Shown here: positions 1-55,554 of the stretch, piece after piece
Numbering within the stretch: the stretch's first letter is position 1
Layout of the letters: each line of letters opens with the position of its first letter
Assembly: GCA_016463775.1 (NCBI GenBank)
Contig: JAEMQQ010000005.1
Coordinates: 1-55,554 of the forward strand
Direction of reading: 5' to 3'
DNA length: 55,554 bases
DNA from: Ilumatobacteraceae bacterium
GTDB taxonomy: Bacteria; Actinomycetota; Acidimicrobiia; Acidimicrobiales; Ilumatobacteraceae
Notes under the pieces: generated by a model
Seen by the model: the letters and a program-made list of their open reading frames with translations, nothing else
The model's database searches: none
Told to the model about the DNA's origin: nothing
Translations under genes and position numbers: made by a program

Positions 1-448
1 CTGCATCACTCGGCGCACAACCGCAGCGGGCCAAGCCGATGTTCACGTCGATGAGCGCGTGCTTGATGCCGGCACGCGCCGCTGCATCAACGGTGGCGTC
101 AGAGTCGACGGCGATGGTGATCATCGCGCGGTCTTGTAGCGCCGACAGTGCTGCGAGTCGCTCGGCGTCGAGCACTTCGTTGGCCAGCAATAAGTCGTCG
201 CCCAGCCCAGCGTGAGCCATGCCGATCATCTCGCGCACGGTGGCACAGGTGAAGTTGTGGTGACCATGTTGATGTTGCAGTGCCGCCAGGGCCGTGCTCT
301 TGTGGGCCTTCACGTGGGGCCGCAAGAGAGCACCAGGCAGGCGCTTGCTCATCGTGGCGAGGTTGTGCTCAAGTGCGTCGATATCCACGAGCACGGCGGG
401 CGTCGAAAGGTCGGCGATGTTGCGCGCGGGGCGGTGAGAGGTGGTCAT
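1..448 (-). CDS. D-threonine aldolase / alanine racemase N-domain family protein (3' end off window)
   Basis: Read on the minus strand from the ATG at 448, the first 149 residues are visible and the gene continues past base 1. The N-terminus reads as a fold-type III PLP enzyme: a 'TPAVLVDIDALEHNL' entry followed by 'RPHVKAHKS', where Lys47 is the expected PLP lysine of the D-threonine aldolase group. Known members cleave D-3-hydroxy amino acids to glycine plus an aldehyde and need a divalent metal bound in the C-terminal domain, which is not visible here. A tRNA gene lies just upstream on the same strand. The family is clear; the substrate is not, and D-serine dehydratase-like enzymes share this N-domain. 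Confidence 0.8.
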   Translation of the reverse strand, partial: MTTSHRPARNIADLSTPAVLVDIDALEHNLATMSKRLPGALLRPHVKAHKSTALAALQHQHGHHNFTCATVREMIGMAHAGLGDDLLLANEVLDAERLAALSALQDRAMITIAVDSDATVDAAARAGIKHALIDVNIGLARCGCAPSDA

Positions 449-467
449 GGGTGGTGTTTCGGTGCTG

Positions 468-540
468 TGCCGGCGGAGAGACTCGAACTCTCACTGGCGG
501 CGTCCTAAGCGCCGTGCCTCTGCCATTGGGCTACACCGGC
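468..540 (-). tRNA. tRNA with anticodon UAG (reads CUA, nominally Leu), short variable arm
   Basis: A complete 73-nt cloverleaf folds on the minus strand. It has a 7-bp acceptor (GCCGGTG/CGCCGGC), a D-arm GCCC...AGGC with GG and A21 in the loop, and a perfect 5-bp anticodon stem CGGCG/CGCCG around loop CTTAGGA. The variable loop is 5 nt (CCAGT), the T-arm is GAGAG-TTCGAGT-CTCTC, the discriminator is A, and CCA is not encoded. Loop positions 34-36 are UAG, so it decodes CUA (Leu). Canonical bacterial tRNA-Leu has a long class II variable arm, so the amino-acid identity is uncertain. A TACCCT -10-like box (complement of 554-559) lies just upstream. Confidence 0.85.
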
Positions 541-601
541 GAAGTTGTAGTTCAGGGTAGTCGTGACACCAACCGTTTGACAGAATGTAAAGGTGACCAT
601 C

Positions 602-2125
602 GTGAGCGCCTCACAAACAGCCCGCGAGACCGCGATGCAAGACCAACTCGGCCTGGCTGACCACATCGTCGACGAAGCAGCACTTGCCCACAGCGTGAAG
701 CGTTGTCGCGAACGCAATGTGGTGTTGCCGACGTTCGCCCAACTTGCCGACCCGCGCACGATCGATGCGTCGATCACCAACGGCGTCGACAAGAACGCGC
801 CCGATGCCCGCAACTTGTTTCGGGTGCACTGGTACAACGACATGGCCGGCAATCGCGTTGCGGTGCCCGACCACATCGTTCTGCCGTCGTCGTTGACGGG
901 CATCGAAAGCCCCATCATCGTGATGTTCGGTGATCGCTTCCCGATGATCACCGCGCACAAGGTGCTGGCGGCGTACACGATTTTTGCCCCGCGCATCGTC
1001 ACTGGTCAGTTCGACCCCACGTATCACCGGGCAATCTGGCCATCGACGGGCAACTATGCGCGTGGCGGTGTGGCCATCAGCAAGATCATGGGTGCGCGTG
1101 GTGTGGCCGTGTTGCCCGCCGGCATGTCGCAGGAACGTTTCGATTGGCTCGATAAATGGACGACCGACCCGAGCGACACAATCCGCACACCTGGCACCGA
1201 AAGCAACGTCAAAGAAATCTACGACGCTTGCAACGAGATGCGCAAAGACCCGACCAATTTCATCTTCAACCAATTCTGTGAATTCGCCAATCATGTCGGC
1301 CATTGGCAGATCACCGGCAACGCATTGGCCCACGTCTTTGACACGGTGCGGGCTCGCAGTGGCAACGACAAAATGCGTCTCGCTGCATTCACCAGTTCAA
1401 CTGGTTCGGCGGGCACCATTGCCGCGGGTGATCGCCTCAAGGAATTGTTCGGTACCGCAATCGGTGCCGTCGAAGCGTTGGAGTGCCCGACGATGCTCGA
1501 GAACGGTTACGGCGAGCACAACATTCAGGGCATCGGCGACAAACACATCCCGCTCATCCACAACGTGATGAACACCGACCTGGTCGTCGACGTTTCCGAT
1601 CGCGCCACCGACGAACTCGATGTGATGTTCAATAGCGACGAGGGTCTGCGATATTTGCACGAACGCAAGGGTGTGCCCCAGGACGTCCTGCAAGTGCTCA
1701 AGCATTTTGGTTTCTCGGCAATCTGCAACGTGATTGCGGCCATCAAGATCGCCAAGCTGCGCGGCTACGGCCCCAACGACGCCCTCATCACGATTGCCAC
1801 CGATGGCGCCGATTTGTATCCGAGCGAACGTCGCAAGACGCTGGCGAGGCGTTTCAACGGTGGGTTCACCACCACCGATGCCGCTGAGGTCTTCGCCGAA
1901 CATCTTGGTTCGGTGTCCACCGACAACATGATCGACTGCAACGAACGCGATCGCAATCGCATCTTCAATCTCGGTTACTACACCTGGGTCGAGCAGCAGG
2001 GCACCCCGGTGGATGTGTTTGAAGCGCGTCGCTCGCAGACCTTTTGGCGTGATTTGCGCCGCTTCGTGCCCGCCTGGGATGCCATGATCGACGACTTCAA
2101 CCGTCGCGTCGCCAGCGGCGGCTGA
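602..2125 (+). CDS. Fold-type II PLP-dependent enzyme (cysteine synthase / tryptophan synthase beta-like)
   Basis: The product is 507 residues. It carries the features of a fold-type II PLP enzyme: a Lys in 'ITAHKVLAAY' (Lys120) as probable Schiff-base lysine, 'STGNYARGG' (148-156) as the substrate/phosphate loop comparable to STGNTG of cysteine synthases, and a second glycine-rich stretch 'SSTGSAGT'. It is much longer than CysK (about 310), so it belongs to a divergent long subfamily of unknown substrate. GTG 602 is preferred to the in-frame GTG 593 because AAAGG at 588-592 directly abuts 593 but lies about 9 nt before 602. The next gene, another fold-type II PLP enzyme, starts 8 nt downstream, so the two are probably cotranscribed and may act together. 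Confidence 0.75.
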   Translation: MSASQTARETAMQDQLGLADHIVDEAALAHSVKRCRERNVVLPTFAQLADPRTIDASITNGVDKNAPDARNLFRVHWYNDMAGNRVAVPDHIVLPSSLTGIESPIIVMFGDRFPMITAHKVLAAYTIFAPRIVTGQFDPTYHRAIWPSTGNYARGGVAISKIMGARGVAVLPAGMSQERFDWLDKWTTDPSDTIRTPGTESNVKEIYDACNEMRKDPTNFIFNQFCEFANHVGHWQITGNALAHVFDTVRARSGNDKMRLAAFTSSTGSAGTIAAGDRLKELFGTAIGAVEALECPTMLENGYGEHNIQGIGDKHIPLIHNVMNTDLVVDVSDRATDELDVMFNSDEGLRYLHERKGVPQDVLQVLKHFGFSAICNVIAAIKIAKLRGYGPNDALITIATDGADLYPSERRKTLARRFNGGFTTTDAAEVFAEHLGSVSTDNMIDCNERDRNRIFNLGYYTWVEQQGTPVDVFEARRSQTFWRDLRRFVPAWDAMIDDFNRRVASGG

Positions 2126-2133
2126 CGACAACG

Positions 2134-3489
2134 GTGTCGTCGCCTCGCGCCAACCCGCGCGCAGTACCGCCGATCGTTCGGTCGTTGCGTTGTGCGGCGT
2201 GCGGCACACGTGTACCGATCGAGACACCGCTGTCGTGGCGTTGCCCGAATGCCATTGGCGACGATCGTCATCACGTGTTGCTCATCGAAAGCGACGTTGC
2301 CCCACTTCGTCGTGGCAAACACCGCAATCCGTTCATTGCCTTTCGCCGTTACTTGGCCTGGGATGCCTTCGCCCACGCCCACGGCATGAGCGAAACCGAT
2401 CGCGACGCACTCATCAGCGAACTTGACGCACAGATTGCGGTCGTGGCCGGCACCGGTTTTGTGTTCACGCCGTTCGCCCGCGCCGACACGTTGTCTGAAG
2501 CACTCGGCTTCTCGGCGAACGGGGGAGTGTGGGTCAAGGATGAAACGCACAACGTTGCCGGTTCACAGAAATCGCGACATCTCTTCACCGAATTGCTGCA
2601 TCTTGTTGCGGCAGAACGCCTGGGTCTCACCTCGTGGCGCAGCGATACTCGTCCGTCGCTGGCGATCGCCTCGTGTGGCAACGCAGCCTTTGCCGCCAGC
2701 ATGTTGGCCCGGGCAGTGAATTGGCCGATCACCGTGTTCGTGCCCGAACATGCCGATGCAGCCCTCCTCCAACGACTGCAGGCGTTGGCTGCCACAGTCG
2801 TGCATTGTCCGCGTCGTGACACCGATCCTCCGGGCGACCCGTGCGTGCATCGATTTCGCGAACTGGTGCGCGACGGTGCAATCCCATTCGGTGTGCAAGG
2901 CCCCGAGAACGCCTGGTGTTTGGATGGCGGTCGCACCATCGGCTGGGAGATGGCCTACGTTGCCGAACACATGGAGCCACCGCTCATCGCGCGGCTCTTC
3001 GTGCAGGTCGGCGGTGGTGCATTCGCCGCGAGCCTCGCCGCAGGTTTCCACGCCGGCGGTACCCGCGCAGCGCTCCATGCCGTGCAAGCGGAGGGTTGTG
3101 CGCCGCTCGCTCGCGCTTGGGACAAGAGTCACGCATTCGCCACCATCGATGAAGCAGCGTCGAATTGGGGTGAGTGCATGGTTCCGTGGCCCGCCACACC
3201 ACGGTCGTTTGCCGACGGAATTCTCGACGACGAAACATACGACTGGGTGCCGGTGTGTCGCGCCATGCGGGCGAGCGGCGGGTTTCCAGTCGTGGCATCC
3301 GAGCAACAGGTGCACGAGGCGTACGCGGTGGCACATGACACGACCGACATCGACGTGAGCCCCACCGGTGCTGCTGGTCTTGCTGGTGTGCTTGCTGCAC
3401 GCAAGCAGATCGGCAACGACGAACGTATCGCGGTCGTGTTCAGTGGCATTCGTCGCGAAACACCCAAGCCGTCATCGCCCAAGCGTTAG
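2134..3489 (+). CDS. Threonine-synthase-like PLP-dependent lyase/thiolase
   Basis: The product is 451 residues. Cysteines 20, 23 and 37 near the N-terminus resemble the small metal-ribbon preface of some threonine synthases. '[16 protein letters not shown]' (134-149) is the classic fold-type II block, with Lys146 as the PLP lysine, and a glycine-rich '[11 protein letters not shown]' phosphate-binding loop follows. It starts (GTG) 8 nt after the preceding PLP gene. Homoserine-phosphate threonine synthase is one possibility, but the 'DETHNVAGS' signature is typical of a separate actinobacterial PLP lyase/thiolase group with unassigned substrate. The D-threonine-aldolase-like gene nearby suggests beta-hydroxy or beta-substituted amino acids; that is inference. 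Confidence 0.75.
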
Positions 3490-3499
3490 CCTTGCGCGC

Positions 3500-4099
3500 A
3501 TGACCACACCAGAAGCAATCTCACCGTTGGCGCTCGACGGTGGCATGGACCCACGCTCAGACATCTTCACCCGGTTGCTCAAGAGCCGTGTGATCATGCT
3601 CGGCTCAGAGGTCGACGATGCGGCCGCCAATCAAATTTGTGCGCAGTTGCTGTTCTTGGAGGGCGAAGACGCAAAGAGTGACGTGTGGTTGTACGTCAAC
3701 TCACCCGGTGGGTCGGTCACCGCGGGTATGGCCATCTACGACACGATGCAGTTCATCTCCTGTGATGTCGCCACCGTGTGTGTCGGCTTGGCCGCATCGA
3801 TGGGCCAATTTTTGTTGACTGCCGGCGCCAAGGGTAAACGGTATTCGTTGCCCAATGCCCGCATCATGATGCACCAACCGCTCGCTGGTCTGCGCGGGCA
3901 GGCAAGCGACATCGCAATTCAAGCCGAACAGTCGAGGTTCATCAAACTTCGTCTGGCTGAACTCACCGCTATGCACTCGGGTAAGACGGCCGAAGAAATT
4001 CGTCGTGACTCCGAGCGCGACCGTTGGTTTTCCGCCGAACAAGCCCGTGACTACGGCCTTGTCGACAAGGTCATCGTCAAGCGCGGCGAAATTCGCTAG
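3500..4099 (+). CDS. clpP: ATP-dependent Clp protease proteolytic subunit
   Basis: This is a 199-residue ClpP serine protease, near the usual 195-205. The catalytic triad is Ser100 ('GLAASMGQ'), His125 ('MMHQPLAG') and Asp174 ('ERDRWF'). ATG 3500 gives a normal N-terminus; the open frame reaches further up only by overlapping the previous gene. ClpP forms a tetradecameric chamber in the cytosol that degrades proteins unfolded by ClpX or ClpC. No tig or clpX adjoins it, so it is a stand-alone copy, probably one of the two or more paralogues common in Actinobacteria. Its TAG stop overlaps that of the convergent lipoprotein gene through a shared CTAG at 4096-4099. Confidence 0.95.
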
Positions 4100-4545
4100 G
4101 GCGTTGCTGCGGGCACTTGCAAGGCAAGGCCCGTCGATAGATCCAGTCCACACGTAGCACCGACGTAGATACCTGCGTCTTGGGCGGCGCGTTCCGCGGC
4201 GTATGCCGCATCGGCAACCTGCTGCACGCTTGCTTCGTCGTCGGTGTCCACTCGTGACGCTGCAATAAAGAGGTCACGAATCGTGGCTAAGTCGTCTTGC
4301 ACCTCTAACGGGGCAACCTCCGCCAGGCGCTCGTAGTGGTCGATGAGTCGCTGCACATCGTCGTTGCTGGTGGGCGGGGTGGTGATGTCATCGATGCGGT
4401 CGGCCAGCACGCGACAGAAATTGGTGGCAGTGCGCGGTGTCTCGGCACAGGCAGAAAGCCCGAGCAACGCCACTGCCGCAAGGCCACCGACAAGTCGACC
4501 GACCGCTCGCGCGGGTTTGCGCACACACCTCTGCAGAAGTTTCAT
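4096..4545 (-). CDS. Small predicted lipoprotein, function unknown
   Basis: The product is 149 residues. The ATG at 4545 gives a lipoprotein signal: basic N-region ([16 protein letters not shown]), hydrophobic core and lipobox 'LSAC' with the lipidated Cys near residue 34. The mature part is short, acidic and probably helical, with two further cysteines (in 'NFCRVLADR' and 'GATCGLDL') that could form a disulfide outside the membrane. The open frame extends upstream to 4713, but that stretch overlaps comM and lacks signal-peptide logic. It is divergent from comM and convergent with clpP. I do not recognise a family. Confidence 0.7.
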
Positions 4546-4605
4546 TGCCGTCCCATTATCACAGGCGACGGCCAAGTGCTGTTGTTTTTGCAAGGGAGGG
4601 CAACG

Positions 4606-6117
4606 ATGTTCGCTTCTGTGCGGTCCACGACCCTCCTGGGCGTTGTCGGACGCTCGGTTGATGTCGAGGTGCACGTTGGCATCGGGCTGCCCGGGTTCAC
4701 GATCGTCGGACAACCCGATGAAGTGTGTCGCGAAAGTCGCGACAGGGTGCGTGCTGCATTTCTCTCACGTGGCTTCACCTGGCCGAATCGACGCATCACC
4801 GTGAATTTGGCGCCCAGTGGTGAGCGCAAGGGTGGTTCGGGTCTCGATCTGGCGATTGCGGTGGCGGTGCTCATCGCCGACGAACAACTCGCCGTTGACG
4901 TCGCGACGAAGTACGCCTTCGTCGCCGAACTTGGCCTTGATGGTTCGTTGCGCGATGTCGTCGGTGCGGCACCACTCGTCGGGGCCATACGTGACCACCG
5001 CGTCGTCGTTGCCGGTGCCAACGCGGCTGCCGCCCGTGCCGCCGGTGCCCGCGAGGTGCTCATCGCCACCGATCTTGCGCACATGGTGGCGTGCTTGCGG
5101 GGCGAGGCGCAATGGCAAACGTGTGATGACGCAGAACCACTGCTGCCCGACGACAAACTCCCCGATCTGTGCGACGTGCGCGGGCAACCCGTTGCCCGAT
5201 TGGCGCTCGAAGTAGCAGCAGCGGGTGCCCACCACACGCTGCTGGTCGGGCCGCCCGGTGCCGGCAAGTCGATGCTCGCCCGCCGTTTGCCGAGTATCTT
5301 GCCGGCACTCTCTGACGAACAGGTGTTGTCGTGCACGATGGTGCATTCTGCTGCGCACCTGGCGATGCACGCGAGTGGGCGGGTGCGCCACGCCCCGTTT
5401 CGTTCGCCGCATCACTCGATCTCGCTCGTCGGCCTCATCGGTGGTGGAACTGCCGCAATGAGACCCGGGGAAATTTCGTTGGCCAGCGAAGGTGTGCTGT
5501 TCCTCGACGAGCTCGGCGAGTTTGCCCCGAGTGTGCTCGACGCGTTGCGTCAACCGCTCGAAGACGGCGTGGTCCACGTGTCGCGGGCGCGCACCACGCT
5601 CGTGTTCCCGGCCCGGTTCTTGTTGATTGCTGCTGCGAACCCCTGCCCGTGCGGGGCCGGCACACCTGGTATCTGCGTCTGTGACGATGCGGCACGGTCC
5701 AAATATTTGCGGCGTTTCTCGGGGCCGCTACTCGACCGCTTCGACCTGCGGGTGAGTGTGGGGTTGCCGAAGGTCGACGATTTGGTCGACGGCGTCAATG
5801 GCGAGTCATCGGCGATGGTGAAGCAGCGTGTGCTTGCTGCTCGTCAGATGGCAGAACGACGCGGCGGGTGCACGAATGCAGCCATTGCCATCGATGACCT
5901 CGACCGGTTTGCGCCGTTGGCACCGGCGGCGCGCGCCGTGTTGCGTCGTGAACTCGAGGTCGGTCGCTTGAGTGGCCGCGGCTTGCATCGGGTGCGGCGC
6001 GTGGCGCGCACGATCGCCGACCTTGACGGCGCCCCCGACATCGTCGGTGAGGCCCATGTTGCGACTGCACTGCAACTGCGCACGAGTTTGGCCGTCTTGA
6101 GTGGTGGTCGACGATGA
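4606..6117 (+). CDS. comM: YifB/ComM-family Mg-chelatase-like AAA+ ATPase
   Basis: The product is 503 residues, the normal ComM length (about 500). It has the N-terminal ChlI-like domain with 'GLPGFTIVGQPDEVCRESRD', a Walker A GPPGAGKS (215-222), a Walker B-like 'VLFLDELGEF', and the 'PCPCG' zinc-like segment near the C-terminus. ComM is a ring helicase that promotes branch migration while transformed DNA is integrated. ATG 4606 has GGGAGG at a good distance upstream. Its stop overlaps the dprA start (ATGA), giving a comM-dprA-xerC-whiG run that matches DNA-uptake and recombination roles. Confidence 0.93.
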   Translation: MFASVRSTTLLGVVGRSVDVEVHVGIGLPGFTIVGQPDEVCRESRDRVRAAFLSRGFTWPNRRITVNLAPSGERKGGSGLDLAIAVAVLIADEQLAVDVATKYAFVAELGLDGSLRDVVGAAPLVGAIRDHRVVVAGANAAAARAAGAREVLIATDLAHMVACLRGEAQWQTCDDAEPLLPDDKLPDLCDVRGQPVARLALEVAAAGAHHTLLVGPPGAGKSMLARRLPSILPALSDEQVLSCTMVHSAAHLAMHASGRVRHAPFRSPHHSISLVGLIGGGTAAMRPGEISLASEGVLFLDELGEFAPSVLDALRQPLEDGVVHVSRARTTLVFPARFLLIAAANPCPCGAGTPGICVCDDAARSKYLRRFSGPLLDRFDLRVSVGLPKVDDLVDGVNGESSAMVKQRVLAARQMAERRGGCTNAAIAIDDLDRFAPLAPAARAVLRRELEVGRLSGRGLHRVRRVARTIADLDGAPDIVGEAHVATALQLRTSLAVLSGGRR

Positions 6118-7262
6118 CGAACACGCACGAACATGTCGTTGCGGCGGCAGTTGCATCGCTGCCACTCGTCGGCCCGCAACGTTTGCGCACGTTGGTCGGG
6201 GGCCTTGGTGCGATTGATGCGTGGCGAACGATCCGGGGTGAATTGGCGGCCCACGACCACATTGCAGCGTTGCTGGCACAGCACGACTTGCGGCGCATCT
6301 GGCGCCAAGCCGCTACCGACGACGTGCTCACCCGTACGGAACAGTCGCTGATCGACAACGACATCGCGGTGGCGCTCACCACCGATGCGCACTATCCGGC
6401 CGTGCTGCGTGGCGATCACGCATCACCCGCCGTGTTGTTCGTGCGTGGTGACCTCGCCGTGTTTCAGCGCCGGCGGGTGGGGGTCATCGGCACCCGGGCG
6501 GCGAGTGCCGCGGGTCGTCACTTCGCCCGGCAGATCGCCCGCGATTTGGCGCGTAACGATGTGGCGATCGTTTCGGGTTTGGCTCGCGGCATCGATGCCG
6601 CAGCCCATCACGGGGTGCTCGATGCCCGCGATGCGCGCGATGAAGCGGTAAGTATCGCAACGCAGTGCGCCCCACCCATCGCGGTGGTGGCCACCGGGCT
6701 CGACGTGGTGTACCCGCGCGAGCACGCCACATTGTGGAATGCCATCGCCGAATGTGGCGTGATTATTTCCGAGTCTCCGCCGGGCTGCGGGCCGGATGCA
6801 TTTCGTTTTCCGCTACGCAACCGTATGTTGGCCGCAGCCAGCGAAGTGTTGGTGGTCGTCGAATCGCGTGCCACTGGTGGCTCGATGATCACCGTCGAAG
6901 AAGCCCTGCAACGCAGCATCACGGTGATGGCCGTGCCCGGGTCGCCCCACAGCGAGGTCAGCGCCGGCACCAATCACCTCATCTCGCAAGGTGCAGCAAC
7001 CGTGTGTGATGCAACCGATGTGTTGGTGGCCTTGGGGCTCGATCATCGACATCACGCCGCAAGTACCGACCCGCGCGTGCCACCCGCACCTGGCGAACGG
7101 GCGGTGCTCGATGTGCTCGCCCAACGACCTCTCACCTTCGACCAACTGGTTGCGCAGCTATGTCTTCCCATTACGGAAGTGGCACTTCGCCTCGGGCGAC
7201 TCGAGGCCCAGGGTTGGGTGGTGGCCAACGCGGGCTGGTGGGAAGCGTTGGTGCGCAGGTGA
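6114..7262 (+). CDS. dprA: DNA-processing protein DprA
   Basis: The product is 382 residues. An N-terminal SAM-like helical region (1-100) precedes the DprA Rossmann fold with 'GTRAASAAG', 'VSGLARGIDAAAH' and 'FPLRNRMLAA', followed by a C-terminal winged-helix part ('LTFDQLVAQLCLP'). DprA binds incoming single-stranded DNA in the cytosol and loads RecA. ATG 6114 overlaps the comM stop by 4 nt, implying translational coupling. It is widely conserved even in species not shown to be transformable, so its presence alone does not prove competence. Confidence 0.93.
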   Translation: MTNTHEHVVAAAVASLPLVGPQRLRTLVGGLGAIDAWRTIRGELAAHDHIAALLAQHDLRRIWRQAATDDVLTRTEQSLIDNDIAVALTTDAHYPAVLRGDHASPAVLFVRGDLAVFQRRRVGVIGTRAASAAGRHFARQIARDLARNDVAIVSGLARGIDAAAHHGVLDARDARDEAVSIATQCAPPIAVVATGLDVVYPREHATLWNAIAECGVIISESPPGCGPDAFRFPLRNRMLAAASEVLVVVESRATGGSMITVEEALQRSITVMAVPGSPHSEVSAGTNHLISQGAATVCDATDVLVALGLDHRHHAASTDPRVPPAPGERAVLDVLAQRPLTFDQLVAQLCLPITEVALRLGRLEAQGWVVANAGWWEALVRR

Positions 7263-7286
7263 AACGCACAACGTCACGACACGGCA

Positions 7287-8216
7287 TTGGCAACTACCGT
7301 TCTGGAGGTGAGCGGCGCCAATCGGTGGAATCTCGACGGTTTCGTCGTCTCGCTCACCGCTGCAGCCCCCAACACGATCAGCGCGTACCAACGGGACGTG
7401 CGTTTGTTCGTCGAGTGGGTGGCGCGCCACGGGGTGGATGCGCCGGTCGAAGTCACCAAGGCCCACATCCGGTCGTATGTTGCGTTCCTCACCACGAGCA
7501 AGTTGGCGCGGCGCAGTATCGCCCGCAAGAAAGCAGCCCTCGCGCGCTACTTCGGTTGGTTGTCGCGCAATCGCAAAATCAAGGTCAATCCGACCATCGG
7601 CGTGAAAACCCCGGCCGACAAGGGCCGGCTCCCCAAGGTGTTGACCACCGAGCAACTTCGGGCGTTGCTCGAACAACATCCCGAACATCATCCGCGTTGG
7701 CGGCACCTACGCGACGATGCCGTCGTCGAGACGCTGTACGGCAGCGGTCTGCGGGTGAGCGAGTTGTGCTCGCTCGACATCGACTCGATCGATACCCGTC
7801 GCGGCGTGGTGCGGGTGATGGGCAAAGGCAACAAAGAGCGGCAAGTACCGGTGAGCAAACCGTCGATCGAGGCGGTGCGGGCCTGGGTACCGCTACGCCA
7901 CGAGGTGCTCGGCGAGACCGACGTCAAGGCACGCCGCATGAGCGCCATCGACGAACTTGCGCTCTTCCTCAACCATCGTGGTCGACGCATCACACCGCGC
8001 GACGTGCGCCGACTCATCGACGACCGTGCGCTCTCACCGACGCATCCGCATGCATTACGCCACACATTCGCCACGCATCTGCTCAACAACGGTGCCGACC
8101 TGCGCGCCGTGCAAGAGTTGCTCGGCCACAGCGACGTGGCCACGACGCAGCGCTACACCCACGTGAGCAAAGAACGATTGAAGACGGCGTACGGGGCGTC
8201 GCATCCCCGCGCATGA
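7287..8216 (+). CDS. xerC: Tyrosine recombinase, XerC type
   Basis: The product is 309 residues from TTG 7287, or 302 from GTG 7308. An N-terminal SAM-like core-binding domain ('[14 protein letters not shown]') precedes the catalytic domain with all active-site residues: Arg156 ('GLRVSE'), Lys180 ('GKGNKE'), His255 and Arg258 ('HALRHTF'), His281 ('LGHSD') and nucleophile Tyr290 ('QRYTHV'). It most likely acts with XerD at dif to resolve chromosome dimers. The start is uncertain: a GGAGG motif at 7304-7308 abuts GTG 7308, and no good ribosome-binding site precedes 7287. It overlaps the sigma-factor start by ATGA at 8213. Confidence 0.92.
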
Positions 8217-8977
8217 ACCCACGCCCAGAACGTCTCACCGTTGACGAGGCATGGTCGCGCTGGCAGTCGGCCCAAAATCCGGCGGCGCGCGATTGGCTCG
8301 TGTTGCACTATGCGTCGCTCGTCAAGTTCGTTGCCGGTCGTTTGTCGGCAGGTTTGCCCAAGCGGGTCGAGACAAACGACTTGGTGAGTGCTGGCGTCGT
8401 GGGGCTCGTGCAGGCAATCGATCGCTTCGTGCCCACCGCAGGTGCAAAGTTCGAGTCGTACGCCGTTCCGCGAATCCGCGGGGCGATTCTCGACAGTCTG
8501 CGTTCGCTGGATTGGGTACCACGCTCAGTGCGCGCGCGTTCGCGGCAGATTCAGGGTGCAATCAGCAATTTGCAAAACGAACTCGGCCGCTCAGCCACCG
8601 ATGCCGAGATCGCCCAACGGCTGGGCATTTCTGCCGACGAGTTGCATGACTGGCTGACCGACGTTGCCTCGAGTGCCATTGGGCCACTCGACCATGTGGC
8701 GATGGATTCACACGCGCTTCCAGATTCGAGTGATTTCCAGCGCGCCACCAACCCCGATGCCGCGATGGAGTCGGGCGAACTACGTCGCACGATGCACGAT
8801 GCAATTCGCAAACTGCCCGAGCGCGAGCGCACCACGTTGCTGTTGTATTACGAAGAGAACCTGACCTTTGCCCAAATTGGCGAGGTACTCGACGTGACCG
8901 AAAGCCGGGTCTCACAAATTCATGCCAAAGCGGTGCTGCAGATGCGCAGCCATCTCGCCGCAGCAGATTTTCGCTAG
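8213..8977 (+). CDS. whiG: FliA/WhiG-family RNA polymerase sigma factor
   Basis: The product is 254 residues with sigma regions 2 (about 25-105, '[17 protein letters not shown]'), 3 (about 107-160) and 4 (about 195-250, with the helix-turn-helix '[19 protein letters not shown]'). Length and sequence match the sigma-28 group, which serves flagellar genes in motile bacteria and sporulation genes (WhiG) in Streptomyces. The position between dprA/xerC and rpsB is, to my knowledge, that of Streptomyces whiG. WhiG is held by the anti-sigma factor RsiG in a c-di-GMP-dependent way in Streptomyces; no rsiG is visible here. The ATG overlaps the xerC stop. Confidence 0.9.
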
Positions 8978-8997
8978 CGCCAGCCGCGGCCGCAATC

Positions 8998-9462
8998 GTG
9001 TTCATGTCGCTTGTCGTTGGTGTGTGTTTGGTGTTGCCGAGCAACGCCAGTGTGATTGACCCGTTTCGAGCCCCCGAGTGTGAGCGTTGTGCCGGCAATC
9101 GCGGGGTGGAATTCGCCGTGCCGATCGGTAGCGATGTGGTGGCCGGGTTATCGGGCACGGTGTCGTTCGTCGGGGTGGTCGCCGGGCGCAACTATGTGGT
9201 GCTGCGCGCCACCGCCAACCCCGCGGTGCGGGTTACCTACGGCGGGTTGATTTTCTTGCCGGCGCCAGCGCTGCAGCTTGGTGCGGTCGTGGCGCGCGGC
9301 GACCGCATCGGCATTGCCCAAAATTCGTTGCATGTTGGCCTGCGCATCGGTGATCACTACGTCGACCCGCAACAGTCGGGCAGTGGTGAATACAGCCAAG
9401 TGGCAAAGCCGCGGTATCGCGTCACCTTGGGTGCGCGACGCACCCGCACCTGCAGCAAATAA
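8998..9462 (+). CDS. Exported M23-peptidase-like protein with degenerate active site
   Basis: The product is about 154 residues, starting at GTG 8998 or ATG 9004. A hydrophobic N-terminal stretch ('FMSLVVGVCLVLPSNAS') looks like a signal peptide. The rest resembles the LytM/M23 beta-sandwich: 'NRGVEFAVPIGSDVVA' corresponds to the usual HxGxDfaa...G..V.A strand, and 'LHVGLRIGDHYVDPQ' to the LHFE.R..G..VDP block. The first metal His is Asn and the following Asp is Glu, so zinc binding is probably lost and the protein may bind, not cut, peptidoglycan. It sits 20 nt after the sigma-factor gene and is likely cotranscribed. Confidence 0.72.
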   Translation: MFMSLVVGVCLVLPSNASVIDPFRAPECERCAGNRGVEFAVPIGSDVVAGLSGTVSFVGVVAGRNYVVLRATANPAVRVTYGGLIFLPAPALQLGAVVARGDRIGIAQNSLHVGLRIGDHYVDPQQSGSGEYSQVAKPRYRVTLGARRTRTCSK

Positions 9463-9491
9463 AGCCCATGCCGTGCGCCGTTCTGGTGGAA

Positions 9492-9519
9492 GCCCGACGC
9501 CACGCCGCTAGCGTCGGGC
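9492..9519 (+). other. Strong GC-rich hairpin between the M23-like gene and rpsB
   Basis: GCCCGACGC (9492-9500) and GCGTCGGGC (9511-9519) form a perfect 9-bp stem with a 10-nt loop. There is no T-run, so it is not a classical intrinsic terminator. It could be a Rho-independent-like actinobacterial stop for the upstream whiG-M23 transcript or the 5' part of the rpsB leader. Confidence 0.55.
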
Positions 9520-9568
9520 GGGCTGATTCGTCAGCAGTGTTAGGTAATAGAACTGCAACTCTGTAATC

Positions 9569-9630
9569 CACGATTCGCACACCTGTGGTCGCCTCGGCGC
9601 AACGAATCGTGTCCATCAACCACAGGAAGG
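9569..9630 (+). promoter_or_regulatory. rpsB leader: candidate autoregulatory pseudoknot over the ribosome-binding site
   Basis: CACGATTCG (9569-9577) pairs perfectly with CGAATCGTG (9603-9611), enclosing small GCC/GGC and ACC/GGT helices. CCTGTGG (9582-9588), inside this loop, is perfectly complementary to CCACAGG (9620-9626), whose AGG begins the Shine-Dalgarno AGGAAGG (9624-9630) of rpsB. The two pairings are compatible as an H-type pseudoknot that would hide the ribosome-binding site. S2 is known to repress its own operon through the leader in other bacteria; that it binds this structure is inference. Confidence 0.6.
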
Positions 9631-9639
9631 AGCAATTAC

Positions 9640-10467
9640 ATGGCAATCATCAGCATGCGTCAAATGCTTGAGGCGGGAGTCCACTTCGGACACCAAACCC
9701 AGCGTCGCAACCCAACAATGCAGCGCTTTATTTTCGGCGAGCGCAACGGCATTCACATCATCGACCTCGAGCAAACGCTCACCCGCATCGAAACTGCGTA
9801 CGCCTTCGTTCGTCAACTGGCGTCTGGTGGCGGCATCGTGCTGTTCGTCGGCACCAAGAAGCAAGCCCAGGATCCGATCAAGAACTTCGCCGAGCGTTCC
9901 GGCATGCCGTACATCAACGAGCGTTGGCTCGGTGGCATGCTCACCAATTTCGGCACGATTTCCAAGCGTGTGTCCAAGATGATCGAACTCGAGCGTCTCT
10001 CTGGCTCACCAGAATGGGCACAAATTCCGAAAAAAGAAGCGCTCCTCATGTCGCGCGAGCTCATCAAGTTGCAGCGCAACCTTTCGGGAATCCGCAACAT
10101 GGTGCGTCTACCTGATGCAGTGTTCGTGCTCGACACCGCGACCGAGCATCTGGCCGTCACCGAATCCAACAAACTGGGCATCCCGGTCATCGCCGTTGTC
10201 GATACCAACGTCAACCCGAACCTCGTGCAGTATCCAATTCCGGGCAATGACGACGCGATTCGTGCCAATGAATTGATGGCTCGTGTTATCGCCGAGGCGA
10301 TCGCCGAAGGTCGCTTCATCGCCGAGAAGGCCACTGGCGGGGTGCAGAACCCGGCCACCGCAGTCGTTGACAACGCCGTGTTCGCCGCCGATCAGGCGCG
10401 CGCGCGTGCCGAAGCCACGACGGCCCAGGCCGCCCGTGACGCCAAGTTGGCAGGCGAGACGAACTAA
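9640..10467 (+). CDS. rpsB: 30S ribosomal protein S2
   Basis: The product is 275 residues with the S2 signatures 'LEAGVHFGHQTQRRNP', 'GTKKQAQDPI' and 'NERWLGGMLTNF'. S2 joins the small subunit late and is needed for S1 and initiator binding where S1 is present. AGGAAGG at 9624-9630 precedes ATG 9640 at a good distance. The Ala-rich C-terminal tail (about 245-275) is longer than in E. coli S2 (241), as often seen in Actinobacteria. The stop overlaps the tsf start (TAATG), giving the universal rpsB-tsf pair at the head of an eight-gene run. Confidence 0.98.
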   Translation: MAIISMRQMLEAGVHFGHQTQRRNPTMQRFIFGERNGIHIIDLEQTLTRIETAYAFVRQLASGGGIVLFVGTKKQAQDPIKNFAERSGMPYINERWLGGMLTNFGTISKRVSKMIELERLSGSPEWAQIPKKEALLMSRELIKLQRNLSGIRNMVRLPDAVFVLDTATEHLAVTESNKLGIPVIAVVDTNVNPNLVQYPIPGNDDAIRANELMARVIAEAIAEGRFIAEKATGGVQNPATAVVDNAVFAADQARARAEATTAQAARDAKLAGETN

Positions 10468-11255
10468 TGGCGATCAACGCCAAGGACGTACAAGCTCTCC
10501 GCCAGGCCACTGGTGCCGGAATGATGGACTGCAAGAACGCCCTGCAGGAAGCCAACGGCGACATCGAAGCCGCCAAGAAGTGGTTGCGCGAAAAAGGTCT
10601 GGCGTCGAGTGCCAAGCGTTCCGATCGTGAAAACACACAAGGTGTCGTCGCCATGCTCGTGCAGAACAACGTTGGTGCAATCGTCAAACTCAAATGTGAG
10701 ACTGACTTCGTCGCATCTAGCGATCAATTTCGCGCCGAGGCCGACACCCTCGTTGCACTCGTGCATGCGTCGGGTGTCGATGCGGTGGCCACACGCGCCG
10801 CGCAACTCGACGACCTCAAGCTCGCCCTGAAAGAAAAGATCGAAATCGGTGAAGTGGTGCGCATTGCGGCCCCCGCCGGCAACACCGTCGACTCGTACCT
10901 GCATGTGCAGGGTGGTCGTGGTGTCAACGGTGTCCTCGTAGAGATGAAGGGGGCAACCCCCGAACTGTCGCACGATGTGGCGGTGCATGTGGCGTTCGCG
11001 CGCCCGAAATTTCTGATGCGTGATGAAGTGCCCGCCGATGTGATCGCCGCCGAACGCGCCACCCTCGAAACGGTTACCCGCAACGAGGGCAAGCCCGAGG
11101 CCGCCATCGGCAAGATTGTCGACGGCAAAATCAACGGTTTCTTCAAAGACCTCTGCTTGCTCGAACAGCCCTACGCCAAAGACGACAAAAAGTCGGTGCA
11201 GCAGGTAATCGGCTCGTCATCAGTCGTGCGATTCGCCCAAGTCGAAATCGGGTAA
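10467..11255 (+). CDS. tsf: Elongation factor Ts
   Basis: The product is 262 residues. The N-terminal UBA-like module contains 'LRQATGAGMMDCKNAL', the standard EF-Ts signature, followed by the core with 'VKLKCETDFVA' and 'VHVAFARPKFL'. EF-Ts exchanges GDP for GTP on EF-Tu. ATG 10467 overlaps the rpsB stop by one base. Its length is close to that of other actinobacterial EF-Ts proteins (about 270). Confidence 0.97.
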   Translation: MAINAKDVQALRQATGAGMMDCKNALQEANGDIEAAKKWLREKGLASSAKRSDRENTQGVVAMLVQNNVGAIVKLKCETDFVASSDQFRAEADTLVALVHASGVDAVATRAAQLDDLKLALKEKIEIGEVVRIAAPAGNTVDSYLHVQGGRGVNGVLVEMKGATPELSHDVAVHVAFARPKFLMRDEVPADVIAAERATLETVTRNEGKPEAAIGKIVDGKINGFFKDLCLLEQPYAKDDKKSVQQVIGSSSVVRFAQVEIG

Positions 11256-11268
11256 TCTCAGAGACGTC

Positions 11269-12000
11269 ATGCCTGCTCCAACCCAGCCCCGCTGGCAGCG
11301 AGTGGTATTGAAATTATCCGGCGAAGCGCTCGCCGAAAAAACCGGTTTCGGTCTTGACAACGAAGTTCTCTCGCAGCTGGCCGTTGAATTGCGGGAGGCC
11401 CGCGAAGAATTCGGTGTGGACGTCGCCATCGTCGTTGGTGGCGGAAACTTCTGGCGCGGCACCAAGGGCAGCGGTCGTGGCATGGATCAGGCGCAAGCCG
11501 ATTACATGGGCATGATCGCCACGGTCATCAACGCTCTGGCGTTGCAGGATGCACTCGAGCGGGCGGGGCAGCAATCACGCGTCATGACCGCAGTCGAAAT
11601 GCCGAAGGTCGCCGAGCCCTACATCCGTCGCCGGTGTGAACGCCACCTGCAAAAGGGTCGCATCGTGATTCTCGCCGGTGGCACGGGTAACCCATTTTTC
11701 ACCACCGACACGGCGGCGGCTTTGCGCGCGGCCGAAATCGGGGCGCAGGCAATTCTCAAAGGCACGCATTCGGGTGTCGACGGTATTTATTCGGCCGATC
11801 CGAAACTCGACAAAAATGCCACACGCTTCGCCAAACTTTCCCATCTGGACGTCATCAACAAGGGTTTGCGCGTCATGGACTCAACCGCCATCACATTCTG
11901 CATGGACAATAAGTTGCCGATTGTGGTCTTCGATCTCTTGCAGCGCGGCAATTTGCAAGCGATACTCCGTGGTGCAGAAATCGGTACGCTGGTTTCGTGA
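11269..12000 (+). CDS. pyrH: Uridylate kinase
   Basis: The product is 243 residues of the amino-acid-kinase fold. It has 'RVVLKLSGEALAE' (ATP-phosphate Lys and Gly), 'VVGGGNFWRG', 'YMGMIATVINALALQD' and 'TGNPFFTTDTAAALRA', all UMP-kinase blocks. It phosphorylates UMP to UDP in pyrimidine nucleotide synthesis. ATG 11269 is 13 nt after tsf; the stop overlaps the frr start (GTGA). Confidence 0.97.
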   Translation: MPAPTQPRWQRVVLKLSGEALAEKTGFGLDNEVLSQLAVELREAREEFGVDVAIVVGGGNFWRGTKGSGRGMDQAQADYMGMIATVINALALQDALERAGQQSRVMTAVEMPKVAEPYIRRRCERHLQKGRIVILAGGTGNPFFTTDTAAALRAAEIGAQAILKGTHSGVDGIYSADPKLDKNATRFAKLSHLDVINKGLRVMDSTAITFCMDNKLPIVVFDLLQRGNLQAILRGAEIGTLVS

Positions 12001-12554
12001 TTGACGAGACGCTGCTCGAGTCGATGGAGAAGATGCACAAGGCCATCGAGCATGTCCAGTACCAGTTCGTTTCGGTGCGCACGGGTCGCGCTTCACCGGC
12101 GCTGATCGAACGGCTCAACGTCGATTACTACGGTTCCCCCGTGCCGTTGCAGCAGTTGGCGAGTTTTCAGGTGCCCGAGGCTCGCTTGCTCGTGGTGAAG
12201 CCCCATGATCGAACGGCGATCGGGGCCATCGAAAAAGCGCTGAATGCCAGCGACATCGGCGTTAACCCGAGCAACGATGGCATCGTGATTCGTCTGGCCT
12301 TCCCTGCGTTGACCGAAGAACGCCGCAAAGAATACGTGAAGGTGGTGAAGAACATCGCTGAAGATGGTCGGGTGGCGGTGCGCGGTGTGCGCCGTGATGC
12401 GCGCAAGGCCCTCGAGACCGCCGAAAAAGATGGTGACATCTCCAAAGACGAGTTGGAGCGCGCCGAAAAAGATCTCGAAAAAATGACCCACGAGCATGTT
12501 GAAAGCATCGATAAGGCAACTACTCGTAAAGAACAAGAAGTGATGGAGGTCTGA
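11997..12554 (+). CDS. frr: Ribosome recycling factor
   Basis: The product is 185 residues, exactly the usual RRF length. It has the long-helix bundle segments 'RTGRASPALIERLNVDYYG', 'VVKPHDRTAIGAIEKAL' and 'VRGVRRDARKAL'. With EF-G it splits the post-termination ribosome. The start is GTG 11997, overlapping the pyrH stop, so translation is probably coupled. Confidence 0.97.
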   Translation: MIDETLLESMEKMHKAIEHVQYQFVSVRTGRASPALIERLNVDYYGSPVPLQQLASFQVPEARLLVVKPHDRTAIGAIEKALNASDIGVNPSNDGIVIRLAFPALTEERRKEYVKVVKNIAEDGRVAVRGVRRDARKALETAEKDGDISKDELERAEKDLEKMTHEHVESIDKATTRKEQEVMEV

Positions 12555-12556
12555 CC

Positions 12557-13918
12557 ATGTCCGACAATCGCAGCGACAACACCGGTTCCGACGAGACCAC
12601 TGGTGAGATTCGTGACAAGACGATCAACTTTGGCGATGAATTTGGCGAGGTGAAGTTCGCCGATGCCGATGACTCGGCACCTTCGATCAGCCTTGACTCC
12701 ACCGACACCGCCCGACTTCCCCATTGGAGTGACGCGCCAACGGGGGAGAGCCCGCGCTTTGGTGTGCAGCCGCGCGACCCCAGTCGTCCGGTCGTGCGCG
12801 ACGCCACTCAACCGACACGCGAACCGAATCGTGTGGCGTCCCCACCCCCGGTGAGCCGCCCGACTGCAGCGGGGCGAATCCGCATCGGCAGCGACCCAAC
12901 CGATCCGCGTGCGCGACGCCCTTCGGACACCCATCCAACGATGCGTGATCAAACCGCTGATCCATCGCGACCGACGGTGCGCGATCGCTCGCCTCGCCGT
13001 CCTGCTGCGGTGCGGCCAAGCCAAGTGCGTCGGGCTCGTCCAGCGCGCGGTGATTCAGGAACCCACCCACGCCCCGTCGGCGCCGACCGAAATCTTGGCT
13101 CGGCAGTCGTGGTCGGGGCCGTACTAGCGGTGCTCTTCATCGGTACGTCATTCGTTGGCCCCGCGGCCGTGATGGCACTCGTCGTGGTCGTACTCGGCCT
13201 TGCGTCGCTTGAATTCTTCACCCAGACGAGCGCCCGTAATCTCGGCACGCCGATGGTCGTTGGTGTCGTTGCCTGTTTGGCAGCGCCGTTGGGTGCGTAT
13301 TACATGTCGCATCTGGCAGTGGTGATGGTGCTGACCTTCACCTTCATCGCCGGCGCAATCACGCTCGTCGGTTCGAATGACGACCAAAGCAACGCCATCA
13401 CGAGTCTCGGCACGCTCATGTTGGGCGTCGTCTATGTCGGTTTGTTGGGAAGTTTCGCCGGCTTGATCCTGCGCATGTCGACCCTCGGGGCGTATCCAAA
13501 CATCGGTACCGACACGTTGTTCATCGCCGTGTTTGCGATTGCCGCCAACGACGTCGGCGCCTACTTCGTCGGCTCGGCGATTGGTCGCACACCGCTGCGC
13601 GCATCCGTGAGCCCGCATAAAACCATCGAAGGGCTCATCGGTGGCACGATCGCCACGTTCACCGTCGTCGTGGTGGTGGGCATGATGAGCGATACATGGC
13701 AGTCGGTTGGCGATTGGCTGCTGTTGGCCTTGGCGGTCTCCATCGTCGCCCCACTCGGTGATCTGTTCGAGTCGGTGCTGAAACGTTCGTTGGGTGTCAA
13801 AGATTTCGGCACCGTCCTGCAGGGTCACGGTGGGGTGCTTGACCGCTTCGACGGTGTGCTGTTGTCGCTCCCCGTCGTATATTTCCTGGCGGTCACGCTC
13901 ACGCCTTGGGTGAGTTAA
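12557..13918 (+). CDS. cdsA: Phosphatidate cytidylyltransferase with long disordered N-terminal tail
   Basis: The product is 453 residues. Residues 1 to about 180 are polar, Pro/Arg/Asp-rich and predicted disordered; the remainder is a multi-pass membrane domain ending in the CDP-diglyceride synthase signature 'SVLKRSLGVKDFG...HGGVLDRFD'. It makes CDP-diacylglycerol from phosphatidate and CTP for phospholipid synthesis. The tail repeats P-[VT]-[VM]-R-D three times (residues 78-82, 127-131, 139-143). ATG 12557 follows frr by 2 nt. The C-terminus overlaps the possible upstream start of dxr. Confidence 0.94.
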   Translation: MSDNRSDNTGSDETTGEIRDKTINFGDEFGEVKFADADDSAPSISLDSTDTARLPHWSDAPTGESPRFGVQPRDPSRPVVRDATQPTREPNRVASPPPVSRPTAAGRIRIGSDPTDPRARRPSDTHPTMRDQTADPSRPTVRDRSPRRPAAVRPSQVRRARPARGDSGTHPRPVGADRNLGSAVVVGAVLAVLFIGTSFVGPAAVMALVVVVLGLASLEFFTQTSARNLGTPMVVGVVACLAAPLGAYYMSHLAVVMVLTFTFIAGAITLVGSNDDQSNAITSLGTLMLGVVYVGLLGSFAGLILRMSTLGAYPNIGTDTLFIAVFAIAANDVGAYFVGSAIGRTPLRASVSPHKTIEGLIGGTIATFTVVVVVGMMSDTWQSVGDWLLLALAVSIVAPLGDLFESVLKRSLGVKDFGTVLQGHGGVLDRFDGVLLSLPVVYFLAVTLTPWVS

Positions 13919-13929
13919 CCCGCCCGCCC

Positions 13930-15099
13930 GTGACCATCAACGTTGCCTTGGCGGGCAGCACCGGCTCGATTGGTCGCCAAGCCCTCGAAGTAGTCGCCGC
14001 ATCGCAGGGTCGCTACCAAATCGTCGCCCTGGCTGCCGCTTCGAACGAAGCGGTGTTGCGTGATCAGATCACGACACATCGCCCGCGCGTGGTGGCGGTC
14101 ACCGACGACACGGTGCGTACCAATTTGGCCAAACAATTTACCAAGGTGCACTTCACCGCGAATATTGCCGATGTCGTGGACGACGCCGATGTCGTGGTAA
14201 ACGCCGTCGTTGGATTCGCAGGTCTACCCGTCACGCTCGCAACGTTGCGCCGCGGCAAACGATTGGCGTTGGCGAACAAAGAAAGTCTCATCGCCGCAGG
14301 ACCACTCGTGCAGCCACTGCGCGCCACCCCGGGTGCCATGATCGTGCCGGTCGACAGCGAACACTGTGCGCTACACCAATGCTTGCGGGCGAGCGATGCA
14401 CCCCAGCGCGAACTGGTGTCGTTGCAGCTCACCGCGAGTGGCGGACCATTTCGTGGCAAGACGCGCACCGAGTTGGCAACGGTTGATGTGGAGGCGGCAC
14501 TTGCCCACCCGACATGGTCGATGGGACGCAAGATCACCATCGACTCATCCACGCTCATGAACAAGGGCCTCGAGGTGATCGAGGCACACGAGTTGTTTGC
14601 CGTGCCCTACGACCGCATCAATGTGGTGGTACACCCACAGTCGATCATTCATTCGATGGTCACCTTCACCGACGGCGCCACCGTCGCCCAATTGTCGCTG
14701 CCTGATATGCGTTTGCCGATCGCCTATGCGATTGCGTGGCCCGAACGTTTCGACGTGTCGTTTGGGGCCATCGATTGGGCGTCGCTACGTCGGCTCGACT
14801 TCGAAGCGCCCGATTTCGAAACGTTCCGCTGCCTGAATCTGGCGTATGCCGCCGGGCGCATTGGCGGTTCGGCACCGGCCTGGTTGAGCGCGGCAAATGA
14901 AGTGGCAGTCGATGCGTTTCTTGACGGCCGAATCGGCTGGCTGCAGATCGCCGAGGTGAACGATGCCACGCTTCAGCAACATGACGGTGCACGGCTGGCA
15001 AACGTTGATGATGTGCTGGCTGCCGATGGCACGGCGCGACGCATAGCACTGGGCATCGTCAATACGTTCGCACACGCTGCGGGTACCGTAGGCGCGTGA
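13930..15099 (+). CDS. dxr: 1-deoxy-D-xylulose 5-phosphate reductoisomerase
   Basis: The product is 389 residues from GTG 13930. A TTG at 13906 in frame would add 8 residues and overlap cdsA; the shorter form puts the NADPH loop GSTGSIG at residues 9-15, as is usual. Further blocks are 'NKESLIAAG', metal-ligand 'DSEHCALHQ', 'SGGPFRG' and 'HPTWSMGRKITIDSST'. It converts DXP to MEP, the committed step of the MEP isoprenoid pathway. ispG of the same pathway lies two genes downstream. Confidence 0.96.
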   Translation: MTINVALAGSTGSIGRQALEVVAASQGRYQIVALAAASNEAVLRDQITTHRPRVVAVTDDTVRTNLAKQFTKVHFTANIADVVDDADVVVNAVVGFAGLPVTLATLRRGKRLALANKESLIAAGPLVQPLRATPGAMIVPVDSEHCALHQCLRASDAPQRELVSLQLTASGGPFRGKTRTELATVDVEAALAHPTWSMGRKITIDSSTLMNKGLEVIEAHELFAVPYDRINVVVHPQSIIHSMVTFTDGATVAQLSLPDMRLPIAYAIAWPERFDVSFGAIDWASLRRLDFEAPDFETFRCLNLAYAAGRIGGSAPAWLSAANEVAVDAFLDGRIGWLQIAEVNDATLQQHDGARLANVDDVLAADGTARRIALGIVNTFAHAAGTVGA

Positions 15100-16358
15100 C
15101 CTCGTTCTACTCGCGCGTGCGTGATGATCTCGTCGGTGGCGGCGGTGACCCCACGCCCGACTCGCCCGACAAAGTGCCGTTGTCCACCTCCATCGCTGGT
15201 GTCGGTGTCATCATCGGCCTTCTGGTGTGGCTCGGCGTGAACAACATCTGGACCCTCGTCTTTGTGCTCGGGCTCATCATTTCGGTGTTCCTGCACGAAG
15301 TCGGGCACTTTGCCACGGCCCGCCGCAGCGGCATGAAGGTCACGCAGTTTTACATGGGTTTTGGTCCGCGACTTTTTGCCTGGCGCCGCGGCGAGGTCGA
15401 ATACGGTTTGCGGGCGTTCCCGATTGGCGCCTTCGTGCGCATCATCGGCATGAACAACCTCGACGAGACCGACCCGGCCGACGAAGACCGCACCTACCGC
15501 TCGAAATCATTTCCGAAGCGCCTGTTGGTCATCACCGCAGGTTCACTCATGCACCTGGTGATCGCGCTCGTGTTGTTTTCTGGCGTGTATTCCGTGGCGG
15601 GTCGCTATGGCGAAACAGGCCGGGTCGAAGTGGCCGACAGCCCGTACGTGGGTAGTGCCGCCGAAGCCGCCGGGGTGCGCAAGGGAGACGTGCTCGTGTC
15701 CTTCGATGGTGTGCTGCTGCGTACGTCGGCTGATTTCGTGGCCGCGGTGCGTGCCCGGCAACCGGGCGACCAGGTCGAGGTCGTCGTTGATCGCAACGGC
15801 GCAACGCTCGTGTTGCGCCCCGTCCTCACCGTGTTTCCAGGTACGCAAGACACGCCCGCTGCCCGCGCATTTTTCGGTGTTGCTGGTTGGTCGCGGGCCT
15901 ACGTGCAGCTCGGGTTGCCGGAGTCGTTGGCGCGCTCGGTGCAAGATGTGGTGGGTACGGCCGTCGACTCGGTGCGCGGTGTGTTCACCGTGTTGAACCC
16001 CGTCAACCTGGCCAGCAACCTCACGAGCGAGGTGGCCGATCCGCTCACCCGTCCGAGCACCGTCGTTGGTGCCAGCCAAATTGGTGGTGACATCGGTCGC
16101 GAAGAGGGCTGGAAGGGCGTGCTCATCCTGCTGGGGGCCGTCAATGTTTTTGTTGGGGTATTCAACATGCTGCCGCTCCTGCCGTTCGACGGTGGTCATG
16201 CCGCAGTGGCGATGTATGAGCGCATTCGTTCGTCTCGCACGCGGCGCTACCAAGCCGACATTCGCAAACTGGCACCGCTCGCGACGGCCGTGGTGGCCCT
16301 CTTGGTCATGCTGCTCGTGGCAGGCTTGTACCTTGACATCACACAACCGCTTGGCTGA
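15096..16358 (+). CDS. rseP: Site-2 zinc metalloprotease, RseP/Rip1 family
   Basis: The product is 420 residues. Transmembrane segments lie near 33-65, at about 145-165 and at the C-terminus. The HEVGH zinc motif is at 67-71, a PDZ domain spans about 165-260, and the third zinc ligand sits in 'NMLPLLPFDGGH' near 360. Family members cut transmembrane anti-sigma factors or signal peptides within the membrane. GTG 15096 overlaps the dxr stop (GTGA). The order dxr-rseP-ispG is the common actinobacterial arrangement. Confidence 0.93.
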   Translation: MTSFYSRVRDDLVGGGGDPTPDSPDKVPLSTSIAGVGVIIGLLVWLGVNNIWTLVFVLGLIISVFLHEVGHFATARRSGMKVTQFYMGFGPRLFAWRRGEVEYGLRAFPIGAFVRIIGMNNLDETDPADEDRTYRSKSFPKRLLVITAGSLMHLVIALVLFSGVYSVAGRYGETGRVEVADSPYVGSAAEAAGVRKGDVLVSFDGVLLRTSADFVAAVRARQPGDQVEVVVDRNGATLVLRPVLTVFPGTQDTPAARAFFGVAGWSRAYVQLGLPESLARSVQDVVGTAVDSVRGVFTVLNPVNLASNLTSEVADPLTRPSTVVGASQIGGDIGREEGWKGVLILLGAVNVFVGVFNMLPLLPFDGGHAAVAMYERIRSSRTRRYQADIRKLAPLATAVVALLVMLLVAGLYLDITQPLG

Positions 16359-16361
16359 CCG

Positions 16362-17588
16362 ATGACCACTGGTCCGGCGTTTCCGCGCCAGCGCACGCGC
16401 CAAATCCACGTCGGCAAAGTTGCAGTCGGTGGGGATGCACCCATCAGCGTGCAGTCGATGACCATCACCAAGACCGCCGATGTCGAAGGCACCTTGCAGC
16501 AGATTTATGCGTTGGCAGCCGCCGGCTGTGACATCGTGCGCTGCACATGCAACGACGTTGAAGCCGCCGAGGGCCTGGCCCAAATCGTGCCACGGTCGCC
16601 GGTGCCGATCATCGCCGATATTCATCATCAGTACAAAATGGCACTGGCGGCACTCGAAGCAGGTGTGCAGGGTCTGCGACTGAACCCCGGCAACATTCGT
16701 AAACCAGAACACATCAAAGCGGTGGCCACTGAGGCCCGTGATCGCCAGGTGCCGATTCGCATCGGTGTCAACGGTGGGTCACTCGACTCGGCGCTGTACG
16801 AAAAATATGGCGGGCTCACCGCCGACGCCATGGTCGAGTCAGCCCAAACCGAGATGCGCTATTTCGAAGAGGTGGGGTTTGACCTCATCAAGATTTCCGT
16901 GAAGGCCTCCAACGTGCCGCTCATGGTCGACGCCTACCGCAAACTGAGCGCCATCACCGACCATCCGTTGCACCTCGGGGTCACCGAGGCGGGGCCGTTA
17001 CCCGGCGGTCTGGTGAAGGCCACGGCCGGCATCGCCGCATTGCTCCTCGAGGGCATCGGCGACACGATTCGTTTCAGCCTCACCGCTGACCCGGTGGAAG
17101 AAGCACGCGCCGGTCGGCAATTGCTCGAGGCCCTCGGCTTACGCGAGCGCAAGAACGTCGACCTCATCGCCTGCCCGAGTTGTGGTCGCGCCGAAATCGA
17201 CGTCATTGACGTCGCCAATCGTGCCCAGGCCGCATTCGCCGACAAACAACTTCCGCTGCAGATCGCGGTCATGGGTTGTGTGGTCAATGGGCCCGGTGAG
17301 GCACGCGAGGCCGATCTCGGTATTGCAGCGGGTAACAAACGCGGACACTTGTTCGTGAAGGGCCGCAATGTCGCGGTCGTACCCGAATCCGAAATGGTCG
17401 AAGCACTGGTGGATTGGGCAACCTACATCCACGAGCACGGGGTAGAAGCGGCGTTACAGCGTGTCGATACGACGATCGCCGAACGCGAAGCAGCCCGCGA
17501 TCGCTCGGCGCTCATCGACGAAAAAGGTGATGATGTCAATAACACCTCGGAGAAAATCGTGGAGATTCGCCGCACCGTCGACGGCTGA
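16362..17588 (+). CDS. ispG: 4-hydroxy-3-methylbut-2-enyl-diphosphate synthase (IspG/GcpE)
   Basis: The product is 408 residues. The TIM-barrel part holds 'VGGDAPISVQSMT' and 'RLNPGNIR'; the C-terminal domain has the [4Fe-4S] ligands in 'CPSCGR' and 'MGCVVNGPGE' with the catalytic-site Glu after NGPG. It reduces MEcPP to HMBPP in the MEP pathway. The last 25 or so residues extend beyond the usual end. It closes the rpsB operon and faces the convergent SGNH gene, 5 nt away. Confidence 0.96.
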   Translation: MTTGPAFPRQRTRQIHVGKVAVGGDAPISVQSMTITKTADVEGTLQQIYALAAAGCDIVRCTCNDVEAAEGLAQIVPRSPVPIIADIHHQYKMALAALEAGVQGLRLNPGNIRKPEHIKAVATEARDRQVPIRIGVNGGSLDSALYEKYGGLTADAMVESAQTEMRYFEEVGFDLIKISVKASNVPLMVDAYRKLSAITDHPLHLGVTEAGPLPGGLVKATAGIAALLLEGIGDTIRFSLTADPVEEARAGRQLLEALGLRERKNVDLIACPSCGRAEIDVIDVANRAQAAFADKQLPLQIAVMGCVVNGPGEAREADLGIAAGNKRGHLFVKGRNVAVVPESEMVEALVDWATYIHEHGVEAALQRVDTTIAEREAARDRSALIDEKGDDVNNTSEKIVEIRRTVDG

Positions 17589-17593
17589 GTCAA

Positions 17594-18304
17594 CTACGGC
17601 GCAATGGTCGTGGTGGTTGTCGTAGTCATGTCACTGGCGCGCTGGGCGAGCGCGGCAGCAATCTCTAGGTATGTCTTCGTTCGCACCTCATGACCGAGCG
17701 GGGTGAGATGGATCTTGTCAGGGTCGATGACCTTGGGGTTGCTCTTGGCGACCTCCGCCCAGTCGAACACACTCGCCAACGGGTAGTTCGCCAGCACTTG
17801 GGCCACGGCTGCGTTGAATCGCTGTGACTGCCGCACGGTGCTGGCCGAGTCGATGCGATGCACGTTCACCCAGGCAACGGGCACGTTGCCGATGGTGGTC
17901 ATCAGTTCCTGAATCAGGGCGACGTATTCGCGTCGCTTGGTGAGTATTGCCACGTCGTTCGTGCCGAGCGCGACAATCACCGCAGTGGGTCGCACACCGT
18001 CGACAACCAGTTGCTTGAGTGCGGCATTCCCTGAATACCGCGTGGAGGTACCACCGCTGATACGTCGACCCCAGCGACTGTCAACGAGCACCACCTCAAA
18101 GTTCTTGGCGGCTGCCAGACGGGTCTGGCTTTTGGAGAAATAATTCGTACCCCACGTCAGGCTGTCGCCCAGCACGAGCAATGTGGTTTGCGGTTGTGGT
18201 GCAACGGCGCTGGCAACCTGGCTCACCACGCCAGTCACACCCAGGCACAACGCCACCACCAAGGCGGCGACCGCCTGTCGCGCTTCCCGATAACGGGGTG
18301 TCAC
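17594..18304 (-). CDS. Exported SGNH/GDSL hydrolase
   Basis: The product is 236 residues with an N-terminal signal peptide or anchor ('AVAALVVALCLGVTGVVSQVASA'). SGNH blocks are visible: 'VLGDSLTWGT' (block I Ser), Gly in the 'RRISGGTS' region, 'VALGTNDVA' (block III Asn) and 'DPDKIHLTPLGH' (block V Asp/His). It is probably an extracytoplasmic esterase or acetylhydrolase on cell-wall or surface glycan; the substrate is unknown. The C-terminus ends in a run of seven threonines. The ATG at 18304 overlaps the manA stop by 4 nt, so it is third in a proS-manA-SGNH operon. Confidence 0.82.
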   Translation of the reverse strand: MTPRYREARQAVAALVVALCLGVTGVVSQVASAVAPQPQTTLLVLGDSLTWGTNYFSKSQTRLAAAKNFEVVLVDSRWGRRISGGTSTRYSGNAALKQLVVDGVRPTAVIVALGTNDVAILTKRREYVALIQELMTTIGNVPVAWVNVHRIDSASTVRQSQRFNAAVAQVLANYPLASVFDWAEVAKSNPKVIDPDKIHLTPLGHEVRTKTYLEIAAALAQRASDMTTTTTTTIAP

Positions 18305-19332
18305 GCACTCACCGAGTACAGCGTTGCGGTGCCATCGAGCGCCACCGACTCACCAGCCGAAAGATACGCCGCAGCGCCACGGGTGAGTGGCCCGGCCCGA
18401 CCCGACGTGCACACCAACATGGTGTGTTGCCTGTTGGCGGTGAGCGCAAATGCACCGTTCACTTCGTGGCGCATCACGCTGAATGGGGCCGGGCAGCGGT
18501 ACGCCGTGGTGAGATCTGAGATTCGTTCGGTTGTCACCCGCCCCTCATCGGTCGATGTGAGGTTGGCAATCGAGAGGAACTCGGGCAGATCCACGTGTTT
18601 TTTGGTGAAGGCGGCCCGGATCACATTGTCTGAACTGCCCTGCACCTCGAGCGCAACCCCCGACAAATAGGCGTGCACACAACCAGCATCGAGGTACAGC
18701 GCCTCACCGGGGCTGAGTCGCACGTGATGCATGAGAAGGGCAACGCTCACCCGTGAATCATCGTGGTGTTCTGCGAGTTTGTTCATTGCTCGGGATGGCG
18801 ATGGCGGTGGTGCGAAGGGTGAACCCGTCAAGATGGCGCGCACCGTGTCGCCCACACCATGACGCTCGACGTGCTCGGCAATATCTCGCGCGCCGGCTGT
18901 CGTGCACTGTCGGACGGCGTCGGCGGCCGAAACGAAACCACACAGTGCGTCGAAAGTATTGAGTGCCACGACCATCTCGGGTTTGGGTTGGTCATCTCCG
19001 TACACCCGATGCGGGGCCTCAAGTGGCACGCCAGCGGTATTTTCACGGGCGAACCCGCTTGCTGCCTGTGCGGCTGATGGATGTATCTGCAGAGAGAGTG
19101 GCTGCGCGGCGGCCAACAGTTTTACGATGAACGGCAGTTCGCCGACTTCATCCGAAAGATACGACGGTGCCGGCAGGTGCAGACTCTCGTCGACTTGTGC
19201 CACTCCATGTGGATGTGTTCCGAACCAAATTTCGGCCCATGGTCGTCCGTCGCCCGTGACATCGAGCAATTCCGGCAGGGCAAAGCGATCACCCCAGGCG
19301 TAATGCTGGACGGCCCCTTTTAAGCGGAGCAT
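18301..19332 (-). CDS. manA: Mannose-6-phosphate isomerase, class I
   Basis: The product is 343 residues. The type I phosphomannose isomerase fold is shown by 'YAWGD' near the N-terminus, '[21 protein letters not shown]' with Gln/His zinc ligands, 'KPEMVVAL' carrying the Glu ligand, and a later '[13 protein letters not shown]' with the His ligand. It interconverts fructose-6-P and mannose-6-P for GDP-mannose and glycans. The start lies 13 nt inside the end of proS. Confidence 0.93.
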
Positions 19333-21089
19333 GTGATGATGTGCTGTGCCGCCTGCGTAATCGGCACCTCGGTTGTGGTGCCTGCGATGCGGTCGCGAAT
19401 CTCCAGCACACCTGTGGCGACCCCGCGCCCGACGATGACGATCATCGGCATCCCGAGCAACTCGGCATCCTTGAAGCGCACGCCTGGTGACACACCATCT
19501 CGATCATCGAGCAGCACGTGCAGACCTGCCGCTGCGAGTTCGGCTGCCAATTGTTCGGCTGTGGGCGCCGTTTCGTCCCCGCGTTTACCGGCAATCACGA
19601 TGTGCACGTCCATCGGCGCCACGCTGCGCGGCCAACGCAGGCCGATGTCATCGTGGTGGGCTTCGGCGATCGCCGCCACCGCCCGTGAAACACCGACGCC
19701 GTACGAACCCATCGTTACGACCCGCTGTTTGCCCTTGTCGTCGAGCACGTTGAGCCCGAGCACCTCGGCGTACTTGCGCCCGAGTTGAAATACGTGCCCC
19801 ATTTCGATGCCACGCTCGATGCGCAGATGTGCGCCGCACTCCGGGCAGGCATCGTTGTCCCGCACGTCGGCGACATCAGCGACACCATCGGCCGTAAAGT
19901 CACGATCACACACGAGGTGCACCACATGGTGACCTGGTGTATCGGCACCCGTCACCCAGGCGCTACCGCGCACGACACGAGGGTCGAGCAGATAACGAAT
20001 GCCGAGTGGTTTGTCGGCCCCCAGCGCTGCTGGCCCGATGTACCCCTTCGCCAAGTTGGGTCGCGCCGCGAAGTCGCCTTCACCGAATGGCTCCACTTCG
20101 AGCGGCGACATGAGTGCCTCGAGTCGTTTCATATCGACGTCGCGATCACCGGGCACGCCGATGGCGAGTGGGGTCCGTGTGCCGTCGGGGTTGCGCAACA
20201 TCACCAGCACGTTCTTCAACGTGTCGCCAGCCGCCCAAGGGGAAGATGGGCGACGCAGGTCGTCGCGGGAATTCAACAAATCGACGAGCGTTTGAATCGT
20301 CGGGGTATTCGGCGTATCAACGACCAGTGCGGGGGGAGTGCCGGCTGCATCAACGGGTGCCGGCGTGCCGATGCGCACCGCCTCGGTGTTGGCGCGATAT
20401 TCGCATCCACTGCACCGCACGAATGAGTCTTCACCGGAGACCGATGGGGCGAGGAATTCCTCGGATGCCGAACCACCCATCGCCCCCGACATTGCCTTCA
20501 CGATCACGGTGTCAAGACCGAGGCGGGCAAAGATCTTCACGTAGGCGCCGCGGTGGGCGTCATAACTACGTTGCAGTCCTTCGTCATCGAGGTCGAAGCT
20601 GTACGAATCTTTCATCAAAAACTCGCGCCCCCGCAGCAAGCCGGCGCGTGGTCGTGCCTCGTCGCGATACTTGGTTTGAATTTGATACAGCCACAGGGGC
20701 AAATCTTTGTAACTGCTGTACAGGTCTTTGACGAGCAGCGTGAACATTTCCTCGTGGGTGGGGCCGAGCAGGTAGTCGACGCCACGGCGGTCTTGCAGAC
20801 GAAACAAGTTGGGGCCATAGTCGGTCCAGCGCCCGGAGGCTTCGTAGGGTTCGCGTGGCAACAGGGCGGGGAAGTGCACTTCTTGTGCGCCGATGGCGTT
20901 CATTTCCTCGCGCACGATGTGTTCGACGCGGTGCAAGACGCGTAAACCGAGCGGTAGCCAGGTGAAGCCACCGGGTGCGGCACGGCGGATGTATCCAGCC
21001 CGCAGCAGCAGGCGATGACTCGGGATTTCGGCCTCGGCCGGGTCGTCACGCAGTGTGCGCACGAAGAGCGTTGACAAACGATGAATCAC
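19320..21089 (-). CDS. proS: Prolyl-tRNA synthetase
   Basis: The product is 589 residues of the bacterial-type class II ProRS. Motif 2 ('[21 protein letters not shown]') and motif 3 lie on either side of the insertion (editing) domain, and an anticodon-binding domain follows ('[13 protein letters not shown]...'). The start is GTG (complement of 21087-21089) with no evident Shine-Dalgarno, so a leaderless message is possible. It is divergent from the rimP-nusA-infB operon. Confidence 0.96.
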
Positions 21090-21102
21090 GCAGAAATAAG
21101 GT
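21071..21102 (+). promoter_or_regulatory. Possible promoter for the rimP leader
   Basis: TTGACA at 21071-21076 is a perfect -35 match, inside the first codons of proS on the other strand. The best -10 candidates are AAATAA (21094-21099, 17-nt spacer, poor match) or TAAGGT (21097-21102, TANNNT pattern but a 20-nt spacer). It would start a transcript that meets the terminator at 21163-21190. Confidence 0.3.
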
Positions 21103-21162
21103 TACTTCGCAGGGCTATCATGGGTATGTCCTTGTACGTTCAGCATGAATGCAGTCCGCGAA

Positions 21163-21190
21163 GGCGTGGGTCACCCCCACGCCTTTTTTT
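21163..21190 (+). terminator. Intrinsic terminator upstream of rimP (leader attenuator or end of a short RNA)
   Basis: GGCGTGGG (21163-21170) pairs with CCCACGCC (21176-21183) in a perfect 8-bp stem with a 5-nt loop, followed by seven T (21184-21190). The orientation is plus. No gene ends on this strand upstream (proS runs the other way), so it must stop RNA started between proS and rimP, which makes it a leader attenuator or the end of a small RNA. Confidence 0.8.
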
Positions 21191-21259
21191 GACTCGTGAA
21201 GCGAACAAAGGATGAGCGTGCCAGCCGATAGCAGAACACATGGAAGCGAGGTAGTAACG

Positions 21260-21802
21260 ATGACCAACGACACCGTCATTGAACGAGTCCGCTTGCTTGC
21301 TGCCCCGATCATCGCCGACCTCGGCCTGGAGATGTACGACCTAGAAATGGTCTCTGGCGTCCTGCGGCTCAGCATCGACACCCGCCCAGGCCAACCAGCC
21401 GGCGTCACCCTGGAAAATATTGCACTCGTGAGCCGTTTGGTGTCTCGTGAACTCGATCACAACGACCCCATGCCGGGTCGGTACACCCTCGAAGTCACGA
21501 GCCCGGGCCTCGAGCGCCCCTTGCGCACACCGCAGCACTTTCAACGTGAAGTCGACAAGGTCGTGTCGGTGCGTCTGCATCGCGCCATCGATGGCCGACG
21601 CCGCTTGCAGGGTGTGCTCCTGCGCGCCAACGAACGCGACATCGTCGTGTGTCTTGACGACACAGGCACCGAAATGTCGGTGGCGCACGACGACATCGAA
21701 CGCGCCCGCACCGTGTTCGTCTGGGGAAGTGCAGCCGAGAAGTCCACCAAATCTAAAAAGAAGTCGTCTACCGAGCCACTGAACAAGGAGATTGCGTCAT
21801 GA
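21260..21802 (+). CDS. rimP: Ribosome maturation factor RimP
   Basis: The product is 180 residues from ATG 21260, which has GAAGCGAGG about 10 nt upstream; the frame is open back to 21212 but without better support. It has the two RimP domains: N-terminal 'LLAAPIIADLGLEMYDLEMV' with 'SRLVSRELDHNDPMPGRY' and 'LEVTSPGLERPL', then an SH3-like part. A Lys/Ser tail (about 160-180) is added. RimP aids 30S maturation. The stop overlaps the nusA start. Confidence 0.93.
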   Translation: MTNDTVIERVRLLAAPIIADLGLEMYDLEMVSGVLRLSIDTRPGQPAGVTLENIALVSRLVSRELDHNDPMPGRYTLEVTSPGLERPLRTPQHFQREVDKVVSVRLHRAIDGRRRLQGVLLRANERDIVVCLDDTGTEMSVAHDDIERARTVFVWGSAAEKSTKSKKKSSTEPLNKEIAS

Positions 21803-22884
21803 ATCAAGCAGACATGAAAGAAGCAATTCGAATGATCGCCGCAGATCGCGGGCTTTCGGTCGACTCATTGCTGCAGGTGCTCGTCGAAGCGCTGGCCACG
21901 GCGTATAAAAAGCGCCCCGGTGCCGCCGAAGAAGTCATCGTCGGCCTCAACCCCGACTCGATGGAAATGACCTTCACGGCCTACGACCTCGATGGCGAAG
22001 GTGCGTGGATCAACGAGCGTGATGACACCCCGAGCCGTGACGAGTTGGGCCGCATCGCCGCATCCACGTTCCGTGCGGTGCTCAGCCAGCGCATTCGTGA
22101 AGTGGAATACCAGGGCAAGTACGACCAGTTCCGCAACAAAGAAGGCGAAATCGTTGCTGGACGCATTCGTCTGATGCCGGATCGCAACTCCGAGCGCAAG
22201 TACCTCATCATTGACATGAGCGGCGGCGAAGGCATCATGCCGCTCTCTGAGCAGGTGCCCAACGAACTGCGTGGTTCGACCGATGGCACCTTCAAGGTGT
22301 TCCTCGTCGAAGTGCGTCAAACCGAGCGTGGCCCGCAAGTCGTCGTCAGCCGCAGCCATCCAGGTTTGGTGTTCAAATTGTTCCAGATGGAAGTGCCCGA
22401 GATCGTGAGTGGCCAGGTGAGCATCATGGCGATCGCCCGTGAACCAGGTCAGCGCTGCAAGATTGCGGTGGCGTCGACCGATTCACGCATCGACCCGATC
22501 GGTGCCTGCGTCGGTGGCCGTGGCGACCGTGTGAAGCGCGTCGTCACCGAGTTGCGTGGCGAAAAAATCGACATCGTTACCTACAGCGAAGACAAGCGGG
22601 CGATGATCATGAACGCCATGTCGCCAGCAAAGGTCACCGACGTGCAAATCAGCGAAGATGGCACCCAAGCCGATGTCATCGTGCCCGACTTCCAGTTATC
22701 GCTGGCGATCGGTCGTGCGGGTATCAATGCCAAACTTGCTGCACAGCTGTGTGGTTTGCGTCTCGACGTGAAGAGCGAAAGTGAAGCTGCCGGTCTCACG
22801 GTAGAAAATACCGCTGCACCTGTATCGGCTGCGCCCGTATCGGCTGCACCAGTGTCTGATACTCCGGGTGGCGCGACCGCTTGA
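21799..22884 (+). CDS. nusA: Transcription termination/antitermination factor NusA
   Basis: The product is 361 residues. An N-terminal RNAP-binding domain (1-115) is followed by S1 ('GEIVAGRIRLMPD'), KH1 ('SRSHPGLVFKLF...'; 'CVGGRGDRVK') and KH2 ('LAIGRAGINAKLAAQL'). The acidic C-terminal repeats of E. coli NusA are absent, as usual outside proteobacteria; instead there is a short tail with the pentapeptide A-A-P-V-S three times. It modulates pausing and termination. It is coupled to rimP (ATGA) and to infB (TTGA). Confidence 0.96.
   Translation: MNQADMKEAIRMIAADRGLSVDSLLQVLVEALATAYKKRPGAAEEVIVGLNPDSMEMTFTAYDLDGEGAWINERDDTPSRDELGRIAASTFRAVLSQRIREVEYQGKYDQFRNKEGEIVAGRIRLMPDRNSERKYLIIDMSGGEGIMPLSEQVPNELRGSTDGTFKVFLVEVRQTERGPQVVVSRSHPGLVFKLFQMEVPEIVSGQVSIMAIAREPGQRCKIAVASTDSRIDPIGACVGGRGDRVKRVVTELRGEKIDIVTYSEDKRAMIMNAMSPAKVTDVQISEDGTQADVIVPDFQLSLAIGRAGINAKLAAQLCGLRLDVKSESEAAGLTVENTAAPVSAAPVSAAPVSDTPGGATA
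22813..22857 (+). repeat. Three 15-nt tandem repeats in the 3' end of nusA
   Basis: Three imperfect 15-nt units (22813-22827, 22828-22842, 22843-22857) encode the pentapeptide Ala-Ala-Pro-Val-Ser/Ser-like three times in the C-terminal tail of NusA. Unit sequences differ mainly at third codon positions, suggesting an old in-frame duplication. Confidence 0.8.
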
Positions 22885-25724
22885 GCAAAAACGTTCGTAT
22901 TCCAGCGCTCGCCAAAGAGCTCGGCATGACCTCCAAAGAGGTCATCGACCTGTGTGCAAAAATCGGCGTCGGTGCCCTGAAGCCCGGGTCGAGCATGGTC
23001 GATGCACAAGCCGATCGCGTGCGACGTCATGCCGAAGAGCAAGGCCTGAAGCGCGACCCAATCGTCGAGAAACCCAAGCGAGTAAAAAAAGTCGCGACTG
23101 ACGACGTCGACCCGCCTGCACCCAAGCCGGCTGCAAAAAAAGCGGCAAGTGCCGGCGCAAAGAAGGCCCCCGCAACCTCGACGCAGAGCACGACGGCACC
23201 CGTCGCACCAGTTACACCCGTCGTACCAGTCGTGTCGGTGGCGCCTGCTGCGTCAATCCCCACGCCACCACCGATGATCGTTTCGCCCCAACCGACCGCA
23301 CCCGCCACGGTTGCCCCGGCAGCCTCAGCAACACCAGCAGCGCCACCAGTTGCGCCAGTCTCTGCCACCCCACCCGTGTCACCCGTATCACCCGTGTCAC
23401 CGGCGCCACGCGTCGTGTCGTCACGCCCCGGCAACTCCATCACTAATCGGGTTCCAACGACACGTCCACTTGGTACCGCTCCAGGTACCCCACCAACGTC
23501 GGGTACGCCTGCATCGACTGGCCCCCGCACCGTGCCGGCCGGTGGCCGCACGATTCCGCCGCCACCAGGTGGCAGCCGACCCCCCGTGCAGCCAGCCCGT
23601 CGTCCGCCTGGCGATGCGCGCGGCCCACGTCCGGGTGGCCCGGCGCGCCCAAGCCCGGCAGGTCGCATGGGTCGTTTTTCTTCGGCCAGCCTCGGTCGCA
23701 CGGCGCCGCGTCCGACTGGTGTCGGCCCACGTCCAGGTGCACCTGGTGCTGCCCGTCCGGGTGGTGGCCGCGGCTCTGGTCTTGGTCGCCAGGTTGGCGG
23801 CCCGCAAGGTCGCGGGCCGAACGCACGTGGTGGTGGCAATCGTCGTGGAACGCGCAAAAAAACGCGTGAGCAAAAACGCAAGGATATGGAGCAGCTGCAG
23901 GCGCTGTCGCCCACGCAGTACGCGCCAAGCAACGCCCCGATTCCCGAAGGCCCAATCGTCGTCGAGCGCAGCTCGTCAGCCCAGACCTTTGCCCCGAAAC
24001 TCAACCGTGGTGCTGCCGATGTCGTTCGTTTCTTGCTCGAGCAGGGCGAAATGGTCACCGCCACGATGTCGCTGGCCGACGAACAAATGGAATTGTTCGC
24101 CCTCGAAGTTGGTGCCGAACTCATCCTCGTCGATCCAGGTCAGCAAGAAGAGATGGAACTGCAGGCGCTGTTTGACGACTCAGACGATGCCGACGAAGCA
24201 CAGCAGTCGGCTCGCCCACCGATCGTCACGATCATGGGTCACGTCGATCACGGTAAAACCACGCTGCTCGACCGAATTCGTTCGGCCAATGTGGTCGCCG
24301 GTGAAGCGGGTGGCATCACCCAGCACATCGGCGCCTATCAGGTCGAGAAATCTGGCAAGCTCATCACCTTTATCGACACGCCTGGTCACGCCGCGTTCAG
24401 CAAGATGCGGGCGCGTGGTGCCGGCGTCACCGACATCGTGGTGCTCGTTGTCGCCGCCGACGACGGTGTGATGCCCCAAACGCTCGAGGCCATCAGCCAC
24501 GCGCGTGCCGCCGATGTACCGATCATCGTGGCCATCAACAAGATCGACAAAGACAACGCCGACGTGCAGCGCACGATGTCGGCCATCGCCGAACAAGAAC
24601 TCGTGCCCGAACAATGGGGTGGCGACACGATCATGGTCGAAATGTCGGCCCAGCAGGGTTTGGGCATCGACGACTTGCTCGAGCAGTTGCTGGTGGTCGC
24701 CGAAGTAGAAGAACTCACCGCCAACGCCACAGGTCGCGCCAAGGGTTTCGTGCTCGAAGCGCAACTCGACGTGGGTCGCGGTCCGGTGGCGACCGTGCTC
24801 GTCGACAAGGGCACGCTCAAAGTTGGCGACCCGATGGTGGCCGGTGCTGCGTGGGGTCGTGTGCGTGCGATCATCAACGACCGTGGCGAACAAATCAAAG
24901 AAGCTGGTCCGTCGGCCCCCGTGCAAATCCTCGGTCTTTCAGCCGTGCCGCAAGCCGGTGACGACTTCCGTATCGCTCCAGACGACCGCACGGCCCGCAC
25001 TGTCGCCGATTCACGTGCGCAGCGCCAGCGCTTGCTCGCCCAGCGTGGCGATGCCCGCATGCAAAAGGGCGTCAAGTTGGAAGATATCTTCACGCAAATT
25101 CAGGCCGGCGAAACCGCCACGCTCAACTTGCTGATCAAAGCCGACGTGCACGGTTCGCTCGAAGCCGTCACCGAGAGCGTGCGAAAACTGCAGCGTGACG
25201 AAGTCAAGGCGGCGTTCGTGCATCGCGCCGTTGGCTCCATCACCGAAAACGACATCACGTTGGCGGCAACGACGAACGCCACGATCATCGGCTTCAACGT
25301 GCGCCCAGACCGCAAAGCGCGCGAACTTGCCGAAACCGAAAACGTCGAGATTCGTACCTACGAGGTCATCTACAAACTGATCGAAGACATCGAGCAGGCC
25401 ATGAAGGGTCTGCTCGCCCCCGAGTTCGAAGAAGTGGTCACCGGCGAAGCCGAGGTGCGCGAACTCTTCCGGGCGCCGAAAGTCGGGGCAATCGCTGGTT
25501 GCTTCGTACGTTCGGGTGTCATTGCTCGTGGCTCAAAAGTTCGCTTCTTGCGCGACGGTGTCATCATCTGGAAGGGTGCCGTCAACACGTTGCGTCGCTT
25601 CAAAGACGACGTCAAAGAAGTCCGTGAAGGCTTCGAGTGCGGTATCTCGCTCACCGACTTCCAAGACCTGAAGCAGGGTGACGTGATCGAAACGTACGAC
25701 CTGCGTCAAATCGAGCGCGAATAA
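22881..25724 (+). CDS. infB: Translation initiation factor IF-2
   Basis: The product is 947 residues. Domains in order: IF2N at 1-50 ('RIPALAKELGMTSKEVIDL'), a long Pro/Ala/Val- then Gly/Arg-rich linker (about 60-335), a second IF2N-like segment (about 370-430), and the G domain with GHVDHGKTT near 452-460, 'DTPGHAAFS' and 'NKID', then domains II-IV. It places initiator tRNA on the 30S subunit and promotes 50S joining. The start is TTG 22881, overlapping the nusA stop. The ylxR gene usually found between nusA and infB is missing. Confidence 0.96.
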   Translation: MSKNVRIPALAKELGMTSKEVIDLCAKIGVGALKPGSSMVDAQADRVRRHAEEQGLKRDPIVEKPKRVKKVATDDVDPPAPKPAAKKAASAGAKKAPATSTQSTTAPVAPVTPVVPVVSVAPAASIPTPPPMIVSPQPTAPATVAPAASATPAAPPVAPVSATPPVSPVSPVSPAPRVVSSRPGNSITNRVPTTRPLGTAPGTPPTSGTPASTGPRTVPAGGRTIPPPPGGSRPPVQPARRPPGDARGPRPGGPARPSPAGRMGRFSSASLGRTAPRPTGVGPRPGAPGAARPGGGRGSGLGRQVGGPQGRGPNARGGGNRRGTRKKTREQKRKDMEQLQALSPTQYAPSNAPIPEGPIVVERSSSAQTFAPKLNRGAADVVRFLLEQGEMVTATMSLADEQMELFALEVGAELILVDPGQQEEMELQALFDDSDDADEAQQSARPPIVTIMGHVDHGKTTLLDRIRSANVVAGEAGGITQHIGAYQVEKSGKLITFIDTPGHAAFSKMRARGAGVTDIVVLVVAADDGVMPQTLEAISHARAADVPIIVAINKIDKDNADVQRTMSAIAEQELVPEQWGGDTIMVEMSAQQGLGIDDLLEQLLVVAEVEELTANATGRAKGFVLEAQLDVGRGPVATVLVDKGTLKVGDPMVAGAAWGRVRAIINDRGEQIKEAGPSAPVQILGLSAVPQAGDDFRIAPDDRTARTVADSRAQRQRLLAQRGDARMQKGVKLEDIFTQIQAGETATLNLLIKADVHGSLEAVTESVRKLQRDEVKAAFVHRAVGSITENDITLAATTNATIIGFNVRPDRKARELAETENVEIRTYEVIYKLIEDIEQAMKGLLAPEFEEVVTGEAEVRELFRAPKVGAIAGCFVRSGVIARGSKVRFLRDGVIIWKGAVNTLRRFKDDVKEVREGFECGISLTDFQDLKQGDVIETYDLRQIERE

Positions 25725-25748
25725 TCACCGAGACGAAAAGAGGGCAGC

Positions 25749-26387
25749 GTGGCTGATCTTCAGTTTTACTTCGACCCAATTTGTCCGTGGGCCTACCTCA
25801 CCTCTCGCTGGGTAACAGAAGTGCAACACCAACGTGGTTACGAAGTGTCCTGGAAGTTCATTTCGTTGTTCATGATCAACAGCGACCGGGGCTACGGCGC
25901 CGACGCCCAACGGCACATCGACGGCCACCTGTTGGGCCTGCATGCGTTGCGGGTGGCGAGTGCTGCTCGGGCGTCAGCCGGCAACGAAGCCGTGGCGGCG
26001 GTGTACACGGCGCTTGGTCAAGCGATTCATGTCGACAAGCGCCGCCCGACAGAGGTAGCGGGAATGAAGGATTTCACGCGCGAAGTGCTCAGCGCTGCAG
26101 GGCTCAACCCGCAGTGGGCCGACAGTGCCACTGACGAACTGCACGACGAAGTCATTCGCCACGAAACCACCCACGCGTTGAGCCTCACCGGCAAAGACGT
26201 CGGTACCCCGATTCTCGTCTTCAACCCCGACACCGCGAGGCCATCCAGCTTTTTTGGTCCGGTAATTTCGGCGATTCCGCGCGGTGCTGAAGCACTGCGG
26301 TTGTGGGATGCAGTCGAAACCCTGGCGACCACGTCGGGCATGGCCGAACTGAAACGTTCACTGCGCAGCGCACCAAGTTTCGACTGA
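25749..26387 (+). CDS. DsbA-fold protein related to mycothiol-dependent nitroreductase (Rv2466c family)
   Basis: The product is 212 residues. 'FDPICPWAYLTSRW' at the N-terminus and 'FFGPVISAIPRG' plus 'LKRSLRSAP.FD' at the C-terminus align with M. tuberculosis Rv2466c as I remember it. That enzyme uses a CPWC site and mycothiol to reduce nitro compounds and disulfides in the cytosol. Here the second Cys is Ala (Cys12-Pro-Trp-Ala15), so a monothiol mechanism is expected. GTG 25749 is preceded by AAAAGAGGG. It follows infB by 24 nt, where rbfA would usually be found. Confidence 0.8.
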   Translation: MADLQFYFDPICPWAYLTSRWVTEVQHQRGYEVSWKFISLFMINSDRGYGADAQRHIDGHLLGLHALRVASAARASAGNEAVAAVYTALGQAIHVDKRRPTEVAGMKDFTREVLSAAGLNPQWADSATDELHDEVIRHETTHALSLTGKDVGTPILVFNPDTARPSSFFGPVISAIPRGAEALRLWDAVETLATTSGMAELKRSLRSAPSFD

Positions 26388-26401
26388 CCTACGCTGACGA
26401 C

Positions 26402-27445
26402 ATGCAAGTTGTCTACACACCGAAGCACCTGCTGCACGACCCAGCAACAGAAATCGAATCCTCCACGACGCATTCACCCTTTGAGCACACGGGTCGCGCC
26501 GAAACCATCAAAGCTTCGTTGGCTGCCGACCCACAATTTGCCCTTCGCCTGCCGACCGAGCACGGTTTGTCACCCATCACGGCGGTGCACGACGAGGGCC
26601 TCGTCAACTTTCTTTCGGTCGCGTGGGCCGAGTACCAACAAGTTGTCGGTGACCGCCGCGAAGTGGTGCCCGACATGTTTTATCGGGACGAATTGCGCAA
26701 CCACATGGGTGGCACCTCTGAACCGGCATCGATCACCGCGCGACTCGGTTGGTGGTGTTTTGAGACCACCACACCGTTGACACAAGGCACGTACACCGCG
26801 GCGCGCGCAGCAGTCGACACCGCACTCACCGCAACCGACGTCGTGCTTGCTGGTGAGCGTGCGGCGTACGGGTTGTGTCGGCCGCCAGGGCATCACGCCA
26901 CCCGTAATTTGTACGGTGGCTACTGCTTTTTCAACAATGCAGCCATCGCCGCCCACGACATCGTCGCCCGCACGGGTGGCAAGGTGACGGTGCTCGACGT
27001 CGATTACCACCACGGCAACGGCACCCAAGAAATTTTTTATGACCGCGACGACGTGCAGTATGTCTCGCTGCACGGCGACCCGCGCCGCGCCTACCCGTAC
27101 TTCACCGGCCATGCCGACGAAACCGGCACCGGTCGCGGGCTCGGCTCAACGTTCAATATTCCGCTGGCCAAGCGCACCGCCGATGACGACTACATCGCGG
27201 CACTCGCAGTGTGCGCCGAAAAGATTGCCGCATTCAAACCAACCGCCCTGATCGTCTCGCTTGGTCTCGACACCTTCATCACCGATCCGATCGCCGACTT
27301 GTCGGTGACCACCGAAGGGTTCGCGCGCAGCGGTGCGCTACTCGCCCAACTCGGGCTGCCAACCGTGGTGCTACAAGAAGGCGGCTACGACGTTGCCGCC
27401 CTTGGTCGTAACGTGCACGCCTGGCTCACGGGCTTTGGCGTCTAG
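26402..27445 (+). CDS. Histone-deacetylase-superfamily enzyme, acetylpolyamine amidohydrolase type
   Basis: The product is 347 residues from ATG 26402, close to the length of bacterial acetylpolyamine amidohydrolases (about 340). Catalytic-site features are 'RPPGHHA' (general-base His164/His165), 'YCFFNNAAIAA', zinc ligands Asp201 and His203 in 'DVDYHHGNG', the third in 'LGLDTF' (Asp290), and 'QEGGY' with the transition-state Tyr. Family members remove acetyl groups from polyamines, acetoin-related compounds or acyl-lysine; polyamine use is the best guess. It starts 14 nt after the DsbA-fold gene. Confidence 0.87.
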   Translation: MQVVYTPKHLLHDPATEIESSTTHSPFEHTGRAETIKASLAADPQFALRLPTEHGLSPITAVHDEGLVNFLSVAWAEYQQVVGDRREVVPDMFYRDELRNHMGGTSEPASITARLGWWCFETTTPLTQGTYTAARAAVDTALTATDVVLAGERAAYGLCRPPGHHATRNLYGGYCFFNNAAIAAHDIVARTGGKVTVLDVDYHHGNGTQEIFYDRDDVQYVSLHGDPRRAYPYFTGHADETGTGRGLGSTFNIPLAKRTADDDYIAALAVCAEKIAAFKPTALIVSLGLDTFITDPIADLSVTTEGFARSGALLAQLGLPTVVLQEGGYDVAALGRNVHAWLTGFGV

Positions 27446-27467
27446 CCACGGCACACGGCCGGGCAAC

Positions 27468-28343
27468 CTAGTCGCGACGTTGTTCGCGCAGGTACTTCTC
27501 GAATTGCGCTGCCAATTCTTCGCCTGACGGAATGTCGGCGGTGTCTTCGTCGCGTTGATGGGCTGCGTCGTACGCCGACTCGAGTTGGTCGAGCAGGAGG
27601 GCATGATCGGGGTTGGCGGCGACGAGCGCATCAAGACGCTCACGCTGGGTGTTGGCATCTGCGCGGGCATAACTGAGGTCGAGTGAAATGCCACCGGTAT
27701 CACAGACGGCACCAAGCAACGCCACGGTGGCGGCCGGGTAGGGCATCGTCGTTGCATAGTGCGGCACTTGCGCCCAGATGCCGAGACCCGCAATGCCGCG
27801 ACCTGTCAACACATGTTCGAGCACGGCTTCGATGCCCGCCGGCACATCCACCGAACTGCGCACGTAGGGCAACGAGGCAATGGCATCAGACGATGGTGAC
27901 GTGCATGACAGATTTACCGGGCGTGTGTGCGGGGTAGCGAATGGATAGGCGCCGAGCCCGATCATCTTGCGCACACCGAGCTGCGTGGCCAATTCACCGA
28001 CAATGGCGCCGAAGTGATTCCATTTGGTATCTGGCTCGTGTCCGGTCAGTAGCAGCACCTCTTTGCCGTTGATGTCGTGCCCGAGCATCAACTCGGTCGT
28101 TGGCCAGATCAGGCTCGTGTTGATGCCTTGTCGCAGCTCCATCGTGGGGCGCCGAGCCCGGAAGTCGAGGAACTCGTCGGCATCGAAGGTGACGAGGGTG
28201 GTGGCCTTCGTTTCAGAAATGAGTCGTGTCATGGCGCTGTTGGCGGCTGCACTGGCGTCGATCCAGCCCTGCAACATCACGATCATGAGCGGCGACGACA
28301 GCGTCGGCATCGATGAGTAGCTCTCATGCAGGCGGTATGACAC
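27468..28343 (-). CDS. PAC2-family protein (proteasome-assembly-chaperone-like)
   Basis: The product is 291 residues. It matches the actinobacterial PAC2/DUF75 pattern: 'LQGWIDASAAANSAM' near the N-terminus, a central 'LLLTGHEPDTKWNHF' and 'GLGAYPFATPHTRP', then a helical C-terminus. In eukaryotes and archaea this fold helps assemble proteasomes; the bacterial role is unknown, and no proteasome genes (prcA/prcB) are in the window. It lies 6 nt downstream of the phosphotransferase gene on the same strand, so the two are probably cotranscribed. Confidence 0.8.
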   Translation of the reverse strand: MSYRLHESYSSMPTLSSPLMIVMLQGWIDASAAANSAMTRLISETKATTLVTFDADEFLDFRARRPTMELRQGINTSLIWPTTELMLGHDINGKEVLLLTGHEPDTKWNHFGAIVGELATQLGVRKMIGLGAYPFATPHTRPVNLSCTSPSSDAIASLPYVRSSVDVPAGIEAVLEHVLTGRGIAGLGIWAQVPHYATTMPYPAATVALLGAVCDTGGISLDLSYARADANTQRERLDALVAANPDHALLLDQLESAYDAAHQRDEDTADIPSGEELAAQFEKYLREQRRD

Positions 28344-28349
28344 GAAGCG

Positions 28350-29390
28350 TCAGTGTAGGCGGGCGAGTGAACGGTGGGCACTGGTAACTGCTGCCTCAAC
28401 CTGGGCGGCGAACGGTGCCAACTCTTCCGGTGAGCGATCACCCAATGCGCCACCGAGGTATCGCGCGTACACCCCTTCGATGATGCACGCCAGTTTCCAA
28501 AAGGCAAAGGCCGTATAGAAGTCGAGCTGTGACACATCGCGCTGGGTGATGCGCGCGTAGCGCTCGGTCAGTTGGTTCCGATTGTAAAAACCCGGCACAC
28601 GATTGGCCGCCGCCTGCCAGGCCGAAGCCTCGTCATCGGGGCCGGTGTAATACGCCATGAGCAACCCAAGGTCAGCGAGCGGGTCACCGAGGGTGCAGAT
28701 TTCCCAATCCAACACGGCGACGATGTGTCCCGCATCGTTCACGATGCAATTATCCAGTCGGTAGTCGCCGTGCACGATGGTGGCGGCACCTTGTTCGGGA
28801 ATGCGGCTGGCGAGGGTGTCGTGCACTTCGTCGATGAGTGGCAGGTCACGAGTTTTTTGGGCGTTGAACTGCCCGTACCAACGCTTGAGTTGGCGTGCGA
28901 TGTAACCCTCGTGACGTGCGAGATCGACAAGACCCACTTGCTGTAAGTCGACGGCATGAATCGCCGCCATCGTGTCGATGAGTGATTCGCTCGCCGTGCG
29001 ACGCCCTTGCTCGTCGAGCACCCGTTCGGCAATCGCCGCATCGCGCACCACGTGCCCGTCAACGAAACCCATCACATAAAACGGTGCACCGTTGACCGCT
29101 GTGTCGGTGCACATCGCCAGCGCCGGGGCCACGGGCACGTCGGTATCGCGTAACGCGTGGATGATGCGATGTTCGCGACCCATGTCGTGGGCGCTCGCCA
29201 ATGTGTGCGACAGCGGTGGGCGTCGCAACACGTAGTGCGCGCCCCGTGCATCGGTGAGTTTGAAGGTGAGGTTCGAATGGCCACCGGCTATGACCTCGGC
29301 AGTAAAGGGGCCGGTGAACCCCGCCACATTCGCCGTGAGCCATGGGGTGACCGTCTCGGTATTGATGCCGTCTCGGGCTGCATCAACCAT
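28350..29390 (-). CDS. Aminoglycoside-phosphotransferase-like kinase (acyl-CoA-dehydrogenase-associated type)
   Basis: The product is 346 residues with the APH/choline-kinase fold: 'GGHSNLTFKL' (nucleotide loop), 'YVLRRPP' (ATP Lys replaced by the RRPP motif typical of ACAD10/11-like kinases), Brenner motif 'HGDYRLDN' and metal-binding 'DWEICTLGDPLADLG'. The relatives fused to or near acyl-CoA dehydrogenases phosphorylate 4-hydroxy-acyl groups so they can enter beta-oxidation. That role is possible here but unproven. It reads away from the thioredoxin gene. Confidence 0.82.
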   Translation of the reverse strand: MVDAARDGINTETVTPWLTANVAGFTGPFTAEVIAGGHSNLTFKLTDARGAHYVLRRPPLSHTLASAHDMGREHRIIHALRDTDVPVAPALAMCTDTAVNGAPFYVMGFVDGHVVRDAAIAERVLDEQGRRTASESLIDTMAAIHAVDLQQVGLVDLARHEGYIARQLKRWYGQFNAQKTRDLPLIDEVHDTLASRIPEQGAATIVHGDYRLDNCIVNDAGHIVAVLDWEICTLGDPLADLGLLMAYYTGPDDEASAWQAAANRVPGFYNRNQLTERYARITQRDVSQLDFYTAFAFWKLACIIEGVYARYLGGALGDRSPEELAPFAAQVEAAVTSAHRSLARLH

Positions 29391-29419
29391 GCGGCAAAAC
29401 TACTCGTTGTCGCGAGCGG

Positions 29420-29425
29420 TATCGT
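29420..29425 (+). promoter_or_regulatory. -10 box (TATCGT) of a probable leaderless transcript
   Basis: TATCGT ends 6 nt before the GTG at 29432, the spacing expected when transcription begins at or beside the start codon. No Shine-Dalgarno precedes the GTG. No clear -35 is visible. Confidence 0.45.
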
Positions 29426-29431
29426 AAGCGC

Positions 29432-30154
29432 GTGAGTTCCGTCGCCACCGTCATCGATGTCACCGATGCAACGTTCCAGACCGAAGTGCTTGAGCGCTCA
29501 AAAACCACCCCTGTCGTCGTTGACTTATGGGCCACCTGGTGCGGGCCGTGCAAGACCCTCGGGCCCATCCTCGAAAAAGTCATTGGTGCAACCGGCGGCA
29601 AAGTGGTGCTGGCCAAGGTGGATGTCGACAAAAACCCGGCCATCGGCCAAGCGTTCCAGGTGCAATCGATACCAGCGGTGTTTGCCCTGAAAGATGGCAA
29701 GGTCGTTGATGCGTTCACTGGTGCGCTTCCTGAACACGAGGTACGAGCCTTCGTCGGCAAGCTCGTCCCCGAGGGCGAAATCGTCGATGTCGCGTCACTT
29801 TTGGCGCGTGGTGATGAAGCAAGTTTGTTTGCTGCGCTCAAAATCGACCCGGCCAATGAGCAAGTGGTGTTGGCCCTCGCCACGTTGTTTCTCGCCGACA
29901 ATGCAGTGACCGAGGCGCTCAAACTTCTGCAGCGCGTGCCACAGACCCCCAAGGTGGTGGCGTTGGTCGAGCGTGCCAAAGCGATGTTTGTACCAAACGA
30001 CGACTATTCAGCACAACTCGATGCGCTATTGCCGCTCGTCAAAGCCGACGAAGAGTCCCGCAAACGTTTCCTGGAAATTTTAGAAACGATGGGCGCCGGT
30101 GACCCTCGCACCCCCACATATCGACGCAAGATGACGGGCATGCTCTACGCCTAG
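29432..30154 (+). CDS. Thioredoxin-domain protein with C-terminal tetratricopeptide-like region (CnoX/YbbN type)
   Basis: The product is 240 residues. The thioredoxin domain (about 8-110) has the active site WATWCGPCK and the cis-proline in 'QSIPAVF'. The C-terminal 125 residues are helical and TPR-like ('EQVVLALATLFLADNAVTEALKLL'), as in YbbN/CnoX, which links thioredoxin-fold binding to chaperone transfer. Unlike E. coli CnoX (SxxC), both Cys are present, so redox activity is likely. The GTG start 29432 appears leaderless. Confidence 0.88.
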   Translation: MSSVATVIDVTDATFQTEVLERSKTTPVVVDLWATWCGPCKTLGPILEKVIGATGGKVVLAKVDVDKNPAIGQAFQVQSIPAVFALKDGKVVDAFTGALPEHEVRAFVGKLVPEGEIVDVASLLARGDEASLFAALKIDPANEQVVLALATLFLADNAVTEALKLLQRVPQTPKVVALVERAKAMFVPNDDYSAQLDALLPLVKADEESRKRFLEILETMGAGDPRTPTYRRKMTGMLYA

Positions 30155-30220
30155 CGCGTTTCATTTCAATCCGTTGACATCAGCGACGCCTCGACGCGCC
30201 ACCCATGCACACAGTCGAGC

Positions 30221-30880
30221 GTGCACTTCATTCGCGATTGGTGGCAATGGCTCGGCTGGCAGCGCCTGGTTGGTGCCGGCGTCGCGCTGCCAGTGGCAGT
30301 CGTTGTGGTCTGGTGGTTCGTTCAGTTGCCGACACCGCCCGTTGAAAATTTCATTCCGACTGCCACCACATTGGTGGATGACTCGCTCGACTCGCTCGAC
30401 TCACTCGACACCTTGGCACCGCTGCGCATCGCGGTGCATGTGGTGGGGGCCGTGCAGCAACCGGGTGTGTATCACCTTGTGGCTGGCGCACGGGGTGATG
30501 ACGCGTTGCGCGCCGCAGGTGGCGCCACTCCTGATGCCGATGTACGGCAGGTCAATTTGGCCGCGACCTTGGTGGACGGCGAGCAACTGATCATTCCCCG
30601 GGTGGGTGAACGACTGTCGCCGACCTCCGTGGTGCTCAACCCGCCAATCAGTCGTGCCGGCCCGGGTGCACCCCGTGACAATGCGCCAACAACCGTGAAC
30701 ATCAACGAGGCCACCGCCGACGACCTCGATCGGCTGCCGGGCATCGGGCCGTCGACAGCCCGCGCGATCGTCGACCATCGCACCCGCAACGGGCCCTTTG
30801 CCACGGTCGACGATTTGCTGGCGGTGCGGGGCATCGGCCCCGCCAAACTGGCTGAGTTGCGCCAGTTTGTCCGGGTGTGA
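30221..30880 (+). CDS. comEA: Competence protein ComEA, DNA receptor
   Basis: The product is 219 residues. An N-terminal membrane anchor ('GAGVALPVAVVVVWWFV'), a SLBB domain ('IAVHVVGAVQQPGVYHL') and a C-terminal double helix-hairpin-helix ('INEATADDLDRLPGIGPSTARAI', 'LLAVRGIGPAKLAELR') give the ComEA layout. It binds double-stranded DNA outside the membrane and passes it to ComEC, encoded just beyond. GTG 30221 is the assumed start. A small in-frame repeat encodes Asp-Ser-Leu three times in the linker. Confidence 0.9.
   Translation: MHFIRDWWQWLGWQRLVGAGVALPVAVVVVWWFVQLPTPPVENFIPTATTLVDDSLDSLDSLDTLAPLRIAVHVVGAVQQPGVYHLVAGARGDDALRAAGGATPDADVRQVNLAATLVDGEQLIIPRVGERLSPTSVVLNPPISRAGPGAPRDNAPTTVNINEATADDLDRLPGIGPSTARAIVDHRTRNGPFATVDDLLAVRGIGPAKLAELRQFVRV
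30380..30406 (+). repeat. 9-nt tandem repeat x3 in comEA
   Basis: GACTCGCTC, GACTCGCTC and GACTCACTC follow one another in frame and encode Asp-Ser-Leu three times in the ComEA linker between the membrane anchor and the SLBB domain. Copy-number change would keep frame and alter linker length. Confidence 0.85.
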
Positions 30881-30884
30881 TGTG

Positions 30885-31295
30885 TTACAGCACGCCGAGT
30901 GCAAACAACACAAAGCCCGCGAACCCACCGACTGTCATTGCCAATGCGAGCGGCCAGACCATCGACCACCAGTCGCGCCAGTCGGCGATCGGTCGTTGAG
31001 TCGCGCGATGCGCAGCCCATTGTCCGACGGCAAACCACAGCGCGAGGCTGCTCACGACACCAATCCCGATCGTCGACCAACCCGCCACGATCGGAATGCC
31101 GAACGCAACGAGCAGCGGACACGCAGCGATCACCAACGCAAAACCAGCCAAACCCGTGATGCGACCCGGCAGCCACATGAGCACTCCGCCGACGAGGGCG
31201 ACCACCGCCGCACCGCCGGCAGCGAGCAACCCACCTTTGCGTCGCAACTCACTGCGATAGGCGACGACGCCACCGGGTACGGCCACGTGCGCCAT
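30885..31295 (-). CDS. Small four-helix membrane protein, function unknown
   Basis: The product is 136 residues with about four hydrophobic segments ('LLAAGGAAVVALVGGVLMWL', 'GFALVIAACPLLVAFGIPIV', 'GIGVVSSLALWFAV', 'WPLALAMTVGGFAGFVLFAL'). I do not recognise a family. Its start overlaps the comEC start by 9 nt in divergent orientation, and its stop lies 4 nt from that of comEA. The opposite-strand frame is also open here, but hydrophobic periodicity supports this strand. Confidence 0.65.
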   Translation of the reverse strand: MAHVAVPGGVVAYRSELRRKGGLLAAGGAAVVALVGGVLMWLPGRITGLAGFALVIAACPLLVAFGIPIVAGWSTIGIGVVSSLALWFAVGQWAAHRATQRPIADWRDWWSMVWPLALAMTVGGFAGFVLFALGVL

Positions 31296-32810
31296 GTTAT
31301 TCGTCGGCTCGGTGGCGGTGCGTCACCACATCGTTCGTTCGTGTGGCTGGCGGTGTGCTGTTTGGTTGCCGCCCGTGCAGGGAGCGAGTTGGCGTCGCGA
31401 TCGCCGGCGGTGTACCGCGGGGCCGCATTCGCCGATGCCATCAATGGCGTGCACCTCGTGTGGTGGCTCTTTGCTGCAGGTGCGGTTGGCGCCACGCTCA
31501 TTTCCATCGTGCAGCAGCGGCGCATTGGTCGCTTGCTCATCCTCGTCATCGTGGTATTTGCCGGGCATGGTGCGGCACAGTGGCATCGACTATCGACACC
31601 GCGCACGGGGGAGTACTCGGGCGTCGCCATCGCCCGTTCGGATGCCGGCAACCGTGTCGGTGCCATTTCGTTGATCATCGAAATCGACGGTGAAAATTTT
31701 CGACTCACGGCATATGGTCGCGATCGCGGCGCGCTGCGACAAGTTCGAATGGGGGACACGGTGGTGCTCGACGCGCAGCGTGTCAAATACGACGCACGCC
31801 GTTTGCGTTTCGTGGCTGGCCGTCACGTGCAGGGCGAGCTGCAGGGGGTCGTGGTGTATGCGACGGCGCCGGCCTCCGCGTTATGGCACCGGGCAGCCAA
31901 TCGCATCCACACCTTGATCGATCGTGGTGCGCGCACGATGCAATGGCAGGACGCGGCGTTGGTGCGCGGCTTCGTGCTCGGCGATGAATCCCGCCATCCA
32001 CGGCGCATGACGGAGGCATTTCGGGGGGCTGGGCTCGGGCACTTGCTCGCGGTGTCCGGGCAAAATGTCGCACTGATTTTGGCCGCGCTCACACCAGGGT
32101 TGCGACGGCTCTCGCGCTGGCCACGTTTGTCGGTGGCCCTCGGTGTGGTGGTGATGTTCAGCCTCGTCACGCGACTCGAGTCGAGCGTGGTGCGCGCGGC
32201 GGTGATGGCCGGCGTGGTGCAGATCGGTTATGCAATCGGTCGAGATGTTGCACCATTGCGCGCGCTGGCGTTGACGATCATCGGCATCGTGGCGATTGAT
32301 CCGCTGGCCACGTGGTCGGTGGGGTTCGTGTTGTCGGCGGCCGCCACTGCCGGGTTGGTGCTGATCACCCCGCATCTCGGCTCGTCAATTTTTGCAGCCA
32401 CGTTCGCCGCACAACTTGGTGTGTCGCCATTCGTGTTGTTGTGGTTCGGCACGATGCCGGTCATCGCGTTGGTCACGAACCTGTTCGCCGTGCCCGTGGC
32501 CGCGGGCGTCATGATGGTGGCGCCGCTATTGCTCGGCATCGCCGCGTTCACACCCGATGCGGTTGCCGTGCTGCTCACCACACCCGTGGTGGCAGCGGTG
32601 CGCTACGTGTGGTGGGTGGCCGAATGGGGCACGCGTCTCAGCCCGCGGGGCCCCCTCAATTTCGTGGTGTGGTGCGGTGTCGTGCTGCTGTTCGCCCGCT
32701 CGGTCACCCCCGTGCGAGGCTGTACCCGTGCCGACCTACCTCATCACCGGCGACGACGCGCGGCTCATTTCGGCGCGGCTCAGCGATCTCGTGAACGAGT
32801 TGGTCGGTGA
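31287..32810 (+). CDS. comEC: ComEC/Rec2-family DNA-uptake channel lacking the C-terminal hydrolase domain
   Basis: The product is about 507 residues from GTG 31287; the frame is open upstream but lies over the minus-strand membrane gene. Residues 1-95 hold transmembrane segments, an OB-like DUF4131 region follows ('EFSGVAIARSD...' type, to about 190), and the Competence domain has 'VRGFVLGDESRHP', 'GLGHLLAVSGQNVALI' and 'SSVVRAAVMAGV'. The metallo-beta-lactamase domain that ends many ComEC proteins is absent. The last 28 residues overlap holA and are Arg/His-rich, so the true end of the fold is near 32720. Confidence 0.87.
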   Translation: MRHVIRRLGGGASPHRSFVWLAVCCLVAARAGSELASRSPAVYRGAAFADAINGVHLVWWLFAAGAVGATLISIVQQRRIGRLLILVIVVFAGHGAAQWHRLSTPRTGEYSGVAIARSDAGNRVGAISLIIEIDGENFRLTAYGRDRGALRQVRMGDTVVLDAQRVKYDARRLRFVAGRHVQGELQGVVVYATAPASALWHRAANRIHTLIDRGARTMQWQDAALVRGFVLGDESRHPRRMTEAFRGAGLGHLLAVSGQNVALILAALTPGLRRLSRWPRLSVALGVVVMFSLVTRLESSVVRAAVMAGVVQIGYAIGRDVAPLRALALTIIGIVAIDPLATWSVGFVLSAAATAGLVLITPHLGSSIFAATFAAQLGVSPFVLLWFGTMPVIALVTNLFAVPVAAGVMMVAPLLLGIAAFTPDAVAVLLTTPVVAAVRYVWWVAEWGTRLSPRGPLNFVVWCGVVLLFARSVTPVRGCTRADLPHHRRRRAAHFGAAQRSRERVGR

Positions 32811-33759
32811 CGCCGACCGTTCGTCGGTGTACGAATCGTTCGATCTGGCCGAAGCCCAGGCCGACGACCGAAATCTGGCCGTGGCCCAAGTGGTGAACGC
32901 CGCCCAGACGCAGTCGCTCTTTGCCGACTTCAAGGTGGTCGTGGCCCGCAACGTCGATGTAACGCCACTGAATGCCGAGCCACTCGTGGCATATTTGCGC
33001 GCGCCGAGCGAGCGGTGTCATCTCATCATCACGGCGGCTGGTCGCATCCCCAAGGCGCTCAACGATGCGCTAAAAAAAGCCGGCACGGCAATTTTCGAAA
33101 CCACCCCACCGTCGAAGCGGCGTGAATTGCTCGAGTGGTACAAAGCCAAATTCATCGAAGCCGGGTTGAAGATCGACGCCATCGCCCTCGAAGAAGTGGT
33201 TGATTGGCTCGGCCAAGATTCAGCCCGCCTCCCAGGTTTGCTCGAGGTATTGGCCTCGACCTACGGACAAAAGCAGCGTCTGACCTACGAAGATGTGAGC
33301 CCGTTCCTCGGGCAGGCAGGCCACGTGCAGCCGTGGGACCTCACCGACGCCGTGGATGGCGGCGATGCCGCAACCGCGTTGTTCATGTTGCGACGCATGT
33401 TGCGCAGTGGAGAGTTTCACCCGTTCCAGGTCATGTCGATCATGCACAACCACTACACCAAGGTGCTGCGCCTCGACGGCTCAGGTGCTGGTGACCCGGT
33501 GCAGGCCATGGCATTGATCGGTTCGCGCAGCGATTATCAGGGCCGCAAATATCTTGAGTTGTCGCGGGCCCTCGGCTCTAAAAAAGTGTTTGATGCCGTG
33601 CAATTGCTGGCGCGTGCCGATCGTGCGCTGCGCGGTGGCACAGGGTTAGAAAGCGAGCTGGTGCTCGAGGTGCTGATCGCACGCCTCAGTCGATTGCTGC
33701 CGACGCGACCAAAGCGCCCGGCTTTCCGCAAGGGTGCGGGGTCTACTTCGCGGCGTTGA
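32728..33759 (+). CDS. holA: DNA polymerase III delta subunit
   Basis: The product is 343 residues from GTG 32728, whose sequence begins '[17 protein letters not shown]', the typical HolA entry. '[15 protein letters not shown]' and '[13 protein letters not shown]' belong to the AAA+-like N-domain, and the C-terminal collar carries '[20 protein letters not shown]'. It opens the beta clamp in the clamp loader. The frame extends upstream only inside comEC. comEC-holA-rpsT is a widely conserved order. The 3' end overlaps rpsT by 17 nt, convergently. Confidence 0.93.
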
Positions 33760-33997
33760 TTTGACGCATGAGGCGGCTCTTGCGACGCGCGGCCTGCTTC
33801 GGATGAATGATTCGCTTGGCGGCCGCCATATCGAGGCGCTTCACGGCCAGACGCAGTGCTTCGGCATTTTCCGGTGCACCCTTCGACTCGCGCACGGCCT
33901 TCACTCGGGTGCGCAACTCGCTTTTCACGGCCTTATTGCGCTCGGTGCGCTTGGCGTTGGTGATGATGCGCTTTTTTTGACTCTTGATGTTTGCCAT
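33743..33997 (-). CDS. rpsT: 30S ribosomal protein S20
   Basis: The product is 84 residues, rich in Lys/Arg and helical. It has the hallmark start '[21 protein letters not shown]' (first part) and the end '[14 protein letters not shown]'. S20 binds 16S rRNA early in small-subunit assembly. It is transcribed away from lepA, the usual neighbour. Confidence 0.97.
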
Positions 33998-34056
33998 GGC
34001 TCGCTCACGCTACCAGCGACTGCGAGTATCACCCACCCCGCAACACGCACGAACGG

Positions 34057-34062
34057 TAGAAT
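34057..34062 (+). promoter_or_regulatory. -10 box (TAGAAT) for lepA
   Basis: TAGAAT lies 12 nt upstream of the lepA ATG (34075), with AAGGG between them as a Shine-Dalgarno-like stretch. Transcription would start around 34069, leaving a very short leader. No good -35 is visible at the expected distance. Confidence 0.45.
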
Positions 34063-34074
34063 TCAAGGGCTTTC

Positions 34075-35859
34075 ATGGAACAGTCCCGCATTCGCAACTT
34101 CTCAATAATTGCGCACATTGACCACGGTAAATCCACACTCAGCGATCGCATTCTTGAGCTCACCAAGGCGGTCGATGCCCGCGATATGCGCGCCCAGTAC
34201 CTCGACTCGATGGATCTTGAACGCGAGCGTGGCATCACGATCAAGGCCCAAAATGTGCGCGTCGATTGGAAGGGGCACATGCTGCACCTCATCGATACCC
34301 CGGGGCACGTCGACTTCGGGTACGAAGTAAGCCGCTCGCTCGCCGCCTGTGAAGGTGTGGTGCTCGTGGTCGACGCCGCGCAGGGGATTGAGGCCCAAAC
34401 TCTTGCCAACTGCTACCTCGCGCTCGAGGGCAATCTCGAAATTCTCGCCGTGCTCAACAAAATCGACCTGCCGGCTGCCGACCCCGATCGCTTTGCGATG
34501 GAAATTGAAAAGGTGCTCGGCATTCCGGCCGAAGACATTCTGCGGATTTCGGCCAAAACCGGCGAGGGTGTGCCCGAGCTGCTGGATGCCGTCGTGGCAC
34601 GCATCCCTGCACCGCAGGGCGATCGCGATGCGCCACTGCAGGCGCTCATTTTTGACAGTCAATTCGACCAATATCGCGGCGTGGTGTCGAGCGTGCGGGT
34701 CATGAACGGCCGCATGCGCAAGCGCGACAAATTGCTCTTCATGCAGGCCGGTGCCGAGCACGAGGGTTTGGAGATCGGCGCCCGTCGGCCAGCCACACAA
34801 GAAGTCGAAGAACTTGCCGCCGGCGAAGTGGGCTATCTCATTGCTGGTGTGCGCGACGTGGGTGAAGCGCGCTCGGGTGAAACGGTCACCCACGTGGCCC
34901 GCCCAGCCGGCGTGGCGCTAGCTGGGTATTCCGACCCGAAGCCCATGGTGTTTTGTGGTCTCTTCCCGATTGATGCCGATGATTTTGAAGTGTTGCGTGA
35001 AAGTCTGCAGAAGTTGAAGTTGAACGATGCCTCAATTTCGTACCTGCCCGAGTCGTCGGGTGCCCTCGGTTTCGGTTTCCGCTGCGGGTTCCTCGGCCTG
35101 TTGCACATGGAAATCGTCAAAGAGCGTCTCGAACGCGAATTCAACCTGGCGCTCATCGCCACGGCACCGTCGGTGCAGTATCGCGTCTTGCGCACGAACG
35201 GCGAGATCGAACAATGTGACAACCCGAGTGACCTGCCCGCCACCGTGTACATCGACGAAATTGAGGAGCCGTTTTTCAAGGTGAGCATCATCGCCCCGAA
35301 GGACTACACCGGTGCGCTGATGGAACTGTGTCAACAGCGTCGCGGTGAAATGATCAAACTCGAGTACCTGTCGCCCGAGCGGGTGGAGATGCAGTACCTC
35401 GTGCCGCTCGCCGAGGTGGTCGTCGACTTCTTCGATCAGATGAAGAGCAAGTCGCAGGGTTATGCCAGCCTCGACTACGAATTGCACGGTTACCGCTCGA
35501 GCGACCTCGTGCGTGTCGACATCCTGCTCAATGCGGTGCCGGCCGACGCGTTCAGCATGATCGTGCATCGCGAGCGGGCGCCAGACTACGGCCGTCGGAT
35601 GTGTGCAAAGTTGAAGGTGCTCATTCCCCGCCAGATGTTTGACATCCCGATTCAGGCAGCCATCGGTGGCAAGGTCATCTCGCGTGAAACGGTCAAGGCC
35701 AAACGCAAAGACGTGCTGGCCCGTTGTTACGGCGGGGACATCACCCGCAAGCGCAAACTGCTCGACAAGCAAAAAGAGGGCAAGAAAAAGATGAAGTCGA
35801 TCGGCCGTGTCGAGGTGCCCGGCGATGTGTTCATCACGGCGTTGAAACTCGATGACTGA
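34075..35859 (+). CDS. lepA: Elongation factor 4 (LepA)
   Basis: The product is 594 residues, the standard EF4 length. The G domain has 'AHIDHGKST' (13-21), 'DTPGHVDFG' and 'NKIDLP'; domains II and III follow, with '[17 protein letters not shown]', and the EF4-specific C-terminal domain has '[22 protein letters not shown]' (key part KRKLLDKQK). LepA acts on ribosomes during initiation or back-translocation under stress. The stop overlaps the next gene by 8 nt. Confidence 0.97.
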
Positions 35860-37054
35860 TACCGCCATCGTCTCGGGCGGCATGTTCCGCTCGCTCAGTT
35901 TTTTCAACGCCCGTCTGTATTTCGCCGGTTTGTTGTTCTCCAACATTGGTTCGTGGTTGCAACTCACCGCCACGTCGTACCTGGTGTATCGACTCACGGG
36001 TCGGGCTGCCGACCTGGGCTACACCGTGGCGTTTCAGTTTTTGCCGATGCTGCTGCTCGGCACGTGGGCGGGTTCGTTCGCCGATCGCTTTGATCGCCGC
36101 ACGATCATGACGGTCACGCAATTGCTGTTGGCCGCCCAGGCAATTACGCTCGGCGTGCTCGATTTGACCAACAATGTGTCGCTCCCCGTGGTGTGGGGTC
36201 TGGCGTTGTTTTTGGGCGTGGTCGGCACCATGGATAACCCGGCGCGGCGCGGGCTCATCACCGAATTGGTGCCAACCGCGCAGTTGAGCAACGCCATGTC
36301 GCTCAACACCACCGTCATGACTGGTTCGCGCGTGTTTGGTGCAGCCTTGGCCGCGGTGTTGGTGGGCCCGCTGGGCACGGGTTGGCTGTTTATTCTCAAC
36401 GGGTTGTCGTATGCCGCAATGATCTACGGCATCGTCGGTTTGCGCTCGAGCGAAATGGTGCCAGCCGTGAAGCGCCCGGCGGGGGGCACCCCGGTGCGCG
36501 ATGTGTTTCGCTACGTGCAATCCAATCGGCGCTTGTCGTCGATGTTCTTTGCCTATGTAGTGGTGAGCACGTTTGCCTTCAACTACAGCGTCGTGTTTCC
36601 AAAATTGGCCGACGTCAAATGGGGGAGCCCCGATGCCTTCGGCTGGCTCCTTGCCGTCACGGGCATCGGCAGTGTGGTGGGTGCGTTGGCTACGGCACGA
36701 TTGCAAACCGTGCCATTGCGTTGGCTCATGTTCAACGTGGGTGTGCTGGGTGCGGCGAATGTGTCGATTGCATTCGCCCCCAATCTTTTGGTGGCATTCG
36801 TGTTGTGTCTGCCGCTCGGCTTTGGCGGGGCAGCCATGATTGCTTCCGGCAATGCCATTAGCCAGCAGGAATCCCCGCCCGACATGCGCGGGCGATTGCT
36901 TGCTCTTACCGCCGTGGCGTTTCTTGGCAGCACACCCATCGGCGGGCCGATCACCGGTTTGATCGCCGACTATGTGTCGCTTGAGTGGTCAATGGCCTAC
37001 GGCGGTGTGTCATGCTTTTTGTGTCTCGCCGTATTGGCATGGCGCTGGAGGTAA
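35852..37054 (+). CDS. MFS exporter (MFS_3 / EntS-like)
   Basis: The product is 400 residues with about 12 transmembrane segments. MFS motif A-like loop '[13 protein letters not shown]' lies between TM2 and TM3, and '[17 protein letters not shown]' is typical of the MFS_3 branch that includes the enterobactin exporter EntS. The substrate is unknown. It overlaps the lepA end by 8 nt and probably shares its transcript; it is not part of the usual lepA-hemW-hrcA-dnaJ group. Confidence 0.85.
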
Positions 37055-37062
37055 TTCCAACC

Positions 37063-38418
37063 ATGGGTACATCGATCATCTGGTTTCGTCGCGACTTGCG
37101 CCTCGCTGACCATCCGGCGTTGTTGGCCGCACTTGCCCACGGCACCACCACACCGTTGTTCGTCTTAGACCCACTCTTCGTCGAGCGCTCGGGGGCGGCA
37201 CGGTTCGCCTTTTTGTTGCGCAACATTCGGGCACTCGACGGCTCGATGAACCGCGCCCTTGTCGTGCGTCACGGCGACCCACTCGATATCGTGCCACGAT
37301 TCGCCAAAGAAGTCGGTGCCGACAAGGTGTTCATCAGTTCTGACTTCGGGCCGTACGGCTCGCAACGCGATACCGAGGTTGCTGCCCGTTTGGCGGCCAT
37401 GAAAGTCGAGCTCGTCCCGGTCGGCTCGCCGTATGCCGTCAACCCCGGCACCGTGCGCAAAGACGACGGCAAGCCGTACGCGGTCTTCACACCATTTTCT
37501 CGCGTCTGGGTCGGGCATGGTTGGCCCGCGCCACTGCCGGCCCCCACATCGATGAACTTCCGTGGTGCCCCCGAAGTGAAGTGCGACGGTATTCCGGCTG
37601 ACCCGCAACTCACCGCCGAGCTCCCTCCAGCCGGTGAAGAGGCGGCGTGGGATCGCTGGGAGCATTTCGCTGGCGACGCACTCAGCCGTTACAAAGAAGA
37701 ACGCAATGCCCCCGCCATCGACGGGTCGAGCAAATTGTCGCCGTATCTGCGGTTTGGTGTGTTGCATCCGCGACAGTTGCTCGCCGAGTTGCGCCCAGAC
37801 CCGCACCATGATGTGTATCGCAGCGAACTGTGCTGGCGCGATTTCTACGCCGATGTGCTGCACCATCAACCCCACACCACGTGGAAGAATCTGCAGCCAA
37901 AAATGGAGGCACTGCCAGTCGACACCGACGCGCGCGCCAAGCAGCGTTTTGCCGCATGGTGCGCCGGGCAAACGGGATACCCGATCGTCGACGCCGGCAT
38001 GCGACAGATGTTGGCCACCGGTTGGATGCACAATCGCGTGCGCATGATCGTGGCAAGTTTCTTGGTCAAAGATCTGCACCTGCCATGGCAGTGGGGTGCC
38101 AAGTTCTTCATGCAGCAACTCGTCGACGGCGACATTGCGTCGAACAATCACGGCTGGCAATGGACTGCCGGCACCGGCACGGATGCCGCACCGTACTTTC
38201 GCATCTTCAACCCGCTGCTGCAGGCAGAAAAGTTCGACCCGAGCGGCGCGTACGTGCGCACGTGGGTGCCCGAACTTGCCGGCGTGCCCGACAAGTTCGT
38301 GCATGCCCCCAACGACAACCCCGCTGGCTTACCAAAGGGATATGTTGCGCCAATGGTCGAGCACAAAGCTGAGCGCGACGAATCGTTGCGCCGCTACAAA
38401 GTGGTCACCGGAAAATAA
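37063..38418 (+). CDS. phrB: Deoxyribodipyrimidine photolyase
   Basis: The product is 451 residues from ATG 37063, with CTGGAGG upstream. The N-terminal photolyase Rossmann domain starts 'IIWFRRDLRLADHPAL'. The C-terminal FAD-binding domain has 'ELCWRDFYADVL', 'GYPIVDAGMRQMLATGWMHNR' (core PIVDAGMRQ), 'KDLHLPWQWG' and 'WQWTAGTGTDAAPYFRIFN', the CPD class I block. It repairs cyclobutane dimers with blue light, so the organism probably lives in lit surface water or soil surface. It begins 8 nt after the MFS gene. Confidence 0.94.
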   Translation: MGTSIIWFRRDLRLADHPALLAALAHGTTTPLFVLDPLFVERSGAARFAFLLRNIRALDGSMNRALVVRHGDPLDIVPRFAKEVGADKVFISSDFGPYGSQRDTEVAARLAAMKVELVPVGSPYAVNPGTVRKDDGKPYAVFTPFSRVWVGHGWPAPLPAPTSMNFRGAPEVKCDGIPADPQLTAELPPAGEEAAWDRWEHFAGDALSRYKEERNAPAIDGSSKLSPYLRFGVLHPRQLLAELRPDPHHDVYRSELCWRDFYADVLHHQPHTTWKNLQPKMEALPVDTDARAKQRFAAWCAGQTGYPIVDAGMRQMLATGWMHNRVRMIVASFLVKDLHLPWQWGAKFFMQQLVDGDIASNNHGWQWTAGTGTDAAPYFRIFNPLLQAEKFDPSGAYVRTWVPELAGVPDKFVHAPNDNPAGLPKGYVAPMVEHKAERDESLRRYKVVTGK

Positions 38419-38472
38419 TTGGTGCTCGGCTCAGGCTGCCCGCCTGTGCTCAGTAGCCTTGGTGGCACGACG

Positions 38473-39516
38473 ATGGCTACCAATGGCGTTGATGACCGCA
38501 GAATTGCCGTACTCCGCAGGGTGATCGAGCATTACGTGGCAGCGGGTCAGCCCGTTGGTTCGAGCCACATCGCTGCCTTGCCAGGCGTTTCGGTGTCGGC
38601 GGCGACGATCCGCAACGACATGGCGGCGCTCGAAGCAGACGGATATTTGGTGCAGCCACACACGTCGGCCGGGCGTGTGCCCACCGACAAGGGTTATCGC
38701 CTCTACGTCGACCATCTCACGTCGACCGATGTGGCCAATGCAGGGCAACTCGATGTCGTCAACAGCCAGCGTCTCGGCGACTTTTTCGACTCGGCCCACT
38801 GCCGTCTCGAAGAAACATTGCACCGCACCTCGTTGTTGTTGGCCCAACTCACCAACTATGCAGCAGTGGTCACCGGCCCGTCGGTGGCCGAGGCAGTCGT
38901 GCGCTCGGCGCACGTGGTGTCGCTCAGCGATCGCCTCGGCACGGTCGTAGTGGTGCTGTCGAATGGCGATATCGAAAGCGAACAAATCGAATTTCCGGTC
39001 GCCCCCAGCGAGATGCAGGTCGCCCTCGTGAATGCCCGGCTGAGTGAAACCCTGGTTGGCCAGGCTTTGCACACCACCAACTTCGTGCCCCGCAGCGGCG
39101 TGGGTTTCGATACCGGCATCGATCACGACGTTGAAGTGCTCGTCGGTCGCGCGATCGTCGCGCTGTCGGGCAAGCACGGGCGTGACAGCGTGTTCGTCGG
39201 CGGCACGGCCAGTCTCACCACATCGTTCGATGCAGTCGAAGTGGTGCACTCGGTGCTCGAGGCGCTGGAACAGCAGTTCGTGGTCGTGTCGCTGGTGCGC
39301 GACATGTTGCAGCGGGGTGTGAGCGTGGCAATCGGTGCCGAAACGGGTGTCGAGTCGCTCAGTGTGTGCTCGGTCGTGCTGGCGCCGGTCGTGCGTGATG
39401 GTGAAACAGTTGGCAGTGTCGGTGTGCTCGGCCCCACCCGCATGAATTATCCGGCCGCCCTCGCCACCGTCGAAGTGGTGAGCGACCGCCTTGGTCGCCG
39501 CCTCACCGAAGGCTGA
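38473..39516 (+). CDS. hrcA: Heat-inducible transcription repressor HrcA
   Basis: The product is 347 residues from ATG 38473. The winged-helix N-terminus ('[18 protein letters not shown]', '[18 protein letters not shown]', '[14 protein letters not shown]') is diagnostic; a GAF-like dimer domain follows. HrcA binds CIRCE elements upstream of groE/dnaK genes. I searched the bases before this gene for the CIRCE inverted repeat and did not find it, so the gene does not look autoregulated from here. dnaJ follows 7 nt later. Confidence 0.95.
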
Positions 39517-39523
39517 TCAACGC

Positions 39524-40645
39524 ATGTCCACTGACTTCTACGAAGTGCTCGGCGTTGCCCGCACGGCATCGGCCGACGAAATCAAGCGTGCCTATCGCAA
39601 ACTGGCGCGCGAGTTGCACCCCGATAAGAACCCGGGCAACAAAGCAGCCGAAGATCGTTTCAAGCAGGTGTCGCACGCCTACGAGGTGCTGAGCGACGAC
39701 GAAGCCCGCAGTCGTTACGACCGTTTCGGCGAAGCCGGTGGCACTGGCGGTGCGAGTGGTGGCGACCCGTTCGGTGGTGGTTTCGGCAACATCATGGATG
39801 CATTCTTCGGTGGTGGCTCGCCGTTCGGTGGCCGGGCTGGGCCGGCGGGGCCGCCACGCGGGCAAGACCTCGAAGTGGTGGTCGACGTTTCGTTCGTCGA
39901 CGCAGTGTTCGGTTCACAACAAGAAGTTCGTCTGCGTACCGCTGTGGCGTGCGATGACTGTCGCGGCTCGGGTGCGGCGAGTGGCACTGCGGCGTCGACC
40001 TGTTCTGAGTGTCGTGGTGTCGGTCAGGTGCGACGGGTGCGCCAAAGTGTGCTCGGTCAGATGGTCACTACGAGTGCCTGCCCGCGTTGCAGTGGTGCCG
40101 GGCAAACCATCGACTCGCCCTGTGCTCCGTGTCGTGGCGACGGACGCATCGTCAAAGAAGTCAACTTCACGGTGGCGGTGCCCGCCGGGGTCGACACGGG
40201 TCAAACGCTGCGACTCACCGGTCGTGGCGCTGTGGGGCCCCGTGGTGGCGGGGCCGGTGACCTGTATGTGCACCTGCGCGTGGCAGCCCACGACGCTTGG
40301 CGCCGTGAAGAAGACGATCTCGTCACCGATGTGCAGGTGTCGATCGTGCAGGCCGCCCTCGGCACCGAACTCGACCTTGAAACGCTCGACGGTGTCGAGC
40401 ATCTGGTGGTGCCGGCCGGCGTGCAGCACGGTCACGAATTTGAATTGCGCGGCCGCGGGGTGCCACGCCTCGGGTCGGGCGGTCGATCGCGTGGTCGCGG
40501 CAACTTGCGGGCCCGTGTGGTCATCGCCGTGCCCACCAAGTTGAGTGGCGAAGAACGTGAGCTTTTGCGGCGCTTCGCCGAGTTGCGCGGCGAGAAGATC
40601 AGCGATGAAGGCCTCGTCGCCAAGATCAAATCGGCGTTTTCATGA
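39524..40645 (+). CDS. dnaJ: Chaperone protein DnaJ
   Basis: The product is 373 residues from ATG 39524. The J domain (1-70) has HPD at 32-34, then a Gly/Phe-rich stretch (about 72-110) and four zinc repeats ('CDDCRGSG', 'CSECRGVG', 'CPRCSGAG', 'CAPCRGDG'), followed by the two C-terminal substrate domains. It hands unfolded proteins to DnaK and stimulates its ATPase. The position after hrcA is that of the second actinobacterial dnaJ. The stop overlaps the rsmE start. Confidence 0.96.
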
Positions 40646-41343
40646 TCGACGCACTCCGGCACTCTGCTGCGCATGTGTTTGTTGATCAGATTGAATCGCC
40701 AGCGCTCTCTGGTGATGACGACCATCACCTGGCCCGTGTGTTGCGCCTGCGAGACGGCGAAAGTGTCACGGTGAGCGATGGTCGTGGGCAGTGGCGGGTG
40801 TGTGTGTGGTTGCAAGGCAATCTGGCGGTCGTCGATGGTGCGGATGGTGCTGTGCATGCGATGCCAGCCCCTGCGCAGCGATGCGCAGTCGCATTCACTC
40901 CGGTGAAGGGTGACCGCAACGAATGGGCAGTACAAAAACTGACGGAAATCGGTATCGACGAGATTGTCATGCTCGCCCCGACGCAACGATCGGTGGTGCG
41001 GTGGTCTGATGCCGACAAACAGTTGCGCAAATTGCGGGTGGTGGCCCGTGAGGCTGCCATGCAGTCACGCCGTGTGTGGTTGCCAAACATCGTGGGTTTG
41101 CTGTCGCTGCGCGACGTGTGTGCGCGGGTAGGTGCCGTGGTTGCTGAGCCGAATGGCGCCCCGCTGACGCCAAGCGTGTCGCTCGTGGTCGTCGGGCCCG
41201 AGGGTGGTTTTGCCGACGATGAACTGCTGGCTACAACCCCACGCGTGTGCCTCGGTGACACGGTCTTGCGGGCCGAAACTGCCACACTGGTGGCGGCGAC
41301 ACTGCTGGTTGCACAGCGCAACGCAACCGTAAGCGGAAGGTGA
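40642..41343 (+). CDS. rsmE: 16S rRNA (uracil1498-N3)-methyltransferase
   Basis: The product is 233 residues of the SPOUT class. The N-terminal PUA-like part ('[15 protein letters not shown]') and C-terminal knot with '[17 protein letters not shown]' (core KLTEIG), 'REAAMQSRR', '[12 protein letters not shown]' and '[11 protein letters not shown]' are all typical RsmE blocks. It methylates U1498 in the decoding region. ATG 40642 overlaps dnaJ by 4 nt, the usual dnaJ-rsmE pairing. Confidence 0.95.
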
Positions 41344-41345
41344 CG

Positions 41346-41879
41346 ATGGCTAACAACGGCATGAGCGATGACATGAGCGACGATGCAGCGTCGGCGGCAT
41401 TCTCGCGGCTGGTCGGTGAACGCTTGCGCTCGATTCGCCTGCAAAAGAACATGTCGCTCGGCGATGTCGAAACGCGCTCCAACGACGAGTTCAAAGCGTC
41501 GGTGCTCGGCGCCTACGAACGCGGCGAGCGCGCGATATCGGTGTCGCGCCTTGAACGACTCGCCCGTGTCTATGACGTGGGGGTTGACCAGCTGTTGCCG
41601 CGTGACCCATTGCGTGTCGAGCCTGGTTCGGCATCGGCGCCACAGGGCAAGTTGCGTATCGACGTGGCCAAATTGGCCCAGATGCAGGGCCCCCAGTTTT
41701 CGATGCTCGAAAAATTACTGCGCATGATTCAGGTGCAACGCCAAGACTTCAACGGCAAGGTCATCACGGTGCGTGCTCACGACATTCGTGCCATCGCAGT
41801 GATGCTCGATGTGAGTGTCGATGAAGTGCCCACACGTTTGGCGAGCCTCGGGCTTGTGTTCGTGCCACCCCAAGCATGA
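41346..41879 (+). CDS. BldD-like XRE-family regulator with c-di-GMP-binding signature
   Basis: The product is 177 residues from ATG 41346 (GGAAGG at 41335-41340); GTG 41340 is an alternative. An N-terminal HTH (about 18-88) has 'LGDVETRSNDEFKASVLGAYERGER', strongly BldD-like (core LGAYERGER). The C-terminal domain holds Arg132-x-Asp134, eight residues, then Arg143-x-x-Asp146 (bases 41739-41783), fitting the RXD-X8-RXXD signature through which Streptomyces BldD binds tetrameric c-di-GMP. It probably represses developmental or motility-type genes when c-di-GMP is high. It sits between rsmE and hemW, with overlaps to hemW (ATGA). Confidence 0.85.
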   Translation: MANNGMSDDMSDDAASAAFSRLVGERLRSIRLQKNMSLGDVETRSNDEFKASVLGAYERGERAISVSRLERLARVYDVGVDQLLPRDPLRVEPGSASAPQGKLRIDVAKLAQMQGPQFSMLEKLLRMIQVQRQDFNGKVITVRAHDIRAIAVMLDVSVDEVPTRLASLGLVFVPPQA

Positions 41880-42973
41880 CCTGGTCGACACACGCGCTGG
41901 CCGACCAGATCGGCTTCGGGGTGTATGTGCATGTGCCGTTTTGTCGGCACAAGTGCGATTACTGCGTGTTCGCCACGTTTGCCGACCGGCCGCACCTCGA
42001 GTCGCAGTATCTGGCGGCGCTACGTACAGAAATCGAGCGGGCAGCACCATCGTTGCCCCGCGCGTCATCGATTTTTGTTGGTGGCGGCACACCATCGCAC
42101 GTCGATGCGCGGGCGTTGGTGCATGCACTGGCGGCTATTCCGCGACACGATGATGCTGAATTCACCGTGGAGTGCAACCCGGATGATGTCACGGGTGAAA
42201 TGCTGGCGATCTACCAATCCATCGGTGTCAATCGAATCAGTCTGGGCATGCAGTCGTCGGTGCCCCACGTGCTGACCGCACTGGGTCGCACTCATTCACC
42301 CGCCAACATCGCGCACGCCGTTGCGGCAATCAAGGCTGCCGGCTTTACTTCGTTCAATCTCGACATCATTTATGGCGGGGCAGGCGAGTCGCTCGCCGAT
42401 TGGGTCGCCACGGTGCAGCAAGTGGTGGCTCTTGAAGCACCACACATCTCGGCATATGGCCTCACGGTCGAAGCCGGTACGGTGCTCGCCAAGCAGCCCG
42501 CCCGGCATCCAGATGACGATGACCAGGCCGACAAGTACGAAGCCGTCGACGACATGCTTGCTGCAGCGGGGTACACGAACTACGAAATCTCCAATTGGGC
42601 CAAACCCGGCCACGAATGCCAACTCAATGCCGTGTATTGGAGTGGTGGCAACTATGCGGGTTTCGGCAGTGCCGCTCATGCACACATGAATGGTCGCCGC
42701 TCATGGAATGTGCGCACACCTGATCGCTACAGCGAGCTCATTGAGGCAGGCCGTTCTGCCGAGTCTTCATTCGAAGAACTTGACGACGCAACTCGCACGT
42801 TGGAACGTCTGCAGTTGCAGTTGCGCACCCGCAACGGTGTGCCGGTGGCGGCCCTTAGCCCCGTCGACATCGACGACATGGGGGAGTTGGTGCAGCATGT
42901 CGGTGATCGTCTCGTGCTCACGCGTGCCGGTCGGTTGCTGGCCAACGAGGTGGCACTGCGCCTACGTGTGTAG
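41876..42973 (+). CDS. hemW: Radical SAM heme chaperone HemW
   Basis: The product is 365 residues. The radical SAM cluster is Cys23, Cys27 and Cys30 in 'PFCRHKCDYC', followed directly by Val-Phe where the oxygen-independent coproporphyrinogen oxidase HemN would have a fourth nearby Cys. 'VGGGTPS', 'NPDDVT' and 'SLGMQS' follow, and the C-terminal HemW domain ends the protein. HemW carries heme to targets and does not itself oxidise coproporphyrinogen. It overlaps the bldD-like gene. Confidence 0.93.
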   Translation: MTWSTHALADQIGFGVYVHVPFCRHKCDYCVFATFADRPHLESQYLAALRTEIERAAPSLPRASSIFVGGGTPSHVDARALVHALAAIPRHDDAEFTVECNPDDVTGEMLAIYQSIGVNRISLGMQSSVPHVLTALGRTHSPANIAHAVAAIKAAGFTSFNLDIIYGGAGESLADWVATVQQVVALEAPHISAYGLTVEAGTVLAKQPARHPDDDDQADKYEAVDDMLAAAGYTNYEISNWAKPGHECQLNAVYWSGGNYAGFGSAAHAHMNGRRSWNVRTPDRYSELIEAGRSAESSFEELDDATRTLERLQLQLRTRNGVPVAALSPVDIDDMGELVQHVGDRLVLTRAGRLLANEVALRLRV

Positions 42974-42987
42974 TTCGCCTGCGCGTG

Positions 42988-42993
42988 TAGGCT
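42988..42993 (+). promoter_or_regulatory. -10 box (TAGGCT) for tRNA-Val
   Basis: TAGGCT fits the actinobacterial TANNNT pattern and places a start near 43000, six bases before the tRNA. The same hexamer occurs before gltA. No convincing -35 is visible. Confidence 0.35.
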
Positions 42994-43005
42994 GACGGTG
43001 CTTTC

Positions 43006-43079
43006 GGGCGTGTAGCTCAGTTGGTTAGAGCGCCACCTTGACATGGTGGAGGTCCCGGGTTCGAGTCCCGTCACGCCCA
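43006..43079 (+). tRNA. tRNA-Val(GAC)
   Basis: A complete cloverleaf: acceptor GGGCGTG/CACGCCC, D-arm GCTC...GAGC with TTGG, anticodon stem CCACC/GGTGG around TTGACAT (anticodon GAC, reads GUC/GUU), variable loop AGGTC, T-arm CCGGG-TTCGAGT-CCCGT (one G-U), discriminator A. CCA is not encoded. Confidence 0.96.
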
Positions 43080-43114
43080 CTCCATTACACCCCTTGCGTA
43101 CCGTCATATTCACG

Positions 43115-43912
43115 ATGACGACGCTAAAAACCAACCGCCCCACCACTGCCCAACGCCGCCAGGCTGACCTGGCTGCGGGCATCATCAAACTCAGCCCCTC
43201 GTCACTCACGTTTCTGCACGACGAGTGTCCGGCATGTTTCTGGCACCACTACAACGGCCGCCCGCGACCGGCGACGGCGTTTCCCAAGGTGTTCGGCGCA
43301 CTCGACAATGCTCAAAAAGACTTTTTCGTCGGCCATTCGGTCAAAGACATCAAAAAATCCCTTCCCGCTGGGGTCATCGAACGTGGCAAGCGGGTGCGTT
43401 CCGAGGCCATCGCCTTGCCGGGCACTTCGTACCGCGTGCAATTCGGTGGTGAAACCGACACCATCCTCAAGTTTTCGCGCGCCGGATATGGCGTGTGCGA
43501 TTTCAAAACGTCGTCACCTGGCGAAGGGGCAAGCGACCTGTACGGCCGCCAGTTGCATGCCTATGCCATTGCGCTCGAGCGTCCGGCTGGCGATGCGTTG
43601 CCGCTGGCCCCCGTGTCGCGGTTGGGTCTCATCTGCTTTCCACCCGACGACATGATCGAGCTGCCAAGTCGTGCCGCCAAACACGGCACCGCCAAGCGTT
43701 ACGCCTATCGAACATCAGCGGTGTGGGTTGAAGTCGAGCGCAACGACGAGGTGTTCCTCAATTTCGTGGCCAACGCCGTCAGGCTCATCACCCGGCCCAC
43801 GATGCCGCGTTCGGCACCCAACTGTGGCTGGTGTCGTTGGTCTCGAATGACTGCACCGCTGCTCGAGCAAACGTCATCCGACGCACTCGAGCCCACCCAC
43901 GACGCCGCTTAG
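43115..43912 (+). CDS. PD-(D/E)XK nuclease, RecB/Cas4-like with paired cysteines
   Basis: The product is 265 residues from ATG 43115; the frame is open upstream only through the tRNA. Nuclease motifs are Glu113/Asp115 ('GGETD'), Asp129-x-Lys131 ('CDFKTSS') and the Q-x-x-x-Y motif Gln146-Tyr150 ('RQLHAYAI'), as in RecB, AddB and Cas4. Cys38 and Cys41 ('ECPACFW') plus Cys237 and Cys240 ('CGWCRW') could hold an Fe-S cluster or zinc. It probably trims or cuts DNA during repair. No cas genes or CRISPR repeats are nearby. It converges with the next gene, stops overlapping by 4 nt. Confidence 0.82.
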   Translation: MTTLKTNRPTTAQRRQADLAAGIIKLSPSSLTFLHDECPACFWHHYNGRPRPATAFPKVFGALDNAQKDFFVGHSVKDIKKSLPAGVIERGKRVRSEAIALPGTSYRVQFGGETDTILKFSRAGYGVCDFKTSSPGEGASDLYGRQLHAYAIALERPAGDALPLAPVSRLGLICFPPDDMIELPSRAAKHGTAKRYAYRTSAVWVEVERNDEVFLNFVANAVRLITRPTMPRSAPNCGWCRWSRMTAPLLEQTSSDALEPTHDAA

Positions 43913-45360
43913 TCGTCCGGAACAATCCGCTTAGCCGACCACTGCCAGATCAGGTTCTGGTCTTGGGTGCCATCAAGGTGCACACCGATCAGTTCAAGGT
44001 CGTTTGGTGCTGGCCCCGTCATGAAGACGGTCTGAATGAGCAAAGGTCGGTCAAATCGGGCGAGTGCCTTGAGCCCATCTTCCCAAGTGGGTGCAATATT
44101 CGTGTTTAAAAATTTTGCAAATGTTCCGAACTCGCCACGGTTGAGGTAATACAACTCACGACCGTCGAGCTGTGCCGAGATGCCGGCCCCAATTGCATCC
44201 CAGTCGACGATGATCGTGCAGTCGGGGCACAACTCCCGAATTTGTTGGGCGGCCGGCAGCGTCATCGAATATGGTCGCGTCGTGTACACCTCGGGCCCGG
44301 CGCCAAACCGGGTGGCGGCCAAATTGACGAGTGCAAGTACGACCAAGCCGGCCATGCCAAAGTTGGCAAAAAGGTGCGACCCACGCACGGGTCGTCGTTC
44401 GCGCCGAGGAAAGCATGCGGCAGCAAAAGTAACGAATGCCGAACTGCCAAAGTGCCACCAATAATCGCCGTAACCGTAGGTGAGGTTGTAGAGCAACATC
44501 GCCATTGACAGCAACACGAACGTAAATGCCACCCGCGAACGAGACCACGCAAATGCCAGTACTGCCACGAGCAAAGCGCCAGCCACAAAGTTGTCGATGC
44601 GTTGCAACCATGCAGTTTCATAATTAAGCGGAATGAATGATCGGGTCAATGCACGACCAAACCCCTTGTATTGACCCACGCCGAATTGATTGTCGGCTGT
44701 GGGGTAGGTGAGGTATGCCGCCCATGCAAACCATGCAGTGCATATCGCCAGTGAACCAACGACCAGCAGTCGTCGGCGCGCATCGCTGCGCAATAGCCCA
44801 AACAACTCAGGCAGCCACGCTGCAGCCACGAATGCTGCCGCCATCGCCAACGAGAATGCGTTGACGAACGCCAAAACACACAACACGCCGGCGAGCCGCA
44901 AACTTACGCCACGTCGTGCGTACACCGCCACGGCTGCCGTCAAAACAAGAAACGACAGAACATAATCTCTGGCGTGCACGATGTAGCCCCCGGTGAAGTA
45001 GAAACCGAAGAGCACTACTGCTTTCAGGCGCCAGTCAAGGGTCGCTGCGCGCAACCACCACCACACGGCCACTGCCCCCACGACAAAGGCAACGAGCTGC
45101 ATCATCCGCGGAGACGAAGTCAGCTGGGCAAAGGGCCACAGCAGCAACTGCCAACCAGGTGGGCGGCCTTCGAGTCGCGTATTGGCAAAGACATCAAATG
45201 GTGTCTTGCTGGCACCCGCGATCGACCAGGCCTGCAGTTCGTCGCGCCACGGTTCGTGATGCCAGATGAGAGCCGCCACCAGCACCGTATGCACCAGCCA
45301 CGTGACACGGTCACGCAACGAAAGAGACGTCAGCACGGCTCGTGCAAACGCCAATGTCAA
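43909..45360 (-). CDS. GT-C-like multi-pass membrane protein (possible glycosyltransferase)
   Basis: The product is 483 residues with roughly 10 transmembrane segments and a soluble C-terminal part from about residue 375. 'HHEPWRDELQAWSIA' after TM1 holds an acidic pair in the first outer loop, as in PMT/GT-C enzymes that use polyprenyl-phosphate sugars, and 'GRPPGWQLLL' follows. The start is TTG 45360, overlapping the upstream hydrolase stop (TTGA), so coupling is likely. Family membership is by topology and motif only. Base composition is a little more AT-rich than its neighbours. Confidence 0.65.
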   Translation of the reverse strand: MTLAFARAVLTSLSLRDRVTWLVHTVLVAALIWHHEPWRDELQAWSIAGASKTPFDVFANTRLEGRPPGWQLLLWPFAQLTSSPRMMQLVAFVVGAVAVWWWLRAATLDWRLKAVVLFGFYFTGGYIVHARDYVLSFLVLTAAVAVYARRGVSLRLAGVLCVLAFVNAFSLAMAAAFVAAAWLPELFGLLRSDARRRLLVVGSLAICTAWFAWAAYLTYPTADNQFGVGQYKGFGRALTRSFIPLNYETAWLQRIDNFVAGALLVAVLAFAWSRSRVAFTFVLLSMAMLLYNLTYGYGDYWWHFGSSAFVTFAAACFPRRERRPVRGSHLFANFGMAGLVVLALVNLAATRFGAGPEVYTTRPYSMTLPAAQQIRELCPDCTIIVDWDAIGAGISAQLDGRELYYLNRGEFGTFAKFLNTNIAPTWEDGLKALARFDRPLLIQTVFMTGPAPNDLELIGVHLDGTQDQNLIWQWSAKRIVPDD

Positions 45361-46694
45361 CCGCCGTGCCGCTTGACGACAACTTCAGATTCGCGGGCTG
45401 CTGCGCGATAAATGCCCTTGCTCATCAGCGACATCTCCTGTTTGCGGCGAATTTCATAGATCTCCGCACGTCGTGCATGAATCGTCGGGTCATCTGGTGC
45501 CGCCCAGCCGGCAAAGTCAGCGAGGTGGCAGGCCAGTCGCATATCGCCATCTTCGGCGACACCTTTGGCGCGCGCAATCAACACGTCGGCACCCCCGGCG
45601 AGCGCCGCAATCTCTGTTCCAAGTACTGCATCGGGGGCGGGCTTCAAGCGTGATGCTGCACCGTCCCACCAGCCGCCATACATTCGCCAGATGCCGCGCA
45701 CAACGAACTCGGGTTCGTCATACAACGGCCGCAAATATGGTTTGGCCAGCACCGCCTCTGGCACCTGCACGGTGTGGATGATCGCATCCAACGTGGCACC
45801 ATCATTCATCATCTGTATCACTTGCGTCACGAGCGATTCGAGTGCGCTCGCTATTTCACCGAGCACCATGGCAATGCGTTCTTTGCCGGCAATCGGCAGG
45901 CCGTGCGCCGGCAACAGCAACTCCGGTTCCATCGCCACCATACGACGTAATGCCCGGGCCCACTCCGCGGCGTAGCGCTGCACTTTTTGGGGGTTGCCGG
46001 CGTTCGGAAAGTTCCAGATGATGAAATCGCCCGTCACGATCCATTTCTTCTTCGGAAACCATGCCCACAAATGGTCGTCAGTTTCACCGCGATCGTGGTA
46101 CATCTCGATGGTCTCATCGCCCACAACGAGCGACAGCGAGTCACGAAACGTCTGATCTGGCACCAGAGCGTCGGCCGGCAGAAATGTGCCCTGCGCCGCT
46201 CCAGTCGCACCAGCGGGCGGCGCAATTTCGCCAGCGCCGATAGACAACCCTGCGTCGGCACGAATACCGCCGAACTGTCGACGGTTGATGAGGTTGTTGA
46301 AATCCGACATGTCGGTATAGCGCTCGAAGCGCGGTAGCACGGCTTCGTGGCTCACCACTGTGGGTCGCGGCAACCCGCGTGATGTGGCGTCGGCCAAAAA
46401 CGCGCCACTGCCACCGACATGGTCGAGGTGGCCGTGGGTATAGACCAAATGCGAAACCGGTGCGGTCGACCACGTGCGAATCGCCTCCATCACCTTGGCA
46501 CCACTCCCGGCACCCGAGGCATCAAAGCACACGAGCCCATCACCAGTGTTGATTGCCACGCTGTGGCTGAAGCTCTCGACGATGGCCACGTTGTCGGCGA
46601 GCTCCCAGATGTTGCCATCTACACGGTTGAGGCGTTCATCGACCACACCCGAATCGATGACTCGGGTACTCAATTCAATGGGGTGTGTGGCCAC
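45357..46694 (-). CDS. Metallo-beta-lactamase-fold alkylsulfatase-like hydrolase
   Basis: The product is 445 residues. The MBL motif is 'THGHLDHVGG', with later metal ligands in 'EMYHDRGETDDHLWAWFP' and a C-terminal alkylsulfatase dimerisation region marked by 'MYGGWWDGAASRLKPAP'. SdsA1-type alkylsulfatases (about 660 residues) also carry an SCP2-like lipid-binding end, which is missing here. It may hydrolyse sulfate or other esters of long-chain compounds. It lies 9 nt downstream of the acyl-CoA dehydrogenase gene on the same strand. Confidence 0.82.
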   Translation of the reverse strand: MATHPIELSTRVIDSGVVDERLNRVDGNIWELADNVAIVESFSHSVAINTGDGLVCFDASGAGSGAKVMEAIRTWSTAPVSHLVYTHGHLDHVGGSGAFLADATSRGLPRPTVVSHEAVLPRFERYTDMSDFNNLINRRQFGGIRADAGLSIGAGEIAPPAGATGAAQGTFLPADALVPDQTFRDSLSLVVGDETIEMYHDRGETDDHLWAWFPKKKWIVTGDFIIWNFPNAGNPQKVQRYAAEWARALRRMVAMEPELLLPAHGLPIAGKERIAMVLGEIASALESLVTQVIQMMNDGATLDAIIHTVQVPEAVLAKPYLRPLYDEPEFVVRGIWRMYGGWWDGAASRLKPAPDAVLGTEIAALAGGADVLIARAKGVAEDGDMRLACHLADFAGWAAPDDPTIHARRAEIYEIRRKQEMSLMSKGIYRAAARESEVVVKRHGG

Positions 46695-46703
46695 TCACCA
46701 AAA

Positions 46704-47801
46704 CTACTTCGGCAGGCCGAGCACGCGTTCACCAAGGATGTTGCGCATCACATCGGATGTACCACCCATGATCGTGTAGGCGGGTGCATAGGCCAGCCCC
46801 TGGCACAGGTCGTCCCACAACGTGGCGTACGGGCCGAACACGCTTGATACGAAGTTGGCGACACGGGTTTCGTGCTCGGTGCAGAAGCATTTGGTGGCAG
46901 CCGAAAACCCCTTCGGCGCCTGCTTCAGCACCTCGCGAATCACCAAAATGCGGCCGAGTTTGTAGCCGATCTCGATGTTGGCAATTTCCTGGCGCACCAA
47001 TTTGTTCGACGTGTCGGCGCGTTCGCGGGCCATCAGGTACAGCGCGTGGTTCGACACCAAACGGTCGATGCCACCACGTTCGTGTTCGAGTTGTCGCATG
47101 GTCTGTTTGAACGCTCCGCCCTCGACACCGACAAGGTTTTCGATCGGCACGCGCACATCGGTGTAGAACACCTCGCAAAAGTGCCGGTTGGTGGTCATGT
47201 CGGTGATCGGTCGCACCTCGATGCCGGGGGTATCCATCGGCACGATAATTTCACTGATACCGGCGTGCGGTGGGCCTTCTTTGCTGGTGCGACAAATCAG
47301 GTAACAAAAATCGGCGAGCTCACCGAAACTGGTCCAGATCTTTTGACCATTGATGACCCACTCGTTGCCGTCACGCACGGCCGACGTGGTCAATGATGCA
47401 AGGTCACTACCAGCGTTGGGTTCACTCATGCCGATGCACCAGGTGGTGTCGCCACGCAACATGTCGGGCAAAAACTCTTCCCGCTGGTCGGCGGTGCCAT
47501 AGCCGATGAGGGCGGGCCCCATTTGTCGATCGGCAAACCACATGCCGGCTATCGGGGCGCCAGCGGCGATCATTTCTTCACCGACAATCAAACGGTCGAT
47601 GCCCGGGCGCCCTGCGCCACCGAATTCGGTCGGCCATGTCATGCCAATGAAGCCCTCGCGGCCGAGTTCACGTGAAAACTCCTTCGAGTAACCATTCATC
47701 CAACTGTCGTTCCACCTGCCGTAACGTGCGACGGCATCATCGGCCATTTCTTTGGCACGCTTACGCAGCAGTACTTGTTCGGAACTCCACGAAAAGTCCA
47801 T
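46704..47801 (-). CDS. Acyl-CoA dehydrogenase
   Basis: The product is 365 residues from the ATG at 47801; the longer open frame to 47933 overlaps icd on the other strand. ACAD features are 'WCIGMSEPNAGSDLASL' (FAD/substrate), 'INGQKIWTS', and the C-terminal 'IMGGTSDVMRNILGERVLGLP'. The motif just before it matches the short-to-medium ACADs of actinobacterial steroid or branched-acid degradation; the exact substrate is unknown. It starts only 19 nt from icd, in the opposite direction. Confidence 0.9.
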   Translation of the reverse strand: MDFSWSSEQVLLRKRAKEMADDAVARYGRWNDSWMNGYSKEFSRELGREGFIGMTWPTEFGGAGRPGIDRLIVGEEMIAAGAPIAGMWFADRQMGPALIGYGTADQREEFLPDMLRGDTTWCIGMSEPNAGSDLASLTTSAVRDGNEWVINGQKIWTSFGELADFCYLICRTSKEGPPHAGISEIIVPMDTPGIEVRPITDMTTNRHFCEVFYTDVRVPIENLVGVEGGAFKQTMRQLEHERGGIDRLVSNHALYLMARERADTSNKLVRQEIANIEIGYKLGRILVIREVLKQAPKGFSAATKCFCTEHETRVANFVSSVFGPYATLWDDLCQGLAYAPAYTIMGGTSDVMRNILGERVLGLPK

Positions 47802-47808
47802 CACCAAG

Positions 47809-47814
47809 TAGGGT
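47809..47814 (+). promoter_or_regulatory. -10 box (TAGGGT) giving a leaderless icd transcript
   Basis: TAGGGT ends 6 nt before the GTG start of icd (47821), and no Shine-Dalgarno is present, matching the actinobacterial leaderless pattern. The box lies in the 19-nt gap between icd and the divergent acyl-CoA dehydrogenase gene. Confidence 0.5.
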
Positions 47815-47820
47815 ACTCGC

Positions 47821-49041
47821 GTGGCAAAAAAGATTAAAGTCATCACCCCCGTAGTCGATCTCGACGGCGATGAAATGACCCGCATCATCTGGTCTTTCAT
47901 CAAAGACCGGCTCATTTTCCCGTACCTCGACATCGAGCTCGATTACTACGATTTGGGCATCGAATACCGTGATCAGACGAGCGATCAGGTCACCATCGAC
48001 TCGGCCAATGCCATCCTGAAGCACGGCGTAGGCGTGAAGTGTGCCACCATCACCCCTGATGAAGCCCGTGTGAAGGAATTCAACCTCAAGCAAATGTGGA
48101 AGTCGCCCAACGGCACGATCCGCAACATCCTCGACGGTGTCGTGTTCCGCGAGCCGATTCTGATCAAGAACGTGCCACGCCTCGTGCCCAGTTGGACCAA
48201 GCCGATCATCATCGGCCGTCATGCGCACGGCGATCAATACCGCGCCACCGACTGGAAGGTTCCGGGTGCCGGCACCGTAACAATGACCTATGTTCCGCAG
48301 GATGGCAGCAAGCCAGTCGAGATGGAAATTGCCAAGTTCAAAGCCGCGGGCGTGGTCATGGGTATGTACAACTACGACGAAAGCATCCGCAATTTTGCGC
48401 GGGCGTCGTTCAACTACGGCTTGCAGCGCAAATATCCGGTGTATCTCAGCACCAAGAACACCATTCTGAAGGCCTACGACGGCCAATTCAAGGACATCTT
48501 TGCCGAGGTGTTCGCCGAAGAATTCAAAGCCGAGTTCGACAAGCAAGGCCTTACCTATGAGCACCGTTTGATCGACGACATGGTGGCGTGCATGCTGCGT
48601 TGGGAAGGCGGCTACGTCTGGGCCTGCAAGAACTACGACGGCGACGTGCAATCCGACGTCGTTGCGCAAGGTTTCGGTTCGCTTGGTCTCATGACTTCGG
48701 TGCTCACCACGCCAGATGGTCGCGTGATGGAAAGCGAAGCTGCCCACGGCACGGTCACGCGCCACTATCGCGAACATATGGCAGGCCGCAAGACCAGCAC
48801 CAACCCGATTGCATCGGTGTTTGCGTGGACGCGCGGGCTTGCCCATCGCGGCAAACTCGACGGCACGCCAGAGCTCACCAACTTTGCCAACACGCTCGAA
48901 GCCGTCTGCATTGAGGCAGTTGAAGCCGGCGAAATGACCAAAGACCTGGCTTCGCTTATCTCCAAAGATCAGCCTTGGCAGACCACCGAAGAATTCCTCG
49001 CGGCGATCGACCGTCGCCTGCAGGAGAAGATGGCCAAATAA
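47821..49041 (+). CDS. icd: NADP-dependent isocitrate dehydrogenase
   Basis: The product is 406 residues of the eukaryote-like homodimeric IDH type, shown by '[16 protein letters not shown]', '[12 protein letters not shown]', '[12 protein letters not shown]' and '[13 protein letters not shown]'. It oxidises isocitrate to 2-oxoglutarate in the TCA cycle. The GTG start lacks a Shine-Dalgarno. The stop overlaps the next start (TAATG). gltA, the preceding TCA step, lies close by on the opposite strand. Confidence 0.96.
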
Positions 49042-50024
49042 TGCGTGCCGTGGTGCTCACCGAATTTGGTGAGCCCGATGTGTTGCGCATCAGCGACATC
49101 AACGTGCCGACCCCGGCCGAGGACGAAGTTCTCGTCAAGGTCGCCGCCACCGCGCTCAATCGTGCCGACATGCTGCAGCGCCGCGGGTTGTACCCCAATC
49201 CGTTTCCGGCCGAGCACAACGTGCCAGGCCTCGAATTCGCCGGCACCGTCGTAGCCGCTGGTCGCCACGCCGGTCGCTGGAAGATGGGCGACCAAGTCAT
49301 GGGCATCGTTGCTGGTGGTGCCTACGCGGAATATCTCACCGTTCCCGCCGAGCAGGCATTTCGCACACCGGCTGGCATGTCACTCGTTGATGCAGCAGCA
49401 ATCCCCGAGGTGTTCATCACGGCTTGGGATGCACTCGTGTTGCAAGGCGGCCTGCAGCCAGGTGGTCGCGCGCTGGTGCACGCGGGTGCATCGGGTGTGG
49501 GCACGGCGGCGATCCAGCTGTGTCGAGCGATGGGGGTGTGGATTGCAGTCACATGTTCCACCAACAAAACCCAGGCGTGCCGCGACTTGGGTGCCAATTT
49601 GGTGATTGATTACTCGAAAGATGATTTCGCGACCGCAATCAGCGAAGCCACGTCGGGCCAGGGGGTCAACGTGGTGCTGGATGTGGTGGGTGGCGATTAT
49701 GTGGCACGCAATGTCGCATGCCTCGCGTTGAAAGGTCGCATTATGCAAGTGGGTGTAATGGCTGGGCCGCCGGCATCGTTCAACATCGCATCACTCATGC
49801 CCAAACGCGCGTCGATTACCGGCACCGTGTTGCGCCCGCGCCCACCAGCCGAAAAAATTGCGGTGTCACGCGCGTTTGCCGACGCGTTGTTACCCGAGTT
49901 CGACGCTGGCGTGTTGCGCCCGATCATCGATCGTCGCTACGACCTCACGCAAATTGCTGACGCCCACCGCCACATGGAAGCCAACGCCAACATTGGCAAA
50001 ATTGTCGTTACTATCGCGCCCTAG
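49041..50024 (+). CDS. NAD(P)H quinone oxidoreductase, PIG3/zeta-crystallin type
   Basis: The product is 327 residues from ATG 49041. It is a zinc-free MDR protein: GroES-like N-domain ('LNRADMLQRRGLYP', 'PGLEFAGTVV'), Rossmann part with 'VHAGASGVGTAAIQL', and the PIG3-type end 'DAHRHMEANANIGKIV'. It reduces quinones or related electrophiles with NADPH, so placement after the NADPH-making icd makes sense. It converges with gltA, 15 nt apart. Confidence 0.9.
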   Translation: MRAVVLTEFGEPDVLRISDINVPTPAEDEVLVKVAATALNRADMLQRRGLYPNPFPAEHNVPGLEFAGTVVAAGRHAGRWKMGDQVMGIVAGGAYAEYLTVPAEQAFRTPAGMSLVDAAAIPEVFITAWDALVLQGGLQPGGRALVHAGASGVGTAAIQLCRAMGVWIAVTCSTNKTQACRDLGANLVIDYSKDDFATAISEATSGQGVNVVLDVVGGDYVARNVACLALKGRIMQVGVMAGPPASFNIASLMPKRASITGTVLRPRPPAEKIAVSRAFADALLPEFDAGVLRPIIDRRYDLTQIADAHRHMEANANIGKIVVTIAP

Positions 50025-50039
50025 TACGGCGCTGCGGGC

Positions 50040-51308
50040 TTAACGCTTGTTGATTGCCACGTAGTCGCGGGCATCAACACCGGTGTACCACTGGCGTGGA
50101 CGCGAAATCTTCTGATCGTCATCGTGGAGCAGTTCTGCATAGTGGGCCAACCAACCCGCGGTGCGTGGTATCGCAAAGAGCACCGTGAACATGTCAACCG
50201 GGAAGCCGAGCGCTTGGTAGATGAGACCCGAGTAGAAGTCGACGTTGGGGTACAACTTGCGCGAAACGAAGTACTCGTCTTTGAGGGCCGTTTCTTCGAG
50301 TTTGAGTGCCACATCGAGCAACGGGCTCTTACCCATTACGTCGAATACTTCGTACGCGGCTTTTTTGATGATGGTGGCTCGCGGGTCGTAGTTCTTGTAC
50401 ACGCGGTGACCAAAGCCCTGCAAGCGACCCTTGCCGGCTTTTACGTCGGCGATAAACCCGGGCACATTGTCGACGGTGCCGATGTCTTGCAACATGCGAA
50501 CGACGGCTTCGTTGGCACCACCGTGCAACGGGCCATAGAGCGCCGAGGCTGCTGCAGCTGCCGCACTGTACGGGTCGGCGTGCGCCGATGCGACCACGCG
50601 CATCGTCGTGGTGCCGCAGTTTTGTTCGTGGTCGGCGTGCAGGATGAACAAGAGGTCCATTGCTTTGGTGAGCACTGGGTTGATGCGGTAGTCGTCACCA
50701 ATTCGAAACATCATGTTCAAAAAGTTGGCTGAGTAGTCGAGCGAATTGTCGGGTGCCACGAACGGCAAACCCATGCTGAAGCGGTAACACATTGCGGCGA
50801 TCGTGGGTGTCTTGGCAATCAGTCGCAGCGTTTGTTTGGCCAACGAATTGGTCTCATCGATCGATTTTGCGTCGGTGTAGAACGTGCCGAGAGCGGCGAT
50901 CGCCGAAACGAACATACCCATTGGGTGGGCGTCGTAGTGAAAACCGTCGACGAAGCGCTTGCGCATGTTCTCGTGAATCATCGTGTGGTGGATCACGTCG
51001 TAGGTCCACTTTTCAGACTCGGCGTCGGTCGGCAGTTCACCATTCAAGAGCAGGTAGGCAACTTCAAGAAAGTTGGATTTTTCGGCAAGTTGTTCGATGG
51101 GGTAGCCGCGGTACCGCAGGATGCCCTCCTCGCCGTCAAGATAGGTGATCGCCGACTTGCACGCAGCCGTCGACAAAAATGCTGGGTCGTACATGCGCAG
51201 ATTGGGGTCAAGCTGGCGCAGTGCTGCCGATGGGAAAACACCCTCGGTGATTGGCACGGTAATTTGCTTGCCCGTGCGGTCGTCAATGATTGTGATCGTT
51301 TCAGCCAT
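50040..51308 (-). CDS. gltA: Citrate synthase
   Basis: The product is 422 residues from the ATG at 51308 (GGAAAGG upstream); the longer frame to 51353 starts inside the likely leader. The N-terminal beta domain and 'TYLDGEEGILRYRGYPIEQLAE' are type II features; catalytic His are in 'GPLHGGANEAV' and 'GFGHRVYKNYDPRA', and the catalytic Asp in the later 'NVDFYSG'. It condenses acetyl-CoA and oxaloacetate. The length fits the hexameric type II enzyme. Confidence 0.96.
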   Translation of the reverse strand: MAETITIIDDRTGKQITVPITEGVFPSAALRQLDPNLRMYDPAFLSTAACKSAITYLDGEEGILRYRGYPIEQLAEKSNFLEVAYLLLNGELPTDAESEKWTYDVIHHTMIHENMRKRFVDGFHYDAHPMGMFVSAIAALGTFYTDAKSIDETNSLAKQTLRLIAKTPTIAAMCYRFSMGLPFVAPDNSLDYSANFLNMMFRIGDDYRINPVLTKAMDLLFILHADHEQNCGTTTMRVVASAHADPYSAAAAAASALYGPLHGGANEAVVRMLQDIGTVDNVPGFIADVKAGKGRLQGFGHRVYKNYDPRATIIKKAAYEVFDVMGKSPLLDVALKLEETALKDEYFVSRKLYPNVDFYSGLIYQALGFPVDMFTVLFAIPRTAGWLAHYAELLHDDDQKISRPRQWYTGVDARDYVAINKR

Positions 51309-51358
51309 CGTGAGGCCTTTCCGTATTTCGTTGTCGGGAGCTTCCTCTCCCATCGGTC

Positions 51359-51364
51359 AGCCTA
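51359..51364 (-). promoter_or_regulatory. -10 box (TAGGCT) for gltA
   Basis: On the minus strand TAGGCT lies about 50 nt before the gltA ATG, inside the 119-nt gap after the carboxyltransferase gene. Transcription would start near 51352. The -35 region is not recognisable. Confidence 0.4.
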
Positions 51365-51427
51365 CTTAGCAAACTTGCCGACAACGCCGAACTGTGTTGA
51401 CAAACCGTGCTGGCCAACAGCGGTGTT

Positions 51428-52786
51428 TTACAGCGGGCCGTTGTCGTGTTTGCGGCGCGGAAACTTCTCCCGCTTACTCGACAGCATGTCGAGTGCCGCC
51501 AAGACTTCACTGCGTGTTTCTGCAGGCGTAATCACGTTGTCTATATATCCACGCTCGGCAGCCACATACGGGTTGAGCAGTCGATCTTCGTAGTCGGCTT
51601 CAAAGGTGGCGCGTTCCTCGGGCGTGGCGCGTCGCTGCAAGATCGCCGCCGCCTGCCCGGCACCCATCACGGCAAGTTCGGCTGTTGGCCAGGCCAAGCA
51701 CACGTCGTTGCCCATGCGTTTGCTGTCCATCACGATGTAGGCACCGCCATAACTTTTGCGCAAAATCACACACACCCGCGGCACGGTGGCCCGGCCGTAG
51801 GCAAACACCAGTTGCGCACCGTGGCGAATCATGCCGCGCCATTCCAGGTCTTTGCCGGGGTAAAAACCAGGCGTGTCAACCAAGGTCACAATCGACAGGT
51901 TGAACGCGTCGCAAAACGCCACGAAGCGCGCCGCTTTTTGCGATGCCTGAATGTCGAGCGTGCCCGCCAAGGCCAGCGGTTGGTTGGCCACGATGCCCAC
52001 CGCGCGCCCGCCGACGGTGGCCAGTGTGGTCACCACATTGTTGGCCCAGCCGGCGCGCAGTTCAAGGTGGGCGCCGTCGTCGATGATCGATTCAATTACA
52101 TGCCGCACGTCGTAACTGCCGGTGGGTGACGCCGGCAGAATCGTGTTCAGCTCGGGGCACTGGCGGTTGGCCGCATCGCCAGTGTCGGCAATGGCGGTGA
52201 GTTCATCTACGTGGTTGGGCAGGTATCGCAACACTTCGTTGAGCAGCTCTACGGCGTGATTGATGTCGCTGGCCACCAGGTTGGCTACACCGCTTTGTCG
52301 ACTGTGAATATCGGTGCCACCGAGTTCTTCGTTGCTCACCTCTACGCCGGTCATTTGCGCCACCATCGTCGGCCCGGATACGAAGGCAAACGAATCGTTG
52401 GTCATAATCACCATGTCGCACAACCCAATGAGCAGAGCGGGGCCCGACACTGCCGGGCCATCGACGATGGCAATCGTGGGCACCACGCCCGAACACTTGG
52501 TTATTGCGTGGGCTGCTTCGCCCCAACCGTGCAAGGCCGACACGCCTTCGCGAATTTCGGCACCCGACGAGGCCAATACGAGCACGAGTGGCAATCGTTT
52601 TTCGCGCGCCATATTGGCTGCCGTGCGCAACACTCCCGAGGCCGCCGCCGACAGGGCACCTTTGTACACCGTGTCTTGTGCTTCGGCCCACACCACGCGC
52701 CGCCCACCCGCCAGCAATCGCACGGCGGCACTCGCTGCCCCCGGCACTTTGCGCGAAAGGTGAACGTCGTTTTCCACCACAGTCAC
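51428..52786 (-). CDS. Acyl-CoA carboxylase beta (carboxyltransferase) subunit-like protein, short N-terminus
   Basis: The product is 452 residues. The two crotonase-like carboxyltransferase halves are present: 'GVVPTIAIVDGPAVSGPAL' with 'ELGGTDIHS', then 'LVDTPGFYPGKDLEWRG' and 'RKSYGGAYIVMDSK'. Typical AccD/PccB chains run 510-540 residues; about 60-90 N-terminal residues, including the 'ARERI' segment, are missing or reduced. The start is GTG 52786, with a second GTG two codons later. It would transfer carboxyl from biotin to an acyl-CoA; the biotin-carrying subunit is not in the window. Confidence 0.85.
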   Translation of the reverse strand: MTVVENDVHLSRKVPGAASAAVRLLAGGRRVVWAEAQDTVYKGALSAAASGVLRTAANMAREKRLPLVLVLASSGAEIREGVSALHGWGEAAHAITKCSGVVPTIAIVDGPAVSGPALLIGLCDMVIMTNDSFAFVSGPTMVAQMTGVEVSNEELGGTDIHSRQSGVANLVASDINHAVELLNEVLRYLPNHVDELTAIADTGDAANRQCPELNTILPASPTGSYDVRHVIESIIDDGAHLELRAGWANNVVTTLATVGGRAVGIVANQPLALAGTLDIQASQKAARFVAFCDAFNLSIVTLVDTPGFYPGKDLEWRGMIRHGAQLVFAYGRATVPRVCVILRKSYGGAYIVMDSKRMGNDVCLAWPTAELAVMGAGQAAAILQRRATPEERATFEADYEDRLLNPYVAAERGYIDNVITPAETRSEVLAALDMLSSKREKFPRRKHDNGPL

Positions 52787-52798
52787 AAGTCGAAGGCT

Positions 52799-52818
52799 AG
52801 ACGCTTGGCATAGCGTCT
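52799..52818. promoter_or_regulatory. Inverted repeat in the divergent promoter of the carboxyltransferase and HAD-PlsC genes
   Basis: AGACGC (52799-52804) and GCGTCT (52813-52818) are perfect inverted arms separated by 8 nt, in the 38-nt gap between two divergent start codons. The right arm overlaps TAGCGT (52811-52816), a -10-like box 8 nt before ATG 52825. A repressor dimer bound here could control both genes. Confidence 0.45.
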
Positions 52819-52824
52819 TGTTTC

Positions 52825-54264
52825 ATGGCGTCGGCAGCATTCATCGACCTCGACCGCACGTTGGTGAAAACCGCGACTGGCCCCGTGATTTCTGCTGCAT
52901 TGCGTGCAGCACAGTTGGTGCCGGGGTCGATACCGCTCGAATCGTTGGTGTTCCGCACATTCAATACCATCGGTGAAACATTGCCGATGATGTTGCTCGC
53001 CCGCCAAGGTGCCACAGCGATGAAAGGCAAGTCGCAGCGATTGGTGCGCGAAGCGGTGCGCAGTGCCATACCCGAACTCACCGCAATGGTGCAACCGTTT
53101 GCCCTGCAAGCCATCGAGCGGCATCGCGCCGACGGCCACAAAGTGGTGCTGGCCACCACTTCGCCCTACGACTTCGTCGAAGAGTTCGCCCGCTCGTTGG
53201 GTTTCGACGATGTGATTGCCACAAGGTTCGAAGTCGACGCCGGCGGGCTGTATTCAGGGCAACTCGACGGGCGGTTCGTGTGGTCGGGCGGCAAACTTGC
53301 GGCGGTCAGCGAGTGGTGCGCTGCGAATGGCGTTGACATTGCAACATCGTCGGCGTATAGCGACAGCGTGTACGACTCGCCGTTGCTCGAAGCAGTGGGG
53401 CATCCGCATGCGGTGAACCCCGATGCGCGCTTGCAAGTGTTGGCTGCTGCGCGTCGTTGGCCGATCGTGAATTTTGATGTGTCACCCGGGGTGGCCAAGG
53501 TGCCGGTCATCGGCACCGAGTTGCAAAAACTCGCGCTTACCTTTGCGCGACCCGAACTGATTCCGTATGCCAAGTTTTCTATCACCGGCACCGACAACAT
53601 TCCGGTGAGTGGCCCGGCAATTTTGGTCGGCAACCATCGCAGTTATTTCGACGTGTTTGCGGTTGCAATCACCGTGGGCAAGACCAGTCGCACGGTGCGC
53701 TTCCTCGGCAAAAAAGAAGTGTTCGACGCACCGGTCGTCGGGCAACTCGCTGCGGCGCTCGGTGGCATTCGTGTTGATCGTGGCACGGGGAGCGACGCAC
53801 CGCTTGAAGCCGCCACCGCAGCACTCGAAGCAGGTGAAATGGTGGCAATCATGCCGCAGGGCACCATCCCTCGTGGCCGGGCGTTTTACGACCCCGCGTT
53901 GCAGGGCCGGTGGGGTGCAGCACGCCTGGCGGTGTTAACGGGTGCGCCGGTCATACCGATGGGCATCTGGGGCACCGAAAAAGTGTGGCCGCGCAATTCG
54001 CAGGTGCCACTGGTGTGGAATGTGTTGAACCCACCGAAGGTGACCATCACCGTCGGGCCCGAAGTGGCGTTGCGTCGCGATGGGGATGCAGCGGCGTTGG
54101 CCGACGAAAACACCAAGCGCATGATGTCGGCGATTAGCAATTTGTTGCCGCCCGAGGCACGTGTGACGCGTGAGCCCACCGAGGCCGAAATTCGCGCTGC
54201 GTTGCCGTCGAACTACACCGGCGACCTGAACGCCGAGTTCACGCGCCGCCCCGGCACTGATTAG
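52825..54264 (+). CDS. HAD-IB hydrolase / PlsC acyltransferase fusion
   Basis: The product is 479 residues. The N-terminal HAD-IB phosphatase domain (1 to about 200) begins 'AAFIDLDRTLVK' with the DxD nucleophile pair, then 'ATTSPYDF' and 'SDSVYDSPLLE'. The C-terminal PlsC/LPAT domain (about 235-430) has 'NHRSYFDVF' (NHX4D) and 'IMPQGTIPRG' (EGT-like block with Gln for Glu). Such fusions in mycobacteria and relatives make phosphatidate from lysophosphatidate and may also dephosphorylate a lipid. The ATG is probably served by a very short leader. Its stop is the last base before the tRNA-like remnant. Confidence 0.9.
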   Translation: MASAAFIDLDRTLVKTATGPVISAALRAAQLVPGSIPLESLVFRTFNTIGETLPMMLLARQGATAMKGKSQRLVREAVRSAIPELTAMVQPFALQAIERHRADGHKVVLATTSPYDFVEEFARSLGFDDVIATRFEVDAGGLYSGQLDGRFVWSGGKLAAVSEWCAANGVDIATSSAYSDSVYDSPLLEAVGHPHAVNPDARLQVLAAARRWPIVNFDVSPGVAKVPVIGTELQKLALTFARPELIPYAKFSITGTDNIPVSGPAILVGNHRSYFDVFAVAITVGKTSRTVRFLGKKEVFDAPVVGQLAAALGGIRVDRGTGSDAPLEAATAALEAGEMVAIMPQGTIPRGRAFYDPALQGRWGAARLAVLTGAPVIPMGIWGTEKVWPRNSQVPLVWNVLNPPKVTITVGPEVALRRDGDAAALADENTKRMMSAISNLLPPEARVTREPTEAEIRAALPSNYTGDLNAEFTRRPGTD

Positions 54265-54338
54265 TCGGTGAGACGTACCAACAAATTGTCTGGTAACTCT
54301 CAATCACCGGGTCGGGGGTTCGAAGCCCTCACCGCCAA
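54263..54338 (+). pseudogene. tRNA-like remnant (3' half well formed), possible attachment site
   Basis: GGGGG-TTCGAAG-CCCTC (54314-54330) is a standard T-arm and ACCGCCA plus A (54331-54338) a 3' acceptor. Upstream, GGTAA-CTCTCAA-TCACC (54292-54308) can form an anticodon arm with loop CTC, though one A-C pair is mismatched. The 5' part (54263-54291) gives only 5 of 7 acceptor pairs and a D-loop without GG. It looks like a decayed tRNA or the 3' tRNA fragment left at an integration junction. The G+C drop begins at its end. Confidence 0.55.
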
Positions 54339-54410
54339 CGTATTATGGTGAATTAGTTGTATGTCCGCCAAAAATCATCGGCTTAACTTGGTTTTTCAAT
54401 TGGGAGAGAA

Positions 54411-55554
54411 ATGAAGCCTGTGAAAATCGCTGATTTTGGAATTACCGAAGAGTTTGGCTATTTGCCGGCCTATGCACCAGCTCACAGCTTGTCAGCCGGT
54501 AATGAAGAGTGGGATCAGTTTGGTAGAGACATCCCAAAGTTATTGATGGGTACCAACTTTCGATCTCGTGTGAAAGCACTTCCTGAATTTAATGTGAAGA
54601 AGTTAAACGGCGAGGCTGAGATTCAGCGAGCTATGTTGATTTTGAGTTACATCGGTCAGTCCTATCAATGGTCTGAAAGTAACCCTGCAACTGTTATGCC
54701 AGCAAACTTGGCCGTTCCGTGGTACCAAGTAGGCAAAATCGTTGGCAGGCCGCCAATTCTTTCCTACCAAAGTTACGCCTCAGATAATTGGCGCAGATTT
54801 GATACTGCTGGCCCAATCGAGTGTGGAAATATCGGCTTACTTCAATGTTTCTTGGGCGGCCAAGATGAAGAGTGGTTCATTTTAATTCACATTGATATTG
54901 AGAAAAAAGCAGGCAAGGCACTTAAGGCCATTGAGGATGCACATAGCGCGGTCTCGAACAATGATGCTGATCAGCTAGAGGCGTCAATGACAAATTTACG
55001 TAATGCTCTGACTTCGATGTATGAAGTACTCGGGAGAATGCCAGAAAGATGCGACCCTTATATCTATTTTCATCGAGTGCGTCCTTACATTTTTGGCTGG
55101 CGCAATAATCCATCCCTACCAGATGGTGTGATTTATGAAGGTGTGGATGAGTATCAAGGGGTTGGACAGAAATTTCGTGGAGAAACCGGTGCTCAAAGTG
55201 CCATCATTCCAGCGATGGATGCGGTTCTAGGAATCGACCATGAGCAGGATCAACTACGGGAGTATTTAATGGAGATGCGCATGTATATGCCCCCACGACA
55301 TGTGGCTTTTATCGAAGCAGTTGAAGCTGGTCCATCAGTTCGCAATTTCGTATCCGGAGCAAAGCGACTTGCACTTACAACCGTATTCAATGAGTGCGTT
55401 GAGTTGGTAGCAAACTTCAGAGCGATGCATCTTGAATATGCGGGGACTTATATCCACTCACAAGCACAAGCAACCCCGGGAAATCCATCGGCAGTGGGCA
55501 CTGGTGGAACCCCATTTATGACCTATCTTCGCAAGCACCGTGATGAGACAAAGA
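54411..55554 (+). CDS. Indoleamine 2,3-dioxygenase family heme protein (3' end off window)
   Basis: 381 residues are visible from ATG 54411 (GGGAGAG upstream). It follows human IDO1 closely in the second half: 'DPYIYFHRVRPYIFGW' (Tyr219, Phe220 and Arg224 at the F226/F227/R231 sites), 'GETGAQSAIIPAMDAVLGI', 'YMPPRHVAFIEAV', proximal heme ligand His340 in 'RAMHLEYAGTYI', and the 'GTGGTPFMTYLRKHRDE' active-site loop. It would open the indole ring of tryptophan or a related indole to N-formylkynurenine. Only the C-terminal end is cut. Codons are much more AT-rich than the rest of the window, suggesting transfer. Confidence 0.93.
   Translation, partial: MKPVKIADFGITEEFGYLPAYAPAHSLSAGNEEWDQFGRDIPKLLMGTNFRSRVKALPEFNVKKLNGEAEIQRAMLILSYIGQSYQWSESNPATVMPANLAVPWYQVGKIVGRPPILSYQSYASDNWRRFDTAGPIECGNIGLLQCFLGGQDEEWFILIHIDIEKKAGKALKAIEDAHSAVSNNDADQLEASMTNLRNALTSMYEVLGRMPERCDPYIYFHRVRPYIFGWRNNPSLPDGVIYEGVDEYQGVGQKFRGETGAQSAIIPAMDAVLGIDHEQDQLREYLMEMRMYMPPRHVAFIEAVEAGPSVRNFVSGAKRLALTTVFNECVELVANFRAMHLEYAGTYIHSQAQATPGNPSAVGTGGTPFMTYLRKHRDETK

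Follow-up and report, generated by a model that had tools for sequence, protein, structure and literature searches.

The window, by which we mean the whole 55,554-base stretch of DNA analyzed, is one complete contig (C26, 1-55554) in the 1.56-Mb, 80-contig, 94%-complete assembly of a freshwater actinobacterium of the Ilumatobacteraceae. Its last host gene stops at 54264 and is followed by a tail of different composition whose sole gene is an indoleamine 2,3-dioxygenase (IDO), a 381-codon frame that is still open at its 3′ end. The features at this end of the contig are:

52825-54264, forward strand: fusion of a HAD-IB phosphatase with a PlsC-type acyltransferase (Pfam HAD, Acyltransferase); last host gene and left edge of the junction
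54264/54265: junction, spanned by the 30-mer GGCACTGATTAGTCGGTGAGACGTACCAAC
54265-54291, no strand assigned: spacer of 27 bases between the host stop codon and the tRNA remnant, without match
54292-54339, forward strand: degenerate, attR-like 3′ part of an acI tRNA-Lys(CTT), 87.5% identical over 48 bases to the tRNA-Lys of L011 (3705-3752)
54340-54410, forward strand: IDO leader, its last 28 bases homologous to the acI leader (alignment with L011)
54411-55554, forward strand: IDO of acI type (PF01231), truncated at the 3′ end

GC content in 600-base windows is 55-70% up to 54000, 53% at 54001-54600, and 45% at 54601-55200, with a step at 54265 from about 60% to 46%. The tail (54265-55554; 46.3% GC) lies 4.7 standard deviations under the genome mean (763 windows of 1.2 kb from the same genome), and none of the 67 other contig ends sampled (13 short contigs were masked) falls below 53% GC as a foreign-looking tail would. 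These values confirm the sharp change of composition that the initial annotation had described from about 54340, and its count of 27 G/C among the 60 bases of 54421-54480 is exact on direct reading.

The IDO matches PF01231 almost from end to end (E = 1.1e-94; 318 bits, cut-off 26; profile positions 2-410 of 412), with the heme ligand (H340, human H346), the active-site arginine (R224, human R231), and the GTGG motif all kept; a ribosome-binding site (GGGAGAG) is located at 54402-54408. The contig ends about 18 bases short of the stop codon expected from relatives, so that a gene earlier called full-featured retains its family assignment, heme ligand, and arginine but is incomplete, its 3′ end cut by the contig end. 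All 26 aligned bacterial IDOs, the window copy included, carry a His at the position of human IDO1 Ser167 and a Tyr at that of Phe226; this residue is the distal His of tryptophan 2,3-dioxygenase (TDO). Its family predicts an ordinary heme dioxygenase that converts L-tryptophan to N-formylkynurenine. The protein is an ordinary member of the family, and only its position in the contig is unusual.

Host sequence up to the junction is collinear with that of the sister genome G004 (93.6% nucleotide identity), the alignment running exactly to the HAD-PlsC stop codon (54264); the encoded protein is 97% identical to that of G004 and 82-85% identical to those of four further relatives. Similarity of G006, G007, and G012 to the window also stops at this codon, with other sequence beyond it. 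These relatives diverge at one common codon and differ in what comes after it, which makes this a natural variable spot. The stretch behind the stop (54264; loci L099-L102) forms a small hot spot of gene content, with a PIN gene, a Fur-like gene, and others that differ from one relative to the next. Two genes, one with a PIN domain and one aconitase-like, follow HAD-PlsC in G004; that downstream region, as far as gltB, has no DNA-level counterpart in the host assembly. Host gltB is found on C15 and C36, adjoined on C15 by a polyamine-transporter-like operon. The 27-base spacer has no match in the fetched loci or in viral contigs; its CGGTGA is complementary to TCACCG in the tRNA remnant, and a hairpin is predicted (z -2.5).

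On sequence grounds, the tail is assigned to an acI (Nanopelagicales, Planktophila-like) ancestry. Among 84,980 species genomes, the best match to the IDO is that of Ca. Planktophila L011 (92% amino acid and 87% nucleotide identity), followed by other acI-type genomes at 75-88%; none of the 296 acI-family genomes exceeds 87% nucleotide identity as an exact donor would. A maximum-likelihood tree places the window IDO within the acI-type clade, as the partner of L011 (100/100), and sets it apart from the IDOs of the host genus, which form a separate clade (100/99; 67-69% identity to the window IDO). GC content follows the same division: the window IDO, at 46%, resembles the acI-type genes for which it was computed (42-45%) and not the IDOs of the host genus (56-61%). 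In acI an IDO is nothing unusual, with at least 40 of the 296 acI-family genomes having one; this count, and the high-GC IDO carried at another locus by six of 12 same-genus genomes, do not bear out the rarity in bacteria previously ascribed to the enzyme. Contamination was considered as a source of the relatives' IDOs and rejected, since these genes resemble the host in GC and gene neighbourhood and the genes around them are found in the host genome as well.

The locus of the genus's own IDO has an NDH-2 gene upstream (G006) and a methyltransferase gene downstream (G003, G006, and G009). In the host these two genes are adjacent on C16 with no IDO between them, so that the native gene is cleanly absent; G004 has a different gene at this locus and no IDO at all. 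The tree, the GC content, and the empty native locus together indicate that the window IDO is not the genus's own. The segment, which the closest relatives lack at this site, is thus foreign by both composition and ancestry.

Donor-type loci in acI account for the sequence found upstream of the IDO. The order in L011, L015, and L016 is tRNA-His, tRNA-Lys(CTT), a variable island, and IDO. A second tRNA-Lys 3′ copy precedes IDO by 1 kb in L016, and in L011 additional copies lie 3.5 and 1.8 kb upstream of IDO, with a T-arm relic of 14 bases (14 of 2000 shuffles do as well) some 45 bases upstream. In other acI genomes the upstream neighbour of IDO is tRNA-Val, either as an intact tRNA-Val(TAC) that ends 25-28 bases from the IDO start (L023, L024, L025, and L077) or as a 3′ remnant immediately in front of it (L013, L014, L018, and L020). 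These loci imply that islands enter the gap between tRNA and IDO and that the remnants they leave are on the IDO-proximal side; the acI IDO sits just outside the attR-like end of these islands, and no convincing tRNA repeats, which would make IDO island cargo, were found downstream of acI IDOs.

Several further features of the acI loci were observed. Variable islands occur at both tRNA-Val(TAC) and tRNA-Lys(CTT); the end towards IDO is the distal one, recognizable by tRNA 3′ remnants, which L011 has in tandem. IDO occupies several chromosomal sites, after tRNA-Val, downstream of a tRNA-Lys island, and between mnmA-like and ligA-like genes (L021, L023, L024, L011, L015, and L017), and this diversity of sites indicates that it relocates. 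L015, alone among the acI genomes compared, has a 71-base direct repeat (98.6% identical) flanking IDO (8001-9158) at about 130 bases on either side. A SOUL-family heme-binding protein is encoded just upstream of IDO on the opposite strand in L016 (7351-7884), placing a heme protein beside a heme dioxygenase.

The tRNA 3′ end that the initial annotation had noticed at the junction is real, in that 54292-54339 matches acI tRNA-Lys(CTT), but it is degenerate: ARAGORN finds no tRNA at the junction, Rfam gives no tRNA match, and the remnant, judged by its sequence, is not a functional tRNA. Comparable second tRNA-Lys copies are those of L016 and L011. Since the islands of acI separate tRNA-Lys or tRNA-Val from IDO, the scrap and the IDO can be explained as donor-side neighbours, the scrap probably having arrived within the acI-derived segment.

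The reading that we prefer, at a probability of about one half, is a real transfer, in which an acI fragment was joined into a host lineage that lacks the IDO of its genus. In the most likely history, a remnant of tRNA-Lys(CTT) would have been left in an acI genome at the distal end of a tRNA island, with IDO behind it; a fragment carrying both would then have been joined just past the HAD-PlsC stop codon by illegitimate recombination, not directed by a tRNA, at a spot that varies among relatives and in a recipient without the genus's own IDO. We infer both the presence of the junction in a real genome and this route. Transfer is favoured by the position of the break at a gene end where relatives also diverge, by the open reading frame and intact key residues of the IDO, and by the lack of any foreign-looking tail at the other sampled contig ends. 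It is weakened by the occurrence of the junction in one contig end only, by the wholly acI-like character of the foreign piece, which starts beside a tRNA relic, a kind of place at which acI assemblies are prone to break, by a best donor match of 87% at the nucleotide level, and by the missing host continuation (the aconitase region of G004).

The serious rival, absent from the initial annotation, is that the assembler attached 1.3 kb of acI sequence from the same lake to the end of an Ilumatobacteraceae contig, in which case the host itself would have no IDO of any kind; the choice between the two is near even, a balance struck by judgement and not by computation, and a chimeric end is almost as credible as transfer. 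A tail purely acI in character, beginning close to a tRNA relic of a sort that recurs across acI genomes, is what such a fusion would give, and the loss of the expected host continuation from the assembly and the lack of IDO in the sister G004 point the same way. The break is nevertheless not at a random position, falling at the gene end where relatives diverge too, and none of the 67 other sampled ends shows such a tail. No shared sequence that could cause the join was found: the core of the remnant occurs once in the assembled host genome (94% complete), even with up to three mismatches allowed, and so this stretch offers none for a false join.

Far less probable is the reading first proposed, an integrase-driven island inserted at a host tRNA with IDO as its cargo and more island genes past the window. 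A tRNA 3′ remnant at the boundary together with a change of composition suggested it, and the foreign origin of the DNA stands but integration targeted to a tRNA here lacks support, so that the proposal is partly supported. There is no tRNA, intact or otherwise, after HAD-PlsC in the four relatives readable past the site (G004, G006, G007, and G012), which contradicts the reading and, with the uniqueness of the remnant core, leaves tRNA-targeted integration here unsupported; the remnant is explained from the donor side, and the direct repeat of the tRNA 3′ end expected at a second boundary is not found in the host assembly. Nor is a role of the IDO as mobile cargo supported. It lies outside the island in acI, no integrase is encoded in 54265-55554, neither IMG/VR viral contigs nor phage records yielded an IDO, and matches on plasmids reach at most 46% amino acid identity; the variant of the tRNA remnant and the acI tRNA-Lys core likewise have no matches in viral contigs. 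Integrase matches in the host genome are one xerC-like gene in the window (7287-8216) and one more on C56. The former, the only gene of this type in the window, is a tyrosine recombinase gene that follows a dprA-like gene and looks like a core xerC, not the integrase of a mobile element. As the window is the whole contig, the assembly has no sequence past its end in which further island genes could be read. Vertical inheritance of an AT-rich resident gene, suggested by the IDOs in half of the same-genus genomes, can be dismissed, being refuted by the tree, in which the genus IDOs form their own high-GC clade, and by their different locus, where the host has none.

The tryptophan-metabolite pathway that had been envisaged beside the IDO is not visible there; the kynureninase-like gene of the host lies elsewhere, beside a TDO gene. 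Such pairs adjoin one another in the host (C17:7796-9834), in its relatives G003 (C51), G004, G006 (C57), and G010 (C54), and in the acI genomes G041 (C10), G042 (C32), and G110 (C1:490665-492694); G009 has a TDO gene with a kynureninase-like fragment. The kynureninase name is probable, the hits lying just under the NCBIfam cut-off. IDO, TDO, and kynureninase-like genes share one contig in G110, so the coexistence of IDO and TDO is no artefact of binning; G043, G044, and G114 encode IDO with no TDO or kynureninase detected in genomes that are possibly incomplete. A passage of PMC4191572 (citing Yuasa 2011) describes bacterial TDO and IDO as mutually exclusive, and the coexistence of the two in several of these genomes is an exception to the exclusivity reported there. 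No relevant paper on IDO in freshwater acI was found in the literature collection searched. It is a tentative and rather doubtful suggestion that the IDO of freshwater actinobacteria has a separate role and is not the entry to the kynurenine pathway, being kept, lost, relocated, or exchanged independently of the TDO-kynureninase pair; the window would then be a case in which an acI copy was taken up by an Ilumatobacteraceae lineage lacking the IDO of its genus.

If the junction is real, one metabolic gene has passed recently between two distantly related groups of actinobacteria abundant in lakes, a case that adds to a pattern of IDO coming and going beside a resident TDO-kynureninase pair. 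That pattern makes the purpose of bacterial IDO directly testable. If the contig end is a chimera, the case is a caution that a tRNA scrap and a change of composition at the end of a MAG contig may derive wholesale from another organism.

Compared with tRNA-associated islands, in which a tRNA 3′ end serves as the attachment site, the window has a remnant that resembles an attR, as found in acI between the tRNA and IDO, but it lacks a host tRNA target and an integrase, and the repeat has no second copy in the host assembly. Knowledge of bacterial IDOs, from marine bacteria, dates back to the GOS survey (PMC1821046); with this branch (PF01231) the window IDO shares the full-length domain, the proximal His, the active-site Arg, and the GTGG motif, and it differs in being cut at the contig end. 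The closest likeness is to the IDO of acI (Ca. Planktophila/Nanopelagicales), with which the window shares protein sequence (92% in L011), GC content, leader, and an upstream tRNA remnant, the difference being that here the gene is joined to an Ilumatobacteraceae contig.
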